Shown here in pieces: positions 1 to 64,000 of a stretch of 64,000 nucleotides of DNA. The stretch covers positions 2,179,501 through 2,243,500 of the forward strand of contig NZ_CP155729.1 of the NCBI RefSeq assembly GCF_039724765.1, written 5' to 3'. How positions within the stretch are numbered: the stretch's first letter is position 1; every line of letters begins with the position of its first letter. The notes beneath the pieces were generated by a model, which did not search any database, was not told the origin of the DNA, and was given only the letters and a program-made list of their open reading frames with translations. The stretch is from Sagittula stellata E-37 (GTDB lineage: Bacteria > Pseudomonadota > Alphaproteobacteria > Rhodobacterales > Rhodobacteraceae). Made by a program: the position numbers and the translations under genes.

Positions 1-93
1 GCCTATGCGGGGGCGGAGGCGCACCTGTGGGACAAGGGGGCCTTGGGGCTCGTCTTCATGGCGGCCTACAGCGTGCTGGCGCTGCGCCCCTGA
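1..93 (+). CDS. C-terminal end of an unidentified membrane protein (partial)
   Basis: Frame 1 is open from the window edge to a TGA at 91-93 and encodes the last 30 residues of a protein. The residues GALGLVFMAAYSVLALRP form a short hydrophobic helix, so this is probably the last membrane segment of an integral membrane protein. The family cannot be named from this fragment. It converges on the small secreted-protein gene on the other strand. Confidence 0.45.
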   Translation, partial: AYAGAEAHLWDKGALGLVFMAAYSVLALRP

Positions 94-157
94 GGCCGGA
101 CGACATGCGCCCCGCCGGCTGTGGCGGGGCGTTGCAACGGTTCGGGCCGGGTCAGGG

Positions 158-421
158 TCAGCGGCAGACGGTGACCAGGTGACCGTTGCGGTAGGTCTGG
201 TAGGGGTCGTGGCAGACGCGGGTGGTGTAGGTGCGCTGCTTCTGGTTCTTGCGCGCGCCCTGCACGGCGAGCGTTCCGATCACGCCGAGGACGACGCCGC
301 CGACGACGTTGCGTTCGTGCTGGTTCAGCGCGGCGGCCGGGGTAGCGGCCGAGAGGGACAGCACCATGGCGGCAGCTGCGATGGCGGAGGTGAGGATCTT
401 GGCAGACTTCTGGGCAGACAT
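158..421 (-). CDS. Small secreted protein of unknown function
   Basis: This 87-residue protein is not recognised. Residues 1-32 look like a Sec signal peptide: KSAK near the N-terminus, then a long Ala/Leu-rich core ending in an AAA-type cleavage site. The mature part has a short glycine-rich hydrophobic stretch (VVGGVVLGVIGTLAVQGA), reminiscent of glycine-zipper surface proteins, then a basic tail with two cysteines (VCHDPYQ and VTVCR) that could form a disulfide. Likely periplasmic or outer-membrane associated. It stands alone between the partial gene at the window edge and tpiA. Confidence 0.6.
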   Translation of the reverse strand: MSAQKSAKILTSAIAAAAMVLSLSAATPAAALNQHERNVVGGVVLGVIGTLAVQGARKNQKQRTYTTRVCHDPYQTYRNGHLVTVCR

Positions 422-753
422 TTCAAATTTCCTTTCTGGAATGGGCGTGGCGGTGCCACGGCTGACCCCCGAGCAGCCGGGAGAATCGCCTGTGCGGACA
501 ATCGCCGCAATCGCCGTCGCAAATCGATATCAACGGTGTGTTAACCGATAACATCGCGGACGATTGGCGTGTATTCCGGAATACCCAACCTTCGGCGGAG
601 GACGGCCGGGCGCGTGCCCCGGGCCGAAACCGCCCGCCCGCCAAGGTTCAGACCCAAGGGCAGGGTGGCGCAAAACCCCTCCCTACCATGTTTCCTGCCC
701 GTGTTCCTGGCGCGCAATGCCCCGTGGAATGTCGCTCGGGCTTCAGCGCGCGC

Positions 754-1500
754 TCAGTCCGCGCTGGCGTTCAGCGCCTCGATGATCGGCACGAAGTCGG
801 AGGCCTTCAGCGACGCGCCGCCGACCAGCGCCCCGTCGACGTTAGAGGTGGCAAAGATCTCTTCGGCATTCGCGGCCTTGACCGAGCCGCCGTACAGAAT
901 ACGGACGGAGCGGCCCACGCCCTCGCCGAACCGGCGTTCCAGACGGGCGCGGATGAAGTCGTGCACCTCGCCGATCTGATCGGTGGTGGGAACCTTGCCG
1001 GTGCCGATGGCCCAGACCGGCTCGTAAGCGACGACGAGGTTGTGCCCCGTGGCCGCATCCGGGATCGACCCGGCCAGCTGGCCGCCGATGATGTCGAGCG
1101 TGTTGGAGGACTCGCGCTGATCCAGTGTCTCGCCGACGCAGACCACGGCGGTCAGCCCGGCGGCCCAGGCCGCATCGCATTTGTCGCGCACAGTGTCGTT
1201 GCGCTCGTCATGGTCGGTGCGTCGCTCGGAATGGCCGAGAATGACGTAGCTCGCGCCGGCATCCTTCAGCATTTCGGCGGCGATATCGCCGGTATGCGCG
1301 CCGGAGGGCTTGCCGTGGCAGTCCTGCCCGCCGACTGCGACGTTCTCCGCACGGGCGCTGGCGGCTGAAATCAGCGTCGCTGGCGGACAGATCAGCACTT
1401 CGGCAGCGCCTTTCGCGGCCTCAGCCATGGCGTCGAGTTCGTCCAGGCTGGCAATCGTGCCGTTCATCTTCCAGTTGCCGGCGGCCAGTTTCGTGCGCAT
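754..1500 (-). CDS. tpiA: Triosephosphate isomerase
   Basis: The enzyme interconverts dihydroxyacetone phosphate and glyceraldehyde 3-phosphate in central carbon metabolism, in the cytoplasm. The 248-residue length is normal. Visible catalytic residues are Lys11 in the AGNWKMNG motif, His90 in ILGHSERR and Glu160 in [12 protein letters not shown]; the phosphate-binding loops YGGSV (203-207) and ALVGGASL (224-231) are intact. The gene is monocistronic in this window. Confidence 0.97.
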
Positions 1501-1580
1501 GGTGTCATCCTTTTGCTGCTTGCGCGCAGTTTCGCGAGTGGGGCGGCGAGGTCAAGGGCGGTTGCGCGCCAAGCGGGTGC

Positions 1581-2300
1581 GTGGAAACAGTCGCACCGAC
1601 CGTTTCAGCCCCCCCTTTCGAAGTGCCCATATTCCCGGTTCTCGATGCCCGAAAGATCGCCGGACGCGATCCCGATACGTTTGCGGCGCTGCGCCGCGGG
1701 GCGCCTGAGACCGGCCTGCCGGTCTATACTGGGAACCTCTGGCCGGACCGTCCGGAAGGGGGAGAGGTGATCGGGGCCTACTAGCGCAACGCCATGGCGG
1801 GCGCTCTGGACCTGTTGCGCGGCATCGCGGAGGCGATCGGCGCTGACCGGCACTGCTTCGACACGCGGCTCGTCCGGCCGATGGCGCTCATGCGGGGCAA
1901 CTACGATCCGCCGCGCCCGGATTGCGCGGGCAAAAAGGACTTCGGTATCGCCGGCCACACCGATCAAGGCTGCGTGACGCTACTGGGATCGGACGGGAGT
2001 CTTGGGCCGTGACGACGTGTGGCACCCCGTACAGGCCGGACCAGGTATCTTTGTCATCAACTTCGGTGAATGAAATGTTTGAAATGTGGACTGAAGGCCG
2101 GGTGAAGGCCACGGCAAATCGGGTGAAGGGCACATTGCTGTCCCGCTGTTCTTCAACCCCAACCCCGACACGAACGTCGTGCCTTTGGGCTCTGGCAAGT
2201 CGATCCTCGCCGGGGATCATCTGGCGCGGCGCTTCAATGAAACGTATCATCAACTGCAAAAACCTCAAGCGGTCCACCGACCCAGGGCCGGCCGCCATTC
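1581..2300 (+). pseudogene. Decayed isopenicillin N synthase-like 2OG-Fe(II) oxygenase
   Basis: Pieces of one oxygenase can be read in order across several frames. An N-terminal piece (FPVLDARKIAGRDPDTFAALR) runs with an internal deletion into YTGNLWPDRPE. An in-frame TAG at 1782 interrupts the next piece (LLRGIAEAIGADRHCF, then FGIAGHTDQGCVTLLGSDG). Further shifted pieces follow: DDVWHPVQAGPGIFVINFGE, FEMWTEGRVKATANRV and LFFNPNPDTNVVPLGSG. The first His and Asp of the iron-binding triad are visible in GHTD. The distal His expected in an HRV motif is Asn (ANRV). With at least one stop, two frameshifts, a deletion and a lost iron ligand, the gene cannot make a working enzyme. The original substrate cannot be inferred. 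Confidence 0.8.
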
Positions 2301-2320
2301 CCTGAAGACAGACCCGCCTC

Positions 2321-2367
2321 CTTCATCTTGGCCAAAATACCTCGGGGGCGCGGGGGCAGAGCCCCCG
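2321..2367 (-). repeat. Dispersed 3'-end element, copy 1
   Basis: Read on the minus strand, a GGGGGC/GCCCCC hairpin with 1 extra pair (2351-2367) is followed by CCCCCGAGGTATTTTGGCC and AAGATGAAG. Nearly the same string occurs at 14947-14983 (plus strand) and 44764-44806 (minus strand). Here it lies downstream of the IscA-TfoX gene pair and in the same orientation. It may act as a transcription or processing signal, which is inference. Confidence 0.6.
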
Positions 2368-2448
2368 TCAAGCCGAAGGCTTGAGTTAGTACCGTCACGC
2401 CGAAGGCGTGAGACAGTGGCACCACGCCGAAAACACGGGACAGTCGCG
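2368..2448. repeat. Three 27-bp tandem units, each a small hairpin
   Basis: Three consecutive units start at 2368, 2395 and 2422. The first two each contain a perfect 7-bp hairpin with a GAA loop: TCAAGCC/GGCTTGA at 2368-2384 and TCACGCC/GGCGTGA at 2395-2411. The stems differ by compensating base changes. The third unit (CCACGCC-GAA-AACACGG) is degenerate. The array sits directly next to the dispersed element and 3' of tfoX-like. Confidence 0.7.
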
Positions 2449-2513
2449 CGCCACACCATTGGCGGGAAAGGCCTATGCGGGGCGGCGGCGCCCAGACAGG
2501 GGCACATGCCGGC

Positions 2514-2837
2514 TCAGAGATATCGAAGGGCCTCGCGGGCCAGGTCGACCGCTTCATCGGGGTCGTCGAGGGCCTCGCCGGGCAAGGTCCAGTAGGGCAT
2601 GGCTGCCCCGCCGCCGTCCTTTCGGGTGTAGCGCCAGCGTTCGCATCCCATCTCTTCCAGACGGTCGGCAAACGCCCCGGCGCCCTTTATCATCAGCGTG
2701 CCGTCGGACATCAGCAGGGCAAAGATCGTGCCGCCGGAATAAATGCCCATGCCGCCGAACATGCGGCGGGTGGTGACGTCTCCCAGGCCGGAGAAGAGGT
2801 CGCGGGCGTAGGCGCGGTCCTCTTCCGAAAGCGCCAT
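2514..2837 (-). CDS. TfoX N-terminal domain protein
   Basis: This 107-residue protein consists of a single TfoX_N domain: EEDRAYARDLFSGLG, TTRRMFGGMGIYSGGTIFALL, and a C-terminal WTLPGEALDDPDEAVDLAREAL helix. It lacks the C-terminal TfoX domain of the competence regulators, so a role in competence should not be assumed; stand-alone TfoX_N proteins are of unknown function. The start was chosen because its ATG overlaps the stop of the upstream iscA-type gene as TGATG, implying translational coupling. Confidence 0.85.
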   Translation of the reverse strand: MALSEEDRAYARDLFSGLGDVTTRRMFGGMGIYSGGTIFALLMSDGTLMIKGAGAFADRLEEMGCERWRYTRKDGGGAAMPYWTLPGEALDDPDEAVDLAREALRYL

Positions 2838-3220
2838 CAGCCCTGGGTTCCGCGTTCCGCGGCCATCTCCTCGACGTCCTTGAACTTGATCGACTCGCCG
2901 CAACCGCAGGCGTCGACCACGTTGGGATTGCGGAACTTGAAGCCGCTTTCCAGCAGCGAAGTCTCGTAGTCGATTTCGGTGCCGAAGAGGAACATCTGGG
3001 CCATGGGCGCGATCAGCACGCGGGCGCCGTCCTGTTCCACGATCTCGTCCGCGCCTTCCGCTTCGTCGACGTAGTCCATGGTGTATTCCATTCCTGCGCA
3101 GCCGCCCTTCTTGACGCCGATCTTCAGGCCGAAGCGGTTGTCGCGCTCCATCAACCTGCGGATCTGGCTGACCGCCTTGGGCGTGATCGTCACGGGGGAT
3201 TTGCCGGGTATGCCGAACAT
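2837..3220 (-). CDS. A-type iron-sulfur carrier (HesB/IscA/SufA family)
   Basis: A-type carriers receive or hand on Fe-S clusters in the cytoplasm. The 127-residue protein has the three family cysteines: Cys41 in KKGGCAGMEY and Cys105 and Cys107 in the C-terminal DACGCGES. The start at MFGIPGKSP was preferred over upstream in-frame codons because the family domain begins with the TITPKAV strand a few residues later. It is cotranscribed with the TfoX_N gene and lies about 2 kb from a SufT-like gene; the main suf operon is not in the window, so whether it is SufA, IscA or ErpA cannot be decided. Confidence 0.92.
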   Translation of the reverse strand: MFGIPGKSPVTITPKAVSQIRRLMERDNRFGLKIGVKKGGCAGMEYTMDYVDEAEGADEIVEQDGARVLIAPMAQMFLFGTEIDYETSLLESGFKFRNPNVVDACGCGESIKFKDVEEMAAERGTQG

Positions 3221-3438
3221 CGGGGTTCCTTTGCAGGGGTCCTTTTCGCGTGCACTCAACCTAATGCTTCGGCGCCCCGATCTCAAGGTCGGGCGCATCG
3301 GACCACTGTGCGCCAGCGCTCAGGTTACATCCTGCGCCGGCGTCCACGGCCGATGCTTCGCCTACCTCCAGACATCGAGGAACCCGTCCACCCCGGCGGC
3401 GTCGGAGGTTGCCGCCCGGCCTGACCGGGCGCGCCCTT

Positions 3439-5112
3439 TCAGGCCGCCTCTCTCGCGGGCACGTCCGGGAAAACCGCCGTGCCCTCTTCCTCGATCCGGG
3501 CGAGGCGGGCCAACAGGCGTTCACGGGCGTTGCAGGCCACGTCCCATGAGGTGTTCGGGTCGCGGCAGGGCACCATGAACCAAACGTCGATGCCGAAGGC
3601 GTCCTGTCCGGTGACGCTGACAGAAGCCTTGTCGCGGTCGTCGAGTTCTTCCTGATCCAGCTCGTCGAGCACCTCGTCCAGGCACTTTCGCAGCCGGTCC
3701 ACATCGACGGAGGGAACCAGTTTGAACTTCAGCACGCGCAGCATCTCGGGCTCTTTCAGCGTCCAGTTCTCGAAGGTGGTGGAGGTGAACTCGTTGACCG
3801 GGACCACCAGCCGGGTGCCGTCCCAGCTGTGCAGCTGGACGTACGTGAAGTTGATTCGCTCCACATGGCAAAGCGCGCCCTTGTAGACCACGCGGTCCCC
3901 TATGCGGGCGGACTGGTTCAGGGCGATTTGCAGCGACGACAGGATGTTGGACAGGATCGTACGTGCCGCGAAGCCAAAGATCAGCGTCAGAACCCCGGCC
4001 GAGGCGAGAAGCGAAAAGCCGTACGTCCGGAACAGGTTGGCCGACGACAGCACGATGCCGAAGCCGAAAAGAAACACGACGATGACAAGCAGGCGGCGCA
4101 CGGCGGCGATCCGCGTGGCGCGGGTGCGGGTTTCGTCGAACTGCTGCCGGGTCAGGTCCATCTGCTCGAACCCGGTGATCTCGTCGAGGATGACCTCGAT
4201 CACATTGACGATCAGCATCAGCGCGGCTGTGACGAAACCCGCGGCGACGAGCGGCGAAAGCACGCTGTTCAGCCGGCCCGAGAAGACGAAGATGGTCTGC
4301 ATCCCCACGGACAACACGAGCGCGACGGTGGCGATCAGCAACGGAATACGCGCTGACCGGAAGACGGCCGAGGTGACGCGGTGGCTGGCCAGGCGTCCGA
4401 CGCGGTTCAGCAACCGCGACATGGCCCAGCCCGACAGGAGGGCAAGCAGGATAAGCAGCGGGACGCCGATCACCTCCCACCACATCAGGCGCCAGAAGGC
4501 GGGTTCGCGCAGCGAGTCTGGCAGCCATTTCTCGAACCCGGTCGGGCCGTAGGCGGCGTAGAGCGGGGCGATGTTCTGCACGGTGCGGCCCGAAATCACC
4601 CAGACGGGATCGCCGCCTTCGGGCTTCACCCGTTCGAGGCGAATGGCGGAGGGCACGCCGTCGAGGTCGATTTCCCATAACAAAAGCGAGCGGCGCGGCA
4701 TTCCGGCGGTGGCGGCGTTCGACGTCTCAAGCGCGTCGAGCCCGTCCGGACGGTCGATGATCTGTCCCCAGTCGACGATGACGCGCCGGGCGATCACTGT
4801 GCTGAGGTCGCGCGCCAACCGGTCGCCCGCCGCGCGCTGAACGCTCGGCTCAAGGTCGTTGAGGTTCAAAAGATGGCCAAGCTGACCCGGAGGTTCGGGC
4901 AGGGTATCGCGCCGTTGCCCGGCCCGCATCAGCAACTCCATCGTCGCGCGAGGGGTGGATCGGTCCATCCAGTCGGGCGCGGGGCCAAGCCCGTCGTTCA
5001 GGGATTCGACCTCGAACCATGGCGAGGGCGTCTGCGCATGTGCGATCCCCCCGATCAGGAGAAGCCAGAGCGCGGCGAGGGCCATGAGGCCGAGGTCGAA
5101 AAACTGTCGCAT
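3439..5112 (-). CDS. MscS-family mechanosensitive ion channel
   Basis: This 557-residue inner-membrane channel protein has a signal peptide (MRQFFDLGLMALAALWLLLIGGIAHAQ), a periplasmic region of about 170 residues, then several membrane helices. The pore helix and MscS core follow, with the family motif GFAARTILSNILSSLQIALNQ and the beta domain RIGDRVVYKGALCHVERINFTYVQL. Such channels release solutes on osmotic downshock. The large extracytoplasmic N-terminal part puts it in the YbdG/YjeP-like extended class. The start at 5112 was chosen because it begins a clear signal peptide. Confidence 0.9.
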   Translation of the reverse strand: MRQFFDLGLMALAALWLLLIGGIAHAQTPSPWFEVESLNDGLGPAPDWMDRSTPRATMELLMRAGQRRDTLPEPPGQLGHLLNLNDLEPSVQRAAGDRLARDLSTVIARRVIVDWGQIIDRPDGLDALETSNAATAGMPRRSLLLWEIDLDGVPSAIRLERVKPEGGDPVWVISGRTVQNIAPLYAAYGPTGFEKWLPDSLREPAFWRLMWWEVIGVPLLILLALLSGWAMSRLLNRVGRLASHRVTSAVFRSARIPLLIATVALVLSVGMQTIFVFSGRLNSVLSPLVAAGFVTAALMLIVNVIEVILDEITGFEQMDLTRQQFDETRTRATRIAAVRRLLVIVVFLFGFGIVLSSANLFRTYGFSLLASAGVLTLIFGFAARTILSNILSSLQIALNQSARIGDRVVYKGALCHVERINFTYVQLHSWDGTRLVVPVNEFTSTTFENWTLKEPEMLRVLKFKLVPSVDVDRLRKCLDEVLDELDQEELDDRDKASVSVTGQDAFGIDVWFMVPCRDPNTSWDVACNARERLLARLARIEEEGTAVFPDVPAREAA

Positions 5113-5196
5113 CGGCAAGACAACGCCGCCCGGACAAAAGGCGTTCCGGGCGGCGTCAGGCAATTGCGACAGGGCAGGGCGCAGGGCCCCCGCGTC

Positions 5197-5559
5197 TTAC
5201 ATGAAGCCCAGTTCCAGCCGGGCCTCGTCGGACATCATGTCCATGCCCCAGGGCGGCTCCCACGTCAGATCGACATCGACCTGTTTCACGCCGGGCAACG
5301 GTTCCACCGCCTCGGCGACCCAGCCGGGCATCTCGCCCGCGACGGGGCATCCGGGTGCGGTGAGGGTCATGATGATCTTCACCTCGTTCTCGGGGTTGAT
5401 GTCCACGGTGTAGACCAGGCCCAGATCGTAAATGTTCACCGGGATTTCCGGATCGTAGACCGTGCGACAGGCCTCCACCACGGTGTCGTAGAGCGGGTGG
5501 TCGGTGCTGGAGGGGGCGACCAGCGGCGCGCCTTCAAGCGGGGGGTTCTGCTCGCTCAT
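5197..5559 (-). CDS. sufT: SufT-like DUF59 Fe-S cluster assembly protein
   Basis: A 120-residue protein with one MIP18/DUF59 domain. The family motif DPEIPVN is at residues 36-42, and the conserved reactive Cys71 sits in TAPGCPVAG. The C-terminal DLTWEPPWGMDMMSDEAR is typical of the version encoded near suf genes and of PaaD-type proteins. It probably helps mature Fe-S proteins in the cytoplasm. No suf or paa operon is adjacent, so SufT is favoured because the residues agree with it and because an A-type carrier gene is nearby. Confidence 0.9.
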   Translation of the reverse strand: MSEQNPPLEGAPLVAPSSTDHPLYDTVVEACRTVYDPEIPVNIYDLGLVYTVDINPENEVKIIMTLTAPGCPVAGEMPGWVAEAVEPLPGVKQVDVDLTWEPPWGMDMMSDEARLELGFM

Positions 5560-5731
5560 GGGGATCCTCTTTCAAACCTGACCGAACATATAGGAAATAT
5601 GGCGGTCAGGGTAAAGGGCCGGGCGATGGCGTGCTGCGGCGCCGAAACAATTCGCAAACGCCATATTAACACTGGTCACGTTACCCGTTCATGGGGGCGT
5701 GCGTCGTTTCGGCATGCGGCAAGGAAGTGCA

Positions 5732-5890
5732 ATGACGGGAACCATCGTCACCACAATTCGGTATCTGCGGGCCCACGTCCCCAGTGGACGCCGGTTTGCC
5801 GGCTGGTGGATCCTGCCGTTCGCGGTTTCAGGCGTGCTGTTCTGGGTCTGGATGATCCGACTGCTCCTGCGGCTGTTCGGGCAGCCCTAG
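5732..5890 (+). CDS. Small one-helix membrane protein, unknown
   Basis: A 52-residue reading frame starting at an ATG with a good ribosome binding site (AAGGA, six bases upstream). The N-terminal half is basic (TIRYLRAHVPSGRRF) and the C-terminal half is a single hydrophobic helix (WWILPFAVSGVLFWVWMIRLLLRLF). No family is recognised. It lies on the opposite strand to both neighbours, in a 340-base gap, so it could also be a chance frame. Confidence 0.4.
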   Translation: MTGTIVTTIRYLRAHVPSGRRFAGWWILPFAVSGVLFWVWMIRLLLRLFGQP

Positions 5891-5902
5891 GCAGGTCGGG
5901 TC

Positions 5903-7315
5903 TCAGTCCTCGGGTTCGATGCGGCGGCGGACGGGGGCAGGGCGCACCTTCGCCTCAAGATGGTCATAGACCTTCTCGGCCACGTTCTTTCGGGTCGCTG
6001 TCTCGATGCCTTCGAGGCCGGGGCTGGAGTTCACCTCCAGCACCTTGGGGCCGTTCTCCGAACGCAGGAGGTCGACACCGGCAAGGTTCAGGCGGAAGGC
6101 GCGGGCGGCGCGCAGCGCGGTGTCGCGTTCCTCTTTCGAGATGCGCACAACCGAAGCCTGGCCGCCCCGGTGCAGGTTGGAGCGGAAATCGCCCTCTGCC
6201 CCGGTGCGTTTCATCGCGGCCACGACCTTGCCGCCGACGACGAGGCAGCGGATGTCTTCTCCTGCGGCTTCCTTCACGAAGTCCTGCACCAGGAAGTTCG
6301 CCTTGAGCCCGCGGAAGGCGTCGATCACCGATTCCGCCGCCTTCTTGGTTTCGGCCAGCACAACGCCCTTGCCCTGCGTCGACTCCAGGAGTTTCACGAT
6401 CAGCGGGGCCGTCCCCACAAGCCGCATCAGCGACTGCGTGTCCTTGGGCGAGGCGGCAAAAGCGGTGTTCGGCATTCCGATCTTGTGCCGCGCCATGAGC
6501 TGGTGGGCGTACAGCTTGTCGCGCGACGCGGCGATCCCGTCGGAGCCGTTCAGGCAGAAGGTGCCGATGGTCTCGAACTGGCGGATGACAGCCGTGCCGT
6601 AGGAGGTGATGGAGGCGCCGATGCGCGGGATCACGGCGTCGTAGCGCGGCAAGCGCTTGCCGTCATAATGGACTTCGGGCGCCATGGCGTTGATCGCCAT
6701 GTAGCAGCGGGTGGTGTCGATGACCTCGACAGTATGTCCGCGCTTTTCGCCTTCTTCCACCAGCCGGCGGGTGGAATAGTTGTCCTCGCGGCTCAGCACC
6801 GCGACGCGCAGGGAGCGGTTGGGCGCAGCGCTGCGCACGCGGGCCGTGGTATAGACGTCGTAGGACATGCGCGGCTGCTGGAAGCGGTCTGTGGCCACGA
6901 TCGTGATGTGGTCCTTCAGCGCCTCGCGGCCCAACAGCATCCGCGACGCCATGGAGGACCGGTCGGTCAGCGTCAGCTCGATCCGCCAGCTTTCGTCCCC
7001 CACCCGCAAGGTGGAGGCGATGACATAGCGCATTTCCGACTCGCCGTTCGACGAGGTTACCTGTCGCCGGTCGACGATGCGGGCAGAGCAGGGAATCACC
7101 AGATCCTCGCGCCCCGGCACGGGATGGACGGTAAAACGCACCTTCGGGGCGTTGTTCGATCCGAAGGTCTCGATATCGAAGGCATGCAAGGCGGACGTCC
7201 GGGCGCCGGTGTCGACCTTGGCGCGCAGCGCCGGAAGGCCGAGATCGGGCAGCGAGACCCATTCCTCCCAGCCGAAGCGGATCATGTCCGTCGGCGTTTC
7301 GGGCGTGTCGGTCAT
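5903..7315 (-). CDS. rimK: Fusion of an ATP-dependent zinc protease-like domain and a RimK-type ATP-grasp ligase
   Basis: Two domains in 470 residues. Residues about 12-145 match the RimB/ATP-dependent zinc protease family (DUF785): [27 protein letters not shown] and [10 protein letters not shown]. Residues about 165-455 form a RimK ATP-grasp ligase: [33 protein letters not shown] and the metal site [24 protein letters not shown]. RimK adds glutamate residues to the C-terminus of ribosomal protein S6. The N-terminal domain resembles aspartic-type proteases and may trim or regulate the modification. Which substrate this fusion uses is inference. Confidence 0.9.
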
Positions 7316-7430
7316 GCTGGCGTGGCTCCTTCTCGTCGCTTGGGCGGCATGTACCGTTCCGGCCTACCAAGGCAGCGGGACGGCGTCCAGCACTCACGAT
7401 TGCGTCAGGAAAGGGCCGGGCGGTTCCGGT

Positions 7431-8288
7431 TCAGGCCCGCTTGGCCAGCCATTCGCGGACTTCCGTCAACCTTGAACGAGCCACTGGAACAAAGGTCCCG
7501 TCGTCAAGTTGAAGCACATGTTTCTGACCGTCGCGTGACAGCCCGCGCGCCACCCGTGCCGCCACCCACCACGACCGGTGCGGCTGGATTCCGTCATCGG
7601 GTTCGGTCTGTGCGACGATGTCCGAAAGACGGGCGCGCTGGGTGATGGTCGTGCGGTCGAGCACGACATGAACGTGGTGTTCACGCGCCTGGATGTGACG
7701 AAGACGGGCGAGGGGGACAGGCTCCGCCCCGATCAGGATGCGACGACTGTCGTCTTCCTCTGCGTCCTCGGGCGGCTCCGCCACTTCGGTGACCTGCGGC
7801 TCCGTCATCTGCGGCTGGCTGACGACCGGGCGCACGTATCGCATGTAGATGAGGATGAACATCTCGGCGATCACGAAATAGAACAGGACTCTCGGCCAGA
7901 GCGAAAAGGGCACGAGCCCCCGGCTGGCAGTGTCGGCCAGCCATTCGCCGATGAGCACTGTGGGCGTCAGCGCCAGCAGGACAACGATGAAGCCGGGCGT
8001 GGTGAAGCGGCCCGTCTTCGTCTGCAGGGCGGCCACACCGAAGATCACCAGACCGTGGCTGATGAGGAAGATCGCCACGACGATGGCCCAAAGCCCGAGC
8101 GTCGCGGCGAGACTCATCTTGCCAATCACGCCCGGAGCGTCCGTCGCCACCAGAAGCCCGTAGGCGCAGAGCAGGTAGATTTGAGTTCCCGAACCCTGCA
8201 ACAGCGAGATGTATTCGGCTGCGCTTATCTCATAGCGCTCACCGAAGGGATCGAAGAAGGCGACTGTCTGTCTGAGGATCTGATCCAC
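7431..8288 (-). CDS. Membrane-anchored LytTR DNA-binding regulator
   Basis: A 285-residue protein with about four membrane helices between residues 30 and 150, an acidic linker (residues 160-180) and a C-terminal LytTR domain from about 190. The domain keeps the pattern LRHIQAREHHVHVVLD, PHRSWWVAARVA and VPVARSRLTEVREWL. LytTR domains bind direct repeats in promoters. A membrane-tethered LytTR protein presumably senses something in or across the membrane; the target is unknown. No response-regulator receiver domain is present. Monocistronic. Confidence 0.85.
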   Translation of the reverse strand: MDQILRQTVAFFDPFGERYEISAAEYISLLQGSGTQIYLLCAYGLLVATDAPGVIGKMSLAATLGLWAIVVAIFLISHGLVIFGVAALQTKTGRFTTPGFIVVLLALTPTVLIGEWLADTASRGLVPFSLWPRVLFYFVIAEMFILIYMRYVRPVVSQPQMTEPQVTEVAEPPEDAEEDDSRRILIGAEPVPLARLRHIQAREHHVHVVLDRTTITQRARLSDIVAQTEPDDGIQPHRSWWVAARVARGLSRDGQKHVLQLDDGTFVPVARSRLTEVREWLAKRA

Positions 8289-8860
8289 GGGGCGACTTCC
8301 CTTGGGTATTGGTTACTAGGCAACTATCAGTATCTATTGTCAAAGGATGGCCCAAATCGCCATGTCTTGGAAAGGTGTTGAAATGACACAGTGTTTTCAA
8401 GTGGAAATCTGTCAGAAGCGTTCGGGGCGCTGGTGTCGGAACTGAATGGCGGCAGCAGTCTCCTGTCGCGAACCGCGCCGGACCGGCAGCTGTCAGAGCC
8501 GGTCGAACAGGGCAAGCGAGGGATGATTCGAGGTTTGTCTGCGCTCAGGTTGATAGCGCAGCCAAGGCACTGCGGCCCCTTTTGATGGCAGGGCGGGATG
8601 TCTTCGCTTCACGTATGCGGCACTTGGGCAACTTGGAGCAGGTAGGGGCGATGCCGATCGCCGGTTCGGCTTCGATCTTCGGGACACGCCGTTTGGATCG
8701 TATCCGGCTGGAACCCGTGCGATGGCGTGGCAGGTGTTGTGGCCCGACCGGCGACGTGCGCGGGGGTGATCCAGGCAGAACGGACAGGCACATTATTATG
8801 GACGCCAGCGGCCTCCGAAACGTCATCCGTTTTTTTGCGAAAAAGCTGGTGGGAAACCGC
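8289..8860. other. Intergenic stretch without a supported gene
   Basis: No reading frame in this 570-base stretch has a plausible protein or ribosome site on either strand. It holds only the upstream region of the first tRNA-Asp gene. Confidence 0.55.
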
Positions 8861-8889
8861 TTGACGGCAGTGGGTGCAGCCCATAGAAG
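8861..8889 (+). promoter_or_regulatory. Promoter of the first tRNA-Asp gene
   Basis: TTGACG at 8861-8866, a 17-base spacer, then TAGAAG at 8884-8889. This is a near-consensus housekeeping promoter 42 bases before the tRNA 5' end. Confidence 0.65.
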
Positions 8890-8931
8890 GCCTCTCACGC
8901 CACGAGGCAGACAGCTTCGGGCGGGCAGTGA

Positions 8932-9008
8932 GCGGTTGTAGCTCAGTTGGTTAGAGTACCGGCCTGTCACGCCGGGGGTCGCGGGTTCGAGCCCCGTCAA
9001 CCGCGCCA
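8932..9008 (+). tRNA. tRNA-Asp (anticodon GTC), copy 1
   Basis: 77 bases including an encoded CCA. The acceptor stem pairs GCGGTTG with CAACCGC. The anticodon stem CCGGC/GCCGG holds loop CTGTCAC, giving anticodon GTC. The T arm has the usual GGTTCGAGCC core. Identical to the copy at 9206-9282. tRNA-Asp is the substrate of the GluQ enzyme encoded at 25 kb, which acts on queuosine at position 34. Confidence 0.98.
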
Positions 9009-9036
9009 CCGCTGCCCGATCAAACGGCGTCAGAAC

Positions 9037-9064
9037 AGCCCCCGCTTTGGCGGGGGCTTTTGCT
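9037..9064 (+). terminator. Intrinsic terminator after tRNA-Asp copy 1
   Basis: An 8-bp stem GCCCCCGC/GCGGGGGC with a four-base loop, followed by TTTTGCTTTT. Confidence 0.8.
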
Positions 9065-9163
9065 TTTCGGACATGTGTTTTCAAAGGCTTCGCCAAAGTG
9101 CGGCGGTCTTGCGAGCAGAACGGATCGCCCGTGATTTTCCGCCAGCGTCCTTCGCTTTTCCGC

Positions 9164-9192
9164 TTGACCACCCGGTGCACGGCGGACTATCT
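9164..9192 (+). promoter_or_regulatory. Promoter of the second tRNA-Asp gene
   Basis: TTGACC at 9164-9169, a 17-base spacer and CTATCT at 9187-9192, 14 bases before the tRNA 5' end. The second tRNA thus has its own promoter and is separated from copy 1 by a terminator. Confidence 0.65.
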
Positions 9193-9205
9193 GCCCCCAC
9201 AAAGC

Positions 9206-9282
9206 GCGGTTGTAGCTCAGTTGGTTAGAGTACCGGCCTGTCACGCCGGGGGTCGCGGGTTCGAGCCCCGTCAACCGCGCCA
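9206..9282 (+). tRNA. tRNA-Asp (anticodon GTC), copy 2
   Basis: 77 bases, identical over its whole length to the copy at 8932-9008, with the same anticodon GTC and encoded CCA. The flanks of the two copies differ, which suggests an old duplication or concerted evolution of the tRNA bodies only. A T-rich stretch follows directly (TTTTCCTCTC). Confidence 0.98.
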
Positions 9283-9497
9283 TTTTCCTCTCTCAGTGAA
9301 ACCTTTGATTGTGCCTGAGGACAGGGGCCGCGCTCCTGCGCTTTTTTCCAAAAAATCTGACTCCCGTCGGAACCGAACCGGCAGCCGCGTCGTTTACCCC
9401 GCATGAAGGCCTCGTCGCTGTGGTCTTCACCGAGGATGCAGATCGCGACATGTCGGGAATACCTGACTGCCAATCCCCCGCGATCTGTGCCAGAAAC

Positions 9498-9523
9498 AAA
9501 AAAGGCGCCGCAAAGGGCGCCTT
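9498..9523 (-). terminator. Intrinsic terminator of the DUF882 gene
   Basis: Minus-strand reading: AAGGCGCC, loop, GGCGCCTT (9502-9523), then a T run (complement of CAAAAAA). It lies 28 bases after the DUF882 stop codon. Confidence 0.75.
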
Positions 9524-9550
9524 CTTGGTGGAGTAGTATAGGGGTAAGCC

Positions 9551-10120
9551 TCAGGCGCCCCAAGAGCGCACGGGGCCGCAGTCCATATGTACGAAGTTGG
9601 AGCCGGAGTAACGACCGACACCACCGCCGTGGCAGGCCATCGCAGCTTTCGCCATCTGGTTGACGGACCGGCTGGAGAGCCGAAGGTCAGCCGCCTCGCC
9701 GCGCAGGTGGCGGGAGTTCTTGGCGACACCGGACGACCTGGACCGCAGCATCGCGTTGGTCTTCGGCGAACGGTAGCCGGAAATGAGCATGTAGGGTTCG
9801 GAACAGTCGAGAAGCCGATGCGCAGCCGTACAGATGTCGATTGTGCGGGCGTCGATGTTCTTGATGTCGTTCGTGCGCCAGTCGCGCATGAAGTAGTTGA
9901 TTTCCTTGATTGCGTCGGCAAGGTACTGGCCTTCGATCCAGTAGATCATGTCGATGCGTTCCCCGGTCCGGCCGGAGTACATACGGAGGCGTCTGATGTC
10001 GCCCGCGCCGCGCAGGAAGCCCGCTGCGTTAGAGTAGGTGGGCGCAGCTGCGAGTGTCGTTGCTGCGAAGGCGCCGAGGATACCCCGGCGCGTGAAGCTG
10101 CCCGTTGTCGAATCTGCCAT
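9551..10120 (-). CDS. DUF882 / YcbK-like Tat-exported murein peptidase-like protein
   Basis: A 189-residue protein of the DUF882 family, related to the M15 peptidoglycan peptidases (MepK/YcbK). The N-terminus carries a twin-arginine signal (SFTRRGILGAFAATTLAAAP), so it is probably exported folded to the periplasm. The M15-type zinc ligands are visible: His138 and Asp145 in SRHLRGEAADL and His178 in FVHMDCG. It probably cleaves peptide crosslinks in murein. It is divergent from an L,D-transpeptidase gene, which makes a shared role in 3-3 crosslink turnover plausible. The start was set at the Tat signal. Confidence 0.88.
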   Translation of the reverse strand: MADSTTGSFTRRGILGAFAATTLAAAPTYSNAAGFLRGAGDIRRLRMYSGRTGERIDMIYWIEGQYLADAIKEINYFMRDWRTNDIKNIDARTIDICTAAHRLLDCSEPYMLISGYRSPKTNAMLRSRSSGVAKNSRHLRGEAADLRLSSRSVNQMAKAAMACHGGGVGRYSGSNFVHMDCGPVRSWGA

Positions 10121-10217
10121 GATGAGCGCCTGTCCCTGGTCGCTGTTACCTGTGTGTGCACACCTCGTTGGGTGTGCTCTGCCATCTATCCCCAGATGTC
10201 GGAATCTGTATTGCACG

Positions 10218-10243
10218 AATCGCACAATGGAGAAAGTGCGATT
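10218..10243. promoter_or_regulatory. Perfect inverted repeat between the two divergent murein genes
   Basis: AATCGCAC, ten bases, GTGCGATT. The repeat lies near the middle of the 314-base divergent intergenic region. A separate ten-base palindrome GTGTGCACAC is at 10154-10163. Both are operator-like; the binding protein is unknown. Confidence 0.45.
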
Positions 10244-10434
10244 TGTGATGAATTTTATCCTTCAAGAGGCAAGTGGCAGAATCTCGCGCAGGGTCGGAAA
10301 ACTGTGGCGCAAATGCGCGTATCGGGCTCCCGGAACACATCGGAGCCTGTCTGCCGCGTTTGTGAGTTTACAGGGTTATGACATTGTTAGACAAGTTTAA
10401 TTCAGGGACGGACAAAAGAAATGAGGGACGCGGA

Positions 10435-12057
10435 ATGAAAGTTGCGAAGGTCGGGCTGCGTGCCCTTTTGCTGGCCGGTGCTATGGCTGCGACCATGCCC
10501 ACCGTCGGCTCGGCGGAGGAATTTTCCTTCAAGGTGACGGCTTTCAAACAGGCTGTGGCCGAGCATGTGGGGCAGAACGAAAGCATCGCGGCCTTCTACC
10601 GTGCACGCGGGTTCGAACCGATCTGGACCGGCCCGTCCGATGAGGACCGCGCCCGTCGCGTCGCATTGCTGGAAGCGTTCGCGATGGCGGATGTGCACGG
10701 CCTGCCGACCCGGCTTTACAATGAACATACCCTGCGCGCGCAGCTTGCCGCCGCCACGTCCGGCCGCGACCGTGGCCTGCTGGAGGTCGAGCTTTCGAAG
10801 CTGTTCATAAGTTTCGCCAACGATCTGCAGACCGGCGTGCTGGACGACCCGGGCGCCGTGATTTCCGATATCAAGCGGGAGGTCCCGCGCCGCGCACCCG
10901 AGGAACTCCTGTCGCGCCTGACCACCGAGCGTCCCGACGCGGTGTTCCGCAGCCTCGTGCCGCCGACCGCCGAATACTCTCGTCTGATGCGCGCCAAGCT
11001 GATGCTGGAGCATCGTATCCGCCATGGCGGCTGGGGGCCGGTCGTGCAGGCGTCGAGCCTGGAACCCGGGGAGAGCGGCCAGGCCGTGGTCGCGCTGCGC
11101 AACCGGCTTGTCGCGATGAACTATCTCAAGCCGTCGCTCACCACCCGCTACGACGAGGACATGACCGCCGCGGTGCGCGCGGTGCAGGAGGATCACGGCC
11201 TGAATGTCGACGGGGTCGCCGGTGCATCGACGCTCAGGGCGATCAACGCCGCTCCCGAAGAGCGGCTGAAGTCGATCATGGTCGCCATGGAGCGTGAGCG
11301 CTGGCTCAACAGCCCGGAAGGCCGGGGCAAGCGGCATGTTCTCGTGAACCTCGTGGACTTCCACGCCCAGATCATCGACGACGACAAGGTCACCTTCGAG
11401 ACCCGTTCCGTGATCGGTCAGAACCAGTCGACGCATCGTACGCCGGAATTCTCCGACACGATGGAGCATATGGTCATCAACCCGTACTGGTATGTGCCGC
11501 GCTCGATCATCGTGAACGAATACCTGCCGCTTTTGCGCTCCAACCCGGGCGCGGCGGGCCATCTGGAAATCATCGACGGTCGCGGCCGGGTGGTCAGCCG
11601 GGGGCAGAGCTTTGCGCAGTATTCCGGCCGCAGCTTCCCGTATTCGATGCGCCAGCGTCCAGGGCCGCGCAACGCGCTGGGGACGGTCAAGTTCATGTTC
11701 CCGAACAAGTACAACATCTACCTGCACGACACGCCGTCGCAGAGCCTGTTCTCGCGCGAGGTGCGGACCTTTTCTCATGGGTGCGTCCGGTTGAACGACC
11801 CGCATGACTTTGCCTACGCGCTGCTGTCCCGGCAGGAACGCGATCCGGTGAACTTTTTCCAGTCGATCCTGCGATCCGGTCAGAACACCAAGGTGCCTCT
11901 GGCAGAGCCGATCCCGGTGCACCTGATCTACCGCACGGCCTTTACCCAGGCGAAAGGCAACGTGAACTATCGCAATGACGTCTACGGCCGCGACGAGATC
12001 CTGTGGCGCGCGCTGCAGAACGAAGGTGTGTCGCTGATGACCCATTGGGACAGCTGA
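10435..12057 (+). CDS. YcbB-type L,D-transpeptidase with peptidoglycan-binding domain
   Basis: A 540-residue periplasmic enzyme that makes 3-3 crosslinks or attaches proteins to murein. It has a signal peptide (VGLRALLLAGAMAATMPTVGSAE), an N-terminal region, a peptidoglycan-binding domain near residues 215-275 (LRNRLVAMNYL, AVRAVQEDHGLNVDGVAGASTL), and a YkuD catalytic domain from about 300. The catalytic motif is SHGCVRL with Cys450 and His448, and NPYWYVPRSI is typical of the YcbB/LdtD branch. The start at 10435 was chosen because it begins the signal peptide and follows AGGGA. Confidence 0.93.
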   Translation: MKVAKVGLRALLLAGAMAATMPTVGSAEEFSFKVTAFKQAVAEHVGQNESIAAFYRARGFEPIWTGPSDEDRARRVALLEAFAMADVHGLPTRLYNEHTLRAQLAAATSGRDRGLLEVELSKLFISFANDLQTGVLDDPGAVISDIKREVPRRAPEELLSRLTTERPDAVFRSLVPPTAEYSRLMRAKLMLEHRIRHGGWGPVVQASSLEPGESGQAVVALRNRLVAMNYLKPSLTTRYDEDMTAAVRAVQEDHGLNVDGVAGASTLRAINAAPEERLKSIMVAMERERWLNSPEGRGKRHVLVNLVDFHAQIIDDDKVTFETRSVIGQNQSTHRTPEFSDTMEHMVINPYWYVPRSIIVNEYLPLLRSNPGAAGHLEIIDGRGRVVSRGQSFAQYSGRSFPYSMRQRPGPRNALGTVKFMFPNKYNIYLHDTPSQSLFSREVRTFSHGCVRLNDPHDFAYALLSRQERDPVNFFQSILRSGQNTKVPLAEPIPVHLIYRTAFTQAKGNVNYRNDVYGRDEILWRALQNEGVSLMTHWDS

Positions 12058-12090
12058 GCGGCACTCGTGCCCGCCATGGAGTGACGACAG

Positions 12091-12118
12091 AAGGCGCGCC
12101 CGTCCGGACGCGCCTTTT
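12091..12118 (+). terminator. Intrinsic terminator after the L,D-transpeptidase
   Basis: Stem AAGGCGCG/CGCGCCTT with a ten-base loop (12091-12116), running into TTTT. Confidence 0.75.
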
Positions 12119-12276
12119 GCGTTTGCGGGTGCGCCGGAGCAGGTCATGGGGAAAGGGCTGGTGCCGCGCGCGGGACGGGCGCGACACGGGCAGGGCGAAG
12201 CAGGGTTGAACCCGGGGGCGCGCAGCCTCTACACCTGCGGCGGCGGCGCTGGCCGCATGGAACGGCAGGAGCGGGC

Positions 12277-13368
12277 ATGGCCTATACCATCCAGGAGATA
12301 GCGGCGGCGGTCGGCATGGCGGCACATGGCGACGTGTCGCTGAAAGTCGGCGGCGTGGCGGAACCCCAGTCCGCCGGCCCGGGCGACATCGCTTTGGCCA
12401 TGCGACCCGAGTATGCCGCGCTGATCGGCGAGGGCCGGGCACAAGTGGCGGTGCTCTGGGACGGGGCGGACTGGCAGGGGCTGGGCCTGAAGGCCGCGCT
12501 GACCTCTCCCCGGCCACGGTTCTCGCTCTCGGGGCTGGCTGGCATGATGGACCCGGGGCAGGGTTACGCGACCGGCGTGCACCCGTCGGCAGTGGTCGAT
12601 CCCTCCGCTGAAATCGGCGAGGACGTATCCATCGGCCCGTTCTGCGTGATCGGGGCAGGGGCGCGGGTCGGCGCGGGCAGTACCCTTGGGCCGCAATGTT
12701 ATATCGGTGAAGACGTGACCCTGGGCGAGGGCGGGCTTCTGCACACAGGCGTCCGGCTGATGGCGCGCGTGAACATCGGGGCCCGGTTGATCGCGCACCC
12801 CGGTGTGGTGATCGGCGGCGACGGGTTCTCTTTCGTGACGCCGGAACCATCCGGCGTCGAGAAGGCCCGCGCTAGCTTGGGCGTCGAGGGCACGGACAGC
12901 GCGCAATCCTGGGCACGCATCGCCTCGCTTGGTGCGGTGACGGTGGGCGACGATGTGGAGATCGGCTGCAACAGCTGTATCGACCGGGGGTCGGTCCGCG
13001 ATACCGAGGTCGGGTCGGGCGTGAAGATCGACAACCTCGTGCAGATTGGCCACAACGTGCGCGTGGGACGTGACAGCATGATCTGCGCCGGGGCTGCCGT
13101 CGCGGGATCGACGGTGCTGGGCAGGAATGTCGTCGTGGGCGGCTGCGCGGGGGTTTCCGACAATCTGAAGATCGGCGACCGGGTGATCCTGGGCGGCGGC
13201 ACGATGGTCCTGTCGAATGTGCCCGAGGGGCGGGTAATGCTGGGCTATCCGGCGATGAAGATGGACAGCCATGTCGAAAGCTACAAGGGCCTGAGACGCC
13301 TGCCACGGCTGTTCCGGGATGTCGCGGACCTCAAGAAAGCGGTTTCAAAGTTGACGGGGAATGACTAA
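12277..13368 (+). CDS. lpxD: UDP-3-O-acylglucosamine N-acyltransferase
   Basis: LpxD adds the N-linked 3-hydroxyacyl chain in lipid A synthesis, using acyl-ACP. The 363-residue protein has the N-terminal LpxD domain (residues 1-100) and then a left-handed beta-helix of hexapeptide repeats. Family motifs include GGDGFSFV, IGCNSCIDRGSVRDT and the catalytic-His motif KIDNLVQIGHNV. It is followed after 34 bases by an ACP gene and a ketosynthase gene. The usual place for lpxD, between skp and fabZ, is empty in the cluster at 60.4 kb, so this may be the only copy. Confidence 0.95.
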   Translation: MAYTIQEIAAAVGMAAHGDVSLKVGGVAEPQSAGPGDIALAMRPEYAALIGEGRAQVAVLWDGADWQGLGLKAALTSPRPRFSLSGLAGMMDPGQGYATGVHPSAVVDPSAEIGEDVSIGPFCVIGAGARVGAGSTLGPQCYIGEDVTLGEGGLLHTGVRLMARVNIGARLIAHPGVVIGGDGFSFVTPEPSGVEKARASLGVEGTDSAQSWARIASLGAVTVGDDVEIGCNSCIDRGSVRDTEVGSGVKIDNLVQIGHNVRVGRDSMICAGAAVAGSTVLGRNVVVGGCAGVSDNLKIGDRVILGGGTMVLSNVPEGRVMLGYPAMKMDSHVESYKGLRRLPRLFRDVADLKKAVSKLTGND

Positions 13369-13402
13369 ATCTCCGCCAACCTGAGGAAACGGGACCGGTA
13401 CT

Positions 13403-13663
13403 ATGGACGTCAAGGACAAGGTGATCGCGATCATCGCCGAACAGGCGATGCTGGAACCTTCGGACATTACACTGGACAGCACGCCGGAAAGCATCGGAAT
13501 CGACAGCCTCGGCCTCGTCGAAGCGATTTTCGCCATCGAGGAGACCTTCGACATTTCCATCCCCTTCAATGCAAATGAGCCGGAAGCCTCCGACTTCGAC
13601 ATTTCCTCGGTTGGCAGCATTGTCGCCGGGATCGAGCGGCTGGTGGCCGAGAAGACCGCGTGA
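13403..13663 (+). CDS. Dedicated acyl carrier protein
   Basis: An 86-residue acidic ACP. The phosphopantetheine attachment site is Ser35 in the motif GIDSLGLVEAIFAIEE. The C-terminal helix region is longer than that of housekeeping AcpP and diverges from it, so it is a specialised carrier. It lies between lpxD and a ketosynthase whose ATGA-type start overlaps its stop (GTGA at 13660-13663). The arrangement suggests it carries the acyl chain used by LpxD, which is inference; AcpXL of Rhizobiales is a functional parallel, not a clear sequence match. Confidence 0.9.
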   Translation: MDVKDKVIAIIAEQAMLEPSDITLDSTPESIGIDSLGLVEAIFAIEETFDISIPFNANEPEASDFDISSVGSIVAGIERLVAEKTA

Positions 13664-14868
13664 AACGGGTCGTCATTACCGGGGCGGGAACGGTCAACGC
13701 GCTGGGGCAGGACGTGGCCGCAACCTATGAGGCCATGCGCGAAGGCCGGTGCGGCATCGGTCCGCTGGAGTTCCGTGACGTCGACCGGCTGGCCATACGG
13801 ATCGGCGGGCAGGTGAAGGGGTTCGAGGCGGAGGCTGTCTTCAACCGCCAGCAGTTGTCGCTCTACGATCGGTTCACCCAGTTCACCCTGCTGGCCGCGC
13901 GCGAGGCGGTGCGGCAGTCGGGGCTGGAGTTCTCCGGCGAGATGGCCGACCGTTCCGGCGTGGTGCTGGGCAATTCCGGCGGCGGGCTGCTGACCCAGGA
14001 CGAGAACTACCGCGCGGTTTACGAAGAAGGGAAGAACCGCGTTCACCCTTTCGTCGTGCCGAAGCTGATGAACAACGCCGCCGCCAGCCACGTGTCGATG
14101 GAATTCAACCTGCGCGGCCCCAGCTTCACCGTCTCGACCGCCTGCGCGTCGTCGAACCACGCCATGGGGCAGGCGTTTCAGATGATCCGGTCTGGCATGT
14201 GCCACGCGATGATCACCGGCGGGTCGGAATCCATGCTGTGTTTCGGCGGTGTGAAGGCTTGGGAAGGGCTGCGGGTGATGTCGAAGGACGCCTGCCGACC
14301 GTTCAGCGCAAACCGCTCGGGCATGGTGCAGGGCGAGGGTGCGGGCATCTTCGTCTTCGAGGAATACGAACATGCGCGGGCGCGCGGGGCGCAGATCCTC
14401 GGCGAGGTGTTGGGGTTCGCGATGACCTCTGACGCTGCGGACATCGTGATGCCGTCGAAACAGGGCGCGGCCCGGGCGATTTCCGGCGCGCTGCGCGATG
14501 CCCGGGTCGACATGACACGGGTGGGCTACATCAACGCGCATGGCACGGGCACGGCCGCCAACGACAAGACCGAATGCGCCGCGGTGGCCGATGTCTTCGG
14601 CACCCACGCGGACGCCCTGATGATGTCCTCGACCAAGTCCATGCACGGGCACCTGATCGGCGGCACGGGCGCGGTCGAGCTGCTGGCCTGTCTCATGGCC
14701 CTGAACGACGGCGTGATCGCGCCGACCATCGGCTATGAAGAGCCCGATCCGGAGTGTGCGCTGGAAGTGGTGCCGAACGAGGCGCGCGAGGCCCGGGTGG
14801 ACGTGGTCCTGTCGAACGCCTTCGCCTTCGGCGGGCTGAACGCGGTGCTGGTGCTGGGCCGGGCGTGA
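13660..14868 (+). CDS. Beta-ketoacyl-ACP synthase (FabF-like)
   Basis: A 402-residue condensing enzyme that extends acyl-ACP by two carbons with malonyl-ACP. The Cys-His-His set is complete: Cys162 in VSTACASSNHA, the first His in INAHGTGTAANDKTE, and the second in STKSMHGHLIGGTGAVE. It starts at GTG overlapping the ACP stop, so the two are translationally coupled. Its place beside lpxD and a private ACP suggests it makes or extends a special lipid A acyl chain. Housekeeping FabF is a possible alternative, but fabF normally sits with acpP and fabD. Confidence 0.92.
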   Translation: MKRVVITGAGTVNALGQDVAATYEAMREGRCGIGPLEFRDVDRLAIRIGGQVKGFEAEAVFNRQQLSLYDRFTQFTLLAAREAVRQSGLEFSGEMADRSGVVLGNSGGGLLTQDENYRAVYEEGKNRVHPFVVPKLMNNAAASHVSMEFNLRGPSFTVSTACASSNHAMGQAFQMIRSGMCHAMITGGSESMLCFGGVKAWEGLRVMSKDACRPFSANRSGMVQGEGAGIFVFEEYEHARARGAQILGEVLGFAMTSDAADIVMPSKQGAARAISGALRDARVDMTRVGYINAHGTGTAANDKTECAAVADVFGTHADALMMSSTKSMHGHLIGGTGAVELLACLMALNDGVIAPTIGYEEPDPECALEVVPNEAREARVDVVLSNAFAFGGLNAVLVLGRA

Positions 14869-14946
14869 GCGGCTGACGGACGGAGCGCGCTGGCGCGCGC
14901 GCAGGATGTCTCGTCGGCGGCCTTCGGCCTTCTCCTCGGGTGTTCG

Positions 14947-14983
14947 CCTCCGGCGGAGGTATTTCGGGCCAAGATGAAGCAGG
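14947..14983 (+). repeat. Dispersed 3'-end element, copy 2
   Basis: A CCTCC/GGAGG hairpin followed by TATTTCGGGCC and AAGATGAAG. It lies 80 bases after the ketosynthase stop and in the same orientation. Upstream, GGCCTTCGGCC forms a second small hairpin. Other copies are at 2321 and 44764, both on the minus strand. Confidence 0.6.
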
Positions 14984-15049
14984 TTCAGGAACGTATGTGC
15001 CTGGCCTTGCGTTTTTCCTTCAATCGAAACGTTTTTGAAGGAGAACGAC

Positions 15050-15547
15050 ATGTCTCTCGACACATTGCAGGACGTCTACGTCGATCAGCTGCAGGACCTG
15101 TACAGTGCCTGCGAGCAGGCGCAGAAGGTGATGGACGATCTGACCGCGAAGGCCGAGAGCGAGGAGCTGCGGGCCGCGCTGGAGCACGGCAAGAGCGGGA
15201 TCTCGGACGGTCGTGCGCAACTGGCCGGCATGATCAAGGCCCATGGTGCCGATCCGAAAGGCGAGCATTGCAAGGGCATGCAAGGGCTTGTCGCCGAGGC
15301 GCGGGCACATGCGCTTGACGCGGAGTTCGGCGACGGTGCGGTGCGCGACGCGATGATCATCACGCAGTACCAGCGGATGACACACTATGCGATTGCGGGC
15401 TACGGCTGCTGCGCGGCGTTTGCCAACCGGCTGGAGCATCTCGACGACGCGAAGACGCTGGGCGGCATGCTGGATGCGGCCTACTCCGGCGACCGTCACT
15501 TCTCTGGCATCGCGATGGGCGACGTGAATCGCGCCGCAGCGGAATGA
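15050..15547 (+). CDS. DUF892 (YciE/YciF-like) ferritin-fold protein
   Basis: A 165-residue, almost wholly helical protein of the DUF892 family: TLQDVYVDQLQDLYSACEQA at the N-terminus and ITQYQRMTHYAIAGYG in the third helix carry Glu, Gln and His residues typical of the four-helix ferritin-like fold. Family members are general-stress proteins of unknown activity. The start at 15050 was chosen over an upstream in-frame ATG because GAAGGAG sits at the right distance. Monocistronic, with its own terminator. Confidence 0.88.
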   Translation: MSLDTLQDVYVDQLQDLYSACEQAQKVMDDLTAKAESEELRAALEHGKSGISDGRAQLAGMIKAHGADPKGEHCKGMQGLVAEARAHALDAEFGDGAVRDAMIITQYQRMTHYAIAGYGCCAAFANRLEHLDDAKTLGGMLDAAYSGDRHFSGIAMGDVNRAAAE

Positions 15548-15636
15548 AGCGTTCTCTCTGCTTCCGGAGGTGATGCTGCCTTTTCAGGCGGCCCGAACCG
15601 TTTCCGGAGTGTGGAGAATTCGTTGAAGACAAGCGA

Positions 15637-15667
15637 AAGGCCGGCTGTCGATGCAGCCGGCCTTTTT
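15637..15667 (+). terminator. Intrinsic terminator after the DUF892 gene
   Basis: An 11-bp perfect stem AAGGCCGGCTG/CAGCCGGCCTT with a six-base loop, followed by TTT. Confidence 0.85.
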
Positions 15668-15819
15668 GTCGCCACGGGTCCTGGGGAACAGGCGGGTCCG
15701 GGGCGCGGATTGCACCCTTGGCGCGGACACAGCCGGAAGGCGACAGGCTCACGCCATGGTCATGGAGCGGCCGGTTTGACGGCGGCGACCGGCGTGATCG
15801 CACCTAGGCGATGGCAGGC

Positions 15820-16959
15820 TCAGTGGCCGCGCCAGATCCAGCCGCCACCAAAGATCCGGCTGTTGTCCGGTGCATAGAACACACAGGCTTGTCCCGGGCT
15901 TACCCCTTCTTCCGCCACCACCAGTTCGACTTCTCCCGTGGTTTCCGACAGGGGGCGGATGATCGCTTCTCTCGGCGGGCGGGTGGAGCGGACCTTCACG
16001 TCGAGCTGCCATTCCGCCTGCGAGGTGAAGGGCGCGTCGCCCAGCCAGTTGATCTCGCGCACGGGGATGGTCCGCGTGGCGAGCAGGTCTTTCGGGCCGA
16101 CGACGACCTGCCGCGTTTCCACGTCCAGCCGGACCACGTAGAGCGGTTCGCTCAGGCCGCCGATGCCGAGGCCGCGCCGCTGGCCGATGGTGTAGTGGAT
16201 GACACCGCGATGTTGGCCCAGGACGCGGCCGTCTATGTGCACGATCTCGCCGGGCTCCGCCGCGCCGGGGCGGAGTTTCTCGATGACTTTCGCGTAGTTG
16301 CCGTCCGGAACGAAGCAGATGTCCTGGCTGTCGGGCTTGTCCGCTACCGCCAGCCCGTAGCGCGCGGCAAGTTCGCGCGTCGCGGCTTTGGACGGCAGGT
16401 GTCCCAGCGGGAAACGCAGGAAATCGAGTTGCTCCGGCGTCGTGGAGAAGAGGAAATAGCTCTGGTCGCGGGCGGCGTCGGCGGCGGAGTGCAACTCGGG
16501 CCCGCGCGCGCCTGTCTTGCGCTGGATGTAATGGCCGGTCGCCATGCAGTCGGCCTCCAGGTCTTTCGCGGTTTCCAGCAGGTCCTTGAACTTCACCCGT
16601 TCGTTGCAGCGGATGCAGGGCACGGGCGTGGCGCCGCCGAGGTAGCTGTCCGCGAATTCCTCGATCACGGCTTCCTGGAAGATGTTCTCGTAGTCGAGGA
16701 CATAGTGCGGAAAGCCCATGTCCTCGGCCACGCGGCGTGCGTCGTGAATGTCGATCCCGGCGCAGCAGGCGCCCTTCTTGGCGAGCGCGGCGCCATGGTC
16801 GTACAACTGAAGAGTGACGCCGACCACGTCGTAGCCCTCTTCCTTCAGCATTGCTGCCACGACGGAACTGTCGACGCCGCCAGACATGGCAACGACGACT
16901 CGCGTCTCGGACGGCGGTTTGGGCAGCCCCAGGCTGTTGAGGGGGGCGTCTTTGGGCAT
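15820..16959 (-). CDS. mnmA: tRNA 2-thiouridylase
   Basis: MnmA makes 2-thiouridine at position 34 of tRNAs for Glu, Gln and Lys. The 379-residue protein has the PP-loop SGGVDSS (26-32). The catalytic cysteines are Cys115 in [14 protein letters not shown] and Cys215 in [11 protein letters not shown]. The region TGHYIQRK and the C-terminal beta-barrel domain are present. Transcribed away from sciP and ctrA. Confidence 0.96.
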
Positions 16960-17031
16960 TGGACGATCTCCGGTGATTGGCCGGAATATAGGAAAAATCG
17001 AAATACTCTCAAGGGATCGTTTCAGCCGTCG

Positions 17032-17060
17032 TTAAGTCCTGAAGGGTTTAAGTCCTGAAG
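17032..17060. repeat. 13-bp direct repeat upstream of sciP
   Basis: TTAAGTCCTGAAG occurs at 17032-17044 and again at 17048-17060, giving a 16-base period with two TTAA cores. It lies 22-50 bases before the sciP start and may be a regulator site or a simple duplication. Confidence 0.5.
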
Positions 17061-17081
17061 CCCTGGTACGGAGGTAACGGG

Positions 17082-17354
17082 ATGTATCTCAAGAAGATCG
17101 ATGGCCCGCGTGCCGTGAAGCTGCCCGATGGCTCGACCATGACACGTGCCGACCTGCCGCCTGCGTCGACGCGCCGCTGGGTGGCGTCGCGGAAGGCCGC
17201 GGTCGTCAAGGCCGTTCAATACGGGCTTCTGACGCAGGACCAGGCAAAAGACCGTTACGCGCTGAGCGATGAGGAACTGCTGGAATGGGTGAAGGCCGCA
17301 ACCCAGTTCGGGGAAGACGCGCTGAAGGTCACGCGCGTCCAAAAGTATCGCTAG
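17082..17354 (+). CDS. sciP: SciP-type CtrA antagonist (DUF1153)
   Basis: A 90-residue protein of the DUF1153 family. In Caulobacter SciP binds CtrA and blocks its activation of target promoters. The helix-turn-helix region STRRWVASRKAAVVKAVQYGLLTQDQAKDRYALSDEELLEWV covers most of the protein. GGAGGTAACGGG before the ATG is a strong ribosome site. It lies 99 bases upstream of ctrA in the same direction, so antagonist and target are neighbours here. Confidence 0.9.
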   Translation: MYLKKIDGPRAVKLPDGSTMTRADLPPASTRRWVASRKAAVVKAVQYGLLTQDQAKDRYALSDEELLEWVKAATQFGEDALKVTRVQKYR

Positions 17355-17388
17355 CGGAAAGTACGAATTGTTCTGGGGCCGGAGTATG

Positions 17389-17404
17389 GTAACAAGGCGT
17401 TAAC
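17389..17404 (+). promoter_or_regulatory. CtrA-box-like site before ctrA
   Basis: GTAA, seven bases, TTAAC: one mismatch from the CtrA consensus TTAA-N7-TTAA. It lies 50 bases before the ctrA start codon, so autoregulation is plausible, as known for ctrA in other alphaproteobacteria. Confidence 0.5.
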
Positions 17405-17453
17405 CTTTTTGGCTCAGGTTATCCGCAGCCCAAGTACACCCTGGAGACTGCAC

Positions 17454-22439
<4,986 letters not shown>

Positions 22440-22477
22440 CGACCTCCACGGAGCGCGTTCCAGTTAATTCACACTTT

Positions 22478-22492
22478 GTTCTCATTTAGTTC
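22478..22492 (+). promoter_or_regulatory. LexA (SOS) box
   Basis: GTTC, seven bases (TCATTTA), GTTC: an exact match to the alphaproteobacterial LexA operator GTTC-N7-GTTC. Part of it (CTTTGTTCTCAT, 22474-22485) recurs as a perfect inverted copy at 22512-22523, where GAAC-N7-CAAC gives a second, imperfect box. It lies 59 bases before the small membrane protein gene and after the recG stop. Confidence 0.8.
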
Positions 22493-22551
22493 TTTACTCA
22501 CGGTTAAGAATATGAGAACAAAGGGTCAACAACGGAACACGGAGTGACCCA

Positions 22552-22674
22552 ATGTTCGACATCGTCAAGACCGCGCTCGACCGACAGGATGGAACGCTTT
22601 GGCAGGACACCCTGGGTGCGATCAGCCTTGCGGTGATCCTTCTCGGGGCGCTTCACCTTCCGTCCCTGATCTGA
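22552..22674 (+). CDS. SOS-regulated 40-residue membrane protein (SidA-like by context)
   Basis: ATG at 22552 preceded by a GGAG site opens a 40-residue protein. An N-terminal amphipathic part (MFDIVKTALDRQDGTLWQD) is followed by one hydrophobic helix (LGAISLAVILLGALHLPSLI). It is too short for normal gene finding. A LexA box controls it and a strong terminator follows, so it is a single SOS gene. Caulobacter SidA, a 29-residue LexA-controlled one-helix division inhibitor, is the closest known parallel in size, topology and regulation. No sequence identity is claimed. Division inhibition during DNA damage is inference. Confidence 0.75.
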   Translation: MFDIVKTALDRQDGTLWQDTLGAISLAVILLGALHLPSLI

Positions 22675-22793
22675 GTTTCTGCCCGCGTGTGCCGGTGCGG
22701 GTTGTTGCGTCTCTGTCCCGACGCACACTGCCTGTCCCCTTCGGTTTCCTGCCTGTGACCGAATTCGCCCGACCGGCCCTGACACGCTCCTGA

Positions 22794-22830
22794 CCGCCGC
22801 CTCCCGTCCCGGAGTGCGGCGGCTTTTTTT
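22794..22830 (+). terminator. Intrinsic terminator of the SOS small gene
   Basis: Stem CCGCCGC/GCGGCGG with a 15-base loop containing CCCGTCCCGG, followed by seven T. It abuts the convergent chemoreceptor gene. Confidence 0.85.
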
Positions 22831-24232
22831 ATATCTTGTAGGCCAGGCGCAGACCGCCCCAGTGGCGGCCCGCGACGCAGATCGGAGCGGAGAGGTCTTT
22901 CATCAGCACAAACGTGCCGCCACCCATATCCCGACGGTAGACCTGCAGCAGAAACGGATGTTCGTTCCGACCCGCCTTGAGCCCGACCCGGTCTGCGAAG
23001 ATGCGGCGGTTGCGACAGTTCGCGGCGTTCCATACGGGATCGTCGCCCTGAGGTTTCGAGAATTTTTGGTTGTGCGCCGGAAGGTATCCGTTCCTGTCCA
23101 CCGCCGCGCAGAACACGATGCGGTCGTCGTGTTTCAGCACGGGTTCCTGAATCGGGGGGAGCAATTCCTCAGTGAGCGCGGTGAACGGCGTGATCACCTG
23201 TTCGGGATCGCTTCCCGGCACGGGCCGATAATGTTCGGAGAACAGGTCGTCGAGCGTGATCCTTTCGTCGGCCAAGGCCCGCTCCATCGCCGCGGAGATG
23301 CGCCCGGCGATGTCCTGCACCAGCGTGATCATGGCGCTGTCCTCGCCATTGCCGCCAAGGGCCGCCGCGTGCTGGAGGATCGCCTCTGACGTGTCGATCA
23401 GGGTCAGGCAGCGCTTGTTCGCTTCGTCCACGCCCTCCGCCACGGACGCGATCGATGCGGCGATGTCATCTGCCGCCCGTTCCGTCATGGAAACGGCAGA
23501 GCTCGTGGTGCGCGCGTCTTCCGAAAGGGACCGCGATTCCTGCCGGATCTGTTCGATGCCGTTCTGGATATCGCCCAGGGCCCTGTCGTTTTCCGCGTTC
23601 CGTTTCAGCACCTGCTCCGCCTTGTCCGCCGTATCGCGGGCGGTGGTCTGCAGGTTCGACATCCAGTCCGACAGGCGCGCCACGGTCCCGTTGATGGTTT
23701 CGGCGGCGCTTGCGGTCTTTTGGCTGAGGTCCTGTACCGCTTCGGCGACGATGGAGAACCGCTTGCCGGCCTGTCCCGCGCGGGCAGCCTCGATCTTGGC
23801 ATTGATCGCGAGGATATGCACCTGCCACGCAATGTCGGAGATCACCGAGTTCGAAGTTTTGACCGCACCGAGCATGTCTTCCACCACTTGGCCGTCGGCG
23901 TCCACGGACCGTACCCACTCCGCCAGCGTCTGAGAGCTTTGACCGGTCTCATGAATGAAGGTGCTGGCCTCCTGCGTTTTTTCGAGCGCAACGTCAGAGA
24001 GTTCTGCCATGCGCCGGACCGCCGCCAACATTCGTGCGCTGGAGGTCGCCAGATCCGCCGTACGCGCGCCGATGGCGCTAAGGTCGGACAATTGTCCTTG
24101 GCAGCGCTCATCGAGGTCCGACAGGAAACCGGCCACATCGACCGTTTCCCGGCCCAGACCGGTTGCGGCTGCAGTGAGCCTGGTCAGCTCGTCCGCGGCG
24201 TCCGGTGTTTTCAAATCGGGATCGTGTTGCAT
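22829..24232 (-). CDS. Soluble methyl-accepting chemotaxis-like protein
   Basis: A 467-residue protein without signal peptide or membrane helix. Residues about 60-300 are a long coiled coil with the receptor signalling tip: AWQVHILAINAKIEAARAGQAGKRFSIVAEAVQDLSQKT, matching the MCP hairpin consensus. Residues about 350-467 form a C-terminal sensory-type domain (VFCAAVDRNGYLPAHN, RIFADRVGLKAG, MKDLSAPICVAGRHWGGLRLAYK) common at the end of cytoplasmic receptors. It probably passes a cytoplasmic signal to a CheA kinase encoded elsewhere. Confidence 0.87.
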   Translation of the reverse strand: MQHDPDLKTPDAADELTRLTAAATGLGRETVDVAGFLSDLDERCQGQLSDLSAIGARTADLATSSARMLAAVRRMAELSDVALEKTQEASTFIHETGQSSQTLAEWVRSVDADGQVVEDMLGAVKTSNSVISDIAWQVHILAINAKIEAARAGQAGKRFSIVAEAVQDLSQKTASAAETINGTVARLSDWMSNLQTTARDTADKAEQVLKRNAENDRALGDIQNGIEQIRQESRSLSEDARTTSSAVSMTERAADDIAASIASVAEGVDEANKRCLTLIDTSEAILQHAAALGGNGEDSAMITLVQDIAGRISAAMERALADERITLDDLFSEHYRPVPGSDPEQVITPFTALTEELLPPIQEPVLKHDDRIVFCAAVDRNGYLPAHNQKFSKPQGDDPVWNAANCRNRRIFADRVGLKAGRNEHPFLLQVYRRDMGGGTFVLMKDLSAPICVAGRHWGGLRLAYKI

Positions 24233-24282
24233 CAGGGGCCTCCTGCACGGACCAGCCCTATCAGCGGAATACGAACAGAAGT

Positions 24283-24735
24283 TTAAGCGGTGCGGGCTGC
24301 CTCTGCCTGATGCGCGGCTTCGCTGGCCGCGTCGAGCGTCAGCATGATCGAGGCATGCCGGTTCTTGTAGCTGGCGGCGGGACGCAGAACCTCAAGGCCA
24401 TCGAAAGGCGCGGGCGGCGTCGGTCCGTCATGTTTCAGCATCTCGCGCAGGGCATCGCGTGCGGTGTCGATCTCGTCGGCCGTGCGCCCGACTATGGCAC
24501 CGCCGACGACAGACGCCGCAGCCTGACCGAGCGCGCAGGCCTTCACATCCTGCGCGAAATCCGCCACGCGCCCGTCCTCCATCGTCAGATCGACGGTGAC
24601 CGTCGACCCGCACAGCGGAGAGCGTTTCTTTACCGTCGCCCCCGGCGCGTCGAGACGCCCCAGGTGAGGGATGTCGGCCGCCAGTTCGAGGATGCGCCCG
24701 GAGTACAGTTTGATCAGGTCGGTTTCTGCAGTCAT
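24283..24735 (-). CDS. NifU/IscU-like Fe-S scaffold protein
   Basis: A 150-residue NifU_N family protein. Two scaffold cysteines are present: Cys42 in SPLCGSTV and Cys67 in DVKACALGQAA. Where IscU and SufU have the third Cys, this protein has His127 (NRHASIML). The family normally builds Fe-S clusters on three Cys plus Asp or His, so the change is notable. Residues 1-24 (LIKLYSGRILELAADIPHLGRL) are typical. The start is the ATG at 24735; longer frames upstream have no support. Divergent from hisI. Confidence 0.88.
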   Translation of the reverse strand: MTAETDLIKLYSGRILELAADIPHLGRLDAPGATVKKRSPLCGSTVTVDLTMEDGRVADFAQDVKACALGQAAASVVGGAIVGRTADEIDTARDALREMLKHDGPTPPAPFDGLEVLRPAASYKNRHASIMLTLDAASEAAHQAEAARTA

Positions 24736-24809
24736 GCCTTTGGCTTTCGCTTGCCTAGGGTTCCCAATACATAGGGGGCCGAGCGTGGCAAGCAAAAGGT
24801 TTTTCCTCC

Positions 24810-25169
24810 ATGTCCTTCGATCCTGCGACCTTGGTCTATGACGCAAACGGCCTGATCCCCTGCATCGCCCAGCAGGAGGGCACCGGCGAAGTGCTGATGA
24901 TGGCTTGGATGAACGCCGATGCCGTCGCCCGCACGCTTGAGACCGGGCGCGTGACGTACTGGTCGCGTTCCCGTCAAGCGTTCTGGGTGAAGGGGGAGAC
25001 ATCCGGTCACACGCAGGCGCTGGTCGATTTGCGTGTGGACTGCGACCGGGACTGTTTGCTGGCCGTGGTCCGTCAGGAGGGCCCCGCCTGCCACACGAAT
25101 CGCCGGTCGTGCTTTTACACCTCCGTCACGGGCGAGACGGAGACCGAGTTGATGTCGCCGATGGTCTAG
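24810..25169 (+). CDS. hisI: Phosphoribosyl-AMP cyclohydrolase
   Basis: HisI opens the adenine ring of phosphoribosyl-AMP in histidine synthesis. The 119-residue single-domain form has all metal-binding residues: the VDCDRDCL motif with Cys and Asp residues and PACHTNRRSCFY with the second cysteine pair. Other family motifs are MMAWMN and YWSRSRQAFWVKGETSGH. No HisE domain is fused. The stop codons of hisI and gluQ overlap in CTAG at 25166-25169 (convergent). Confidence 0.95.
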   Translation: MSFDPATLVYDANGLIPCIAQQEGTGEVLMMAWMNADAVARTLETGRVTYWSRSRQAFWVKGETSGHTQALVDLRVDCDRDCLLAVVRQEGPACHTNRRSCFYTSVTGETETELMSPMV

Positions 25170-26017
25170 AGCCCGACGAGTCTGCGAATATCCTGGGGCG
25201 TTTTGCCTTCGTCGCGGTAGGTGGCGATGGCGCGGGCGTCGTCGCGTTTGGCCAGCCGCTTGCCCGCCTCGTCGCGAATGAGCCGGTGGTGGTGGTAGAC
25301 GGGCGTCGGCAGGTCCATCAGTGATTGCAGCAGCAAGTGTATTTGTGTGGCATCGGCAAGGTCTTCTCCGCGAACCACGTGGGTGATGTCCTGTGCCGCA
25401 TCGTCGAGCACGACCGACAGATGGTAAGATCCGGGAAAATCCTTTCTGGACAGGACGATATCTCCCACACCTGAGATCAGGTGCCCGGCAGAGACATGTT
25501 TCGGACCGGGGTTCACGCCGGTCTCCAGATAGCCGAACACCGGTCGGCCAGCCAGGGCACGCGCCATGTCGAGCCGTAGCGCCACGCCCTTGGGCATCGG
25601 CCCCGTCGGCGGTGTGGCGGGGCGGCACGTTCCGGGATAGACCGGGCCATCCGGTCCGATCTTTGGCTCCGCGCCTTCCTGCGGGGCGCTGGCGGCTTCG
25701 GCAATATCACGGCGTGTACACGTGCAGGGATAGAGCACCCCGTTGTCCCACAGGGCCCTGAGAGCCTTCATGTAGTTGGGCAGCCGATCGCTTTGCCGCA
25801 TGACGGGTTCGTCCCACGCGATCCCCAGCCACTTGAGGTTGGCATAGATCCGGTCCTCCCATTCGGGGCGCGACCGGGTGGTATCGATGTCCTCGATGCG
25901 CAGAAGAAACGCGCCATTGTCGGCGCGGGCCTTGTCGAAAGCAAGCAGTGCGGAATAGGCGTGCCCGAGATGAAGGGGACCGGTCGGACTGGGCGCAAAT
26001 CGTGTTCTGAATGTCAC
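25166..26017 (-). CDS. gluQ: Glutamyl-Q tRNA(Asp) synthetase
   Basis: GluQ-RS attaches glutamate to the queuosine in the anticodon of tRNA-Asp. The 283-residue protein is a GluRS paralogue without the anticodon-binding domain. The HIGH-type motif is HLGH in RFAPSPTGPLHLGHAYSAL, the zinc ligands are in YPCTCTRRDI and YPGTCR, and the KMSKS-type loop is GKRLAKRDDARAI. Its substrate tRNA-Asp(GTC) is encoded twice at 9 kb. Confidence 0.94.
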   Translation of the reverse strand: MTFRTRFAPSPTGPLHLGHAYSALLAFDKARADNGAFLLRIEDIDTTRSRPEWEDRIYANLKWLGIAWDEPVMRQSDRLPNYMKALRALWDNGVLYPCTCTRRDIAEAASAPQEGAEPKIGPDGPVYPGTCRPATPPTGPMPKGVALRLDMARALAGRPVFGYLETGVNPGPKHVSAGHLISGVGDIVLSRKDFPGSYHLSVVLDDAAQDITHVVRGEDLADATQIHLLLQSLMDLPTPVYHHHRLIRDEAGKRLAKRDDARAIATYRDEGKTPQDIRRLVGL

Positions 26018-26188
26018 GTCATTTCAGATGGTTAAATGTCTTACTTCAAGTCATTATAGGGCGTGCTTGTCGTCCTTGGGTGACATATAGGCAGCGCGCT
26101 AGTGGTGTTACGATTGCCCGTGACCGCGGGGGAAACGCGCAAGCGTACTGCCAGCGTGCGCGTAGAGGACGGGTCGCGTCAAGTCCTG

Positions 26189-26401
26189 TCAGTCGTCGCG
26201 ACGTCCATACCGGCGCGCACGGCGTTCTTCCCCGGCCTGGTAAATCAGGATCCACGCAAGGAGGATGAACATCGGGTGAGTGAGACCGCCGGAAAAGATG
26301 ATGGCGGGAACCCAGATGATAAAGACCACAATCGACAGTATGATCCGACCGAGCAGGAGGATCGACAGCGGGGGCAGGAAGAGGGCGAGGACGTAGTTCA
26401 T
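26189..26401 (-). CDS. Pmp3/YqaE-like small membrane protein
   Basis: A 70-residue protein with two hydrophobic helices ([31 protein letters not shown] and [11 protein letters not shown]) and a basic tail ([13 protein letters not shown]). The spacing and the PP in the first helix resemble the Pmp3/UPF0057 family of plasma-membrane stress proteins, but the match is loose. Its ATG overlaps the trmFO stop (ATGA at 26398-26401), so it is translated with trmFO. Confidence 0.75.
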
Positions 26402-27756
26402 GCGGGCTCCTTTTGAGTGGCGAGCCAGCGGCTCCATTCGTCCTTGGCGCGGTCTGTGTAACCCTTGTAGCGCTCGCGGCGCCCCTTGCGACCGCCGCGC
26501 AGCCCGTCGAGGGGGCGGAACAGGCCGAAATTGACATTCATCGGCTGGAAGGTCTTGGCTTCGGCGCCGCCGGTGATGTGGTGAACCAACGCGCCATGGG
26601 CGGTGTCCTGGGGCACGACAGGCAGCGACCGGCCCAGGATCTCGGCGGCGGCCATGCGACCGGCCAGAAGTCCCATCGCGGCGGATTCGACGTAACCCTC
26701 GACCCCGGTCACCTGACCGGCAAAACGGATATTCGGCTTCGACCGCAGGCGCATCTGCGCGTCCAGCAGGGTTGGTGAGTTCAGGAAGGTATTGCGATGA
26801 ATGCCGCCAAGGCGGGCAAAGCTCGCCTCCTCAAGCCCGGGGATCATTTTGAAAACAGAGGCTTGCGCGCCGTACTTCATCTTCGTCTGAAAGCCGACGA
26901 TGTTGTAGAGTGTACCAAGCGCGTTGTCCCGTCGAAGCTGAACCACCGCGTACGCCTTTTCCTCGGGCTTGTGCGGATTGGTCAGGCCAACCGGCTTCAT
27001 CGGGCCGTGGCGCAGAGTCTCGCGGCCACGTTCCGCCATCACCTCTATCGGCAAGCAGCCGTCGAAATATGTCGCTGTTTCGCCCTCGTGGAACTCGGTC
27101 TTGTCGGCGGCCAGAAGCGCGTCTATGAAAGCCTCGTACTGTGGCTTGGTCATCGGGCAGTTGATGTAGGCCTTCTGCTCTTCCTCCGTTTCGCCCTTGT
27201 CATAACGCGACTGGCGCCAGGCGACGTCCATGTCGATGCTCTCGGCATAGACGATGGGCGCGATGGCGTCGAAGAAGGCGAGCCGGTCCGCCCCGGTCTC
27301 TGTCTGGATGGCAGCGCCGAGTTTCTCGGAGGTCAGCGGGCCGGTGGCAAAGATCCAATGCCCCTCTGACGGCAGTTCCGACACCTCCTCGTGGCTGATC
27401 GCGATATTTGGGTGGTCGGTCAGCGCCTTCGTCACCGCTTCGGAAAACGGATCGCGGTCTACGGCGAGCGCCCCGCCGGCGGGCAGCCGGTGCCGGTGGG
27501 CTGTCGAGATGATCAACCCCTCGGCGGTCCGCATTTCCCAATGCAGGAGACCCACGGCGTTCTGTTCGTCATCGTCCGATCTGAAGGAGTTGGAACAGAC
27601 CATTTCTCCCATGTTGCCAGTGCGATGCGCGAAAGTCTTGACTTGGGGACGCATCTCGTGGAGGACCACGGAGACGCCCATGTTCGCCGCTTGCCAGGCC
27701 GCTTCCGACCCGGCCATGCCGCCGCCAACGATGTGGAGTGTATCTGTCTTTGCCAT
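26398..27756 (-). CDS. trmFO: Folate-dependent tRNA m5U54 methyltransferase
   Basis: TrmFO makes 5-methyluridine at position 54 of tRNA, using methylenetetrahydrofolate and FAD. The 452-residue protein has the FAD-binding GGGMAGSE (11-18), Cys54 in [11 protein letters not shown] and the second conserved Cys in [17 protein letters not shown]. It is the upstream gene of a coupled pair with the Pmp3-like gene. Its presence fits a bacterium lacking the SAM-dependent TrmA. Confidence 0.95.
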
Positions 27757-27815
27757 GCGCGGGAGGTAGGCGAAGTCTCCGGCATTTCCAAGTGGGCTTT
27801 ACGGAAATCCGCCTG

Positions 27816-28601
27816 TTATTCGGCCCAGTCCGGCGCACGTTTTTCGAGGAACGCGTTGATCCCCTCGTCGGTGTCGCGCCAAAGCATGTTCTCGACCATG
27901 ACGTTGCCGGTGAATGCGTAGGCCTCGTCCAGGGGCATGTCCAACTGGTCGTAGAAGGCGGACTTGCCGATCTTGACCGCCGCAGAGAGTTTCGAGGCGA
28001 CGGTTTCAGCAAGGGTCCTTGTCGCGTCGGCCAGCTCTGCTTCGGGTACGGCGGCGTTGATCAGGCCTGCGGCCTCGGCCTCTTGCGTGGTCATGAAGCG
28101 GCCGGTGCTCAGCATCTCGAAGGCCTTCTTGCGCGCGATATTGCGTGACAAGGCGACCATCGGGGTCGAACAGAACAGCCCGATGTTGACGCCGTTGACG
28201 CCGAACCGCGTGCCCTGCGCCGCCACGGCCATGTCGCACGAGGCGACCATCTGGCAGCCGGCGGCAGTGGCGATCCCGTGGACCTGTGCGATGACGGGCT
28301 GGGGCAGGCGGGTCAGGCCGGTCATCACAGAGGCGCAACGCTGGAACAGGTCGGCGAAATAGGCGCGCCCGTCGTCGTCGGCCTGTCGCGCCGCCTGCAT
28401 TTGCTTGAGGTCGTGGCCCGCGCAAAAGGCCCGGCCCTCGCCGGAGAGGATCACCACGCGCGTCTCGTGGTCCTCGGCCAGAGCGTCGATCTGTTCCTGC
28501 AGGGCGGCGAGCATCTCGTCCGACAGGGCGTTGAGGTTCTGCGGTGTGTTCAGACGCAGATGGGCGATGTGACCGGTGTCGTGGCGTTCCAGAATGGGCA
28601 T
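27816..28601 (-). CDS. Enoyl-CoA hydratase/isomerase family protein
   Basis: A 261-residue crotonase-fold protein that probably hydrates an enoyl-CoA in fatty-acid or related catabolism. The first oxyanion-hole segment is GEGRAFCAGHDLKQM and the second is VHGIATAAGCQMVASCDMAVAA. One usual crotonase Glu is replaced within the Met/Val-rich GVNIGLFCSTPMVAL segment, as in EchA12/FadB-like members. Substrate cannot be told from sequence. Divergent from a thioesterase. Confidence 0.9.
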   Translation of the reverse strand: MPILERHDTGHIAHLRLNTPQNLNALSDEMLAALQEQIDALAEDHETRVVILSGEGRAFCAGHDLKQMQAARQADDDGRAYFADLFQRCASVMTGLTRLPQPVIAQVHGIATAAGCQMVASCDMAVAAQGTRFGVNGVNIGLFCSTPMVALSRNIARKKAFEMLSTGRFMTTQEAEAAGLINAAVPEAELADATRTLAETVASKLSAAVKIGKSAFYDQLDMPLDEAYAFTGNVMVENMLWRDTDEGINAFLEKRAPDWAE

Positions 28602-28655
28602 CTTGTCCTCCCTTTTGCGGCAAGGTTAGCTGCGGTGAAAGATGGAGGAAAGCGA

Positions 28656-29081
28656 ATGCCTGTGATGACCGCCGAAGAGATGACGGAATTCCTGGACGAG
28701 GTGTTTCCGCAGGTCAGGGGCATGTTCGGCATCGACGAGCTGAGCGACAGCCGGATCGCCATGCGTCTGGTGAACGACGAAAAGCACCTGCGGCCCGGTG
28801 GTACGGTGTCCGGCCCGGCCATGTTCAGCCTGGCGGACGTGGCCGCCTATGTCGCGGTTCTGGCCAACGTGGGCCGGCAGGCTCTGGCCGTGACGACGCA
28901 TTGCTCCATCGACTTCATGCGCAAGCCAGCGTCGGGCGTGGACCTCCTGGCCGAGGCAAGGGTGTTGAAGATGGGAAAGGTTCTGGCTGTGATCGACGTG
29001 CTTCTTTTCAGCGAAGGAAGCGACAAACCCGTCGCCCACGCCAGCCTGACCTATTCGATTCCACCCCGTCCGTCGGCTTGA
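28656..29081 (+). CDS. PaaI-like hotdog thioesterase
   Basis: A 141-residue hotdog-fold protein likely to hydrolyse an acyl-CoA thioester. The core is GTVSGPAMFSLADVAAYVAVL, where the Asp in SLADVA is the usual catalytic acid, and THCSIDFMRKP is the second strand motif. The start at 28656 follows GGAGGAA. Divergent from the enoyl-CoA hydratase gene with 54 bases between, so a shared role in acyl-CoA metabolism is likely. Confidence 0.87.
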   Translation: MPVMTAEEMTEFLDEVFPQVRGMFGIDELSDSRIAMRLVNDEKHLRPGGTVSGPAMFSLADVAAYVAVLANVGRQALAVTTHCSIDFMRKPASGVDLLAEARVLKMGKVLAVIDVLLFSEGSDKPVAHASLTYSIPPRPSA

Positions 29082-29207
29082 CCGCTCTGTGGCGCGCACG
29101 CCACGGGTGACGCCAAGTGCCGTGTTGCGGGAACGCCGCGCTTGGTTTCGCGTTTACCCTCCACAAGCGACGCCGCAAACCGTCGCACTGTTGAAAGGAG
29201 ACACGAG

Positions 29208-29363
29208 ATGAATATTGGAGGACTTATTCGCCGCGCCGTTGGCGCCTTCGCACGGTCGCGCACGCATGACACCTACCGTGGCCACAGCACTCATGGTCAT
29301 CACCGCAGCGCCGAGGCTCAGGTCGCCCGCGGGCTGGAGCGCATGGCGAAGAAAAAGCTCTGA
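29208..29363 (+). CDS. Small basic protein, unknown
   Basis: A 51-residue protein with an excellent ribosome site (AAAGGAG) and its own terminator. The sequence is rich in Arg, His and Lys (RRAVGAFARSR, RGHSTHGHHRS, RGLERMAKKKL) and has no membrane segment. No family is recognised. The basic, histidine-rich character would fit nucleic-acid or metal binding, but nothing shows this directly. Confidence 0.65.
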   Translation: MNIGGLIRRAVGAFARSRTHDTYRGHSTHGHHRSAEAQVARGLERMAKKKL

Positions 29364-29386
29364 TTCATCTCGCAGTGAGGCGATCC

Positions 29387-29414
29387 GGGCGCGTCTGGTC
29401 AGGCGCGCCCTTTT
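29387..29414 (+). terminator. Intrinsic terminator after the small basic gene
   Basis: Stem GGGCGCG/CGCGCCC with a ten-base loop, then TTTT. Confidence 0.75.
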
Positions 29415-29459
29415 GCTGCCCGGTTGGTCTGGGCCCGGGGCAAAAGCGGGGCTTTATCG

Positions 29460-30314
29460 TCAAGGGATGAGTTTCCGGATGTAGCCGGGCAGGGCGAAGG
29501 CCGCCTTGTGGACCTCTGCGGTGTAGTATTGCGGACGGATGCCGCTGGCGCAAAAGCGGGTCTGAAGGGTGTTCACGTCGGTGTGGCGGGCACCGCTGTC
29601 GGTTCCCCAACCGAATGCCATGGGTCCGCCTGCGTAGCTGGGCACTGTCGCAAGGTAACATGTGGCGTCGGCAAACAGCGCCTGGAAGGCGCGCATCGTC
29701 CGGGTCAGCTCATCCCCTTGCATGAAGGGCACACCGTTCTGCGTGACGATGATCCCGCCGTCCTTCAAAGCCTTGCGGGCATCGGCATAGAAGGTGTTGG
29801 CATACAACGCTTCGCCGGGACCGATCGGATCGGTGGAGTCGACGATGATGACATCGTAATCGCCCGTCGTGGTCTTCATGAAGTCCGCACCGTCCGCGAT
29901 CACCAGATCCAGCCGGGGGTCGTCGAAGGCACCGTTGCTGATCGTGGGAAGGTAGCGTTTGGAGAACTCCACCACGCCGGGGTCGATTTCGACCATCGTG
30001 ACGTGCTTGACCGTCTTGTGGCGCAGTGCTTCGCGAGCCATGCCACCGTCGCCGCCGCCCACGATGCAGATCCGGGTTGCCGCGCCATGGGCGAAGATCG
30101 GCACATGCGTCAGCATCTCGTGGTAGATGAAGTTGTCCCTTTCGGTAACCTGAACGACATCATCGAGCGTCAGCACCCGACCGAAGGTTTCATTCTGTAT
30201 TACACGCAGGCGCTGATGGTCGGTCTGGCTGTCGTACAGAACATCGTCGACCCGCATCGCCTGAGCGTAATCGCCGTGCAACTGTTCTCGCATCCAAAGC
30301 GGTGTGTCGTCCAT
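29460..30314 (-). CDS. speE: Spermidine synthase
   Basis: SpeE transfers an aminopropyl group from decarboxylated S-adenosylmethionine to putrescine. The 284-residue protein has the binding motif GGGDGGMAREALRHKTV and the catalytic region VIIVDSTDPIGPGEALY. The start at MDDTPLWMREQLHGDYAQAMRVDD gives the family's usual beginning. It lies downstream of speD on the same strand. Confidence 0.95.
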   Translation of the reverse strand: MDDTPLWMREQLHGDYAQAMRVDDVLYDSQTDHQRLRVIQNETFGRVLTLDDVVQVTERDNFIYHEMLTHVPIFAHGAATRICIVGGGDGGMAREALRHKTVKHVTMVEIDPGVVEFSKRYLPTISNGAFDDPRLDLVIADGADFMKTTTGDYDVIIVDSTDPIGPGEALYANTFYADARKALKDGGIIVTQNGVPFMQGDELTRTMRAFQALFADATCYLATVPSYAGGPMAFGWGTDSGARHTDVNTLQTRFCASGIRPQYYTAEVHKAAFALPGYIRKLIP

Positions 30315-30426
30315 GGTCTCCTCCCTCCCCTTGGCCCACAATTAGCGCAACCACATGATTCCACAATGGCGCCGACGCCGTAGGCTGCCCCGGGGAATAC
30401 GAATGTGAGCGCACGTAAAGGGGCGC

Positions 30427-30465
30427 GTCGGCCCGGGCCGACACGCCGACAGGGGTGGCGTGTCG
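30427..30465. other. Palindrome and hairpin between speD and speE
   Basis: GTCGGCCCGGGCCGAC is a perfect 16-base palindrome (30427-30442). Overlapping it, a 9-bp stem CGACACGCC/GGCGTGTCG spans 30439-30465. The two structures are mutually exclusive. There is no T run, so it is a weak terminator at best; it may set the speD to speE readthrough ratio. Confidence 0.5.
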
Positions 30466-30493
30466 GGTATTCTGTCGGGGACACCCGGTTGCG

Positions 30494-31003
30494 TCAGGCT
30501 GCGATACCGGCCTCGGCGACGACACCTTCGCCGCGCTTGAGTTCGCGGACACGGACATCGCCGGTTGCGAAGGCCTTCGCCAGAACGTCGACGGCCAGCC
30601 ATGGCTTCGCGTCACCGCACATGAAGACGTCGAATGCGCCGTAGCCGATTTCAGGCCACGTGTGGACCGAGATGTGGCTTTCCGCCAGCACGGCCACGCC
30701 GCTCACGCCCTGGGGGCTGAACTTGTGCGTGTGGATGTGCAGCAACGTGGCGCCACAGGTGTCCACACAGTCGCGGAAAGCCTGCTGGATGCGCGACTCG
30801 TCGTCGAGTCCGACACCGTTCACCACCTCGATGATGAGGTGGGTGCCGGCAAAGACGGCGCCATCGCGGCGGATAAAGTGGTCATCGCGGCTTTCGTCGA
30901 ACACGTCGCGCGCGGTGGTTTCGGGACATGTCCCGGTCGTGTCTTCCTCGTGGGCGCCAGTCTCCAGACCGTACCCCAGTTGGAAGAGGTTGATGTCCTT
31001 CAT
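30494..31003 (-). CDS. speD: S-adenosylmethionine decarboxylase proenzyme
   Basis: SpeD makes the aminopropyl donor for SpeE. It is a self-cleaving pyruvoyl enzyme: the site is between Glu108 and Ser109 in LAESHISVHTWPE, and Cys129 in FDVFMCGDA is the conserved proton donor. The 169-residue length is longer than the short bacterial form by an N-terminal part of about 40 residues (HEEDTTGTCPETTARDVF). The start at 31003 follows GAGGAGG. The long leader has hairpins. Confidence 0.94.
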   Translation of the reverse strand: MKDINLFQLGYGLETGAHEEDTTGTCPETTARDVFDESRDDHFIRRDGAVFAGTHLIIEVVNGVGLDDESRIQQAFRDCVDTCGATLLHIHTHKFSPQGVSGVAVLAESHISVHTWPEIGYGAFDVFMCGDAKPWLAVDVLAKAFATGDVRVRELKRGEGVVAEAGIAA

Positions 31004-31055
31004 GACATTCGCCTCCTCAAGCCAGTAGTGCGTTCCAGTCGGTTCCTTAGCGCCC

Positions 31056-31109
31056 CCCTGACCGGCAGGGTTGGGATCGGTCCCGAAAGTCCATCTCACC
31101 TAAAGGGTG
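31056..31109 (-). promoter_or_regulatory. Hairpin-rich leader of speD
   Basis: In the sense direction three small hairpins follow in turn: CACC/GGTG with loop CTTTA (31097-31109), GGGA/TCCC (31073-31084) and CCCTG/CAGGG (31056-31070). They end about 50 bases before the speD start. No match to a known riboswitch consensus was recognised. Polyamine or SAM control is inference. Confidence 0.4.
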
Positions 31110-31222
31110 GGGACGCGTCGATCAAGTGGCAATTCTGCGGGTGCGAAAGATTATGCCGGCGGACGGGAGTGATGCCCGCCGGCGGCCCCGGAGCGAGGGG
31201 TCCGGGGCTTTGTCTGGCGGGG

Positions 31223-31447
31223 TTACTGCCAGAACTTGCGGTTGGCTTCCTGCCGCGCGGTGAGCGCGTCGATACCCACGTCTTTCAGCATATGCGGGTC
31301 GAGATCGGCCAGCGCCTGTCGCGTGCGCCGTTGCTCAGCCCATTTCGCCGAGACGACCGCAACACGCAGCGCCACGCTTGCCACCAGCGGGAGCGGGCGG
31401 CTCTTGTCGAGGTAGGTCAGTGCTTCACGCGTGACGATCTGTGTCAT
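31223..31447 (-). CDS. DUF1127 (YjiS-like) small protein
   Basis: A 74-residue basic protein of the DUF1127 family, with the typical C-terminal motif LADLDPHMLKDVGIDALTARQEANRKFW. DUF1127 proteins in Rhodobacter and Agrobacterium can bind RNA and affect small-RNA turnover. The start at MTQIVTREALTYLDKS was chosen as the first family-like Met with a ribosome site (AAAGGGAT). Divergent from the MocR-type gene, with shared operators between. Confidence 0.88.
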   Translation of the reverse strand: MTQIVTREALTYLDKSRPLPLVASVALRVAVVSAKWAEQRRTRQALADLDPHMLKDVGIDALTARQEANRKFWQ

Positions 31448-31462
31448 GGGTATCCCTTTCAA

Positions 31463-31552
31463 TTGTATTGACACAAAGTACCTGTATTTGGTATTTTTAT
31501 TGATACAATGCGCTTTCATGAGGGTCGAGACAATTATTGTGATGGATACAAT
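31463..31552. promoter_or_regulatory. Three ATTG/CAAT operator-like repeats
   Basis: Three inverted repeats of the ATTGT/ACAAT type: TTGTATTGACACAA (31463-31476), ATTGATACAAT (31499-31509) and ATTGTGATGGATACAAT (31536-31552). The last covers the ATG used here as the MocR start. The spacing (36-37 bases) suggests cooperative binding by the MocR-type regulator, controlling itself and the DUF1127 gene. Confidence 0.6.
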
Positions 31553-32933
31553 TTCAGATCTCTATGGGTTGCAGGATGCAGGTCCCAAGTATCGGGCCGT
31601 AGCGGGCGCACTGAAAGACGCGATTGCGCAGGGCGATCTCGGTGTCGGTGACCGGCTGCCCCCTGTCCGCGAACTCGCCTGGCAACTGAAGATCACCCCC
31701 GGTACGGTCGCGCGTGCCTACACCATCCTGACGGACGAGGGCCTTCTCGTGGCCGAGGTCGGTCGTGGCACCTTTGTCGCCGACCGGACACGGCCGCAAC
31801 CGCCCGGTCCGCTGCTGAGCTTCGACGAGACGACGCCTGACAACATCAACCTTTTTTATTCGCGGCCGCCGGACGTGGGGCAGGTGGCCCTGATCAGCGA
31901 CGGCATGCGCCGGCTCGCCGACAAACCGCGCCATTCGCTGATGGACTATCCCTCTGCCGAAGCCTACGCGCCGGCCCGCAGGGCTGTGTTGCGCTGGTTG
32001 TCCGATGCGGTTCTGGGGCCTGCGGACGAGGACCAGATCGTCCTGTCGCATGGCGGTCAGTCCGGCGTGTCGCTGGTGATGCAGGCCGTGTTGCGCGGAC
32101 CGTCACCGGTGGTGCTGGTAGAGGAGGTCTTTTACCCCGGCTTCCGCCGCGCGGCACAATTGGCGCGGGCGGAGGTTGTGCCGGTGCCGATGGACTCGTA
32201 CGGATTGATCCCCTCTGCGCTCGATGAACTGTGCAAGAAGCACGATGCGCAGGTGCTTTGTACCAGTGCCGAAGTGCACAATCCGACGGGATTGTTCACG
32301 CCGCCCGAGCGCAGGGCCGAAATCGCGAAGGTTGCCGCGCGCCACGGGTTGAACGTGCTGGAAGATGACTGCTACCGGCTGGGCCCGTCGCGCGCGCCGA
32401 CCTACCGCGCGCTGCTGCCGGATCTCGGCTGGTACGTGAACTCGCTGTCGAAGACGCTGGCGCCCAGCCTGAGGATCGGGTTCGTCGTCGCCCCGCCGTC
32501 GCAGGCGCGGCGGTTGCGACAGACGGCGGAACACGGGTTCTTCGGGCTGTCAGAACCCTTGGCCATGCTGGTAGAGGATCTGTTGCAGCGGGACGAGACC
32601 TACGAGGTAACGATCCGCGCCCGCGAAGAGATCGCCCGTTACGTCCGTGTCGCCGTCAACGTGCTCGGGCGATATGACCTGACCTGGAACGAACAGGTGC
32701 CATTCCTCTGGTTGAGACTTCCGCAGGGCTGGCGCGCGGGATCCTTTGCGCAGGCAGCCGAGGCGCAGGGCGTGCGCATCCGCGCGGCAGAGGAATTTGT
32801 CCCACGCGACGGATTTGTGCCCCACGCCGTGCGGATCGGCGTGAACGCCCAACTGTCGCTCAAGACCTTCGAAACGGCAATCTCGCGTCTGCGGGACATG
32901 CTGGATAACCCGCCCGAACGGATGACCGTATGA
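31542..32933 (+). CDS. MocR-type regulator (GntR helix-turn-helix plus aminotransferase domain)
   Basis: A 463-residue transcription factor. The N-terminal GntR winged helix (KYRAVAGALKDAIAQGDLGVGDRLPPVRELAWQL) is followed by a type-I aminotransferase fold, with the PLP-binding Lys304 in VNSLSKTLAPSLRIGF. MocR regulators use PLP as a cofactor to sense amines or vitamin B6. An upstream in-frame ATG at 31518 would add eight residues. It overlaps the acetyltransferase gene at ATGA (32930-32933). Confidence 0.88.
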   Translation: MDTISDLYGLQDAGPKYRAVAGALKDAIAQGDLGVGDRLPPVRELAWQLKITPGTVARAYTILTDEGLLVAEVGRGTFVADRTRPQPPGPLLSFDETTPDNINLFYSRPPDVGQVALISDGMRRLADKPRHSLMDYPSAEAYAPARRAVLRWLSDAVLGPADEDQIVLSHGGQSGVSLVMQAVLRGPSPVVLVEEVFYPGFRRAAQLARAEVVPVPMDSYGLIPSALDELCKKHDAQVLCTSAEVHNPTGLFTPPERRAEIAKVAARHGLNVLEDDCYRLGPSRAPTYRALLPDLGWYVNSLSKTLAPSLRIGFVVAPPSQARRLRQTAEHGFFGLSEPLAMLVEDLLQRDETYEVTIRAREEIARYVRVAVNVLGRYDLTWNEQVPFLWLRLPQGWRAGSFAQAAEAQGVRIRAAEEFVPRDGFVPHAVRIGVNAQLSLKTFETAISRLRDMLDNPPERMTV

Positions 32934-33463
32934 CCTGGGTCGCGGACCTGCCGACCCGTATCGTCGGCGCAACGCTGGAACTGCGGTCGCTGACCGAGGC
33001 GGATCGTGACGAGCTGTTCAAGGCAGCCTCCGATCCGGGGATCTGGGCGGGGCACCCGGCCAGCAACCGCCATGAACATGCGGCCTTCACCAGCTATTTC
33101 GACCACCTCCTGGCCTCCGGCGGGGCGTTCGTCGTGCGCAAACGAGACGGCGGGCAGGTCATTGGCTGTTCACGCTTCTATGAACCGCCGGAGACGCCGG
33201 GTGGCATCGCCATCGGCTCCACCTTCCTCGTGTGCGAGGCTTGGGGCGGTGCGGCCAACCGGGAACTGAAGGCGCTGATGCTGGGATGGGCTTTCGAACG
33301 GCAGGACCACGTGTGGCTGCACATCGACCCGGACAACGTGCGATCCCAACGCGCCACGGCCAAGCTGGGCGCACGGCTGGTGACAACGGCAGAGCTTGTT
33401 TTGGCGGGCAAAAGGGGGCTGCGGCAATGCTGGCGGCTAGATCGTCGCGATTTTATGGGGTAA
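32930..33463 (+). CDS. GNAT-family acetyltransferase
   Basis: A 177-residue protein of the RimJ/RimL-like branch: the N-terminal LELRSLTEADRDELFKAASDP, the pocket segment GCSRFYEPPETPG, and the C-terminal HIDPDNVRSQRATAKLGARLV near the acetyl-CoA site are typical. The usual Q/RxxGxG/A loop is only weakly kept, so acetylation should be treated as likely, not certain. It is translationally coupled to the MocR regulator and may modify an amine linked to it. Confidence 0.82.
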   Translation: MTWVADLPTRIVGATLELRSLTEADRDELFKAASDPGIWAGHPASNRHEHAAFTSYFDHLLASGGAFVVRKRDGGQVIGCSRFYEPPETPGGIAIGSTFLVCEAWGGAANRELKALMLGWAFERQDHVWLHIDPDNVRSQRATAKLGARLVTTAELVLAGKRGLRQCWRLDRRDFMG

Positions 33464-33520
33464 ATAGATACCGTAATTCTAAGACATTGATTTATAATTG
33501 AAAAATAGGACAAAGCGCGC

Positions 33521-33549
33521 TTGACGTGACTCGGGGGCGGCTTTATGAA
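33521..33549 (+). promoter_or_regulatory. Promoter of rplM-rpsI
   Basis: TTGACG at 33521-33526, 17 bases, TATGAA at 33544-33549. This gives a leader of about 57 bases before rplM. An AT-rich stretch upstream (TTTATAATTGAAAAATAGG) may act as an UP element. Confidence 0.7.
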
Positions 33550-33612
33550 CCTTCCATCGAATTTCGGGCCGGGGGTCACCTCGGCCCTTCTCTATCGAAA
33601 CGGACGACACAC

Positions 33613-34071
33613 ATGAAAACCTTCTCTGCAACTCCGGCAGACATCGACAAGAAGTGGATCGTGATCGACGCCGAAGGCATCGTTCTCGGTCGCCTCGCTG
33701 CGATCGTCGCCACACGGCTGCGCGGCAAGCACAAGCCGTCCTTCACCCCCCACATGGACATGGGTGACAACGTCATCATCGTGAACGCCGACAAGGTCCA
33801 GCTGACCGGCAAGAAGCGCGAAGAGAACTTCTACTGGCACACCGGCCACCCGGGCGGCATCAAGTCCCGCACGAAGGCACAGATCCTTGAGGGCGCACAC
33901 CCCGAGCGCGTCGTGTTTCAGGCCGTCAAGCGCATGCTTCCGGGCAACCGCCTGTCGCGCCAGCTGATGACCAACCTGCGTGTTTATGCAGGCGCGGAGC
34001 ACCCGCACGATGCCCAGAACCCCGAAGTTCTGGACGTCAAGACCAAGAACTCCAAGAACACCCGGGTGTAA
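33613..34071 (+). CDS. rplM: 50S ribosomal protein L13
   Basis: A 152-residue L13 with typical [21 protein letters not shown] at the start and the C-terminal [24 protein letters not shown]. The start at [12 protein letters not shown] was chosen because upstream frame codons lie inside the leader. The rpsI gene follows two bases after the stop. Confidence 0.98.
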
Positions 34072-34073
34072 TC

Positions 34074-34568
34074 ATGGCTGAACAGATCAACTCTCTTGAT
34101 GACCTCGCCAAGGCCGTGACCGACGATATCGGTGCAGTCCAGGGCGTCGAAGAAGCCCCGCGTGAGCCGGTTCGCGATGAACTCGGCCGCTCCTACGCCA
34201 CCGGCAAGCGGAAGGACGCTGTCGCACGCGTCTGGATCAAGCCCGGTTCCGGCAAGGTTATTGTGAACGGCAAGGACCAGGACGTGTACTTCGCGCGCCC
34301 TGTGCTTCAGCTGATCCTCCGCCAGCCGTTCCAGGTTGCCGGCGTCGAAGGCGAATTCGATGTGATGGCCACCGTGAAGGGCGGCGGCCTAACCGGTCAG
34401 GCCGGTGCGGTCAAGCACGGCATCTCCAAGGCGCTGCAGCTCTACAACCCGGAACTGCGGTCCGCACTGAAGGCCGCCGGCTTCCTGACCCGTGACAGCC
34501 GTGTGGTGGAACGTAAGAAGTTCGGTAAGCGCAAGGCGCGCCGCTCGTTCCAGTTCTCGAAGCGTTAA
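34074..34568 (+). CDS. rpsI: 30S ribosomal protein S9
   Basis: A 164-residue S9. The core begins near residue 35 ([18 protein letters not shown]) and ends in the C-terminal [16 protein letters not shown] that reaches the P-site tRNA. The N-terminal 35-residue acidic extension ([23 protein letters not shown]) is longer than in Escherichia coli and is common in alphaproteobacteria. Cotranscribed with rplM and ended by a strong terminator. Confidence 0.98.
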
Positions 34569-34607
34569 GTTTCTTGCCGGGTGCGTCACGCACCTTGTGG
34601 ACAATGC

Positions 34608-34636
34608 AAAGGGCGGCCCCTTGGGTCGCCCTTTTT
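34608..34636 (+). terminator. Intrinsic terminator after rpsI
   Basis: Stem AAGGGCG/CGCCCTT with an inner GGCCCC part, followed by five T. Confidence 0.85.
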
Positions 34637-34677
34637 GCTGCTTCCCGCGTCGCGCGGGGTGGGGTAAGCCTCGGCGC

Positions 34678-35715
34678 ATGTTGAAGGTGACGATAGAAGA
34701 CGCCGGGGATCTTGCGCGTGTCGTACACGGGACGGTCGATCCGTCCCGTCTCACATTGTTTTCCACGATGAAGAACGAGATGGCCTTCCTGCCCGCGTGG
34801 CTGGCCCATCACCGGTCCATCGGATTCGATCAGTTCCTGATCTGGGACGACGCCTCGGACGATGGGTCGTTCGAATACCTGTCGGCGCAGGACGACGTGG
34901 TCGTCATGCAATCCGAACTGGGGTTCGGGGATGCCGTGCTGTACCGGGACCCGGATGGCGTCGAGAGGGAAGACCGCGTCGGCACCTATTTCAAGATCGC
35001 GCTGCCGCACCTGTTCTTTGACGGAGCATACGTGGGTTATGTCGACGCGGACGAGTTTCTGCTGCTGCCGCCCGGTGTGACTGCCATCTCGGAGGTCGTG
35101 GCACGGCTGAACCGCGAAGGCGCGCCATCAGTCGTGGCCTCGGTGGTCGAGTACTTCCCGGCCTCCGTCTCCGGCCTCAGCGGCGCCGTTCCTCAGACCC
35201 TGAACGGATTGTTCGCGGCCTATCCGTACTTCGAGGCGGAAAAGCTGGTCGATCTCATTCCCGGCGCCCAGCCAAGGCTTGTCGGGAAGGCGAAGACAAC
35301 GCGCCTTTTCAATGCCTTCTCTGTCGAACCCAAAGTGGTTCGAAGCGGCTGGCAACGGGTCTGGATGTCGTCCAGGGCCAAGAAAGCGCAGCGGTTCCAG
35401 AAGTCCGCTCGGCACAAGACGCCGCTGGTGCGGCGGGATGCACAGACAAGACTGACCGGTTCGCACTACGCCAATCAGCCGCCGTCATCGGATGTCCTGC
35501 TGTGCGTGGCGCATTTCGTTTTCACCGCGCAATTCGCCGAAAAGATCGCCCGGGCGACGGCGTGGGGGGCGCATGCCAACGGGGCTGCCAAGTACCGGTA
35601 CTACGCGGAACTTCTCGATAAGATGGCCGGTGTGGACGATGGGTTTCTCGACGGGAATTCAGTGGCCTACGAGGGGCCAGAGCAACTCGTCGCGGCGGGC
35701 CTCATGCGGTGGTAA
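34678..35715 (+). CDS. Glycosyltransferase family 2-like protein
   Basis: A 345-residue cytoplasmic protein of the Glyco_tranf_2_4 group. It begins with the fold's LTLFSTMKNEMAFLPAWLAHHRSIGFDQFLIWDDASDDGS and carries the metal-binding DAD in GYVDADEFLLLP. The substrate sugar is unknown. No signal peptide. It lies after the ribosomal-protein terminator and overlaps the convergent sulfotransferase gene by 14 bases. Confidence 0.83.
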   Translation: MLKVTIEDAGDLARVVHGTVDPSRLTLFSTMKNEMAFLPAWLAHHRSIGFDQFLIWDDASDDGSFEYLSAQDDVVVMQSELGFGDAVLYRDPDGVEREDRVGTYFKIALPHLFFDGAYVGYVDADEFLLLPPGVTAISEVVARLNREGAPSVVASVVEYFPASVSGLSGAVPQTLNGLFAAYPYFEAEKLVDLIPGAQPRLVGKAKTTRLFNAFSVEPKVVRSGWQRVWMSSRAKKAQRFQKSARHKTPLVRRDAQTRLTGSHYANQPPSSDVLLCVAHFVFTAQFAEKIARATAWGAHANGAAKYRYYAELLDKMAGVDDGFLDGNSVAYEGPEQLVAAGLMRW

Positions 35716-36559
35716 GCGCGTATTTCGCCGACGGCCACAGCGTCGCGATTTGCGGAAAACGGACGGCCACGGTTTCGTAGACCGGGCGATAGTGCGCCGC
35801 GATCTCGGCCAGCACCTCCTCCGGCACGCCGCTGCCCTTGGCCCGCGCATTGACCGCCTGACCGCCGGCATCCGCGTCGACCGGCACGTGGGCAAACTCG
35901 GCCAGTGCGGCGATTCCCTTCGGCGTGAACAGCTCTTCGAACAGGCAGAGATGGCTGTCCCGCGATTCGAAAACCTGCGAGATGGCGGCCATTGTCCGGT
36001 CGTAACGTGTGCGTGCCTCCGCCTCTGCGCCGGCGTAGAAGGCAAGAAGCGGCTCGGTGTTGTCTTCGGAGGATGGCAGGCGGCCCTTGGCCATTTCCAT
36101 GCGCATGTGCGACCGGATGCGATCCACGGGATCGCGCATTGAAAATAGAACCTTGACTGCGATTCCACGCCGATCGAAACCGTCCCTGATCCGGGTCAGA
36201 GTCTCGGGCGGCAGGGCTGCGTAAGACGGGCTGATGTCGCCGGTCCGCACGGTGCCGGGACGGTCGAGCAGCCGGGCGAAGTAGTCGAAATACGCGTCTG
36301 GGTCCGATTGCAGACGCCAGCGCAGATGTTGGGCCGGCTCCGATGCGCCGACGCCTGTCTTGGCCTTGGCGCGCAGTCGTTCAACAGGGGAACGCGCCGC
36401 AACCTTGTAGCGGGCAAAGACGCCGCCCAAGGTGTGCTCCCAGATCTGATATTCCCCCAAACGCCCGAAATCCGAACCTGATTGCCGCGCCAGATAGGCC
36501 TGTATCCAGGTAGAGCCGCATTTCTGGCCACCGAGGCCGAGGTAGAATATCGGGGTCAT
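35702..36559 (-). CDS. Sulfotransferase-family protein
   Basis: A 285-residue protein of the PAPS-dependent sulfotransferase fold. The 5'-phosphosulfate loop is LGLGGQKCGSTWIQAY near the N-terminus, and the 3'-phosphate site is SMRDPVDRIRSHMRME around residue 145. Acceptor unknown; bacterial members sulfate carbohydrates or lipids. The gene overlaps the 3' end of the glycosyltransferase gene, so surface polysaccharide modification is a reasonable guess. Confidence 0.83.
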   Translation of the reverse strand: MTPIFYLGLGGQKCGSTWIQAYLARQSGSDFGRLGEYQIWEHTLGGVFARYKVAARSPVERLRAKAKTGVGASEPAQHLRWRLQSDPDAYFDYFARLLDRPGTVRTGDISPSYAALPPETLTRIRDGFDRRGIAVKVLFSMRDPVDRIRSHMRMEMAKGRLPSSEDNTEPLLAFYAGAEAEARTRYDRTMAAISQVFESRDSHLCLFEELFTPKGIAALAEFAHVPVDADAGGQAVNARAKGSGVPEEVLAEIAAHYRPVYETVAVRFPQIATLWPSAKYALTTA

Positions 36560-36598
36560 GGCGTCCTCCGGCAGTGTCGGGCGATCAGGGGTTTCAGG

Positions 36599-37216
36599 TC
36601 AGTTGTCCGGCGGCAAGAGGCCCAGGCCACGAAGATACACGCCGATGCCGCTTTCCAGAAGGTCCTCGGGGGGGAAGGGGGACTGTGTGCCCGGCGAGTT
36701 TCGGGCGAACAGTTCGACGACACCGTGTGACAAGGCCCAGATATGGGCAGAGAACATCTGCGGCGGCGGGCGTTTTTCCGGCGGGATATGTTGTGACAGT
36801 TCGGCGGCGGCGCGTTCCAGGACGCCCCGCGCGCGGGCCGAGATCTGCGCCAGTTCCGGAGAGTGGTTCACGGACACGCCGCTTTCGAACATCGCGATGT
36901 AGTGTCCCGGATACCGCCTAGCGAACGCAAGGTAGGCGCGGCCCGTCGCCTCGAACGCCGACAGCGCGGACGGCTGACCCTTGTCGTAGGCGTATTGCAT
37001 CACGTCGGCGAATATCTCGTAGCCCTGGCGCGCGGCCTCGGCGATCAGGTCTTCGCGGCCCGCGAAATGGCGGTAGACGGCCGCGGGTGTGACCCCGGCC
37101 TGCTTGGCCGCCTCCGAAAGGGTGAAGCCGGTCGGGCCCTTTTCTTCGATCAGTTGCAGGGCCGCTTCGACCAGCGCCTGCCGCAGGTTGCCATGATGGT
37201 AGCCGCGTTTGCCCAT
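36599..37216 (-). CDS. TetR-family regulator with WHG-type C-terminal domain
   Basis: A 205-residue repressor. The N-terminal helix-turn-helix is LRQALVEAALQLIEEKGPTGFTLSEAAKQAGVTPAAVYRHFAGREDLIAEAA. The C-terminal ligand domain (ALSAFEATGRAYLAFARRYPGHYIAMFE) matches the TetR_C_33/WHG group. The ligand and target are unknown; PPK2 lies downstream on the same strand, 60 bases away, and the sulfotransferase lies upstream in map terms on the same strand. Confidence 0.88.
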   Translation of the reverse strand: MGKRGYHHGNLRQALVEAALQLIEEKGPTGFTLSEAAKQAGVTPAAVYRHFAGREDLIAEAARQGYEIFADVMQYAYDKGQPSALSAFEATGRAYLAFARRYPGHYIAMFESGVSVNHSPELAQISARARGVLERAAAELSQHIPPEKRPPPQMFSAHIWALSHGVVELFARNSPGTQSPFPPEDLLESGIGVYLRGLGLLPPDN

Positions 37217-37276
37217 GTTCCGGGGACACCTCCGTTTCTCAGGGACTTAGCCTGCGCAGGGCGGCAGGGAAAGGGT

Positions 37277-38152
37277 TCAGGCGTCCCAGAGGTCGGGTCC
37301 ACCGCAAATCGCCGGGTCCGGATGGCCAAGCGCCTGCTGGTCCTTCCTGGAATAGTCGAGATGCGTCAGCACATGACGGATGGCGGACAGGCGAGCGCGT
37401 TTCTTATCGTCGGACCTGATGATCGTCCAAGGCGCGCTGGCGGTATGCGTTCGATGCAGCGTCTCTTGGATTGCGGCGGAATAGGCATCCCACCGGCTGA
37501 GGCCTTCGACGTCGATCCGGCTCAGTTTCCATTGCTTCAACGGATCGGATTCGCGTTTCAGAAACCGGCGGAGCTGTTCGGCGCGGCCTACGTTCAACCA
37601 GATCTTGAAGAGGTGGATGCCTTCGTCGACCAGCATCTTCTCGAAGTCCGGCACCTGTGAAAAGAAATGCTCCCTCTGTTGGGCGGTACAGAACCCGAAG
37701 ACATGTTCCACGACGCCGCGATTGTACCAGGAACGGTCGAAGAACACGATCTCGCCGGCGGCGGGCAGGTGGTCGACGTAGCGTTGGAAGTACCATTGCG
37801 TCGCCTCCCGGTCGGTCGGTTTGGGCAGAGCAACGACACGGGCGCCGCGCGGATTCAGGTTCATGCGGAACCGAGCGATGGTGCCGCCCTTGCCAGCAGC
37901 ATCGCGGCCTTCGAAGACCATGGCGATGCGATGGCCTTCCTGCTTGGCCCATGCCTGCATCTTGACCAGTTCGATCTGCAGCGCCTCAAGCTCTTTGTCG
38001 TAATCCTTGCCGGACATCTGCTCGGCGTAGGGATAGCCCGCATCCAGAATATCTTTCTTGTCCGCCGATGAAATGGACGCCTGCACGTCCTTTGGTGCAT
38101 CGTTTTCGGCGTATCGTGATATGGCACCGTCGAAAGGCAGGTCTTGAGGCAT
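37277..38152 (-). CDS. ppk2: Polyphosphate kinase 2
   Basis: PPK2 transfers phosphate between polyphosphate and a nucleotide. The 291-residue protein has the Walker A motif [15 protein letters not shown] (residues 81-95), the Walker B-like [13 protein letters not shown], and the lid region [14 protein letters not shown]. The single-domain length fits class I PPK2, which uses ADP or GDP. An in-frame ATG three codons upstream (38161) is possible. Divergent from a lipoprotein L,D-transpeptidase gene 130 bases away. Confidence 0.94.
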
Positions 38153-38282
38153 GATTTCCATCCGTTTCGCTGCCGTGATTATGGCTTTCCGGGTCGAGGA
38201 TGGCAAACTGCGCCTGCCCGTCGGAACAATCCAGCCAGAACAACCGTTTGCCTTGCGAAGACTACTGGAAAGGCATCCCCTG

Positions 38283-39101
38283 ATGACATACGTCCCCAAA
38301 CCGGTCGCCGGACTGGTACTTCTCTCGCTTGTCGCGGCCTGTGCACGTCCGCTTCCGCCGGTTTCGGACGGTTCGCAGGTCCAGCCACAGCCGACACCCA
38401 ACGTGGCGATGACAGAGAACGGGTATCTGGCCGAAGTCGAGGTTCTGCCGCCGGAGCCGCCGCGCAAGCGTCCGCTTCGGCCCGCGACGCGCTCGATGTA
38501 CATGTCGACGCAGGACAACGGCATGACGATACCTGCCGTACCGGAGAAGTACCTTAGCGAGGAAAAGAAGCGCCAGCTTGTCGACTACTACGCGCCGTAT
38601 CCGGCCGGCACGATCATCGTCGATCCGGTGGCCACCAAACTGTATCACATTCAGGGCAACGATCGGGCGATGCAGTATACGGTGGCGGTCGGCGCCGCGG
38701 GGCGCGCTTTCCAGGGCGAGGCGAAAGTGGCCTATCAGCGCGACTGGCCGACATGGACGCCGACGCAGAACATGATCCGGCGCGAGCCCGAGGTCTACAA
38801 CCAGTTCAAGGACGGCATGGAGGGCGGGCTGGACAATCCGCTCGGCGCCCGCGCCCTGTACCTCTACCGGAACGGCAAGGATACGCTCTACCGTATTCAT
38901 GGCACGCGCAGCCCCGCGTCCATCGGGCACGCGGTTTCGTCGGGCTGCATCCGGCTGTTCAACCAGGACATCATCCATCTTGCAGAGCAGGTGAAGAACG
39001 GCGCGCGGGTGATCGTGTTGAACGAGAGCGAGACGGGCAAATACCTTCGAGCGCCGTCGGATGTGGTGCAACTGGCCGAGGATGCGATCAACGCGGGCTG
39101 A
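38283..39101 (+). CDS. L,D-transpeptidase lipoprotein (ErfK/YbiS family)
   Basis: A 272-residue periplasmic lipoprotein. The signal peptide ends in the lipobox LVAAC with Cys20. The YkuD domain (about residues 110-260) has the catalytic motif [11 protein letters not shown] with His216 and Cys222. Members of this family crosslink murein or attach lipoproteins to it. A second, larger L,D-transpeptidase is encoded at 10.4 kb. The start was set at [10 protein letters not shown], where GGAAAGG precedes. Confidence 0.92.
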
Positions 39102-39109
39102 GGTCAGCC

Positions 39110-40072
39110 CTAGTCTCGCTTCCCGGCGCGTTCAAGCGCGCGCCGGATCGCTTCGACCACGGCTCCTTCACGGACGTGATGCGGCATGTGTCCGATGCCA
39201 TCCAGCACAGTGAGCCGTGCATGGGGCAACCGCTCCGCCAGCGGTTCGGAGTGGATGTGCAGGCCGACCGTCTTATCGGCGGTCCCATGGACCAGCTCCA
39301 CCGGCATGGACGATAGAACATCATAGCGCGGTTCCAGCTCGGCGATCTGATCGAGCAGACCTGCGCGGTGCAGGGCATTTGTCCTGAGCGCCGCGCGGCG
39401 GATAGTCAAGGGGGCGCCAATGTGGCTGTCGTAGCCGGGGGGCATGTCCTGCGGGTCGAAGACGGATTCCACCGCGCCCTGTACGTAGCCGGACGGAACC
39501 CAAGCTGCCTCGAACGGGATGGCGAGCGGCCCAAGGATCGGATGGGAGTTCACCTTGTAGAGCCACGACATGCCGCCGTCCCACGGGTGGGACGGGCTGG
39601 CCGTCAGCACGAGGGCAGAGATCGTCTCGGGGAATTCCACGGCCCATGCCAGCGCGACGGATCCACCATAGCTCTGCCCCATCAGCACCGGCTTCTCCAG
39701 TCCCAGCGCCCGGCTCGCGGCAGAGAGCAGCGCGGCCTGCTCGACGATGGTTTCACCGCCGTCATGCAGCCGGTCGGTGTAGCCCATGCCGGGCCGGTCG
39801 AAGGCTGTGACGCGGAAGTCCTTCGCCAGCCGGTCGACCAGCGAAAAGGTCATGTCGCGCAGGTTGCCCGACATGCCGTGGATCAGGACCACGTCGGGGC
39901 CTTCGCCCCTTGTCACGTAGTGCACACGCGTGGTGCCGACCTCGACGAATCGGCCGGACGGCGGAAAGGCGGCTCCTGCCGCGCGCTCGCGCAGACCGGC
40001 GCGCAGATGGCTCAGCCCCCACGCCGCCGCAGCGAAAGCCAGAACGTAAGCAGCCCACATCAGCGGTTTCAC
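39110..40072 (-). CDS. Alpha/beta hydrolase
   Basis: A 320-residue hydrolase. The N-terminal helix MKPLMWAAYVLAFAAAAWGLSHL is probably a membrane anchor. The nucleophile elbow is GQSYGGS with Ser134; the acid is the Asp in VHGTADKTVG, and the His is in GIGHMPHHV. The oxyanion loop HGMSGN is near residue 66. Substrate unknown. It converges on the L,D-transpeptidase gene and lies 19 bases downstream of metA on the same strand. Confidence 0.9.
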   Translation of the reverse strand: MKPLMWAAYVLAFAAAAWGLSHLRAGLRERAAGAAFPPSGRFVEVGTTRVHYVTRGEGPDVVLIHGMSGNLRDMTFSLVDRLAKDFRVTAFDRPGMGYTDRLHDGGETIVEQAALLSAASRALGLEKPVLMGQSYGGSVALAWAVEFPETISALVLTASPSHPWDGGMSWLYKVNSHPILGPLAIPFEAAWVPSGYVQGAVESVFDPQDMPPGYDSHIGAPLTIRRAALRTNALHRAGLLDQIAELEPRYDVLSSMPVELVHGTADKTVGLHIHSEPLAERLPHARLTVLDGIGHMPHHVREGAVVEAIRRALERAGKRD

Positions 40073-40091
40073 CTTCCCTCCGTCGTGTCGC

Positions 40092-41012
40092 TCATGACCC
40101 GATGGAGGTCAGCTCGTAAGGTGTGGACTGGTAGATCTGGTTGATCCAGTTGCCGTAAAGGAGATGCGCGTGGCTGCGCCAGCGGTTCTGCGGTGGCTTT
40201 GTGGGATCGTCGCCGGGATAGTAATTCGCAGGCACATTGATCGGCTTCCCGGCGGCGACGTCGCGGTCGTACTCTTCCTTCAGGGTGCCGGAATCGTATT
40301 CCAGGTGGTTGAAGATGTAGATCGCGCGATGCGCCGGGTCCTCGACAAGGCAGGGACCGGTCGTCTCGCTGTCGATCAGGATGGGCAGGCCGGCGGCAGC
40401 GATTTCGCCGCGGTTCATCTCTGTCCACCGGGAGACGGGGATGACCATGTCGTCGGAAAACCCGTTCAGGTAGGGCGACGTCGGGGCCTGGTTGATGTGA
40501 CGAACCGCACCGAAGGCCTTGGCATCCAGCATGTGCTTGGGCACGCCGTGAAAATGGTAGATCATCGCCATCCCGCCCCAGCACACGCCAAAGGTGGAAT
40601 GCACATGGGTCTGGGTCCAGTCGAAGACCTGGGTCAGCTCCTCCCAGTAGGTGACCTCTTCGAACGGGAGGTGTTCGATTGGGGCGCCGGTGATGATCAG
40701 ACCGTCCAGCTTTTCGCCCGAGTCGGCCACCTCGGCGAAGGGGCGATAGAACGCCTCCATGTGCTCGGCCGCGGTGTTCTTGGTCTGGTGCTCCGTCATG
40801 CGGATGAGCTGGAAGTCGATCTGCAGAGGCGTCGCGCCGATCAGGCGGGCGAACTGGTTCTCCGTCTGGATCTTCTTCGGCATCAGGTTCAGAAGCCCGA
40901 TCCGCAGCGGGCGGATGTCCTGCCGCGCCGCCTGTTCCTCGGACATGACCATGACGCCCTCGCGCGTGAGCACGTCGAAGGCGGGAAGGTCCGAGGGCAG
41001 GCGGATGGGCAT
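40092..41012 (-). CDS. metA: Homoserine O-acyltransferase, probably acetyl-specific
   Basis: MetA starts methionine synthesis from homoserine. The 306-residue protein has the active-site Cys144 in [10 protein letters not shown] and the family start [10 protein letters not shown]. The residue that decides acyl-CoA choice (111 in Escherichia coli numbering) is Glu113 here, in the motif GAPIEHL, where the succinyl-type enzyme has Gly. A Glu at that position is known to favour acetyl-CoA. So the product is probably O-acetylhomoserine. Divergent from a secreted-protein gene. Confidence 0.95.
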
Positions 41013-41137
41013 GGGTCTGGTTCCTGAGGGTGATTGCGAGGGGCAGACATAGGCCAAGCCTTGCCGCCGAACAAGGGTTGCGCCGACTCGGGGGCTGTGG
41101 CCGTAATTCCTAAGGCGTTTTTCTGGAGGGCATTTGA

Positions 41138-41728
41138 ATGAAGTCTTTTGCAGCGGCGTTATCCGTGGCGCTGGCGATACTGTCCGGCGGGGCGGTGGCA
41201 CAGACCAATTCCTGCATGGGCAACTGCCTTGCAAGCGAGGGGGACACCCCCAGCTACCACGCCTGCATCCGGCGCCTGTGCAATGCCAACCACGTCCAGC
41301 CCTCGACGCATATCCCGACGTGGAACGGCGGGGCGATCCAGGATGGTGCGATCCTCTGGGCGGGGATCGACACGCAGAACGGGCAGTCGGGGCTGTACTA
41401 CTTCTGCCAGCAGGGCGGGATCAGCGACCTCCTGATCCCCGGGACGCCGCCGGGTCAGCAGACCTTCTACCTGACCGTGGACGGCCAGACGTTCGAAAAG
41501 ACGTTCCGCACGATCACCAACGGCGTCACGGCGACGGTCGTCCCGGAGGAACCGCTGATCCGCGCGATGCGCGGCGGCAAGGGCGTGGTGATCGAAAGCC
41601 AGCGCGGCGGCATGGTCATGGGCCTTCCGCTGATCAATGCCGAAGAGGCGCTGGAGGGCGCTCTGGTCGGCTGCGGATTCATGGCGCCGGACGAACGCCC
41701 GCTGGGGGCAGGGGAACGGCAGGACTGA
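41138..41728 (+). CDS. Secreted protein of unknown function
   Basis: A 196-residue protein with a signal peptide ([21 protein letters not shown]) and a cysteine-rich start of the mature part ([26 protein letters not shown]) that suggests two disulfides. The remainder is beta-rich, with [23 protein letters not shown] and LYYFCQQGG. No family is recognised. Likely periplasmic. The gene starts 125 bases from metA on the opposite strand and ends in a terminator shared with ssb. Confidence 0.7.
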
Positions 41729-41754
41729 CAGGCGGCCATAGACCGGGCCGAAAA

Positions 41755-41790
41755 AAGAAACCGCCGCAGGATGTGCGGCGGTTTTCGTTT
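41755..41790. terminator. Bidirectional terminator between the secreted-protein gene and ssb
   Basis: An 11-bp perfect stem AAACCGCCGCA/TGCGGCGGTTT with a five-base loop. It has a T run on the plus side and an A-rich run (GAAAAAAGAAA) on the other, so it serves both converging genes. Confidence 0.9.
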
Positions 41791-41808
41791 GCAGAACGTT
41801 GGCTTGCC

Positions 41809-42327
41809 TCAGAACGGGATCTCGTCGTCGAGATCGCGGGACGGCGCCCGCGAAGGACCCGAGCCGCCGCGGTCGTCGTAGCCACCGCCGCCGCCACCGT
41901 AGCTGTCGCCACCGCCGCCATAGCTGTCGCCGCCACCGCCGTAGGAGCCGCCGCCACCGCTACCGCCGCCATCTCCACGGCCGTCGAGAAGGGTCAGTTC
42001 CCCACGGTAGGGGCGCAGGACGACCTCGGTCGAATAGCGGTCCTGACCGGACTGGTCCTGCCACTTGCGCGTCTCCAACTGGCCTTCGATGTAGACCTTC
42101 GATCCCTTGCGCAGGTATTGCTCGGCGATCCGGGCCAGCGGTTCGGAGAAGATGGCGACCGAATGCCACTCCGTGCGTTCGCGGCGCTCGCCCGTGTTGC
42201 GGTCTTTCCAGTTCTCGGACGTGGCGATCCGCAGGTTGCAGACCTTGCCCCCGTTCTGGAAGGTACGCACCTCCGGGTCGCGCCCGAGATTGCCCACGAG
42301 GATCACCTTGTTGACGGAACCGGCCAT
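41809..42327 (-). CDS. ssb: Single-stranded DNA-binding protein
   Basis: A 172-residue SSB. The OB fold (1-110) begins with [18 protein letters not shown] and includes [13 protein letters not shown] long Gly/Tyr/Ser repeat linker follows ([11 protein letters not shown] units at about 122-152). The conserved acidic tip DLDDEIPF, which binds partner proteins, ends the protein. Divergent from a lytic transglycosylase gene. No LexA box was found upstream. Confidence 0.97.
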
Positions 42328-42501
42328 GTTTCTCCCTCTCGAAACCTAGAATCGCATCGGCGAATGTCTGCCGTTTCTACACGCGGTGCAAAGAGGGGGC
42401 AAACAGACCGGACCACAGGGGTTCCGATTGAGCGATTTTTGGGTATAGTCGCGCGCAAAGACCAACAGAACAACACGGCGGCAACGAACAAGGGACGAAC
42501 T

Positions 42502-43116
42502 ATGGCGGGGGCACGCTTGGGAGTCGGCCTGGGCATTTTCCTGGCGATCACAGCCGGAAGTGCAGGGGCCGAAATTCTTTCGACCAAGAACCGCGCGAAC
42601 CTTTTCTCCTCGCAGACGGGGGTCTTGGACAATCGCGCAGCACAACAATACAAAAGTTCCGTGCGGCTTCAGCCGCCCAAGGTGGTGACGCCCACTAAGT
42701 GGGGTGTCGAAGGTGCCGACAACGGCACCGTCCCGAAGTACCGGGGCCGTTACAACGGCGAATACGCCGTTCTCGCGCGGGTCGCGGCCCAGAAGCACGG
42801 TGTCCCAGAGGACCTGTTCCTGCGGCTGGTGATGCAGGAATCGCGGTTCAACCCGAAGGCCCTGTCCCACAAGGGGGCCATCGGGCTCGCGCAACTGATG
42901 CCCGCGACGGCCAAGGCGCTAGGCGTGGACCCGCACAATCCGGCCGAGAACCTCGATGGTGGGGCGCGCTATCTGAAGATCCAGTACCGCAAGTTCGGAT
43001 CGTGGCGGTTGGCGCTCGCGGCCTATAACGCGGGCCCCGGAGCGGTCGAAAAGCACAAGGGTGTACCGCCCTACCGCGAGACGAAAAACTACGTGAAGGT
43101 GATCTGGGGCAGCTGA
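42502..43116 (+). CDS. SLT-type lytic transglycosylase
   Basis: A 204-residue exported murein hydrolase. The signal peptide is [19 protein letters not shown]. The lysozyme-like SLT domain (about 87-200) has catalytic Glu113 in [29 protein letters not shown], and [13 protein letters not shown] is the C-terminal motif. The start at 42502 follows AAGGGA and begins the signal peptide. The enzyme cleaves glycan strands, complementing the L,D-transpeptidases in the window. Confidence 0.93.
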
Positions 43117-43217
43117 CCCCGGACCTTCCGCGCGACGCCGCGCTCGCACTTTAATCCCGGGTTATTTCTTTGCTGTCACCTTGTCATGCGAACAACCGTG
43201 GCAAGGGATAGAAAGCT

Positions 43218-44231
43218 ATGGGCCGCGCGAAGGTCGGCAAGCGGACGGTTATCGCCGCGCATTGCGCGCGACTGTTCGTCGTGGCCGCAATGATCGTGAT
43301 CGGCCTCGCCCCCGGCGCGGTCAGGGCCGAAGCATGCAACTTGCCCGCCGGTCTCGTCACACTGGCCCGCACGCTCTCCGCCCTGCCGCAGAAACAGCAA
43401 GCGGTCGATACTCTCCTGGCGGAGCGTATCAGCACACAGATGGCGGACCTTTCGGAGTTCGGCATTCTGACCGATCTGCAACGCAACAGTCTTGACGGAT
43501 TGAGCGGCATCGCATTGGAACTGATGGCGGAAGGGGAGCGGCTCTCCTACGCGGCGGCGCCCTACGATCCCCGGCACCTGCGCGCGATGCTGGCGGAGTT
43601 CGAGCATCAGTCGACCCTTGCCTGCAACAGTATCAGCGAAGAAAGCGACGCCGACGGTCCCGGAACTTTCCGCGACGCCGTCACCGAAGGCCGGATCGAC
43701 TGGGAAGAGGTCGAGAAGATGCTGGAGGAGAACAAGGTCGTCAGCGGAGGCGTCGTGCTCGCAATCATGGTGGTCTTCATTGGCCTTTTGTTCGGGGTCG
43801 ATCTTGCCATCCGCTGGATCTTTGCGCTGGTCCACAATCGGCGCGCCTGCCGTGTCGGGGCCATCCTGACCTTCGGCGAGGCGGAGGTGCACGGCCTGAT
43901 CCTGACCCTCGGCCGTGGCGGTTTCCGTTTTCATCCCCGTGATATGGAGGCGTTGCTGGTCGGGGGCGCCGATACTGGTGTGCCGTTCCGACTGCAGGTC
44001 GGACAATGCGCCCCTTTCGACGGCCGGATGAGTATGGTCCGCGATCACGTCGTCGACTGCCGGTTCGACGCGCCCCTCACCTTGCGCCTGCAGGCCGAGA
44101 TCCTCGCGCTCTCGTCGATTTCCCCGTATTATGTCCGCAGGTCGCACGATGGCGGGGAGGAGAGCACTCTTCACCTCGCACGACAGGAACAGGATCCCCC
44201 GTTGCCGAACGCCAAGCCGAAGGAAACCTGA
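43218..44231 (+). CDS. Membrane protein with a degenerate PilZ-like C-terminal domain
   Basis: A 337-residue protein. A signal peptide (ARLFVVAAMIVIGLAPGAVRAEA) leads into a periplasmic helical region (40-170), then one membrane helix (VVSGGVVLAIMVVFIGLLFGVDLAI, about 175-200) and a cytoplasmic domain. That domain starts RRACRVGAILTFGEAEVHGLILTLGRGGFRF, which resembles PilZ (RxxxR, then a DxSxxG-type strand turned to LTLGRGG). It may respond to c-di-GMP, though the second motif is poor. Function unknown; downstream lies the IS-damaged region. Confidence 0.7.
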   Translation: MGRAKVGKRTVIAAHCARLFVVAAMIVIGLAPGAVRAEACNLPAGLVTLARTLSALPQKQQAVDTLLAERISTQMADLSEFGILTDLQRNSLDGLSGIALELMAEGERLSYAAAPYDPRHLRAMLAEFEHQSTLACNSISEESDADGPGTFRDAVTEGRIDWEEVEKMLEENKVVSGGVVLAIMVVFIGLLFGVDLAIRWIFALVHNRRACRVGAILTFGEAEVHGLILTLGRGGFRFHPRDMEALLVGGADTGVPFRLQVGQCAPFDGRMSMVRDHVVDCRFDAPLTLRLQAEILALSSISPYYVRRSHDGGEESTLHLARQEQDPPLPNAKPKET

Positions 44232-44763
44232 AACCGCTGCCGGCAAGGATACATCGAGCTGGCAGACCGCACTTCGCCGGTGGCCGACCCCGGAAGCCCG
44301 CAAAGCGCTATCCGTCGCGGAGTGGCGGCGCTTCTCGATCCGCGGCCCGGAAGGCAACCGCCAGCCCGTTTACACCGCGGTGACGGTGACGTCCGACTCC
44401 ATGCCTGCGAGCTCCGCATCGGAGAGATGGCATCACACTTGGTATCCCTTGGCCAATAGTCTGAACGGTGGCACTTCCTGCTGGCACAAGCCCCCCATGG
44501 ACCTTGGAGTCCCAACTGCTGCATGTCTGGAACGGGCAGCCCGGCGGCGCTTTCATCATAGATCGGATGTCGCACTATGGAACGGCGCCACCGCCGACTT
44601 GCCGCCCCCCGCGTCGCCGACACGCCCCACCGCCTCCACCGGCATCACCCTGACCGAGAAATCCATCACGGTCGGGACCTCTCCAAGTCGGACAAAAAAC
44701 GAAATAGAAAGGCCGCGGGATCGATACGTGGCTGACAGTCACCTCGTCCCTCTCCGGATCAGG
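44232..44763. other. Stretch without a supported gene
   Basis: Frames here are open by chance but low in quality. Short readable pieces such as AEWRRFSIRGPEGNRQPV and LLHVWNGQPGGAF occur in different frames and could be worn remnants of genes. No start, ribosome site or family was found. Confidence 0.5.
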
Positions 44764-44806
44764 CCTTCATCTTGGCGAAAAATACCTCGGGGGTCCGGGG
44801 GCTGGC
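44764..44806 (-). repeat. Dispersed 3'-end element, copy 3
   Basis: Read on the minus strand: a CCGGGGGC/GCCCCCGG hairpin, then CCCCCGAGGTATTTTTCGCC and AAGATGAAG. It lies about 20 bases after the stop codon of the gene remnant at 44823 on the same strand. Confidence 0.6.
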
Positions 44807-44822
44807 CCCCGGTTCCCCGGCT

Positions 44823-44886
44823 TCAGTCACGCACAGCTTCCTCGCGCCGCCCCTCGTTGATCGTGATGCGCCAACCCGGACTATCC
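44823..44886 (-). pseudogene. C-terminal remnant of a gene cut by the IS element
   Basis: Reading out of the IS left end on the minus strand, the last residues are SPGWRITINEGRREEAVRD before TGA at 44823-44825. They cannot come from the IS itself and have no start. The strand agrees with the ABC binding-protein gene on the other side of the IS, so this may be the tail of the last gene of that operon. Family unknown. Confidence 0.4.
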
Positions 44887-44961
44887 GATGGGGTAATCCC
44901 CCCCGATCTTAGGGGGATGCGGAAGTAGAATTTTCTCGGCAGGATGAACGAGGAGATTCCG

Positions 44962-45225
44962 ATGAAGAAGACACGATTTACCGAGGCCCAGATCATGGGT
45001 GTGCTGCGCCAGATGGAAGGCGGAGTGCCCGCTGCCGAGCTGTGCCGCGAGCACGGGATGAGCAGTGCGACGCTGTACAAATGGCGGGCTAAGTATGGCG
45101 GGATGGACGCCAGCCTCATCAGCGAGATGAAGGCCATGGCTGAGGAGAACCGGCGCCTTAAGCGCATGTATGCCGACGTCCGCATGCAGAACGACTTGCT
45201 CAAGGAGGCCTTGGGAAAAAAGTGA
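44962..45225 (+). CDS. IS3-family transposase OrfA
   Basis: An 87-residue helix-turn-helix protein ([32 protein letters not shown]) with a leucine-zipper part ([26 protein letters not shown]). The ATG at 44962 with GAGGAG upstream was chosen over the in-frame ATG at 44944. Near its end, A-AAA-AAG (45216-45222) is in frame as a slippery heptamer, with AAGGAGG eight bases before it, as used by IS3 elements to make the OrfAB fusion by -1 frameshifting. Confidence 0.93.
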
Positions 45226-46049
45226 CACGGCCAGCGAACCGCCGCGCGCTGGCCGAGAAAGCGGTGGCAACAAGGGGCGTCAGCATCGCGCTGGCGTGTC
45301 GAGCCTTCGAGGTCAGCGAGACCTGCTATCGGTACAGCCCGAAGCTGGACGATGAAAACGAGCAGATCGCCGACCTGCTGCTTGGGCTGACGAAGGCGAA
45401 GAAGACCTGGGGCTTCGACCTATGCTTCCTGTACATGAGGAATGTCCAAGGTCATGGCTGGAACCACAAACGCGTCCACCGCATCTACCGCGAACTGGAG
45501 CTGAACCTCAGGATCAAACCGCGCAAGCGGCTGAAACGGGAGAAGCCTGACGCGCTGGCGGTTCCGGAGGCTGCGAATGAGGTCTGGTCCATGGACTTCA
45601 TGGCGGATCGCCTTGGAGATGGGCGCCAGTTCCGGCTGCTGAACGTCTTGGACGATTTCAACCGTGAGGGTTTGGGCATTGAGGTCGACTTCTCGTTGCC
45701 CGCCGAACGCGTTGTCCGGGCCCTGAACCAGATCATCGAATGGCGTGGCGTTCCGAAGAGGATCAGGGTCGACAACGGCCCTGAGTACGTCAATGGAACC
45801 TTGATGGAATGGGCAGAACACAAGGGCATCGCCCTGGCCCATATCCAGCCCGGGAAACCGCAGCAGAACGCTTATGTCGAGCGCTACAATCGGACGGTCC
45901 GGCACGAATGGCTGGACCGCCACATTTTCGAAACCATCGACGAGGTGCAGCAGATTGCCACCGAGTGGCTCTGGTCCTACAACAACGAGCGCCCCAACAT
46001 GGGCAACGGCGGCATGACGCCCGCCCAGAAACTGAGAATGGCCGCGTAA
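45222..46049 (+). CDS. IS3-family transposase OrfB (rve integrase core)
   Basis: A 275-residue DDE-type integrase-core protein. The HTH_21 part (residues 55-100) is followed by rve: the first Asp in [11 protein letters not shown], the second in [11 protein letters not shown] and the catalytic Glu in [15 protein letters not shown]. Overlaps OrfA by four bases; expected to be made mainly as a frameshift fusion. All three catalytic residues are intact, so the element may be active. Confidence 0.93.
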
Positions 46050-46093
46050 ATTCTACGCCTAAGCCCCCGCATAAATGGGGGGATTACCTGATC

Positions 46094-46225
46094 GCCGCGG
46101 CGAAGGCGAACAGCGCCGCCAGAGCTATGGCTATGACGAAAGTCGACCCGGCCACGACCCGGCTGAACACGTCGTGGCCAGGTTGTCGCCGCACAGAAGG
46201 TGTTAGGGATGCTCGCCTTCGGTGC
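46094..46225 (-). pseudogene. Remnant of a DppC-like ABC permease
   Basis: On the minus strand, pieces of the peptide-permease motif before the first membrane helix of DppC/OppC are visible: GEHP, then CGDNL, then, after a one-base shift, GHDVFSRVVAGSTFVIAIALAALFAFAAAI running into the IS right end. The family consensus there is EHPxGTDxxGRDVxSRxxxGxRxSL. With a stop (TAA) and a frameshift it is dead. It lies just downstream of the ABC binding-protein gene, where the permease genes belong. Confidence 0.6.
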
Positions 46226-46336
46226 CGAGGGGCGTACCGGGCCCCTTTTTTCGGGGGTGTCCGGCACCGCGCGGGGGGGCCCGAGCGGACCTAAGAGGCC
46301 ATCCTCTCGGCAGGGTATCGCCGATCGGGCGTCGCG

Positions 46337-48013
46337 TCAGGCGGCGAGACCCAGCTTGTAGACGTGGATCTCGAACGACGGGTGCATCTCTGCGCCCACG
46401 AGGCCTGGCCGGAAATGCCGGTAGAGCGACCGCCAATAGGGCTGGATGATGACGTGGTCGTTGCGCAGGATGGTCTCCACATCCTTCATCACCTCGCGGC
46501 GCGTGTCCGCATCGGAGATCGACATGGCTTCGGCCAGCTTGGCGTCGAATTCCGGGTTGGAATAGCCCGACTCGTTCCATGCCTCGCCGGAGCGGTAGGC
46601 CAGCGCCAGCACCTGAACTCCCAGCGGCCGGTGGATCCACTCGGTGGTCGAGAACGGGTACGTCGCCCAGTCGTTCCAGAATGTCGAACCCGGCAGGACC
46701 GTTCGGCGCACGTTGATGCCCGCATCCCGCATCTGAGCGGCGGCCGCGTCGGCGGTATTCTTCGTGTACCCGTCGTCGAGCGAGATCAGCTCGTGCTCGA
46801 AATCCGCCATCCCGGCTTCTTCCAGCAGCGCGGCCACCTCGTCCGGCGCATATGCGGCTGGACCGATGTCGGCGTATTCCGGGTGCACCGGCGCGACGTG
46901 GAAGTCCGCGGCGACGATGCCCATATCGTCATAGCCCAATTCAAGGCAAATCGAATTGTCGACGGCCTTGACCAGCGCCTCACGCAACTTGGCATTTTCA
47001 TAGACAGGGGTATCGCCGACCAGGGTCTGTTGGTTGAAGCGAAGGACCACCGTCGCGCCCGTGACCACCTCGGACTTCTCCCAGCCGATGGCGTCGGCGA
47101 TCTCGATGAACTCGTTCACGTTCTGATAGAGCATGTCGACTTCTTCGGCTTCGGCCGCCGCGATCCACGACGCCGGGTCGGTGCCGTAGTCGATGAATTC
47201 GATCCGGTCGAGGTAGGCGCCGCCGAAGCCCTCGGCCTCCGCGCCCCACCAGGCGTGATCGGTGTTCTTGACCAGCACGGCCTTCGCATTTTCGCCGAGT
47301 TCCAGACTTTCGGGCAGGTAGGGGCCGGTGCCGATCGGGTTGGACAGCATGGTGTCGGGGTCATGGCTCTTGTGCACGACCGCCGCCGGATAGTCGGCCA
47401 TACCGACGATGATGGCGATGTCGGGCGCCGGCAGCTTGACCGAGACCGTCAAGTCGTCCGTGGCGGTCACCGCGCCTTCGATCATCTTCGAGGTGCCCGG
47501 GTCGATCAGTGTGGCCATGCGGCCCGCCATGGAGTTGCCCTCGACCGTCTTGTCGCACCAGTATTCGAACATCCGTACCACGTCGGCCGAGGTGAAGCCG
47601 TCGCCGTTGTTCCAGGTCACTCCGGGCCGGACGTGCAGCGTGTACTCGGTCGCGTCGTCGTTGGTTTCCCAGCTTTCCAGCAACATGCCACGCACTGTGC
47701 CGTCCCGGTTGTATTCCACCATGTACTCCAGCCACCCGCGCGAGACGTTGGCGATCTGCGGCCAGTCGTAAGTGCGCGGATCCTTCAGCGGGCGCACCTC
47801 CTGCTGGATTCGCAGCGTGCCGCCCGACTGGGCATGGGCCGCCGCCTGCGCCGGACTCCCGAGGCCGCCAATCGCATATGCCGTCGCCGTGGAAACACCG
47901 AGCGCCGTGGCGCGGGTCAGGAATTCGCGACGGTCCAGCTGGCCGGCCTTGAATTCGCGCGCATACATCTGCGCAGCCGGGTGGACCTGTTGCAGGGTTT
48001 CCTTCGATGTCAT
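46337..48013 (-). CDS. Peptide/nickel-type ABC transporter substrate-binding protein
   Basis: A 558-residue SBP_bac_5 family protein. A twin-arginine signal ([22 protein letters not shown]) follows an N-terminal 30 residues, so it is probably exported through Tat. Family parts include [20 protein letters not shown], the lobe segment [24 protein letters not shown] and [12 protein letters not shown]. The start was set at 48013 because AGGGAG precedes it. The matching permease and ATPase genes are missing; a permease remnant and an IS element follow. It may be an orphan. An AraC gene lies upstream. Confidence 0.9.
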
Positions 48014-48253
48014 CCTCATCTCCCTGTGACTCGTTGTGTTGGCCATGATGCTGGAGGTGGCGTCCCAGACGTCTTCGTGCTGTCCCGGTCTGTCCGGTGC
48101 ACCCATTGTTTCCACACCATAGCGCATCATCGCGACTGAACGGTCAACGCTCGGTATCCGCGTATCTGTGTCGAACAGCGAAATATTCAAATGCGACGTT
48201 GGCGGCGCTGCAAGCGTTGCGTTCGAGGCACGTCGGAAAGGGCGGGCCTGCTA

Positions 48254-49111
48254 TCAGGACCGGGCCGTCAGTGTCTTCCGGGCGTCGCTGCGCAGGCGCG
48301 ATGGGGACTTGCCCGTGTGTGTCTGGATGAAACGCGTGAAGTAGGCGGCCGAGGAAAACCCCAGTCCCTTCGCGACATCCTGCACCGGTGGACGCGGGCT
48401 TTCGAGAGCGACACGTGCGGCGTGCAGCTTGCGTTCGGTCAGAAGGTCTGCCGCCGTCTTGCCGCAGCACTGGCGGCAGATGCGGCTGAGATGCGTGGGC
48501 GTCACGTCCAGCGCGTCGGCGTAGGCGGCCATGGGTTGTGCCGTCCGGTAGTCGCGGACCAGTGCCTGCGCATACCTGCGTGCCAGACGTTGTGCGGCGG
48601 TGTCCGCAGGTGTTTCGGCGGCACCCTTTTCGATCTGGCGGTGCAGCCATATGCCCAGCAGGCGCACACGCGCTTCGAGGCTGTCCTGCATCAGTGCACG
48701 TTTCTGCGTCAGTTCGCGGTGCATGGCGTCGATCTCGCCGGTCAGTTCGGCCTGGGCAAAGCTGTCGCGGATCCGAAGCAGCATCGGCGTGTCCGGCTCC
48801 TTCGGGGCAAGGCCGGTGGGGGCATGTACAAAAAGCGCCTGCGTGCCGGGCGGCAAGTCGATGGCAAAGAGCGTGCCCGCGGGCAGCCATAGTGCGTGGT
48901 GCATCGACACGCCGCGCAGCACGCCCGCGACCATCACGCGGCCCTGGCCCTTGGTGATCCACAACAGCGTGTTGTCTTCGCGGTCGTGGGCAAGCTGGTA
49001 ACGCCACGGCGCGCCCTGAAGCTCCAGCATGAACGATCCGCACCGGACCGGACCGCGTGTTCGTTCGGGCGCAGGCGGCATCGGGTTTTTTAGGAAACCG
49101 GGGCGGTTCAT
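48254..49111 (-). CDS. AraC-family transcription regulator
   Basis: A 285-residue regulator. The N-terminal cupin-like part ([26 protein letters not shown]) is followed by the two-part AraC helix-turn-helix at the C-terminus ([63 protein letters not shown]). It is likely to control the adjacent substrate-binding protein gene. Its ATG overlaps the miaA stop (ATGA at 49108-49111). Confidence 0.88.
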
Positions 49112-50013
49112 GCGGTCAGGTCCTCCGGAGTGACACGTGGCCAATCGGACATGCGCGATTTGAACCACGTGCGCTGCCGCTTGGCAAATCGCCGTGTGAG
49201 GATCGTCGCCCGTTCGATCGCTGCGTCGAGCGTCATCTGCCCCCGCAGGTGAGCGATCAGCTCGGCCGCACCGATGGCCTTCGCAGAAGGCAGGTCGGGC
49301 GACCATGTGCCCATATTCTCGCGCGCTTCGTCCAGCGCTCCGTCACGAAGCATTTGCCGGAAGCGCCGCTCGATCCGCGGGGTCAGCCACTCTTTCGGCG
49401 CGTCGAAAAGGAAGGGCTGCGCTTCGGCGCGCGCCAGAAGGGGGGGCGGAGTTTCGGCCTGCCATGCGGTGATTCCCTTCCCGGTGGTGTGCAGGACCTC
49501 CCAAGCACGCTGGACACGCATGGGGTTTCTCAGGTCGATGGCGGCAGCGGTGGGCGCGTCGAGCTGTTCGACAAGCGCGGAAAGGCCGCGCGTGGTCCTG
49601 ATCTGGTCCGCCTCGGCCCGGACGGCGGCAGGCACATCGGGTATCTCGGCCAGACCTTCCGTCAGGGCGGTGAAATAGAGGCCCGTACCGCCGGTGATTA
49701 TCGGCCTTTCGCCGTCCAGCAGGGGCGCGAGATCGCGCAACCAATCGCCCACGGAGTACGCGCGCGTGCCGGGCACATGTCCATATAGCAGGTGCGGCGC
49801 GCGGGCTTCTTCCCCCGCGGAAGGTCGTGCAGTCAGCACGCGCCAGTCGGAAAACACCTGTATGGCGTCGGCGTTTACGATGACGCCACCCTGACGCGCG
49901 GCGATCTCCAGTGCCAGGGCCGACTTGCCGGAGGCCGTCGGCCCAGCGATCAGCACCGGTGCAACCGGATCGAGAGCATCGAGGCGCTCGGCCATATTTT
50001 TGGTCATGGGCAT
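49108..50013 (-). CDS. miaA: tRNA dimethylallyltransferase
   Basis: MiaA adds the isopentenyl group to A37 of tRNAs that read UNN codons. The 301-residue protein has the P-loop GPTASGKS (24-31), the DMAPP-binding segment [19 protein letters not shown] and the C-terminal [13 protein letters not shown]. In-frame starts at 50013, 50007 and 49995 exist; 50013 is used. Coupled to the AraC gene downstream. Divergent from pyrH. Confidence 0.95.
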
Positions 50014-50122
50014 CCGGTTCGGGGTCCTCGTCGCGCCTGTTCCTGCGCTGCCGCATTGCGGAGGGCGGTCTTTTCCGCCAGAAGGTGCCCGACATTACCC
50101 CCCGGCAAACACGGAGCGCAAC

Positions 50123-50860
50123 ATGAGCGAGAGCGAGAGCGGCAAGCCCGCCACAACCTACAAACGCGTCATGCTAAAGATTTCGGGGGAGGCACTGATG
50201 GGCGATCAGGGCTATGGCCTGCATCCGCCAACCGTCGAACGCGTCGCGCGCGAAATCAAGGCCGTGCACGACATGGGCGTCGAGATCTGCATGGTGATCG
50301 GTGGCGGCAACATCTTCCGCGGGCTGGCCGGTTCCGCGCAGGGTATGGAGCGCACCACGGCGGACTACATGGGGATGCTGGCCACGGTGATGAACGCGCT
50401 GGCCATGCAGTCTGCGCTGGAAGGGCTGGGCGCCTACTGCCGGGTGATTTCGGCCATCCGGATGGACGAGGTCGCCGAGCCCTATATCCGCCGCCGCGCC
50501 GTGCGGCACCTGGAAAAGAAGCGGATCTGTATCTTTGCCGCCGGGACGGGCAACCCCTATTTCACCACCGACACCGCCGCGGCGTTGCGGGCGAACGAGA
50601 TGGCCTGCGAGGCGATCCTGATGGGCAAGAACGTCGACGGCATCTACGACTGCGATCCGAAGACCAACCCGGATGCCAAGCGCTATGACGAGATCACCTA
50701 CGACGACGTGCTGCGCAACAATCTGAAGGTGATGGATGCGTCGGCCATCGCCCTGACGCGGGACAACATGATGCCGCTTCTGGTGTTTTCCCTCAACGAG
50801 CCGGGCGGCTTCCGAGGCATCATGGCAGGCGAAGGGACCTACACGCGCGTCATTCCCTGA
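50123..50860 (+). CDS. pyrH: UMP kinase
   Basis: PyrH phosphorylates UMP to UDP. The 245-residue amino-acid-kinase-fold protein has the start motif [15 protein letters not shown], the GGGNIFRG loop, and the nucleotide-binding segments [20 protein letters not shown] and [16 protein letters not shown]. The start at 50123 follows GGAG. It begins the conserved pyrH-frr-uppS series, here interrupted by a convergent regulator gene that overlaps its 3' end by 22 bases. Confidence 0.97.
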
Positions 50861-51882
50861 TCCTGATGATTCGGTTGACGCTGCCCTGACGGGCGGGCGG
50901 CCTCTGTTGCCCGCGCCCAGCCGGTCGCGTCCGTGGTTTTTTCGCGCTGCGTCCGCAGTGTCCTTTGTGCCCGTGGCGCTTTGCCGAAGTGTTTCCCGTA
51001 GCTCCGTGTGAAGGCGGACGGAGAGGCAAAACCGGTGGCCGCCGCGATCTCTGCCACGGACAGGGTGGTCTCTTCGACAAGCTGTGCCGCGCGCCTCAGG
51101 CGCAGGTCGAGGTAGACTTCTGCCGGGGTTCTGTGCAGAGCCTTGCGGCACCGCAGGCGCAGGCGTTTCAGTCTCATGTCCAGTTCGTCGGCGATTTGCG
51201 GAAGAGGCAAGGGCGCATCAAGATGCGCCGCCATCAGCGCCGTCATGCGTGTCATCAGCGGATCGCCATGACCCGCACGGGCGGCCAGTGCCAGGGACCG
51301 GCTTGCCTGTGCGACCCGGCCGTGCGCCAGCGCCTCGCCCGTGCGTGCGGCCAGGGCCGGTCCGTGGCTGCGGGCAATCCAGTCCAGCATCGCCTCGGCC
51401 GTGGCAAGGCCACCGGTAGAGGTCAGACGCTGTCGGTCGAACGTGTGACGCCGTTCCGACTGGGCGACCTCCGGGTAGGTCCGGTCGGGATCGGGCGGCA
51501 GCACCGCCTCCCGCCCGTCGAGCAGTCCCAAACGGGCGAGGATCAGCGCGCCCTGGTCCAGTCCGGCCAGTGTCGCGCCCGCGGCCTCTGCCCGCGCGAG
51601 GAAACCGCGCAAGCCCATGGGCAGGTGATCCAGCGGGTGCGGCCCCGCACAGAGCACGACAAGGTCGAAGCCCTGCGCACCTTCCCAGTCCTGCGCTTCC
51701 GCCGCTATGTTTGTCCCGTCGGAGGCAGCAACGGTCTGTCCGGTCACCGTCCGGATGCGGCAGGAAAAGAGCGGCTGCCCCGCGATCCGGTTGGCCATGT
51801 CCAGCACTTCGCGGATCAGGACGAAACCCAGAATGGGAAAGTGCGGGAAGAGGATCAGGCAGACATGCATGGCGGTTCGCAA
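50839..51882 (-). CDS. GlxA-type regulator (DJ-1/PfpI domain plus AraC helix-turn-helix)
   Basis: A 347-residue protein: an N-terminal DJ-1/PfpI-like domain (residues 5-170: [35 protein letters not shown]), where the usual Cys nucleophile elbow is [15 protein letters not shown] (no Cys), and a C-terminal AraC domain ([51 protein letters not shown]). Such regulators control amine and amino-acid catabolism. It converges on and overlaps the end of pyrH. Confidence 0.88.
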
Positions 51883-52113
51883 AAGTGTGGTTCGGGTCGG
51901 GGGGACGGCAGGGCGTTTCCTGCGTGGATTCGGTCGGTGCGGGGCGGATGATGGCGCTCAGACATGTCTTGCATGCAGGGTCTTAAGGAAATGTGTGGAC
52001 GCCCCTGAGGCCGGTTTCAGGCAAGCGGACCGGGCAACAGCGATTGATCTGAGCGCGGCGACGTAATAAGCCTGCGCACCGACAAAGGCTCAGCGAAGCG
52101 AGGCAAGACGCGC

Positions 52114-52674
52114 ATGTCCGACGAATTCGAACTCGACACCGATGATCTCACCCGGCGCATGGAGGGGGCCATGGGCTCTCTGAGGACGGAATTCGCCTCG
52201 CTCCGCACCGGGCGTGCGTCCGGTTCGATGCTTGAGCCGATCATGGTCGATGCCTACGGCGCGATGACCCCGATCAACCAGGTTGGCACCGTGAACGTGC
52301 CGGAGCCGCGCATGGTCACCATCAACGTCTGGGACAAGTCGCTGGTCGGCAAGGTCGAAAAGGCGATCCGCGAGTCGGGGCTTGGGATCAACCCGCAGCT
52401 CAACGGCACCATCATCATGCTGCCGATCCCGGAACTGAACGAGGAACGCCGCCGCGAACTGAGCAAGGTGGCCGGTCAATACGCCGAACACGCCCGCGTC
52501 TCGATCCGCAACATCCGCCGCGACGGTATGGACCAGATCAAGAAGCACAAGGACGACATGTCCGAGGACGATGCCAAGCTTTGGGAAAGCGAAGTGCAGG
52601 ATCTGACCGACAGCTATATCAAGAAGGTCGACGCCGCGCTTGAGACCAAGCAGGAAGAGATCATGCAGGTCTGA
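52114..52674 (+). CDS. frr: Ribosome recycling factor
   Basis: RRF splits ribosomes after termination together with EF-G. The 186-residue protein has the family parts [42 protein letters not shown] and the C-terminal helices ending [20 protein letters not shown]. It follows pyrH in order but is separated by the GlxA-type gene. A terminator follows, so it is probably not on the uppS transcript alone. Confidence 0.97.
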
Positions 52675-52700
52675 TCGCTGTGCGGCGACCGGGGATTTCA

Positions 52701-52722
52701 GGGGCGGGTGACCGCCCCTTTT
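52701..52722 (+). terminator. Intrinsic terminator after frr
   Basis: Stem GGGGCGG/CCGCCCC with a four-base loop (GTGA), followed by TTTT. Confidence 0.85.
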
Positions 52723-52942
52723 CATTTCACCCGAACATCGCACCGGAATCCGGCGGGACGCGGTACATTGGTCTTTCACGTATTTGAAATGCCTTTGAAA
52801 CCGGCGGCACGAGGGGCGGGCGATACTGACACGCAACGCGAGCGGTTCCTGCCGAAAACCTGCACGACTATCTCTTTGGCAAGGGCGGGGGGATCGGCTA
52901 TGAAACCCGCAGACGTGGCCGATGCCGGAGAAGGAGCCTCGA

Positions 52943-53668
52943 ATGAGCCGTGACGAAAGCCAGTCCCATGGTCCGCGACACGTGGCGATCATCATGGACG
53001 GCAACGGCCGTTGGGCGACCATGCGTGGCAGACCGCGGCTGTTCGGTCACCATGCCGGCGCCCGACGGGTGCGCGAGATTGTTGAGGCCTGTCCGGCCGC
53101 GGGGGTCGACTACCTGACGATCTTTGCCTTCTCGACGGAGAACTGGCGCCGCACGCAGGTCGAGGTGGCCGGGCTCATGAGCCTTTTCCGCCGCTACATC
53201 ATGAAAGAGATGCAGGCCTTCGTGAAGGAAAACGTCCGTGTCAGATTCATTGGCGACCGGCCGCGGCTGGACGCAAAGCTGCGCGGCCTGATGGACGAAG
53301 CGGAGGCCATCACAGGCCACTGTACCGGCACCAACCTGACCATCGCTCTGAACTACGGCGGCAGGGACGAGGTTGCGCGCGCCGTCAAGCGGCTGGCGCA
53401 GGACGTGGCTGCCGGGAAACTGCGTTCCGACGACGTGACGGAGGAGACCCTGCCGCGTTACCTCGACACCCGTGTGCTGCCGGACCCGGACCTCGTGATC
53501 CGCACCAGCGGAGAGGCGCGGATCTCCAATTTTCTGCTCTGGCAGTCGGCCTACGCGGAATATGAATTCGTCGACACGCTGTGGCCCGACTTCACGCCCG
53601 AGGAGTTCGCGCGCCTGTGCGGCGCCTACGGTCGGCGCGACCGGAGGTATGGGGCCGTGAAGGCATGA
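52943..53668 (+). CDS. uppS: Isoprenyl (undecaprenyl) diphosphate synthase
   Basis: UppS makes the C55 lipid carrier for murein and LPS. The 241-residue cis-prenyltransferase has catalytic Asp19 in IIMDGNGRWA, the FAFSTENWRR motif, and the C-terminal RTSGEARISNFLLWQSAYAEYEF with the Mg2+ site. The start at 52943 follows AAGGAG. Its stop overlaps cdsA (ATGA at 53665-53668). Confidence 0.97.
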   Translation: MSRDESQSHGPRHVAIIMDGNGRWATMRGRPRLFGHHAGARRVREIVEACPAAGVDYLTIFAFSTENWRRTQVEVAGLMSLFRRYIMKEMQAFVKENVRVRFIGDRPRLDAKLRGLMDEAEAITGHCTGTNLTIALNYGGRDEVARAVKRLAQDVAAGKLRSDDVTEETLPRYLDTRVLPDPDLVIRTSGEARISNFLLWQSAYAEYEFVDTLWPDFTPEEFARLCGAYGRRDRRYGAVKA

Positions 53669-54453
53669 GTGCACACCGCTGGGACGACCTGAAAGTGCGG
53701 CTGGCTTCGGCCGTCGTGATGATCGCCGTCGGGGTGATCGGGGTCTGGGCCGGTGGCTGGGTGTTCCACATGCTGATTGCGGTGGCATCCGGGGTGATGG
53801 TCTGGGAACTGGTCTGCCTTCTGGATACCGGTCGGACGAAATCGCAATACGTTCTTGGGGCGGCCACCTTCTTCGTGGCGCTGGCCGCCAACATGATACC
53901 CCCGTCCTTTGCCCTTCCGCTGTTGATGGCGCCCGCGATGCTGGGCTTTACTCGGATGGAACAGGGGGGCACCCGCTACGCCGTTTTCACGACGCTGATC
54001 CTGTTCGCCGGCTACGGCATGATGGACCTTCGGGACGATCTGGGCCTGGTCTGGATGCTCTGGCTGATCACCGTGGTCGTGGTCACGGACGTCTTCGGCT
54101 ATTTTGCGGGCCGTGCCATAGGTGGGCCGAAGTTCTGGCCGAAGGTGTCGCCGAAGAAGACATGGTCCGGGACCGTTGCGGGCTGGATCGCCGCCGCCGC
54201 CGTGGGCGCCTTCTTTGCCTGGTTCGCCGGGGCGGGGATCGGCTTGATGGGGATTTCCATCGCACTCAGTATGGCCAGCCAGATCGGTGACATCGCGGAA
54301 AGCGCGCTGAAGCGGAAAGCGGGGGTGAAGGATTCCTCCTCGCTGATCCCGGGGCACGGCGGTCTGCTGGACCGGTTCGACGGGATGCTGGGGGCTGCGG
54401 TCTTCCTTGTGTTCGCCGACCAGTTGGTGGCATTCCCGCCCGGCATTGGCTGA
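53665..54453 (+). CDS. cdsA: Phosphatidate cytidylyltransferase
   Basis: CdsA makes CDP-diacylglycerol for phospholipid synthesis in the inner membrane. The 262-residue protein has several membrane helices and the C-terminal signature SQIGDIAESALKRKAGVKDSS then PGHGGLLDRFDGM. It is translated in coupling with uppS, and dxr follows 22 bases later. Confidence 0.96.
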   Translation: MSAHRWDDLKVRLASAVVMIAVGVIGVWAGGWVFHMLIAVASGVMVWELVCLLDTGRTKSQYVLGAATFFVALAANMIPPSFALPLLMAPAMLGFTRMEQGGTRYAVFTTLILFAGYGMMDLRDDLGLVWMLWLITVVVVTDVFGYFAGRAIGGPKFWPKVSPKKTWSGTVAGWIAAAAVGAFFAWFAGAGIGLMGISIALSMASQIGDIAESALKRKAGVKDSSSLIPGHGGLLDRFDGMLGAAVFLVFADQLVAFPPGIG

Positions 54454-54475
54454 CCGGGCAGGCGGAGGAGGTTTC

Positions 54476-55645
54476 ATGCGGCGTGTATCCGTGTTCGGGG
54501 CCACGGGGTCCATCGGACAGAATACGCTTGACCTGATCGGTCGCGATCCCGCGACCTATCGGGTGGTGGCTTTGACCGGCGGTCGCAATGTCGCGCAGTT
54601 GGCTGCCGACGCTGTGCGCCTCGGGGCCGAGGTCGCTGTGGTCGCCGACGAGGCGCTGCTGCCCGATCTACGGGCTGCCTTGGCCGGTTCCGGGGTCGAG
54701 GCCGGGGCAGGGCGCAATGCGCTGCTGGAGGCTGCGGACCGCCCGGCTGACTGGGTGATGTCCGCCATCGTGGGCGCCGCCGGGCTGGAGCCGGGGCTGC
54801 GCGCGCTGAGGCAGGGGGCCACGCTGGCGCTGGCCAACAAGGAAAGCATGGTCTGTGCCGGGCGCCTGATGCTGCGCGAGGCGGCGGCCCACGGCGGGCG
54901 GCTGCTGCCGGTCGATTCCGAGCATTCGGCGGTGTTCCAGGCCCTCATCGGCGAAGACATCGCCGCGGTCGAGCGGGTCATCATCACGGCCTCGGGTGGC
55001 GCCTTCCGCGACTGGCCGCTGGACCGGCTGGACGAGGCCACACCCGAGCAGGCCGCGACCCATCCCAACTGGGCAATGGGGCAACGGATCACCATCGACA
55101 GCGCCTCGATGTTCAACAAGGCGCTCGAACTTATCGAGACGCGGGAGTTCTTCGGCCTCGACCCGGCCATGATCGAGACCGTGGTGCATCCCGAAAGCAT
55201 GATCCACGCGATGGTGGGTTTCAACGACGGTGCGCTGATGGCCCACGTGGGTCCCCCCGACATGCGCCATGCCATCGGTTTCGCCCTGCACTGGCCCGAA
55301 CGGCGGACGCTTCCGGTCGAACGTCTCGATCTTGTGAAGCTTGGTCAGCTGACCTTCCGCCCCGCCTGTGAGGTCCGCTGGCCCGCGCTGCGACTGGCGC
55401 GCGAGGTCATGGATGCGGGCGGGCTTTCAGGCGCCGTTTTCAACGCCGCAAAGGAGGTGGCGCTCGACGCCTTCATTGACGGACGCATAAAGTTCACGCG
55501 CATGGCGGGCGTTGTGGAGGACGTGCTCACCCGGGTTTCGTCCCAGCCGGGCCTTATTGATGACGAGTTTGACCTTGATATGGTGGTCGAGGCCGACCAT
55601 GTCGCACGGGTAGCGGCGGGTGACATAATTGACAGCAGTACCTAG
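54476..55645 (+). CDS. dxr: 1-deoxy-D-xylulose 5-phosphate reductoisomerase
   Basis: Dxr makes MEP in isoprenoid synthesis, the source of the UppS substrate. The 389-residue protein has the NADPH motif GATGSIGQNTL near residue 8, the metal site in LPVDSEHSAVFQ, and the substrate loop MGQRITIDSASMFNKALELIE. The start at 54476 follows GGAGGAGG. It shares an operon with uppS and cdsA. Confidence 0.97.
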   Translation: MRRVSVFGATGSIGQNTLDLIGRDPATYRVVALTGGRNVAQLAADAVRLGAEVAVVADEALLPDLRAALAGSGVEAGAGRNALLEAADRPADWVMSAIVGAAGLEPGLRALRQGATLALANKESMVCAGRLMLREAAAHGGRLLPVDSEHSAVFQALIGEDIAAVERVIITASGGAFRDWPLDRLDEATPEQAATHPNWAMGQRITIDSASMFNKALELIETREFFGLDPAMIETVVHPESMIHAMVGFNDGALMAHVGPPDMRHAIGFALHWPERRTLPVERLDLVKLGQLTFRPACEVRWPALRLAREVMDAGGLSGAVFNAAKEVALDAFIDGRIKFTRMAGVVEDVLTRVSSQPGLIDDEFDLDMVVEADHVARVAAGDIIDSST

Positions 55646-55657
55646 AAGGGGCGCATT

Positions 55658-57004
55658 TTGGACCTGACCACACTGACCTCGACTTTCGGCGGTTTCCTCT
55701 GGACGGCCCTGTTCTTCATCGTGGCCCTGTCGGTCATCATCGCGATCCATGAATACGGCCACTACATCGTCGGCAAAAAGTCCGGGATCTTCCCGGAGGT
55801 GTTCAGTCTCGGTTTCGGCCCGGTGATTTGGTCCCGGACGGACCGCGACGGGACGAAGTGGCAGTTGGCCGCGATCCCCTTCGGCGGTTACGTGAAGTTT
55901 CGGGGCGACGGCAATGCCTCCGGCGCCATCGCCGAAGAGGGGGCGATGGAGGGTCTGGACGACGCGGAAAAGCGGTCGACCATGATAGGCGCACCCTTGT
56001 GGGCAAGGGCGGCCACGGTGGCAGCTGGGCCGTTCTTCAACTTCGCCCTGTCGATCCTGATCTTCACGTGTATCTTTCTTTTCCGGGGCGAGATCACCCA
56101 ACCCTTGACCGTGGGCGAGCTGCGTTCGCTGCCGGTTCAGCAGGAGCTGATGGAGGGTGACGTTCTGGTTGCGATCGAGGGGCAAGCGCCTCCGGGATCG
56201 GACGAGGCGCTGGCTTATGAGGCCTTCATGAAGGCGCTCCCGCACGAGCCGACGCTGGATTACACGGTGAAACGCGACGGACGCGACATCGACGTGACCG
56301 GCCCGTACGTATATCCGCCGCTGGCCACACAGATCGCCCCGCGGTCGGCCGCAGGCGACGCAGGGATGGAGCCGGGCGATGTCATCATCGCCGTTGACGG
56401 CGAAGACATTTTTGCCTTCGATCAGTTGAAGGAAAAGGTCGAAGGGTCCGACGGCGCGACCCTCGCCCTGACTGTCTGGCGAAACGGAGAGACGCTGGAC
56501 CTCGACCTGACGCCCAAGCGCGTGGACGAACCGCAGGCAGAGGGCGGTTTCAAGACCTATTACCGCATCGGCATCGTTGGAGGGGTGGCCTTTGAACCCG
56601 CCACCGAGACCCCCGGCTTCGGCACCGCGGTCGTCGGCAGCGTCGCCCAGGTCTGGGAAATCATGCGCGGGTCCGTTTCCGGCCTTTGGCACATGGCGAC
56701 CGGCGCGATCAGCACGTGCAACCTCTCTGGCCCCATCGGCATCGCCGAGACGGCGGGCGACATGGCAAGCCAGGGAACCACGAACTTCATCTGGTTGATT
56801 GCAGTCCTGTCGACCGCCATCGGCCTGCTGAACCTCTTTCCGATCCCGGTGCTGGATGGCGGACACCTGGTGTTCTACGCCTACGAGGCGGTCTCCGGCC
56901 GTCCGCCGAGTGACAAGGCCCTGAAGGTGCTGATGTCCATAGGCCTGACGCTGGTACTGGGGCTCATGGTCTTCGGTCTGACAAACGACTTGTTCTGTCC
57001 CTGA
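55658..57004 (+). CDS. rseP: Site-2 protease RseP
   Basis: RseP cleaves membrane-embedded anti-sigma factors and signal peptides. The 448-residue protein has the zinc motif HEYGH (31-35) in the first helix, a PDZ region (about 190-260: QIAPRSAAGDAGMEPGDVIIAVDGEDI), and the third metal ligand in FPIPVLDGGHLVFY. It starts at TTG, 12 bases after the dxr stop; AGAAGGGG lies in front. An ATG start in the same place is absent. Confidence 0.95.
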   Translation: MDLTTLTSTFGGFLWTALFFIVALSVIIAIHEYGHYIVGKKSGIFPEVFSLGFGPVIWSRTDRDGTKWQLAAIPFGGYVKFRGDGNASGAIAEEGAMEGLDDAEKRSTMIGAPLWARAATVAAGPFFNFALSILIFTCIFLFRGEITQPLTVGELRSLPVQQELMEGDVLVAIEGQAPPGSDEALAYEAFMKALPHEPTLDYTVKRDGRDIDVTGPYVYPPLATQIAPRSAAGDAGMEPGDVIIAVDGEDIFAFDQLKEKVEGSDGATLALTVWRNGETLDLDLTPKRVDEPQAEGGFKTYYRIGIVGGVAFEPATETPGFGTAVVGSVAQVWEIMRGSVSGLWHMATGAISTCNLSGPIGIAETAGDMASQGTTNFIWLIAVLSTAIGLLNLFPIPVLDGGHLVFYAYEAVSGRPPSDKALKVLMSIGLTLVLGLMVFGLTNDLFCP

Positions 57005-57015
57005 TCGCAGACGTC

Positions 57016-57072
57016 GCTCCGTAAACTGAAAGCGAAAGATCCCCGCCTCGGGGATCTTTCTGTTTACGGAGC
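57016..57072 (+). terminator. Nested double-stem terminator after rseP
   Basis: An inner 11-bp stem AAAGATCCCCG/CGGGGATCTTT (57035-57059, loop CCT) sits inside an outer 11-bp stem GCTCCGTAAAC/GTTTACGGAGC (57016-57072). The inner stem ends in T-rich sequence (TTTCTGTTT). It separates the rseP operon from the small gene and bamA. Confidence 0.85.
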
Positions 57073-57175
57073 GGCAATAGAATTTTCAGCGGCCGCCCAA
57101 ATCCCGCCCGATTCTAGGGGTATAAGGCTGGGTAAACGTATCCGATCCCCCATGATCGACCCAAGGACCGATTCC

Positions 57176-57307
57176 ATGCAGCACATCCAGCACGGCTACC
57201 GCAGCATGAGCCTGCTCGTCAGCATCAACTTCGACAGATTACTGTACATCTTCACGATCATCACAGCTCTCTTTTTCGGCGCGTACCTCGGGACCTTCAT
57301 GTACTGA
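57176..57307 (+). CDS. Small one-helix membrane protein upstream of bamA
   Basis: A 43-residue frame starting at ATG 57176 with AAGGA upstream. An in-frame ATG at 57152 would add eight residues. The N-terminal MQHIQHGYRSMSLLVSINFDR leads into one hydrophobic helix (LLYIFTIITALFFGAYLGTFM). It is not recognised by family. It lies alone between the rseP terminator and the bamA promoter, so it has its own transcription unit. Possibly an envelope-stress or assembly helper, which is inference. Confidence 0.6.
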   Translation: MQHIQHGYRSMSLLVSINFDRLLYIFTIITALFFGAYLGTFMY

Positions 57308-57373
57308 GCGGGTCGCCTAGGCATGCCCGTCGCGGCGTGCTGGCGACACCTTCAGGAAATCCGCGTCATGGTT

Positions 57374-57402
57374 TTGACAAGCCAGGGCAATCCAGCTAGT
57401 GA
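57374..57402 (+). promoter_or_regulatory. Possible bamA promoter
   Basis: TTGACA at 57374-57379, a 17-base spacer and TAGTGA at 57397-57402. The -35 is perfect; the -10 is weak. It would put the transcript start near 57409, favouring a bamA start at 57414 or 57435 over the GTG at 57399. Confidence 0.5.
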
Positions 57403-57413
57403 CAATCCGTGGG

Positions 57414-59807
57414 ATGTCGAAGTGGATTGCGAGAATGGCAAAGGTCATTTCCGCGCAAGGCGCGCAAAATGATAAGAAAATTCAACGCCTGAGCGAGGTT
57501 GTTCAAGCCGTTTGCCTGTCTATGGCACTCGGAGCTGGCGCCGGGACGGTCGCGGTCATTCCGCAGGCCGCCTACGCACAGAACTATGCCTTCAGCAGCG
57601 TTGACATTCAGGGCAACCAGCGTGTGGAGGCAGGGACCATCCTGTCCTATGCCGGGATTGCACGGGGCCAGCAGGTTTCCGCGGGCCAGCTTAACGATGC
57701 CTACCAACGCATCCTCGGCTCCGGCCTTTTCGAAAGTGTCGATCTGATACCGCAGGGCAACACCCTCGTGATCCGCGTGGTCGAGTTCCCGACGGTCAAC
57801 CGTATCGCCTTCGAAGGCAACCGGCGGATCAAGGACGAGGATCTCGCACCCATCATCCAGAGCCAAGCGCGCCGGGTCTTCAACCCCCGCGTGGCCGAGC
57901 AGGATGCGCAGGCGATTTCCGAGGCTTACGTGGTGCAGGGGCGGATCGCCGCCCGCGTGTCGCCCAAGGTGATCCGCCGCAACGAGAACCGCGTCGATCT
58001 CGTGTTCGAGATTTTCGAAGGTGGCGTGTCCGAGGTCGAGCGCATCGGCTTTGTCGGCAACCAGGTCTATTCCGACCGTCGTCTCCGCCGCGTGGTCGAA
58101 ACAAAGCAGGCCGGCCTGCTGCGCGCCCTCATCCGGAAGGACACCTTCATCGAGGACCGCGTTCAGTTCGACCAGCAGCTCCTGCGCGACTTCTACATGG
58201 CGCGCGGCTACGTCGACTTCCGCATCACTGGCACCAACGCTGAACTGGCGCGCGAGCGTGACGGCTTCTTCGTGACATTCAATGTCGAGGAAGGTCAGCA
58301 GTTCAGGGTCGGGGCCGTCACCGTGAATTCGGATCTGCCGGACGTCGACACCGAACTGTTCCAGCGCGCGGTGAAGCTGCGCTCGGGCGTGGTCTATTCG
58401 CCGATGCGCGTCGAGAACGAGATCGCCCGGCTGGAGCGTCTTGCGATCCGTGAGGGCCTGAACTTCGTACGCGTCGATCCTCAGATCAGCCGCAACGACC
58501 GGGACCTGACGCTGGACGTGAGCTTCAACCTCGTCCGGGGCGATCGCATCTTCGTCGAGCGTATCGACATCGAAGGCAACACCACCACGATGGACCGGGT
58601 CGTGCGCCGCCAGTTCGACACTGTCGAGGGCGATCCGTTCAACCCGCGCGCCATTCGTGAAAGCGCGGAACGCATCCGGGCACTCGGCTTCTTTTCGAAC
58701 GTGGACGTGGATGCCCGTGAAGGGTCGACTCCGCAGCAGGTCATCATCGACGTCGACGTCGAGGAACAGCCAACCGGCTCGCTCTCCTTCGGTGCGAACT
58801 ATTCGTCCACCAACGGCTTCGGCGCGGCGATCTCCTTCTCGGAGCGTAACTTCCTCGGACGGGGCCAGACGCTGGGCTTCACCATCAACACCGCGTCGGC
58901 GTCCAAGAGCTATGGCTTCAACTTCATCGAACCGGCGGTGTTCGGTCAGGATCTCGCCTTCGGGCTCAACCTGAATTACGCCCAGACCAACAAACTGGGC
59001 GGCGACTATGACACGACGTCGGGCATCTTCCAGCCGTCGCTGTCCTTCCCGGTCTCCGACAACGGCCGTTTGTCGCTGCGCTACACCGCCAAACTGACGG
59101 ACGTCAGCAGCTCCGGCGCGATTGCGGGGGGCGTGATCGACGCGGAGTCCCAAGAAGGCGAACGCATCGACAGCTCGCTGGGATATACCTACAGCTGGGA
59201 CACCCGGCGTGCCGGGCTCGACCCGAAGAACACGTACCTGTTTGAATTCAGCCAGGACTTTGGCGGTGTCGGCGGCGATACCACCTTCATCAAGACCGGC
59301 GTGAAGGCGATTGCCCAAACCAAGGTCCTGTCTGAGGAAGTCACCCTGAGGGCCACAATCGAAGGCGGCGCGCTCCACTATTCCAAGGGCGAAAGCCGGG
59401 TCACCGACCGGTTCCTTCTCAGCCCGAACCTGATGCGCGGGTTCGAGTACGGCGGCATCGGTCCTCGTGAAGTGGACGGGCGTGGCAACAGCGACGCACT
59501 GGGCGGCAACTTCTACGCCGTGGCCAAGTTCGAAGCGGAGTTCCCCGTCGGTCTGCCCGAGGAATACGGCATCTCCGGTGGCCTGTTCTACGATATCGGC
59601 TCTGTCTGGGGCGTGAACAGCGAAACCAGCAACGTCGCCGGTGGCAGCATCGTGTCGGCGGACTTCGATGCCCGGCACGTGGTCGGCTTTTCGATCTTCT
59701 GGGACTCCGCACTCGGTCCGCTCAGGCTCGACTTCTCCGAACCGCTTCAGAAATCGAAGTACGATGAGGAGAAGAACTTCAACCTGACCATCTCGACCAA
59801 ATTCTGA
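57414..59807 (+). CDS. bamA: Outer membrane protein assembly factor BamA
   Basis: BamA inserts beta-barrel proteins into the outer membrane. From 57414 it has 797 residues: a long signal region (SEVVQAVCLSMALGAGAG, ending PQAAYAQ), then POTRA domains (about 50-390; FSSVDIQGNQRVEAGTILSYAGI, FEGNRRIKDEDL and so on) and the C-terminal 16-strand barrel ending KKNFNLTISTKF-like (EEKNFNLTISTKF). The loop L6 motif VRGF-type appears as LMRGFEYGGIGPR. The N-terminus is uncertain; starts at 57399 (GTG) and 57435 are possible. Confidence 0.96.
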   Translation: MSKWIARMAKVISAQGAQNDKKIQRLSEVVQAVCLSMALGAGAGTVAVIPQAAYAQNYAFSSVDIQGNQRVEAGTILSYAGIARGQQVSAGQLNDAYQRILGSGLFESVDLIPQGNTLVIRVVEFPTVNRIAFEGNRRIKDEDLAPIIQSQARRVFNPRVAEQDAQAISEAYVVQGRIAARVSPKVIRRNENRVDLVFEIFEGGVSEVERIGFVGNQVYSDRRLRRVVETKQAGLLRALIRKDTFIEDRVQFDQQLLRDFYMARGYVDFRITGTNAELARERDGFFVTFNVEEGQQFRVGAVTVNSDLPDVDTELFQRAVKLRSGVVYSPMRVENEIARLERLAIREGLNFVRVDPQISRNDRDLTLDVSFNLVRGDRIFVERIDIEGNTTTMDRVVRRQFDTVEGDPFNPRAIRESAERIRALGFFSNVDVDAREGSTPQQVIIDVDVEEQPTGSLSFGANYSSTNGFGAAISFSERNFLGRGQTLGFTINTASASKSYGFNFIEPAVFGQDLAFGLNLNYAQTNKLGGDYDTTSGIFQPSLSFPVSDNGRLSLRYTAKLTDVSSSGAIAGGVIDAESQEGERIDSSLGYTYSWDTRRAGLDPKNTYLFEFSQDFGGVGGDTTFIKTGVKAIAQTKVLSEEVTLRATIEGGALHYSKGESRVTDRFLLSPNLMRGFEYGGIGPREVDGRGNSDALGGNFYAVAKFEAEFPVGLPEEYGISGGLFYDIGSVWGVNSETSNVAGGSIVSADFDARHVVGFSIFWDSALGPLRLDFSEPLQKSKYDEEKNFNLTISTKF

Positions 59808-59811
59808 TCCC

Positions 59812-60429
59812 GTGTTCCGGCTGGTTCAATGGCTGCTGGTCCTGACGCTCTGCGTCGGGGTCGCGTTCGAGAGCCGGGCGCAAGACGGGGTGCAAAGCCC
59901 GGTGCTGGTGATCGACTTCGAACGCGCCTTCGCCGAGAGCGCGTTCGGTCGGCGATTGAACGAAGAGGTGGAGCGCGAGGGCAATGCCATCGTCGCAGAA
60001 AACCGCCGGATCGAAGCAGAGCTGTCCGCCGAGGAACAGCGTCTCACGGATCAGCGCGCCGACATGCCGCCGGACCAGTTCCGCGCCCTTGCCGATGCTT
60101 TCGACCAGAAGGTCCAGCGTCTCCGCGCCGAGCAGGACGCCAAGGCTGAGGCGTTGGGGTCGCGCGGCGAGGAAAGCCGGATCGAGTTTCTTCAGGCCGC
60201 ACGTCCCGTGCTCGAAAGGCTGATGCGCGAAACCGGGGCGGCCGTTATCCTCGAACGGCGGTCGGTGCTCGTGGCCGTGGATGCCGTGGACATCACCGAC
60301 CGGGCGATTGAGCGGATTGATGCCCAGGTTGACCCGGACCCCGCACGGGGCCCTGCTGAGCCTGCCCAGGACGTCGCGCCGCAGGACGATGTCACACCGG
60401 ATGCGCTTGTCGCGCCCACCCAACCCTGA
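59812..60429 (+). CDS. OmpH/Skp-family periplasmic chaperone
   Basis: A 205-residue secreted protein starting at GTG four bases after bamA. The signal peptide is FRLVQWLLVLTLCVGVAFESRAQ. The OmpH domain (VLVIDFERAFAESAFGRRLNEEVEREGNAI to VILERRSVLVAVDAVDITDRAIERIDAQ) contains a coiled-coil helical hairpin that holds unfolded outer membrane proteins. The C-terminal acidic Pro/Ala tail (PDPARGPAEPAQDVAPQDD) is unusual. Same order as skp after bamA elsewhere. Confidence 0.9.
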   Translation: MFRLVQWLLVLTLCVGVAFESRAQDGVQSPVLVIDFERAFAESAFGRRLNEEVEREGNAIVAENRRIEAELSAEEQRLTDQRADMPPDQFRALADAFDQKVQRLRAEQDAKAEALGSRGEESRIEFLQAARPVLERLMRETGAAVILERRSVLVAVDAVDITDRAIERIDAQVDPDPARGPAEPAQDVAPQDDVTPDALVAPTQP

Positions 60430-60512
60430 CCTGCGTCCCAGGCCCGAGCTTGCCCAGAGGTGCACGGCTTGCTAGGGACGCGGTCACGAGATCAACGTGA
60501 AGGCCAGACCAG

Positions 60513-60971
60513 ATGAGCGACCTGAAATCCGCAGATATCCAGCTTATCCAGCGCATCATTCCCCACCGCTACCCGTTCCTGCTGGTGGATCGCGTGGTCG
60601 ACATCGACGGCACGCAAAGCGCCACGGGCATCAAGAACGTGACGATGAACGAACCGCATTTTCAGGGCCACTTTCCCGGTATGCCGATCATGCCCGGTGT
60701 GACCATCGTGGAGGCCATGGCACAGACGGCGGCTGTCATGGTGGGCACGACGCTGGAGATGGCCGACAAGGAGATGAAGGTCTATTTCATGTCCATCGAC
60801 AAGTGCAAGTTCCGCCGGAAGGTGGTGCCCGGAGATCAGCTCCGGATGAACCTGACGACGTTGCGCGGCAAGCCCGGCGGAAAGGTCTGGAAGTTCGGCG
60901 GTGTGGCTGAGGTCGATGGCGAGATGGCGGCCGAAGCGGAGTTCACGGCGATGATGGATCTGCCGTCGTGA
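60513..60971 (+). CDS. fabZ: 3-hydroxyacyl-ACP dehydratase FabZ
   Basis: FabZ dehydrates 3-hydroxyacyl-ACP in fatty acid synthesis. The 152-residue hotdog protein has His53 in [15 protein letters not shown] and Glu67 in TIVEAMAQ as catalytic pair. The C-terminal [13 protein letters not shown] is normal. There is no lpxD between skp and fabZ; only 83 bases separate them. lpxA follows, overlapping by four bases. Confidence 0.97.
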
Positions 60972-61753
60972 GCGCCTCCATCCACCCCTCAGCCGTTGTC
61001 GAAGAGGGCGCGCGCATCGGCGACGGCGTCGTCATCGGCCCGTTTTGCCACATCGGGCCCGAAGTGGTCCTGCATGACCGGGTCGAGCTGAAGAGCCATG
61101 TGGTCGTGACCGGCGCCACGGAGATCGGCGAAGAAACGGTGGTCTTCTCTTTTGCGGCGATCGGTGAAATCCCGCAGGATCTGAAGTTCAAGGGCGAGAA
61201 GACGCGGCTGGTGATCGGCAAGCGCAACCGCATCCGTGAACATGTCACGATGAACACCGGCACCGAAGGCGGGGGCGGCGTGACACGGGTCGGGGACGAC
61301 GGGTTGTTCATGGCAGGCTGCCACGTTGCACATGACGCGCAGGTGGGCGACAGGGTCATCATCGTCAACAACGCGGCGCTCGCAGGACACTGCATCATCG
61401 AGGACGACGTCATCATCGGTGGTCTGTCGGGTGTGCACCAATGGGTGCGCATCGGGCGCGGAGCCATCATCGGCGCGGTAACCATGGTGACCAACGACGT
61501 GATCCCCTACGGCCTCGTCCAGGCGCCCAGAGGCAAGCTGGACGGTCTGAACCTTGTGGGGCTGAAACGCCGGGGCGTGAAGCGCGACGACATCACCGCT
61601 TTGCGCGCCGCGTTCCAGATGCTGGCACAGGGCGAGGGCGCCTTTCAGGACCGGGCGCGGCGGCTCGGGGATGAGACGTCAAGCCAGTATGTCAAGGAAA
61701 TCGTTGCGTTTATCCTGGGCGACAGCGACCGGTCGTTCCTGACCCCGGGGTGA
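60968..61753 (+). CDS. lpxA: UDP-N-acetylglucosamine acyltransferase
   Basis: LpxA performs the first acylation of lipid A synthesis. The 261-residue left-handed beta-helix protein has the catalytic His122 in [11 protein letters not shown] and the C-terminal helical part ([25 protein letters not shown]). It starts at GTG overlapping the fabZ stop. Both LpxA and FabZ use 3-hydroxyacyl-ACP. Confidence 0.97.
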
Positions 61754-61757
61754 GGCC

Positions 61758-62534
61758 GTGCTGGCGCTGATCGCCGGGACAGGCGCTTTGCCCGGGGCCG
61801 TTGCCGCGGCGCACGGCGGGACGGTTGTTGTCTGCGCGCTGGAGCACTGCCCGCCAGACCTGCCGGTGGACCGGACCTTTCGACTGGAGACCTTGGGGAC
61901 CTTGCTGCGCTGGCTACGGCGGCAGGGCGTGACGGAGGTCTGCCTTTGCGGATCGGTGACCCGACCGCCTGTGTCGCTGGCGCGGGTGGACCTGTGGACA
62001 TGGCCCTTGGTGCCGCGCGTCTTGCGGGCGCTGCGGCGGGGGGATGACGGCGCATTGCGGATCTTCATCGCACTCTTCGAGGAGTCGGGTTTTCGCGTCG
62101 TGGCCGCGCATGAGGCAGCGCCGGCGTTGTTGCCGCCTGTCGGCGCGTGGGGCGATGTTCCGGCGGGCGTCGTCGAATTGGCCCGGCTGGGCGACACCGT
62201 GAGCGACCGTCAGGCGGCAGAAGACTTGGGCCAGGCCTGCGTCCTGCGCGATGGAAATGTCCTGCAACGTGAAGGGGTTGAGGGGACGGATGCCATGTTG
62301 GCGAAGCTGGGCGATGCCGAGGGTGGCGTGCTGTACAAGGCGCCCAAGCCTGGGCAGGACCGGCGGGCCGACTTGCCGGTGATCGGGCCGGAGACGCTGC
62401 GGCGCGCCGCCGCGGCGGGGCTGGCGGGTATCGTGATCGAGGCGCAGGGGGTCATGGTGCTGGAGCAGCCCTTAGTGCGGACTTTGATCGCGGAGACGGG
62501 GCTGTTTCTCTGGGTTCGGGAAAGGGGCGCGTGA
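61758..62534 (+). CDS. lpxI: UDP-2,3-diacylglucosamine pyrophosphatase LpxI
   Basis: LpxI makes lipid X in bacteria that lack LpxH, as in most alphaproteobacteria. The 258-residue DUF1009 protein begins LALIAGTGALPGAVAAA and has the family segments LETLGTLLRWLRRQGVTEVCLCG, QREGVEGTDAML and KAPKPGQDRRADLPVIGPETL. It starts at GTG, five bases after lpxA, and its stop overlaps the lpxB start. Confidence 0.95.
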   Translation: MLALIAGTGALPGAVAAAHGGTVVVCALEHCPPDLPVDRTFRLETLGTLLRWLRRQGVTEVCLCGSVTRPPVSLARVDLWTWPLVPRVLRALRRGDDGALRIFIALFEESGFRVVAAHEAAPALLPPVGAWGDVPAGVVELARLGDTVSDRQAAEDLGQACVLRDGNVLQREGVEGTDAMLAKLGDAEGGVLYKAPKPGQDRRADLPVIGPETLRRAAAAGLAGIVIEAQGVMVLEQPLVRTLIAETGLFLWVRERGA

Positions 62535-63658
62535 TGCGGGTGTTCGTCACTGCCGGTGAGGCTTCGGGCGACAAGCTGGGCGCCGCTTTCATGAGGGGTT
62601 TCAAGCAGTTGTGCCCCGAAGTGGAGTTTCGCGGCATCGGCGGGCCGCTGATGGAGGCCGAAGGGCTGAAGAGCCTGTTCCCGATGGACGAGATCTCGAT
62701 CATGGGGATCTCGGAGATTCTCAAGGAATACAGGCACTTGAAGGCGCGCATTCGGGAAACCGCCGAGGCGGTCCTGGACTGGCGCCCCGACGTGCTGGTG
62801 ACCATCGACCTGCCGGAATTTTCGCTGCGCGTGAACCGGCTGGTGAAAAAAGCTGCGCCGGATCAAAGGGTTGTGCACTATGTCGCGCCGACTGTCTGGG
62901 CGTGGCGACCGGGCCGAGCGAAGAAGATGGTCGGCGTCGTCGACCAGGTGCTGGCGCTGCTGCCGTTCGAACCGCCGTACATGGAAGCCGTTGGAATCGC
63001 TTGTGATTTTGTCGGGCACCCGGTGGTCATGGAGCCTGTTGCCACGGCGGAGGAGGCGACGGCGTGGAAGGGGGACAGCTGCGACAAGATGGTGCTGGTG
63101 CTGCCGGGGTCGCGGCGGTCCGAGGTAGCGCGATTGTTGCCTGTTTTTCAAGAGGTCGTGGAGCGTATCGCCCGACCGGGCCTGCGTTTCGTGCTGCCTG
63201 CCGGTCGGCAGGTGGTGGGGCCGGTGAAAGAAGCCGTCTCCGGATGGAAGGTTCCGGTGGAAGTCATTGATCCGGAAGGAAAAAATGGAGATAAGCTGGC
63301 GGCATTCCGGGCGGCGGACGTGGCGCTTGCGGCCTCTGGCACGGTGTCGCTGGAGCTGGCGGCCAATGCGACGCCCATGGTGATCGCCTATGACATGTCC
63401 TGGCTCAGCCGTCAGGTCATCGGGCGGATGCTGCTTGTGGATACCGTGACGCTGGTGAACCTTGTCAGCGAGACACGAGATATACCTGAATTCATTGGGA
63501 AAAATTGCAAGCCAGAGGCGATTTCCCAAGCCGTGCTCGACGTGCTGGATTCGCCGGAAAGGCAACTTCGGGCGATGGATCTGACCATGGAGCGGCTTGG
63601 TCGCGACGGCGAGGAGCCAGGGTTAAGAGCGGCGCGCGCAGTTCTTAAAGGTCTGTGA
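62534..63658 (+). CDS. lpxB: Lipid-A-disaccharide synthase
   Basis: LpxB joins lipid X and UDP-diacylglucosamine. The 374-residue GT19 glycosyltransferase has the N-terminal MRVFVTAGEASGDKLGAAFMRG, the VAPTVWAWRPGRAKKM segment, and the C-terminal nucleotide-binding LAASGTVSLELAANATPMVIAYDMS. The ATG at 62534 overlaps the lpxI stop as TGATG. Confidence 0.97.
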   Translation: MRVFVTAGEASGDKLGAAFMRGFKQLCPEVEFRGIGGPLMEAEGLKSLFPMDEISIMGISEILKEYRHLKARIRETAEAVLDWRPDVLVTIDLPEFSLRVNRLVKKAAPDQRVVHYVAPTVWAWRPGRAKKMVGVVDQVLALLPFEPPYMEAVGIACDFVGHPVVMEPVATAEEATAWKGDSCDKMVLVLPGSRRSEVARLLPVFQEVVERIARPGLRFVLPAGRQVVGPVKEAVSGWKVPVEVIDPEGKNGDKLAAFRAADVALAASGTVSLELAANATPMVIAYDMSWLSRQVIGRMLLVDTVTLVNLVSETRDIPEFIGKNCKPEAISQAVLDVLDSPERQLRAMDLTMERLGRDGEEPGLRAARAVLKGL

Positions 63659-64000
63659 ATTAACAGGATCGGGCCGTTTGTTAACGGTCGTACGTTGGTT
63701 AATGCACCGCTCGCATACAGGATATGGGGGCGCGGACGTGCCCGTTGCATAGACCGGAAAATGGTTAACCCGCTTTCCGTGCCGGATTAACGGTTTTGAA
63801 AGGGGTGAACCGGCCGGTTTGACCCCTCCAACCGGTCGGTTGTTAACACTTGCGAATTCAACGCTTTGTTAAGGTTAACGCTTTGGCGGACGCCCTGTCT
63901 GTCGTGCCGTGTCGTGACCGCGGGCAAGGCGGATCGGACGTCCGATCGTGCGGCCAAGACACGTCGGTTGGAATGCTCCCTCGTCTCGATGACGGAGGCG
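63659..64000. other. Intergenic region rich in TTAAC
   Basis: No gene is visible to the window edge. Eight TTAA cores lie between 63660 and 63878, mostly as TTAAC (for example 63681, 63764, 63787, 63843 and 63875), in otherwise GC-rich DNA. None forms an exact TTAA-N7-TTAA CtrA box. Two near-palindromes AACCGGCCGGTT and AACCGGTCGGTT lie at about 63809 and 63830. Confidence 0.6.

What the first reader, a model, noticed from the sequence alone, without database searches (positions are those of the whole stretch)
22474..22674. A LexA-controlled 40-residue membrane protein between recG and a chemoreceptor gene
The sequence shows an exact GTTC-N7-GTTC LexA box (22478-22492), a good ribosome site, a 40-residue frame with one hydrophobic helix and a strong terminator. 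In Caulobacter the SOS division inhibitor SidA is a small one-helix protein under LexA, so this gene could be the Rhodobacteraceae counterpart, found outside the range of gene finders. The division role is inference; the regulation and topology are seen.
Basis: partly seen in the sequence, partly recalled or inferred. Interest (0 to 1): 0.85.

Follow-up and report, generated by a model that had tools for sequence, protein, structure and literature searches.

The report
Conserved LexA-box membrane microprotein beside recG
Directly after the DNA-repair gene recG, this bacterium has a tiny gene that looks switched on by DNA damage and makes a 40-residue membrane protein; it recurs in most of its relatives and is a good candidate for the brake that stops them dividing while their DNA is broken.

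Summary
Window 22552-22674 (+) encodes a 40-residue one-helix protein behind an exact GTTC-N7-GTTC LexA box (22478-22492) and a good ribosome site; a strong terminator lies 120 nt after the stop. The box alone is weak evidence (6 in the window, 2.1 expected); comparison makes the case. A profile finds the protein in 251 of 295 genomes of the same family (Rhodobacteraceae), with no convincing match among non-family genomes of a 385-genome class sample. Of 50 profile-found loci examined (30 best, 20 weak), recG lies upstream in 50 and the exact box in 48, against 1 of 480 background windows. Of 117 loci caught by the promoter pattern alone, 113 carry the protein. The frame is under purifying selection (pN/pS 0.28; shifted frames 1.36, 2.50). 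It matches no Pfam or NCBIfam family; named database copies are 'hypothetical'. A conserved, LexA-box-linked membrane microprotein is therefore well supported. A SidA-like block of late division is the most likely function, but is inferred: damage induction, LexA binding, toxicity and SidA homology were not tested.

The parts
20349..22439 (+). recG, the gene upstream on the same strand; conserved neighbour
   Evidence: ORF list; a homologous RecG C-terminus ends 93-324 nt before the match in 50 of 50 profile-found loci examined and lies upstream of the promoter in 111 of 117 promoter-found loci. Name from the look of the sequence.
22467..22470 (+). degenerate extra LexA half-site (ATTC, 7 nt before the box)
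   Evidence: sequence and mismatch scan. In 39 of 48 relatives with a box an exact GTTC stands 6 nt before it, so the window's version is atypical.
22478..22492 (+). LexA operator 1, GTTC-N7-GTTC
   Evidence: present in 48 of 50 loci
22493..22497 (+). TTTAC, -35-like element abutting operator 1
   Evidence: TTTAC or TTGAC directly after the box in 41 of 48; no consensus sigma-70 promoter was called by the scan
22516..22530 (-). possible operator 2 in the opposite sense (GAAC-N7-CAAC), over the presumed -10/start region
   Evidence: the GAAC stands 23 nt after the box end in 39 of 48 relatives; the second half-site is degenerate; binding is inferred
22541..22544 (+). ribosome-binding site GGAG, 7 nt before ATG
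   Evidence: sequence
22552..22674 (+). 40-residue single-helix membrane protein
22794..22830 (+). intrinsic terminator
   Evidence: fold -22.3 kcal/mol, z -4.39, followed by U7; not listed by the consensus scan

Best explanation
The gene is a fixed part of the SOS regulon of the Rhodobacterales. LexA sits on the operator that abuts the promoter, and possibly on a second one over the start region, and keeps the gene off. When RecA on single-stranded DNA makes LexA cut itself, a short mRNA is made and a 40-residue protein enters the inner membrane, N-terminus inside, with one helix (about residues 20-38) and almost nothing outside. Its near-constant residues (D19, G22, L26, L34, P37) suggest a fixed partner. 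The most likely partner is the late septal machinery (FtsW/FtsI/FtsN), which it would hold back until repair is done, as SidA does in Caulobacter. Shown here by sequence: the gene, its conservation, its box, its recG neighbour, selection on its frame, and a predicted hydrophobic helix. Inferred: LexA binding, induction, topology, partner and division arrest.
For: Gene, box and place are conserved together. The same motif class on the other strand stands upstream of this genome's own lexA (GAACATGCGTAGAAC) and recA (GAACAAGAGGCGAAC). pN/pS is 0.276 over 26 disjoint pairs, pN below pS in 26 of 26; shifted frames give 1.36 and 2.50. Of 134 non-redundant sequences, 132 reach a mean hydropathy of 1.6 over 19 residues and 133 have no K, R, D or E in columns 20-40; D19 and G22 are 99% and 100% constant. 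Several SOS- or damage-induced small membrane proteins are division inhibitors acting at FtsW or its partners: SidA and DidA (PMC4211646, passages), YneA, with low-confidence AlphaFold models pointing the same way for ChiZ, SosA and SidA (PMC13396833, passages). SulA was found in 0 of 61 genomes (37 of this family, 24 others of the class), with E. coli as positive control, so the role is open to another protein.
Against: I found no experiment on any member. The helix-face signal is weak (p 0.058 for residues 18-37 and 0.036 for 19-37 at 100 degrees, among 28 range and angle combinations tried). 41 of 134 sequences have no net positive charge in the first 18 residues, so the N-inside topology is not uniform evidence. 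In 4 of 22 recG loci from profile-negative genomes there is neither box nor gene, and lexA is found in three of those four genomes, so the gene is dispensable in some lineages. The lack of convincing matches outside the family does not support shared descent with SidA. DinQ, another one-helix SOS peptide, acts by another route (PMC3567139, passages).
Confidence: 0.55

Rival explanations
1. An SOS-induced small regulator of some other membrane protein (a protease, transporter, kinase such as CckA, or gene-transfer-agent release), not of the divisome.
For: The same anatomy would serve; near-constant D19/G22/P37 suggest a partner but not which. In R. capsulatus LexA is required for GTA production, apparently through CckA (PMC9638019, passages).
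Against: Broad presence in the family and a fixed place next to a general repair gene fit a general damage function better than a special trait; this is inference.
Confidence: 0.25
2. A TisB/DinQ-like depolarising peptide that makes damaged cells dormant.
For: LexA control, small size and a single hydrophobic helix match DinQ as described (PMC3567139, passages).
Against: DinQ and TisB are held down by antisense RNAs and need processed transcripts. Here the box starts only 69-116 nt before the match in the 30 best loci, the one Rfam match is far below its cut-off and the mRNA fold is not unusual (z -0.21). An antisense RNA is not excluded.
Confidence: 0.12
3. The box serves a non-coding RNA, and the frame is incidental.
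For: The transcript would be short and end in a strong terminator.
Against: Purifying selection in this frame and not in the two shifted ones; near-constant residues across 134 non-redundant sequences.
Confidence: 0.02

Closest known systems
SidA of Caulobacter crescentus (29 residues)
   Same: Alphaproteobacterial, LexA-controlled, small inner-membrane protein (PMC4211646, passages)
   Different: 40 rather than 29 residues; conserved next to recG; no convincing profile match outside the family; division block not shown; SidA's sequence not compared and its gene neighbours not looked up
YneA of Bacillus subtilis, SosA, ChiZ
   Same: SOS- or damage-induced small membrane proteins; YneA's single transmembrane part docks on FtsW TM7 (PMC13396833, passages)
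   Different: YneA and ChiZ carry a LysM domain; here little but the helix end lies outside
DinQ and TisB of E. coli
   Same: LexA-controlled tiny peptides, DinQ with one transmembrane helix (PMC3567139, passages)
   Different: Those have antisense RNAs, and DinQ depolarises the membrane; neither feature was seen here, nor excluded by experiment

Membership tests
LexA (SOS) regulon of alphaproteobacteria | GTTC-N7-GTTC operator at the promoter, conserved in relatives | tested here: met
   48 of 50 profile-found loci against 1 of 480 background windows; in 22 recG loci of profile-negative genomes 15 have it, 3 only the reversed form, 4 neither
LexA (SOS) regulon of alphaproteobacteria | LexA binding and induction by DNA damage | not testable with these tools
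   needs EMSA/ChIP and expression data
SidA family | sequence homology to SidA | not tested
SidA-like small membrane division inhibitors (functional kind) | small single-pass membrane protein | tested here: met
   by prediction only: hydropathy and one predicted helix
SidA-like small membrane division inhibitors (functional kind) | filamentation on expression; contact with FtsW/FtsI/FtsN | not testable with these tools
   needs experiment
Type I toxin (TisB/DinQ) | antisense RNA antitoxin | tested here: inconclusive
   no Rfam match near its cut-off in 22300-23000; short leader; no transcript data
SulA (PF03846) | profile match | tested here: not met
   no Pfam match for the window protein; SulA in 0 of 61 genomes, the window's own among them

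The most novel reading that the evidence does not exclude
This is the order-wide SOS division checkpoint of the Rhodobacterales: a new, independently arisen family of LexA-locked one-helix inhibitors, cut down to about 31 residues in some lineages, fixed beside recG, and braking the FtsW/FtsI septal synthase through a near-constant D-x-x-G ... L-P helix.
Probability: 0.45. Interest if true: 0.75.

Novelty: new member of a known kind. Interest (0 to 1): 0.62.

Why it matters
No SOS division inhibitor of the Rhodobacterales, a major group of marine bacteria, showed up in the listings of my literature searches (an open-licence library only). A single, widespread, uncharacterised candidate at a fixed place makes the question directly testable in genetically tractable strains, and would add another family to the SOS inhibitors proposed to converge on FtsW.

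Tried and rejected
Profile-based DNA scan of genome contigs: no stretch conserved enough; replaced by the promoter pattern. Kuchinski 2016 and Erill 2004 on LexA in alphaproteobacteria: not held; used only as other papers mention them. Phage and plasmid homologues of the window protein: none in phages at E 1; one plasmid match at E 0.9, under a 315-base hypothetical gene between another small hypothetical gene and a ParB-type gene, rejected as chance. A similar cassette behind recG outside the family: the class search matched recG in 180 of 190 genomes and gave loci for the best 30, of which 27 are non-family; my frame finder gave a plausible RecG end for 16 of the 27 by eye, one of which (L254) had the motif, at +101; the other 11 could not be judged. 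Loss of lexA as the reason for loss of the gene: not supported, lexA is found in three of the four genomes without it. Matches to PHROGs (best E 0.0029, one of 30 members, no function given), Pfam and NCBIfam (best E 0.14 and 0.056) and a microRNA model (21.5 bits, cut-off 95) were taken as chance. Chemoreceptor gene downstream: detected in 12 of 50 loci, so not part of the unit. A looser box pattern with two mismatches is no more frequent in the window than chance (15 against 10.15). First box script read minus-strand loci the wrong way round; corrected.

Full report
What was checked. The recG frame ends at 22439; the box GTTCTCATTTAGTTC is at 22478-22492; GGAG stands 7 nt before an ATG at 22552; the frame runs 40 codons to a stop ending at 22674. 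The terminator is real but lies further on, at 22794-22830. The exact motif alone is not strong: 6 in the window where 2.13 are expected, and 191 in the genome against 107 for the reversed pattern.

Conservation of the protein. A single-sequence search of 295 genomes of the same family matched 235 at E 1 or better. A profile from 30 of these (A1) matched 251 of the same 295 at E 0.01 and 141 of 149 genomes of the order at E 0.1 (every row of that sample belongs to the same family). In a class sample of 385 genomes the five matching same-family genomes scored E 3.6e-13 or better; ten other genomes gave E 0.005-0.09, nine of them over part of the profile only and most inside longer frames, and I count none as relatives. 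In a collection of 5.8 billion proteins the profile finds 528 at E 0.01; 120 are listed, and those of them with a name are 'hypothetical protein' or 'Uncharacterized protein'; the single-sequence search had found only the window's own. The 30 members match no Pfam or NCBIfam family convincingly.

Conservation of the promoter and place. Of the 30 best loci 30 carry GTTC-N7-GTTC, 69-116 nt before the match. Of 20 weakly scoring loci that I picked from the order search, 18 do; the two without read ATTC in place of the last GTTC. Background windows from the 30 loci have it in 1 of 480. RecG's C-terminus ends 93-324 nt upstream, same strand, in 50 of 50. Among the 48 loci with a box, 41 have TTTAC or TTGAC at once after it, 39 have a further GTTC 6 nt before it, and 39 have a reversed half-site GAAC exactly 23 nt after it while the bases between vary. 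Fixed spacing over unconserved bases looks like a promoter core held between two LexA sites; the second site is inferred.

Independent test. I examined the 117: 113 carry the microprotein by profile (E below 0.01) within 330 nt, 111 have recG upstream, 110 both (the first 80 also). Three without the protein (L148, L154, L180) also lack recG; I estimate about 4 chance matches for a full scan of 257 billion bases. L213 has recG and the promoter but no protein detected. L164 and L201 have too little upstream sequence to judge recG; L206 has the gene without recG within 1800 nt.

Genomes the profile missed. I examined 26: the 20 listed of the 44 unmatched family genomes, and the 8 unmatched order genomes (G023 and G101 are in both). 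A recG end was found in 22. Of these 15 have GTTC-N7-GTTC and 3 only the reversed form within 400 nt after recG; those 18 also have a short frame with a hydrophobic stretch (about 31-46 residues with starts chosen by eye; not put through the hydropathy test), 14 with D-x-x-G; 4 have neither box nor gene (L109, L111, L113, L114). So the profile count is a lower bound, and divergence explains most of the misses examined.

The protein. From 103 usable genes I took 26 disjoint pairs differing at up to 30% of 99 core bases: pN/pS is 0.276 and pN is below pS in 26 of 26; the same DNA read in the other two frames gives 1.36 (7 of 26) and 2.50 (0 of 26). In 134 non-redundant sequences D19 is 99%, G22 100%, L26 96%, L34 99%, P37 97%. 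Columns 20-40 have no K, R, D or E in 133 of 134; the first 18 columns carry a mean net charge of +1.0, positive in 93 and zero or negative in 41, which suggests N-inside by the positive-inside rule (recalled). AlphaFold2 gives one helix 2-39 (mean pLDDT 80.7, pTM 0.38). A conserved helix face is hinted at, not established.

Regulator. The genome has lexA and recA, with GAAC-N7-GAAC, the same motif on the other strand, upstream of each. SulA was found in 0 of 61 genomes, 37 of them of this family, with E. coli as positive control.

Literature. SidA is a 29-residue LexA-controlled inner-membrane protein that acts on FtsW (PMC4211646, passages); a lexA deletion filaments Caulobacter through sidA (PMC12700426, passages). 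YneA binds FtsW TM7, and low-confidence models suggest the same for SidA, SosA and ChiZ (PMC13396833, passages). DinQ is a depolarising one-helix SOS peptide with an antisense RNA (PMC3567139, passages). The main text of the D. shibae LexA paper has no occurrence of recG or sidA (PMC6473078, passages; supplement not read). Two further roseobacter papers were looked at in passages and gave nothing on this gene (PMC9426580, PMC9044938). Searches listed no paper on this gene that I could recognise by title or abstract; the library is limited.

Judgement. Gene, box-linked conservation and predicted membrane nature: about 0.97. Division brake: about 0.55. The kind of device is known; the family is, as far as these searches show, uncharacterised.

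Noticed in passing
L099, L101, L102; L175 Paracoccus saliphilus: One group keeps box and recG neighbour but has a version that may be only about 31 residues (start chosen by eye), with D-x-x-G kept; it may show the minimal working unit.
   Followed up: partly
L109, L111, L113, L114: Four genomes have no box and no small gene after recG; lexA is found in three of them, the fourth is 82% complete.
   Followed up: partly
L206: Loktanella sp. DSM 29012 has promoter and microprotein without recG within 1800 nt upstream.
   Followed up: no
L127, about 76 nt before the lexA match: The genome's own lexA promoter has GAAC-N7-GAAC followed by a further TAAC, so arrays of more than two half-sites may be common here.
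   Followed up: no
window 26189-26437 (-): An 82-residue, largely hydrophobic frame between larger genes; not scanned.
   Followed up: no
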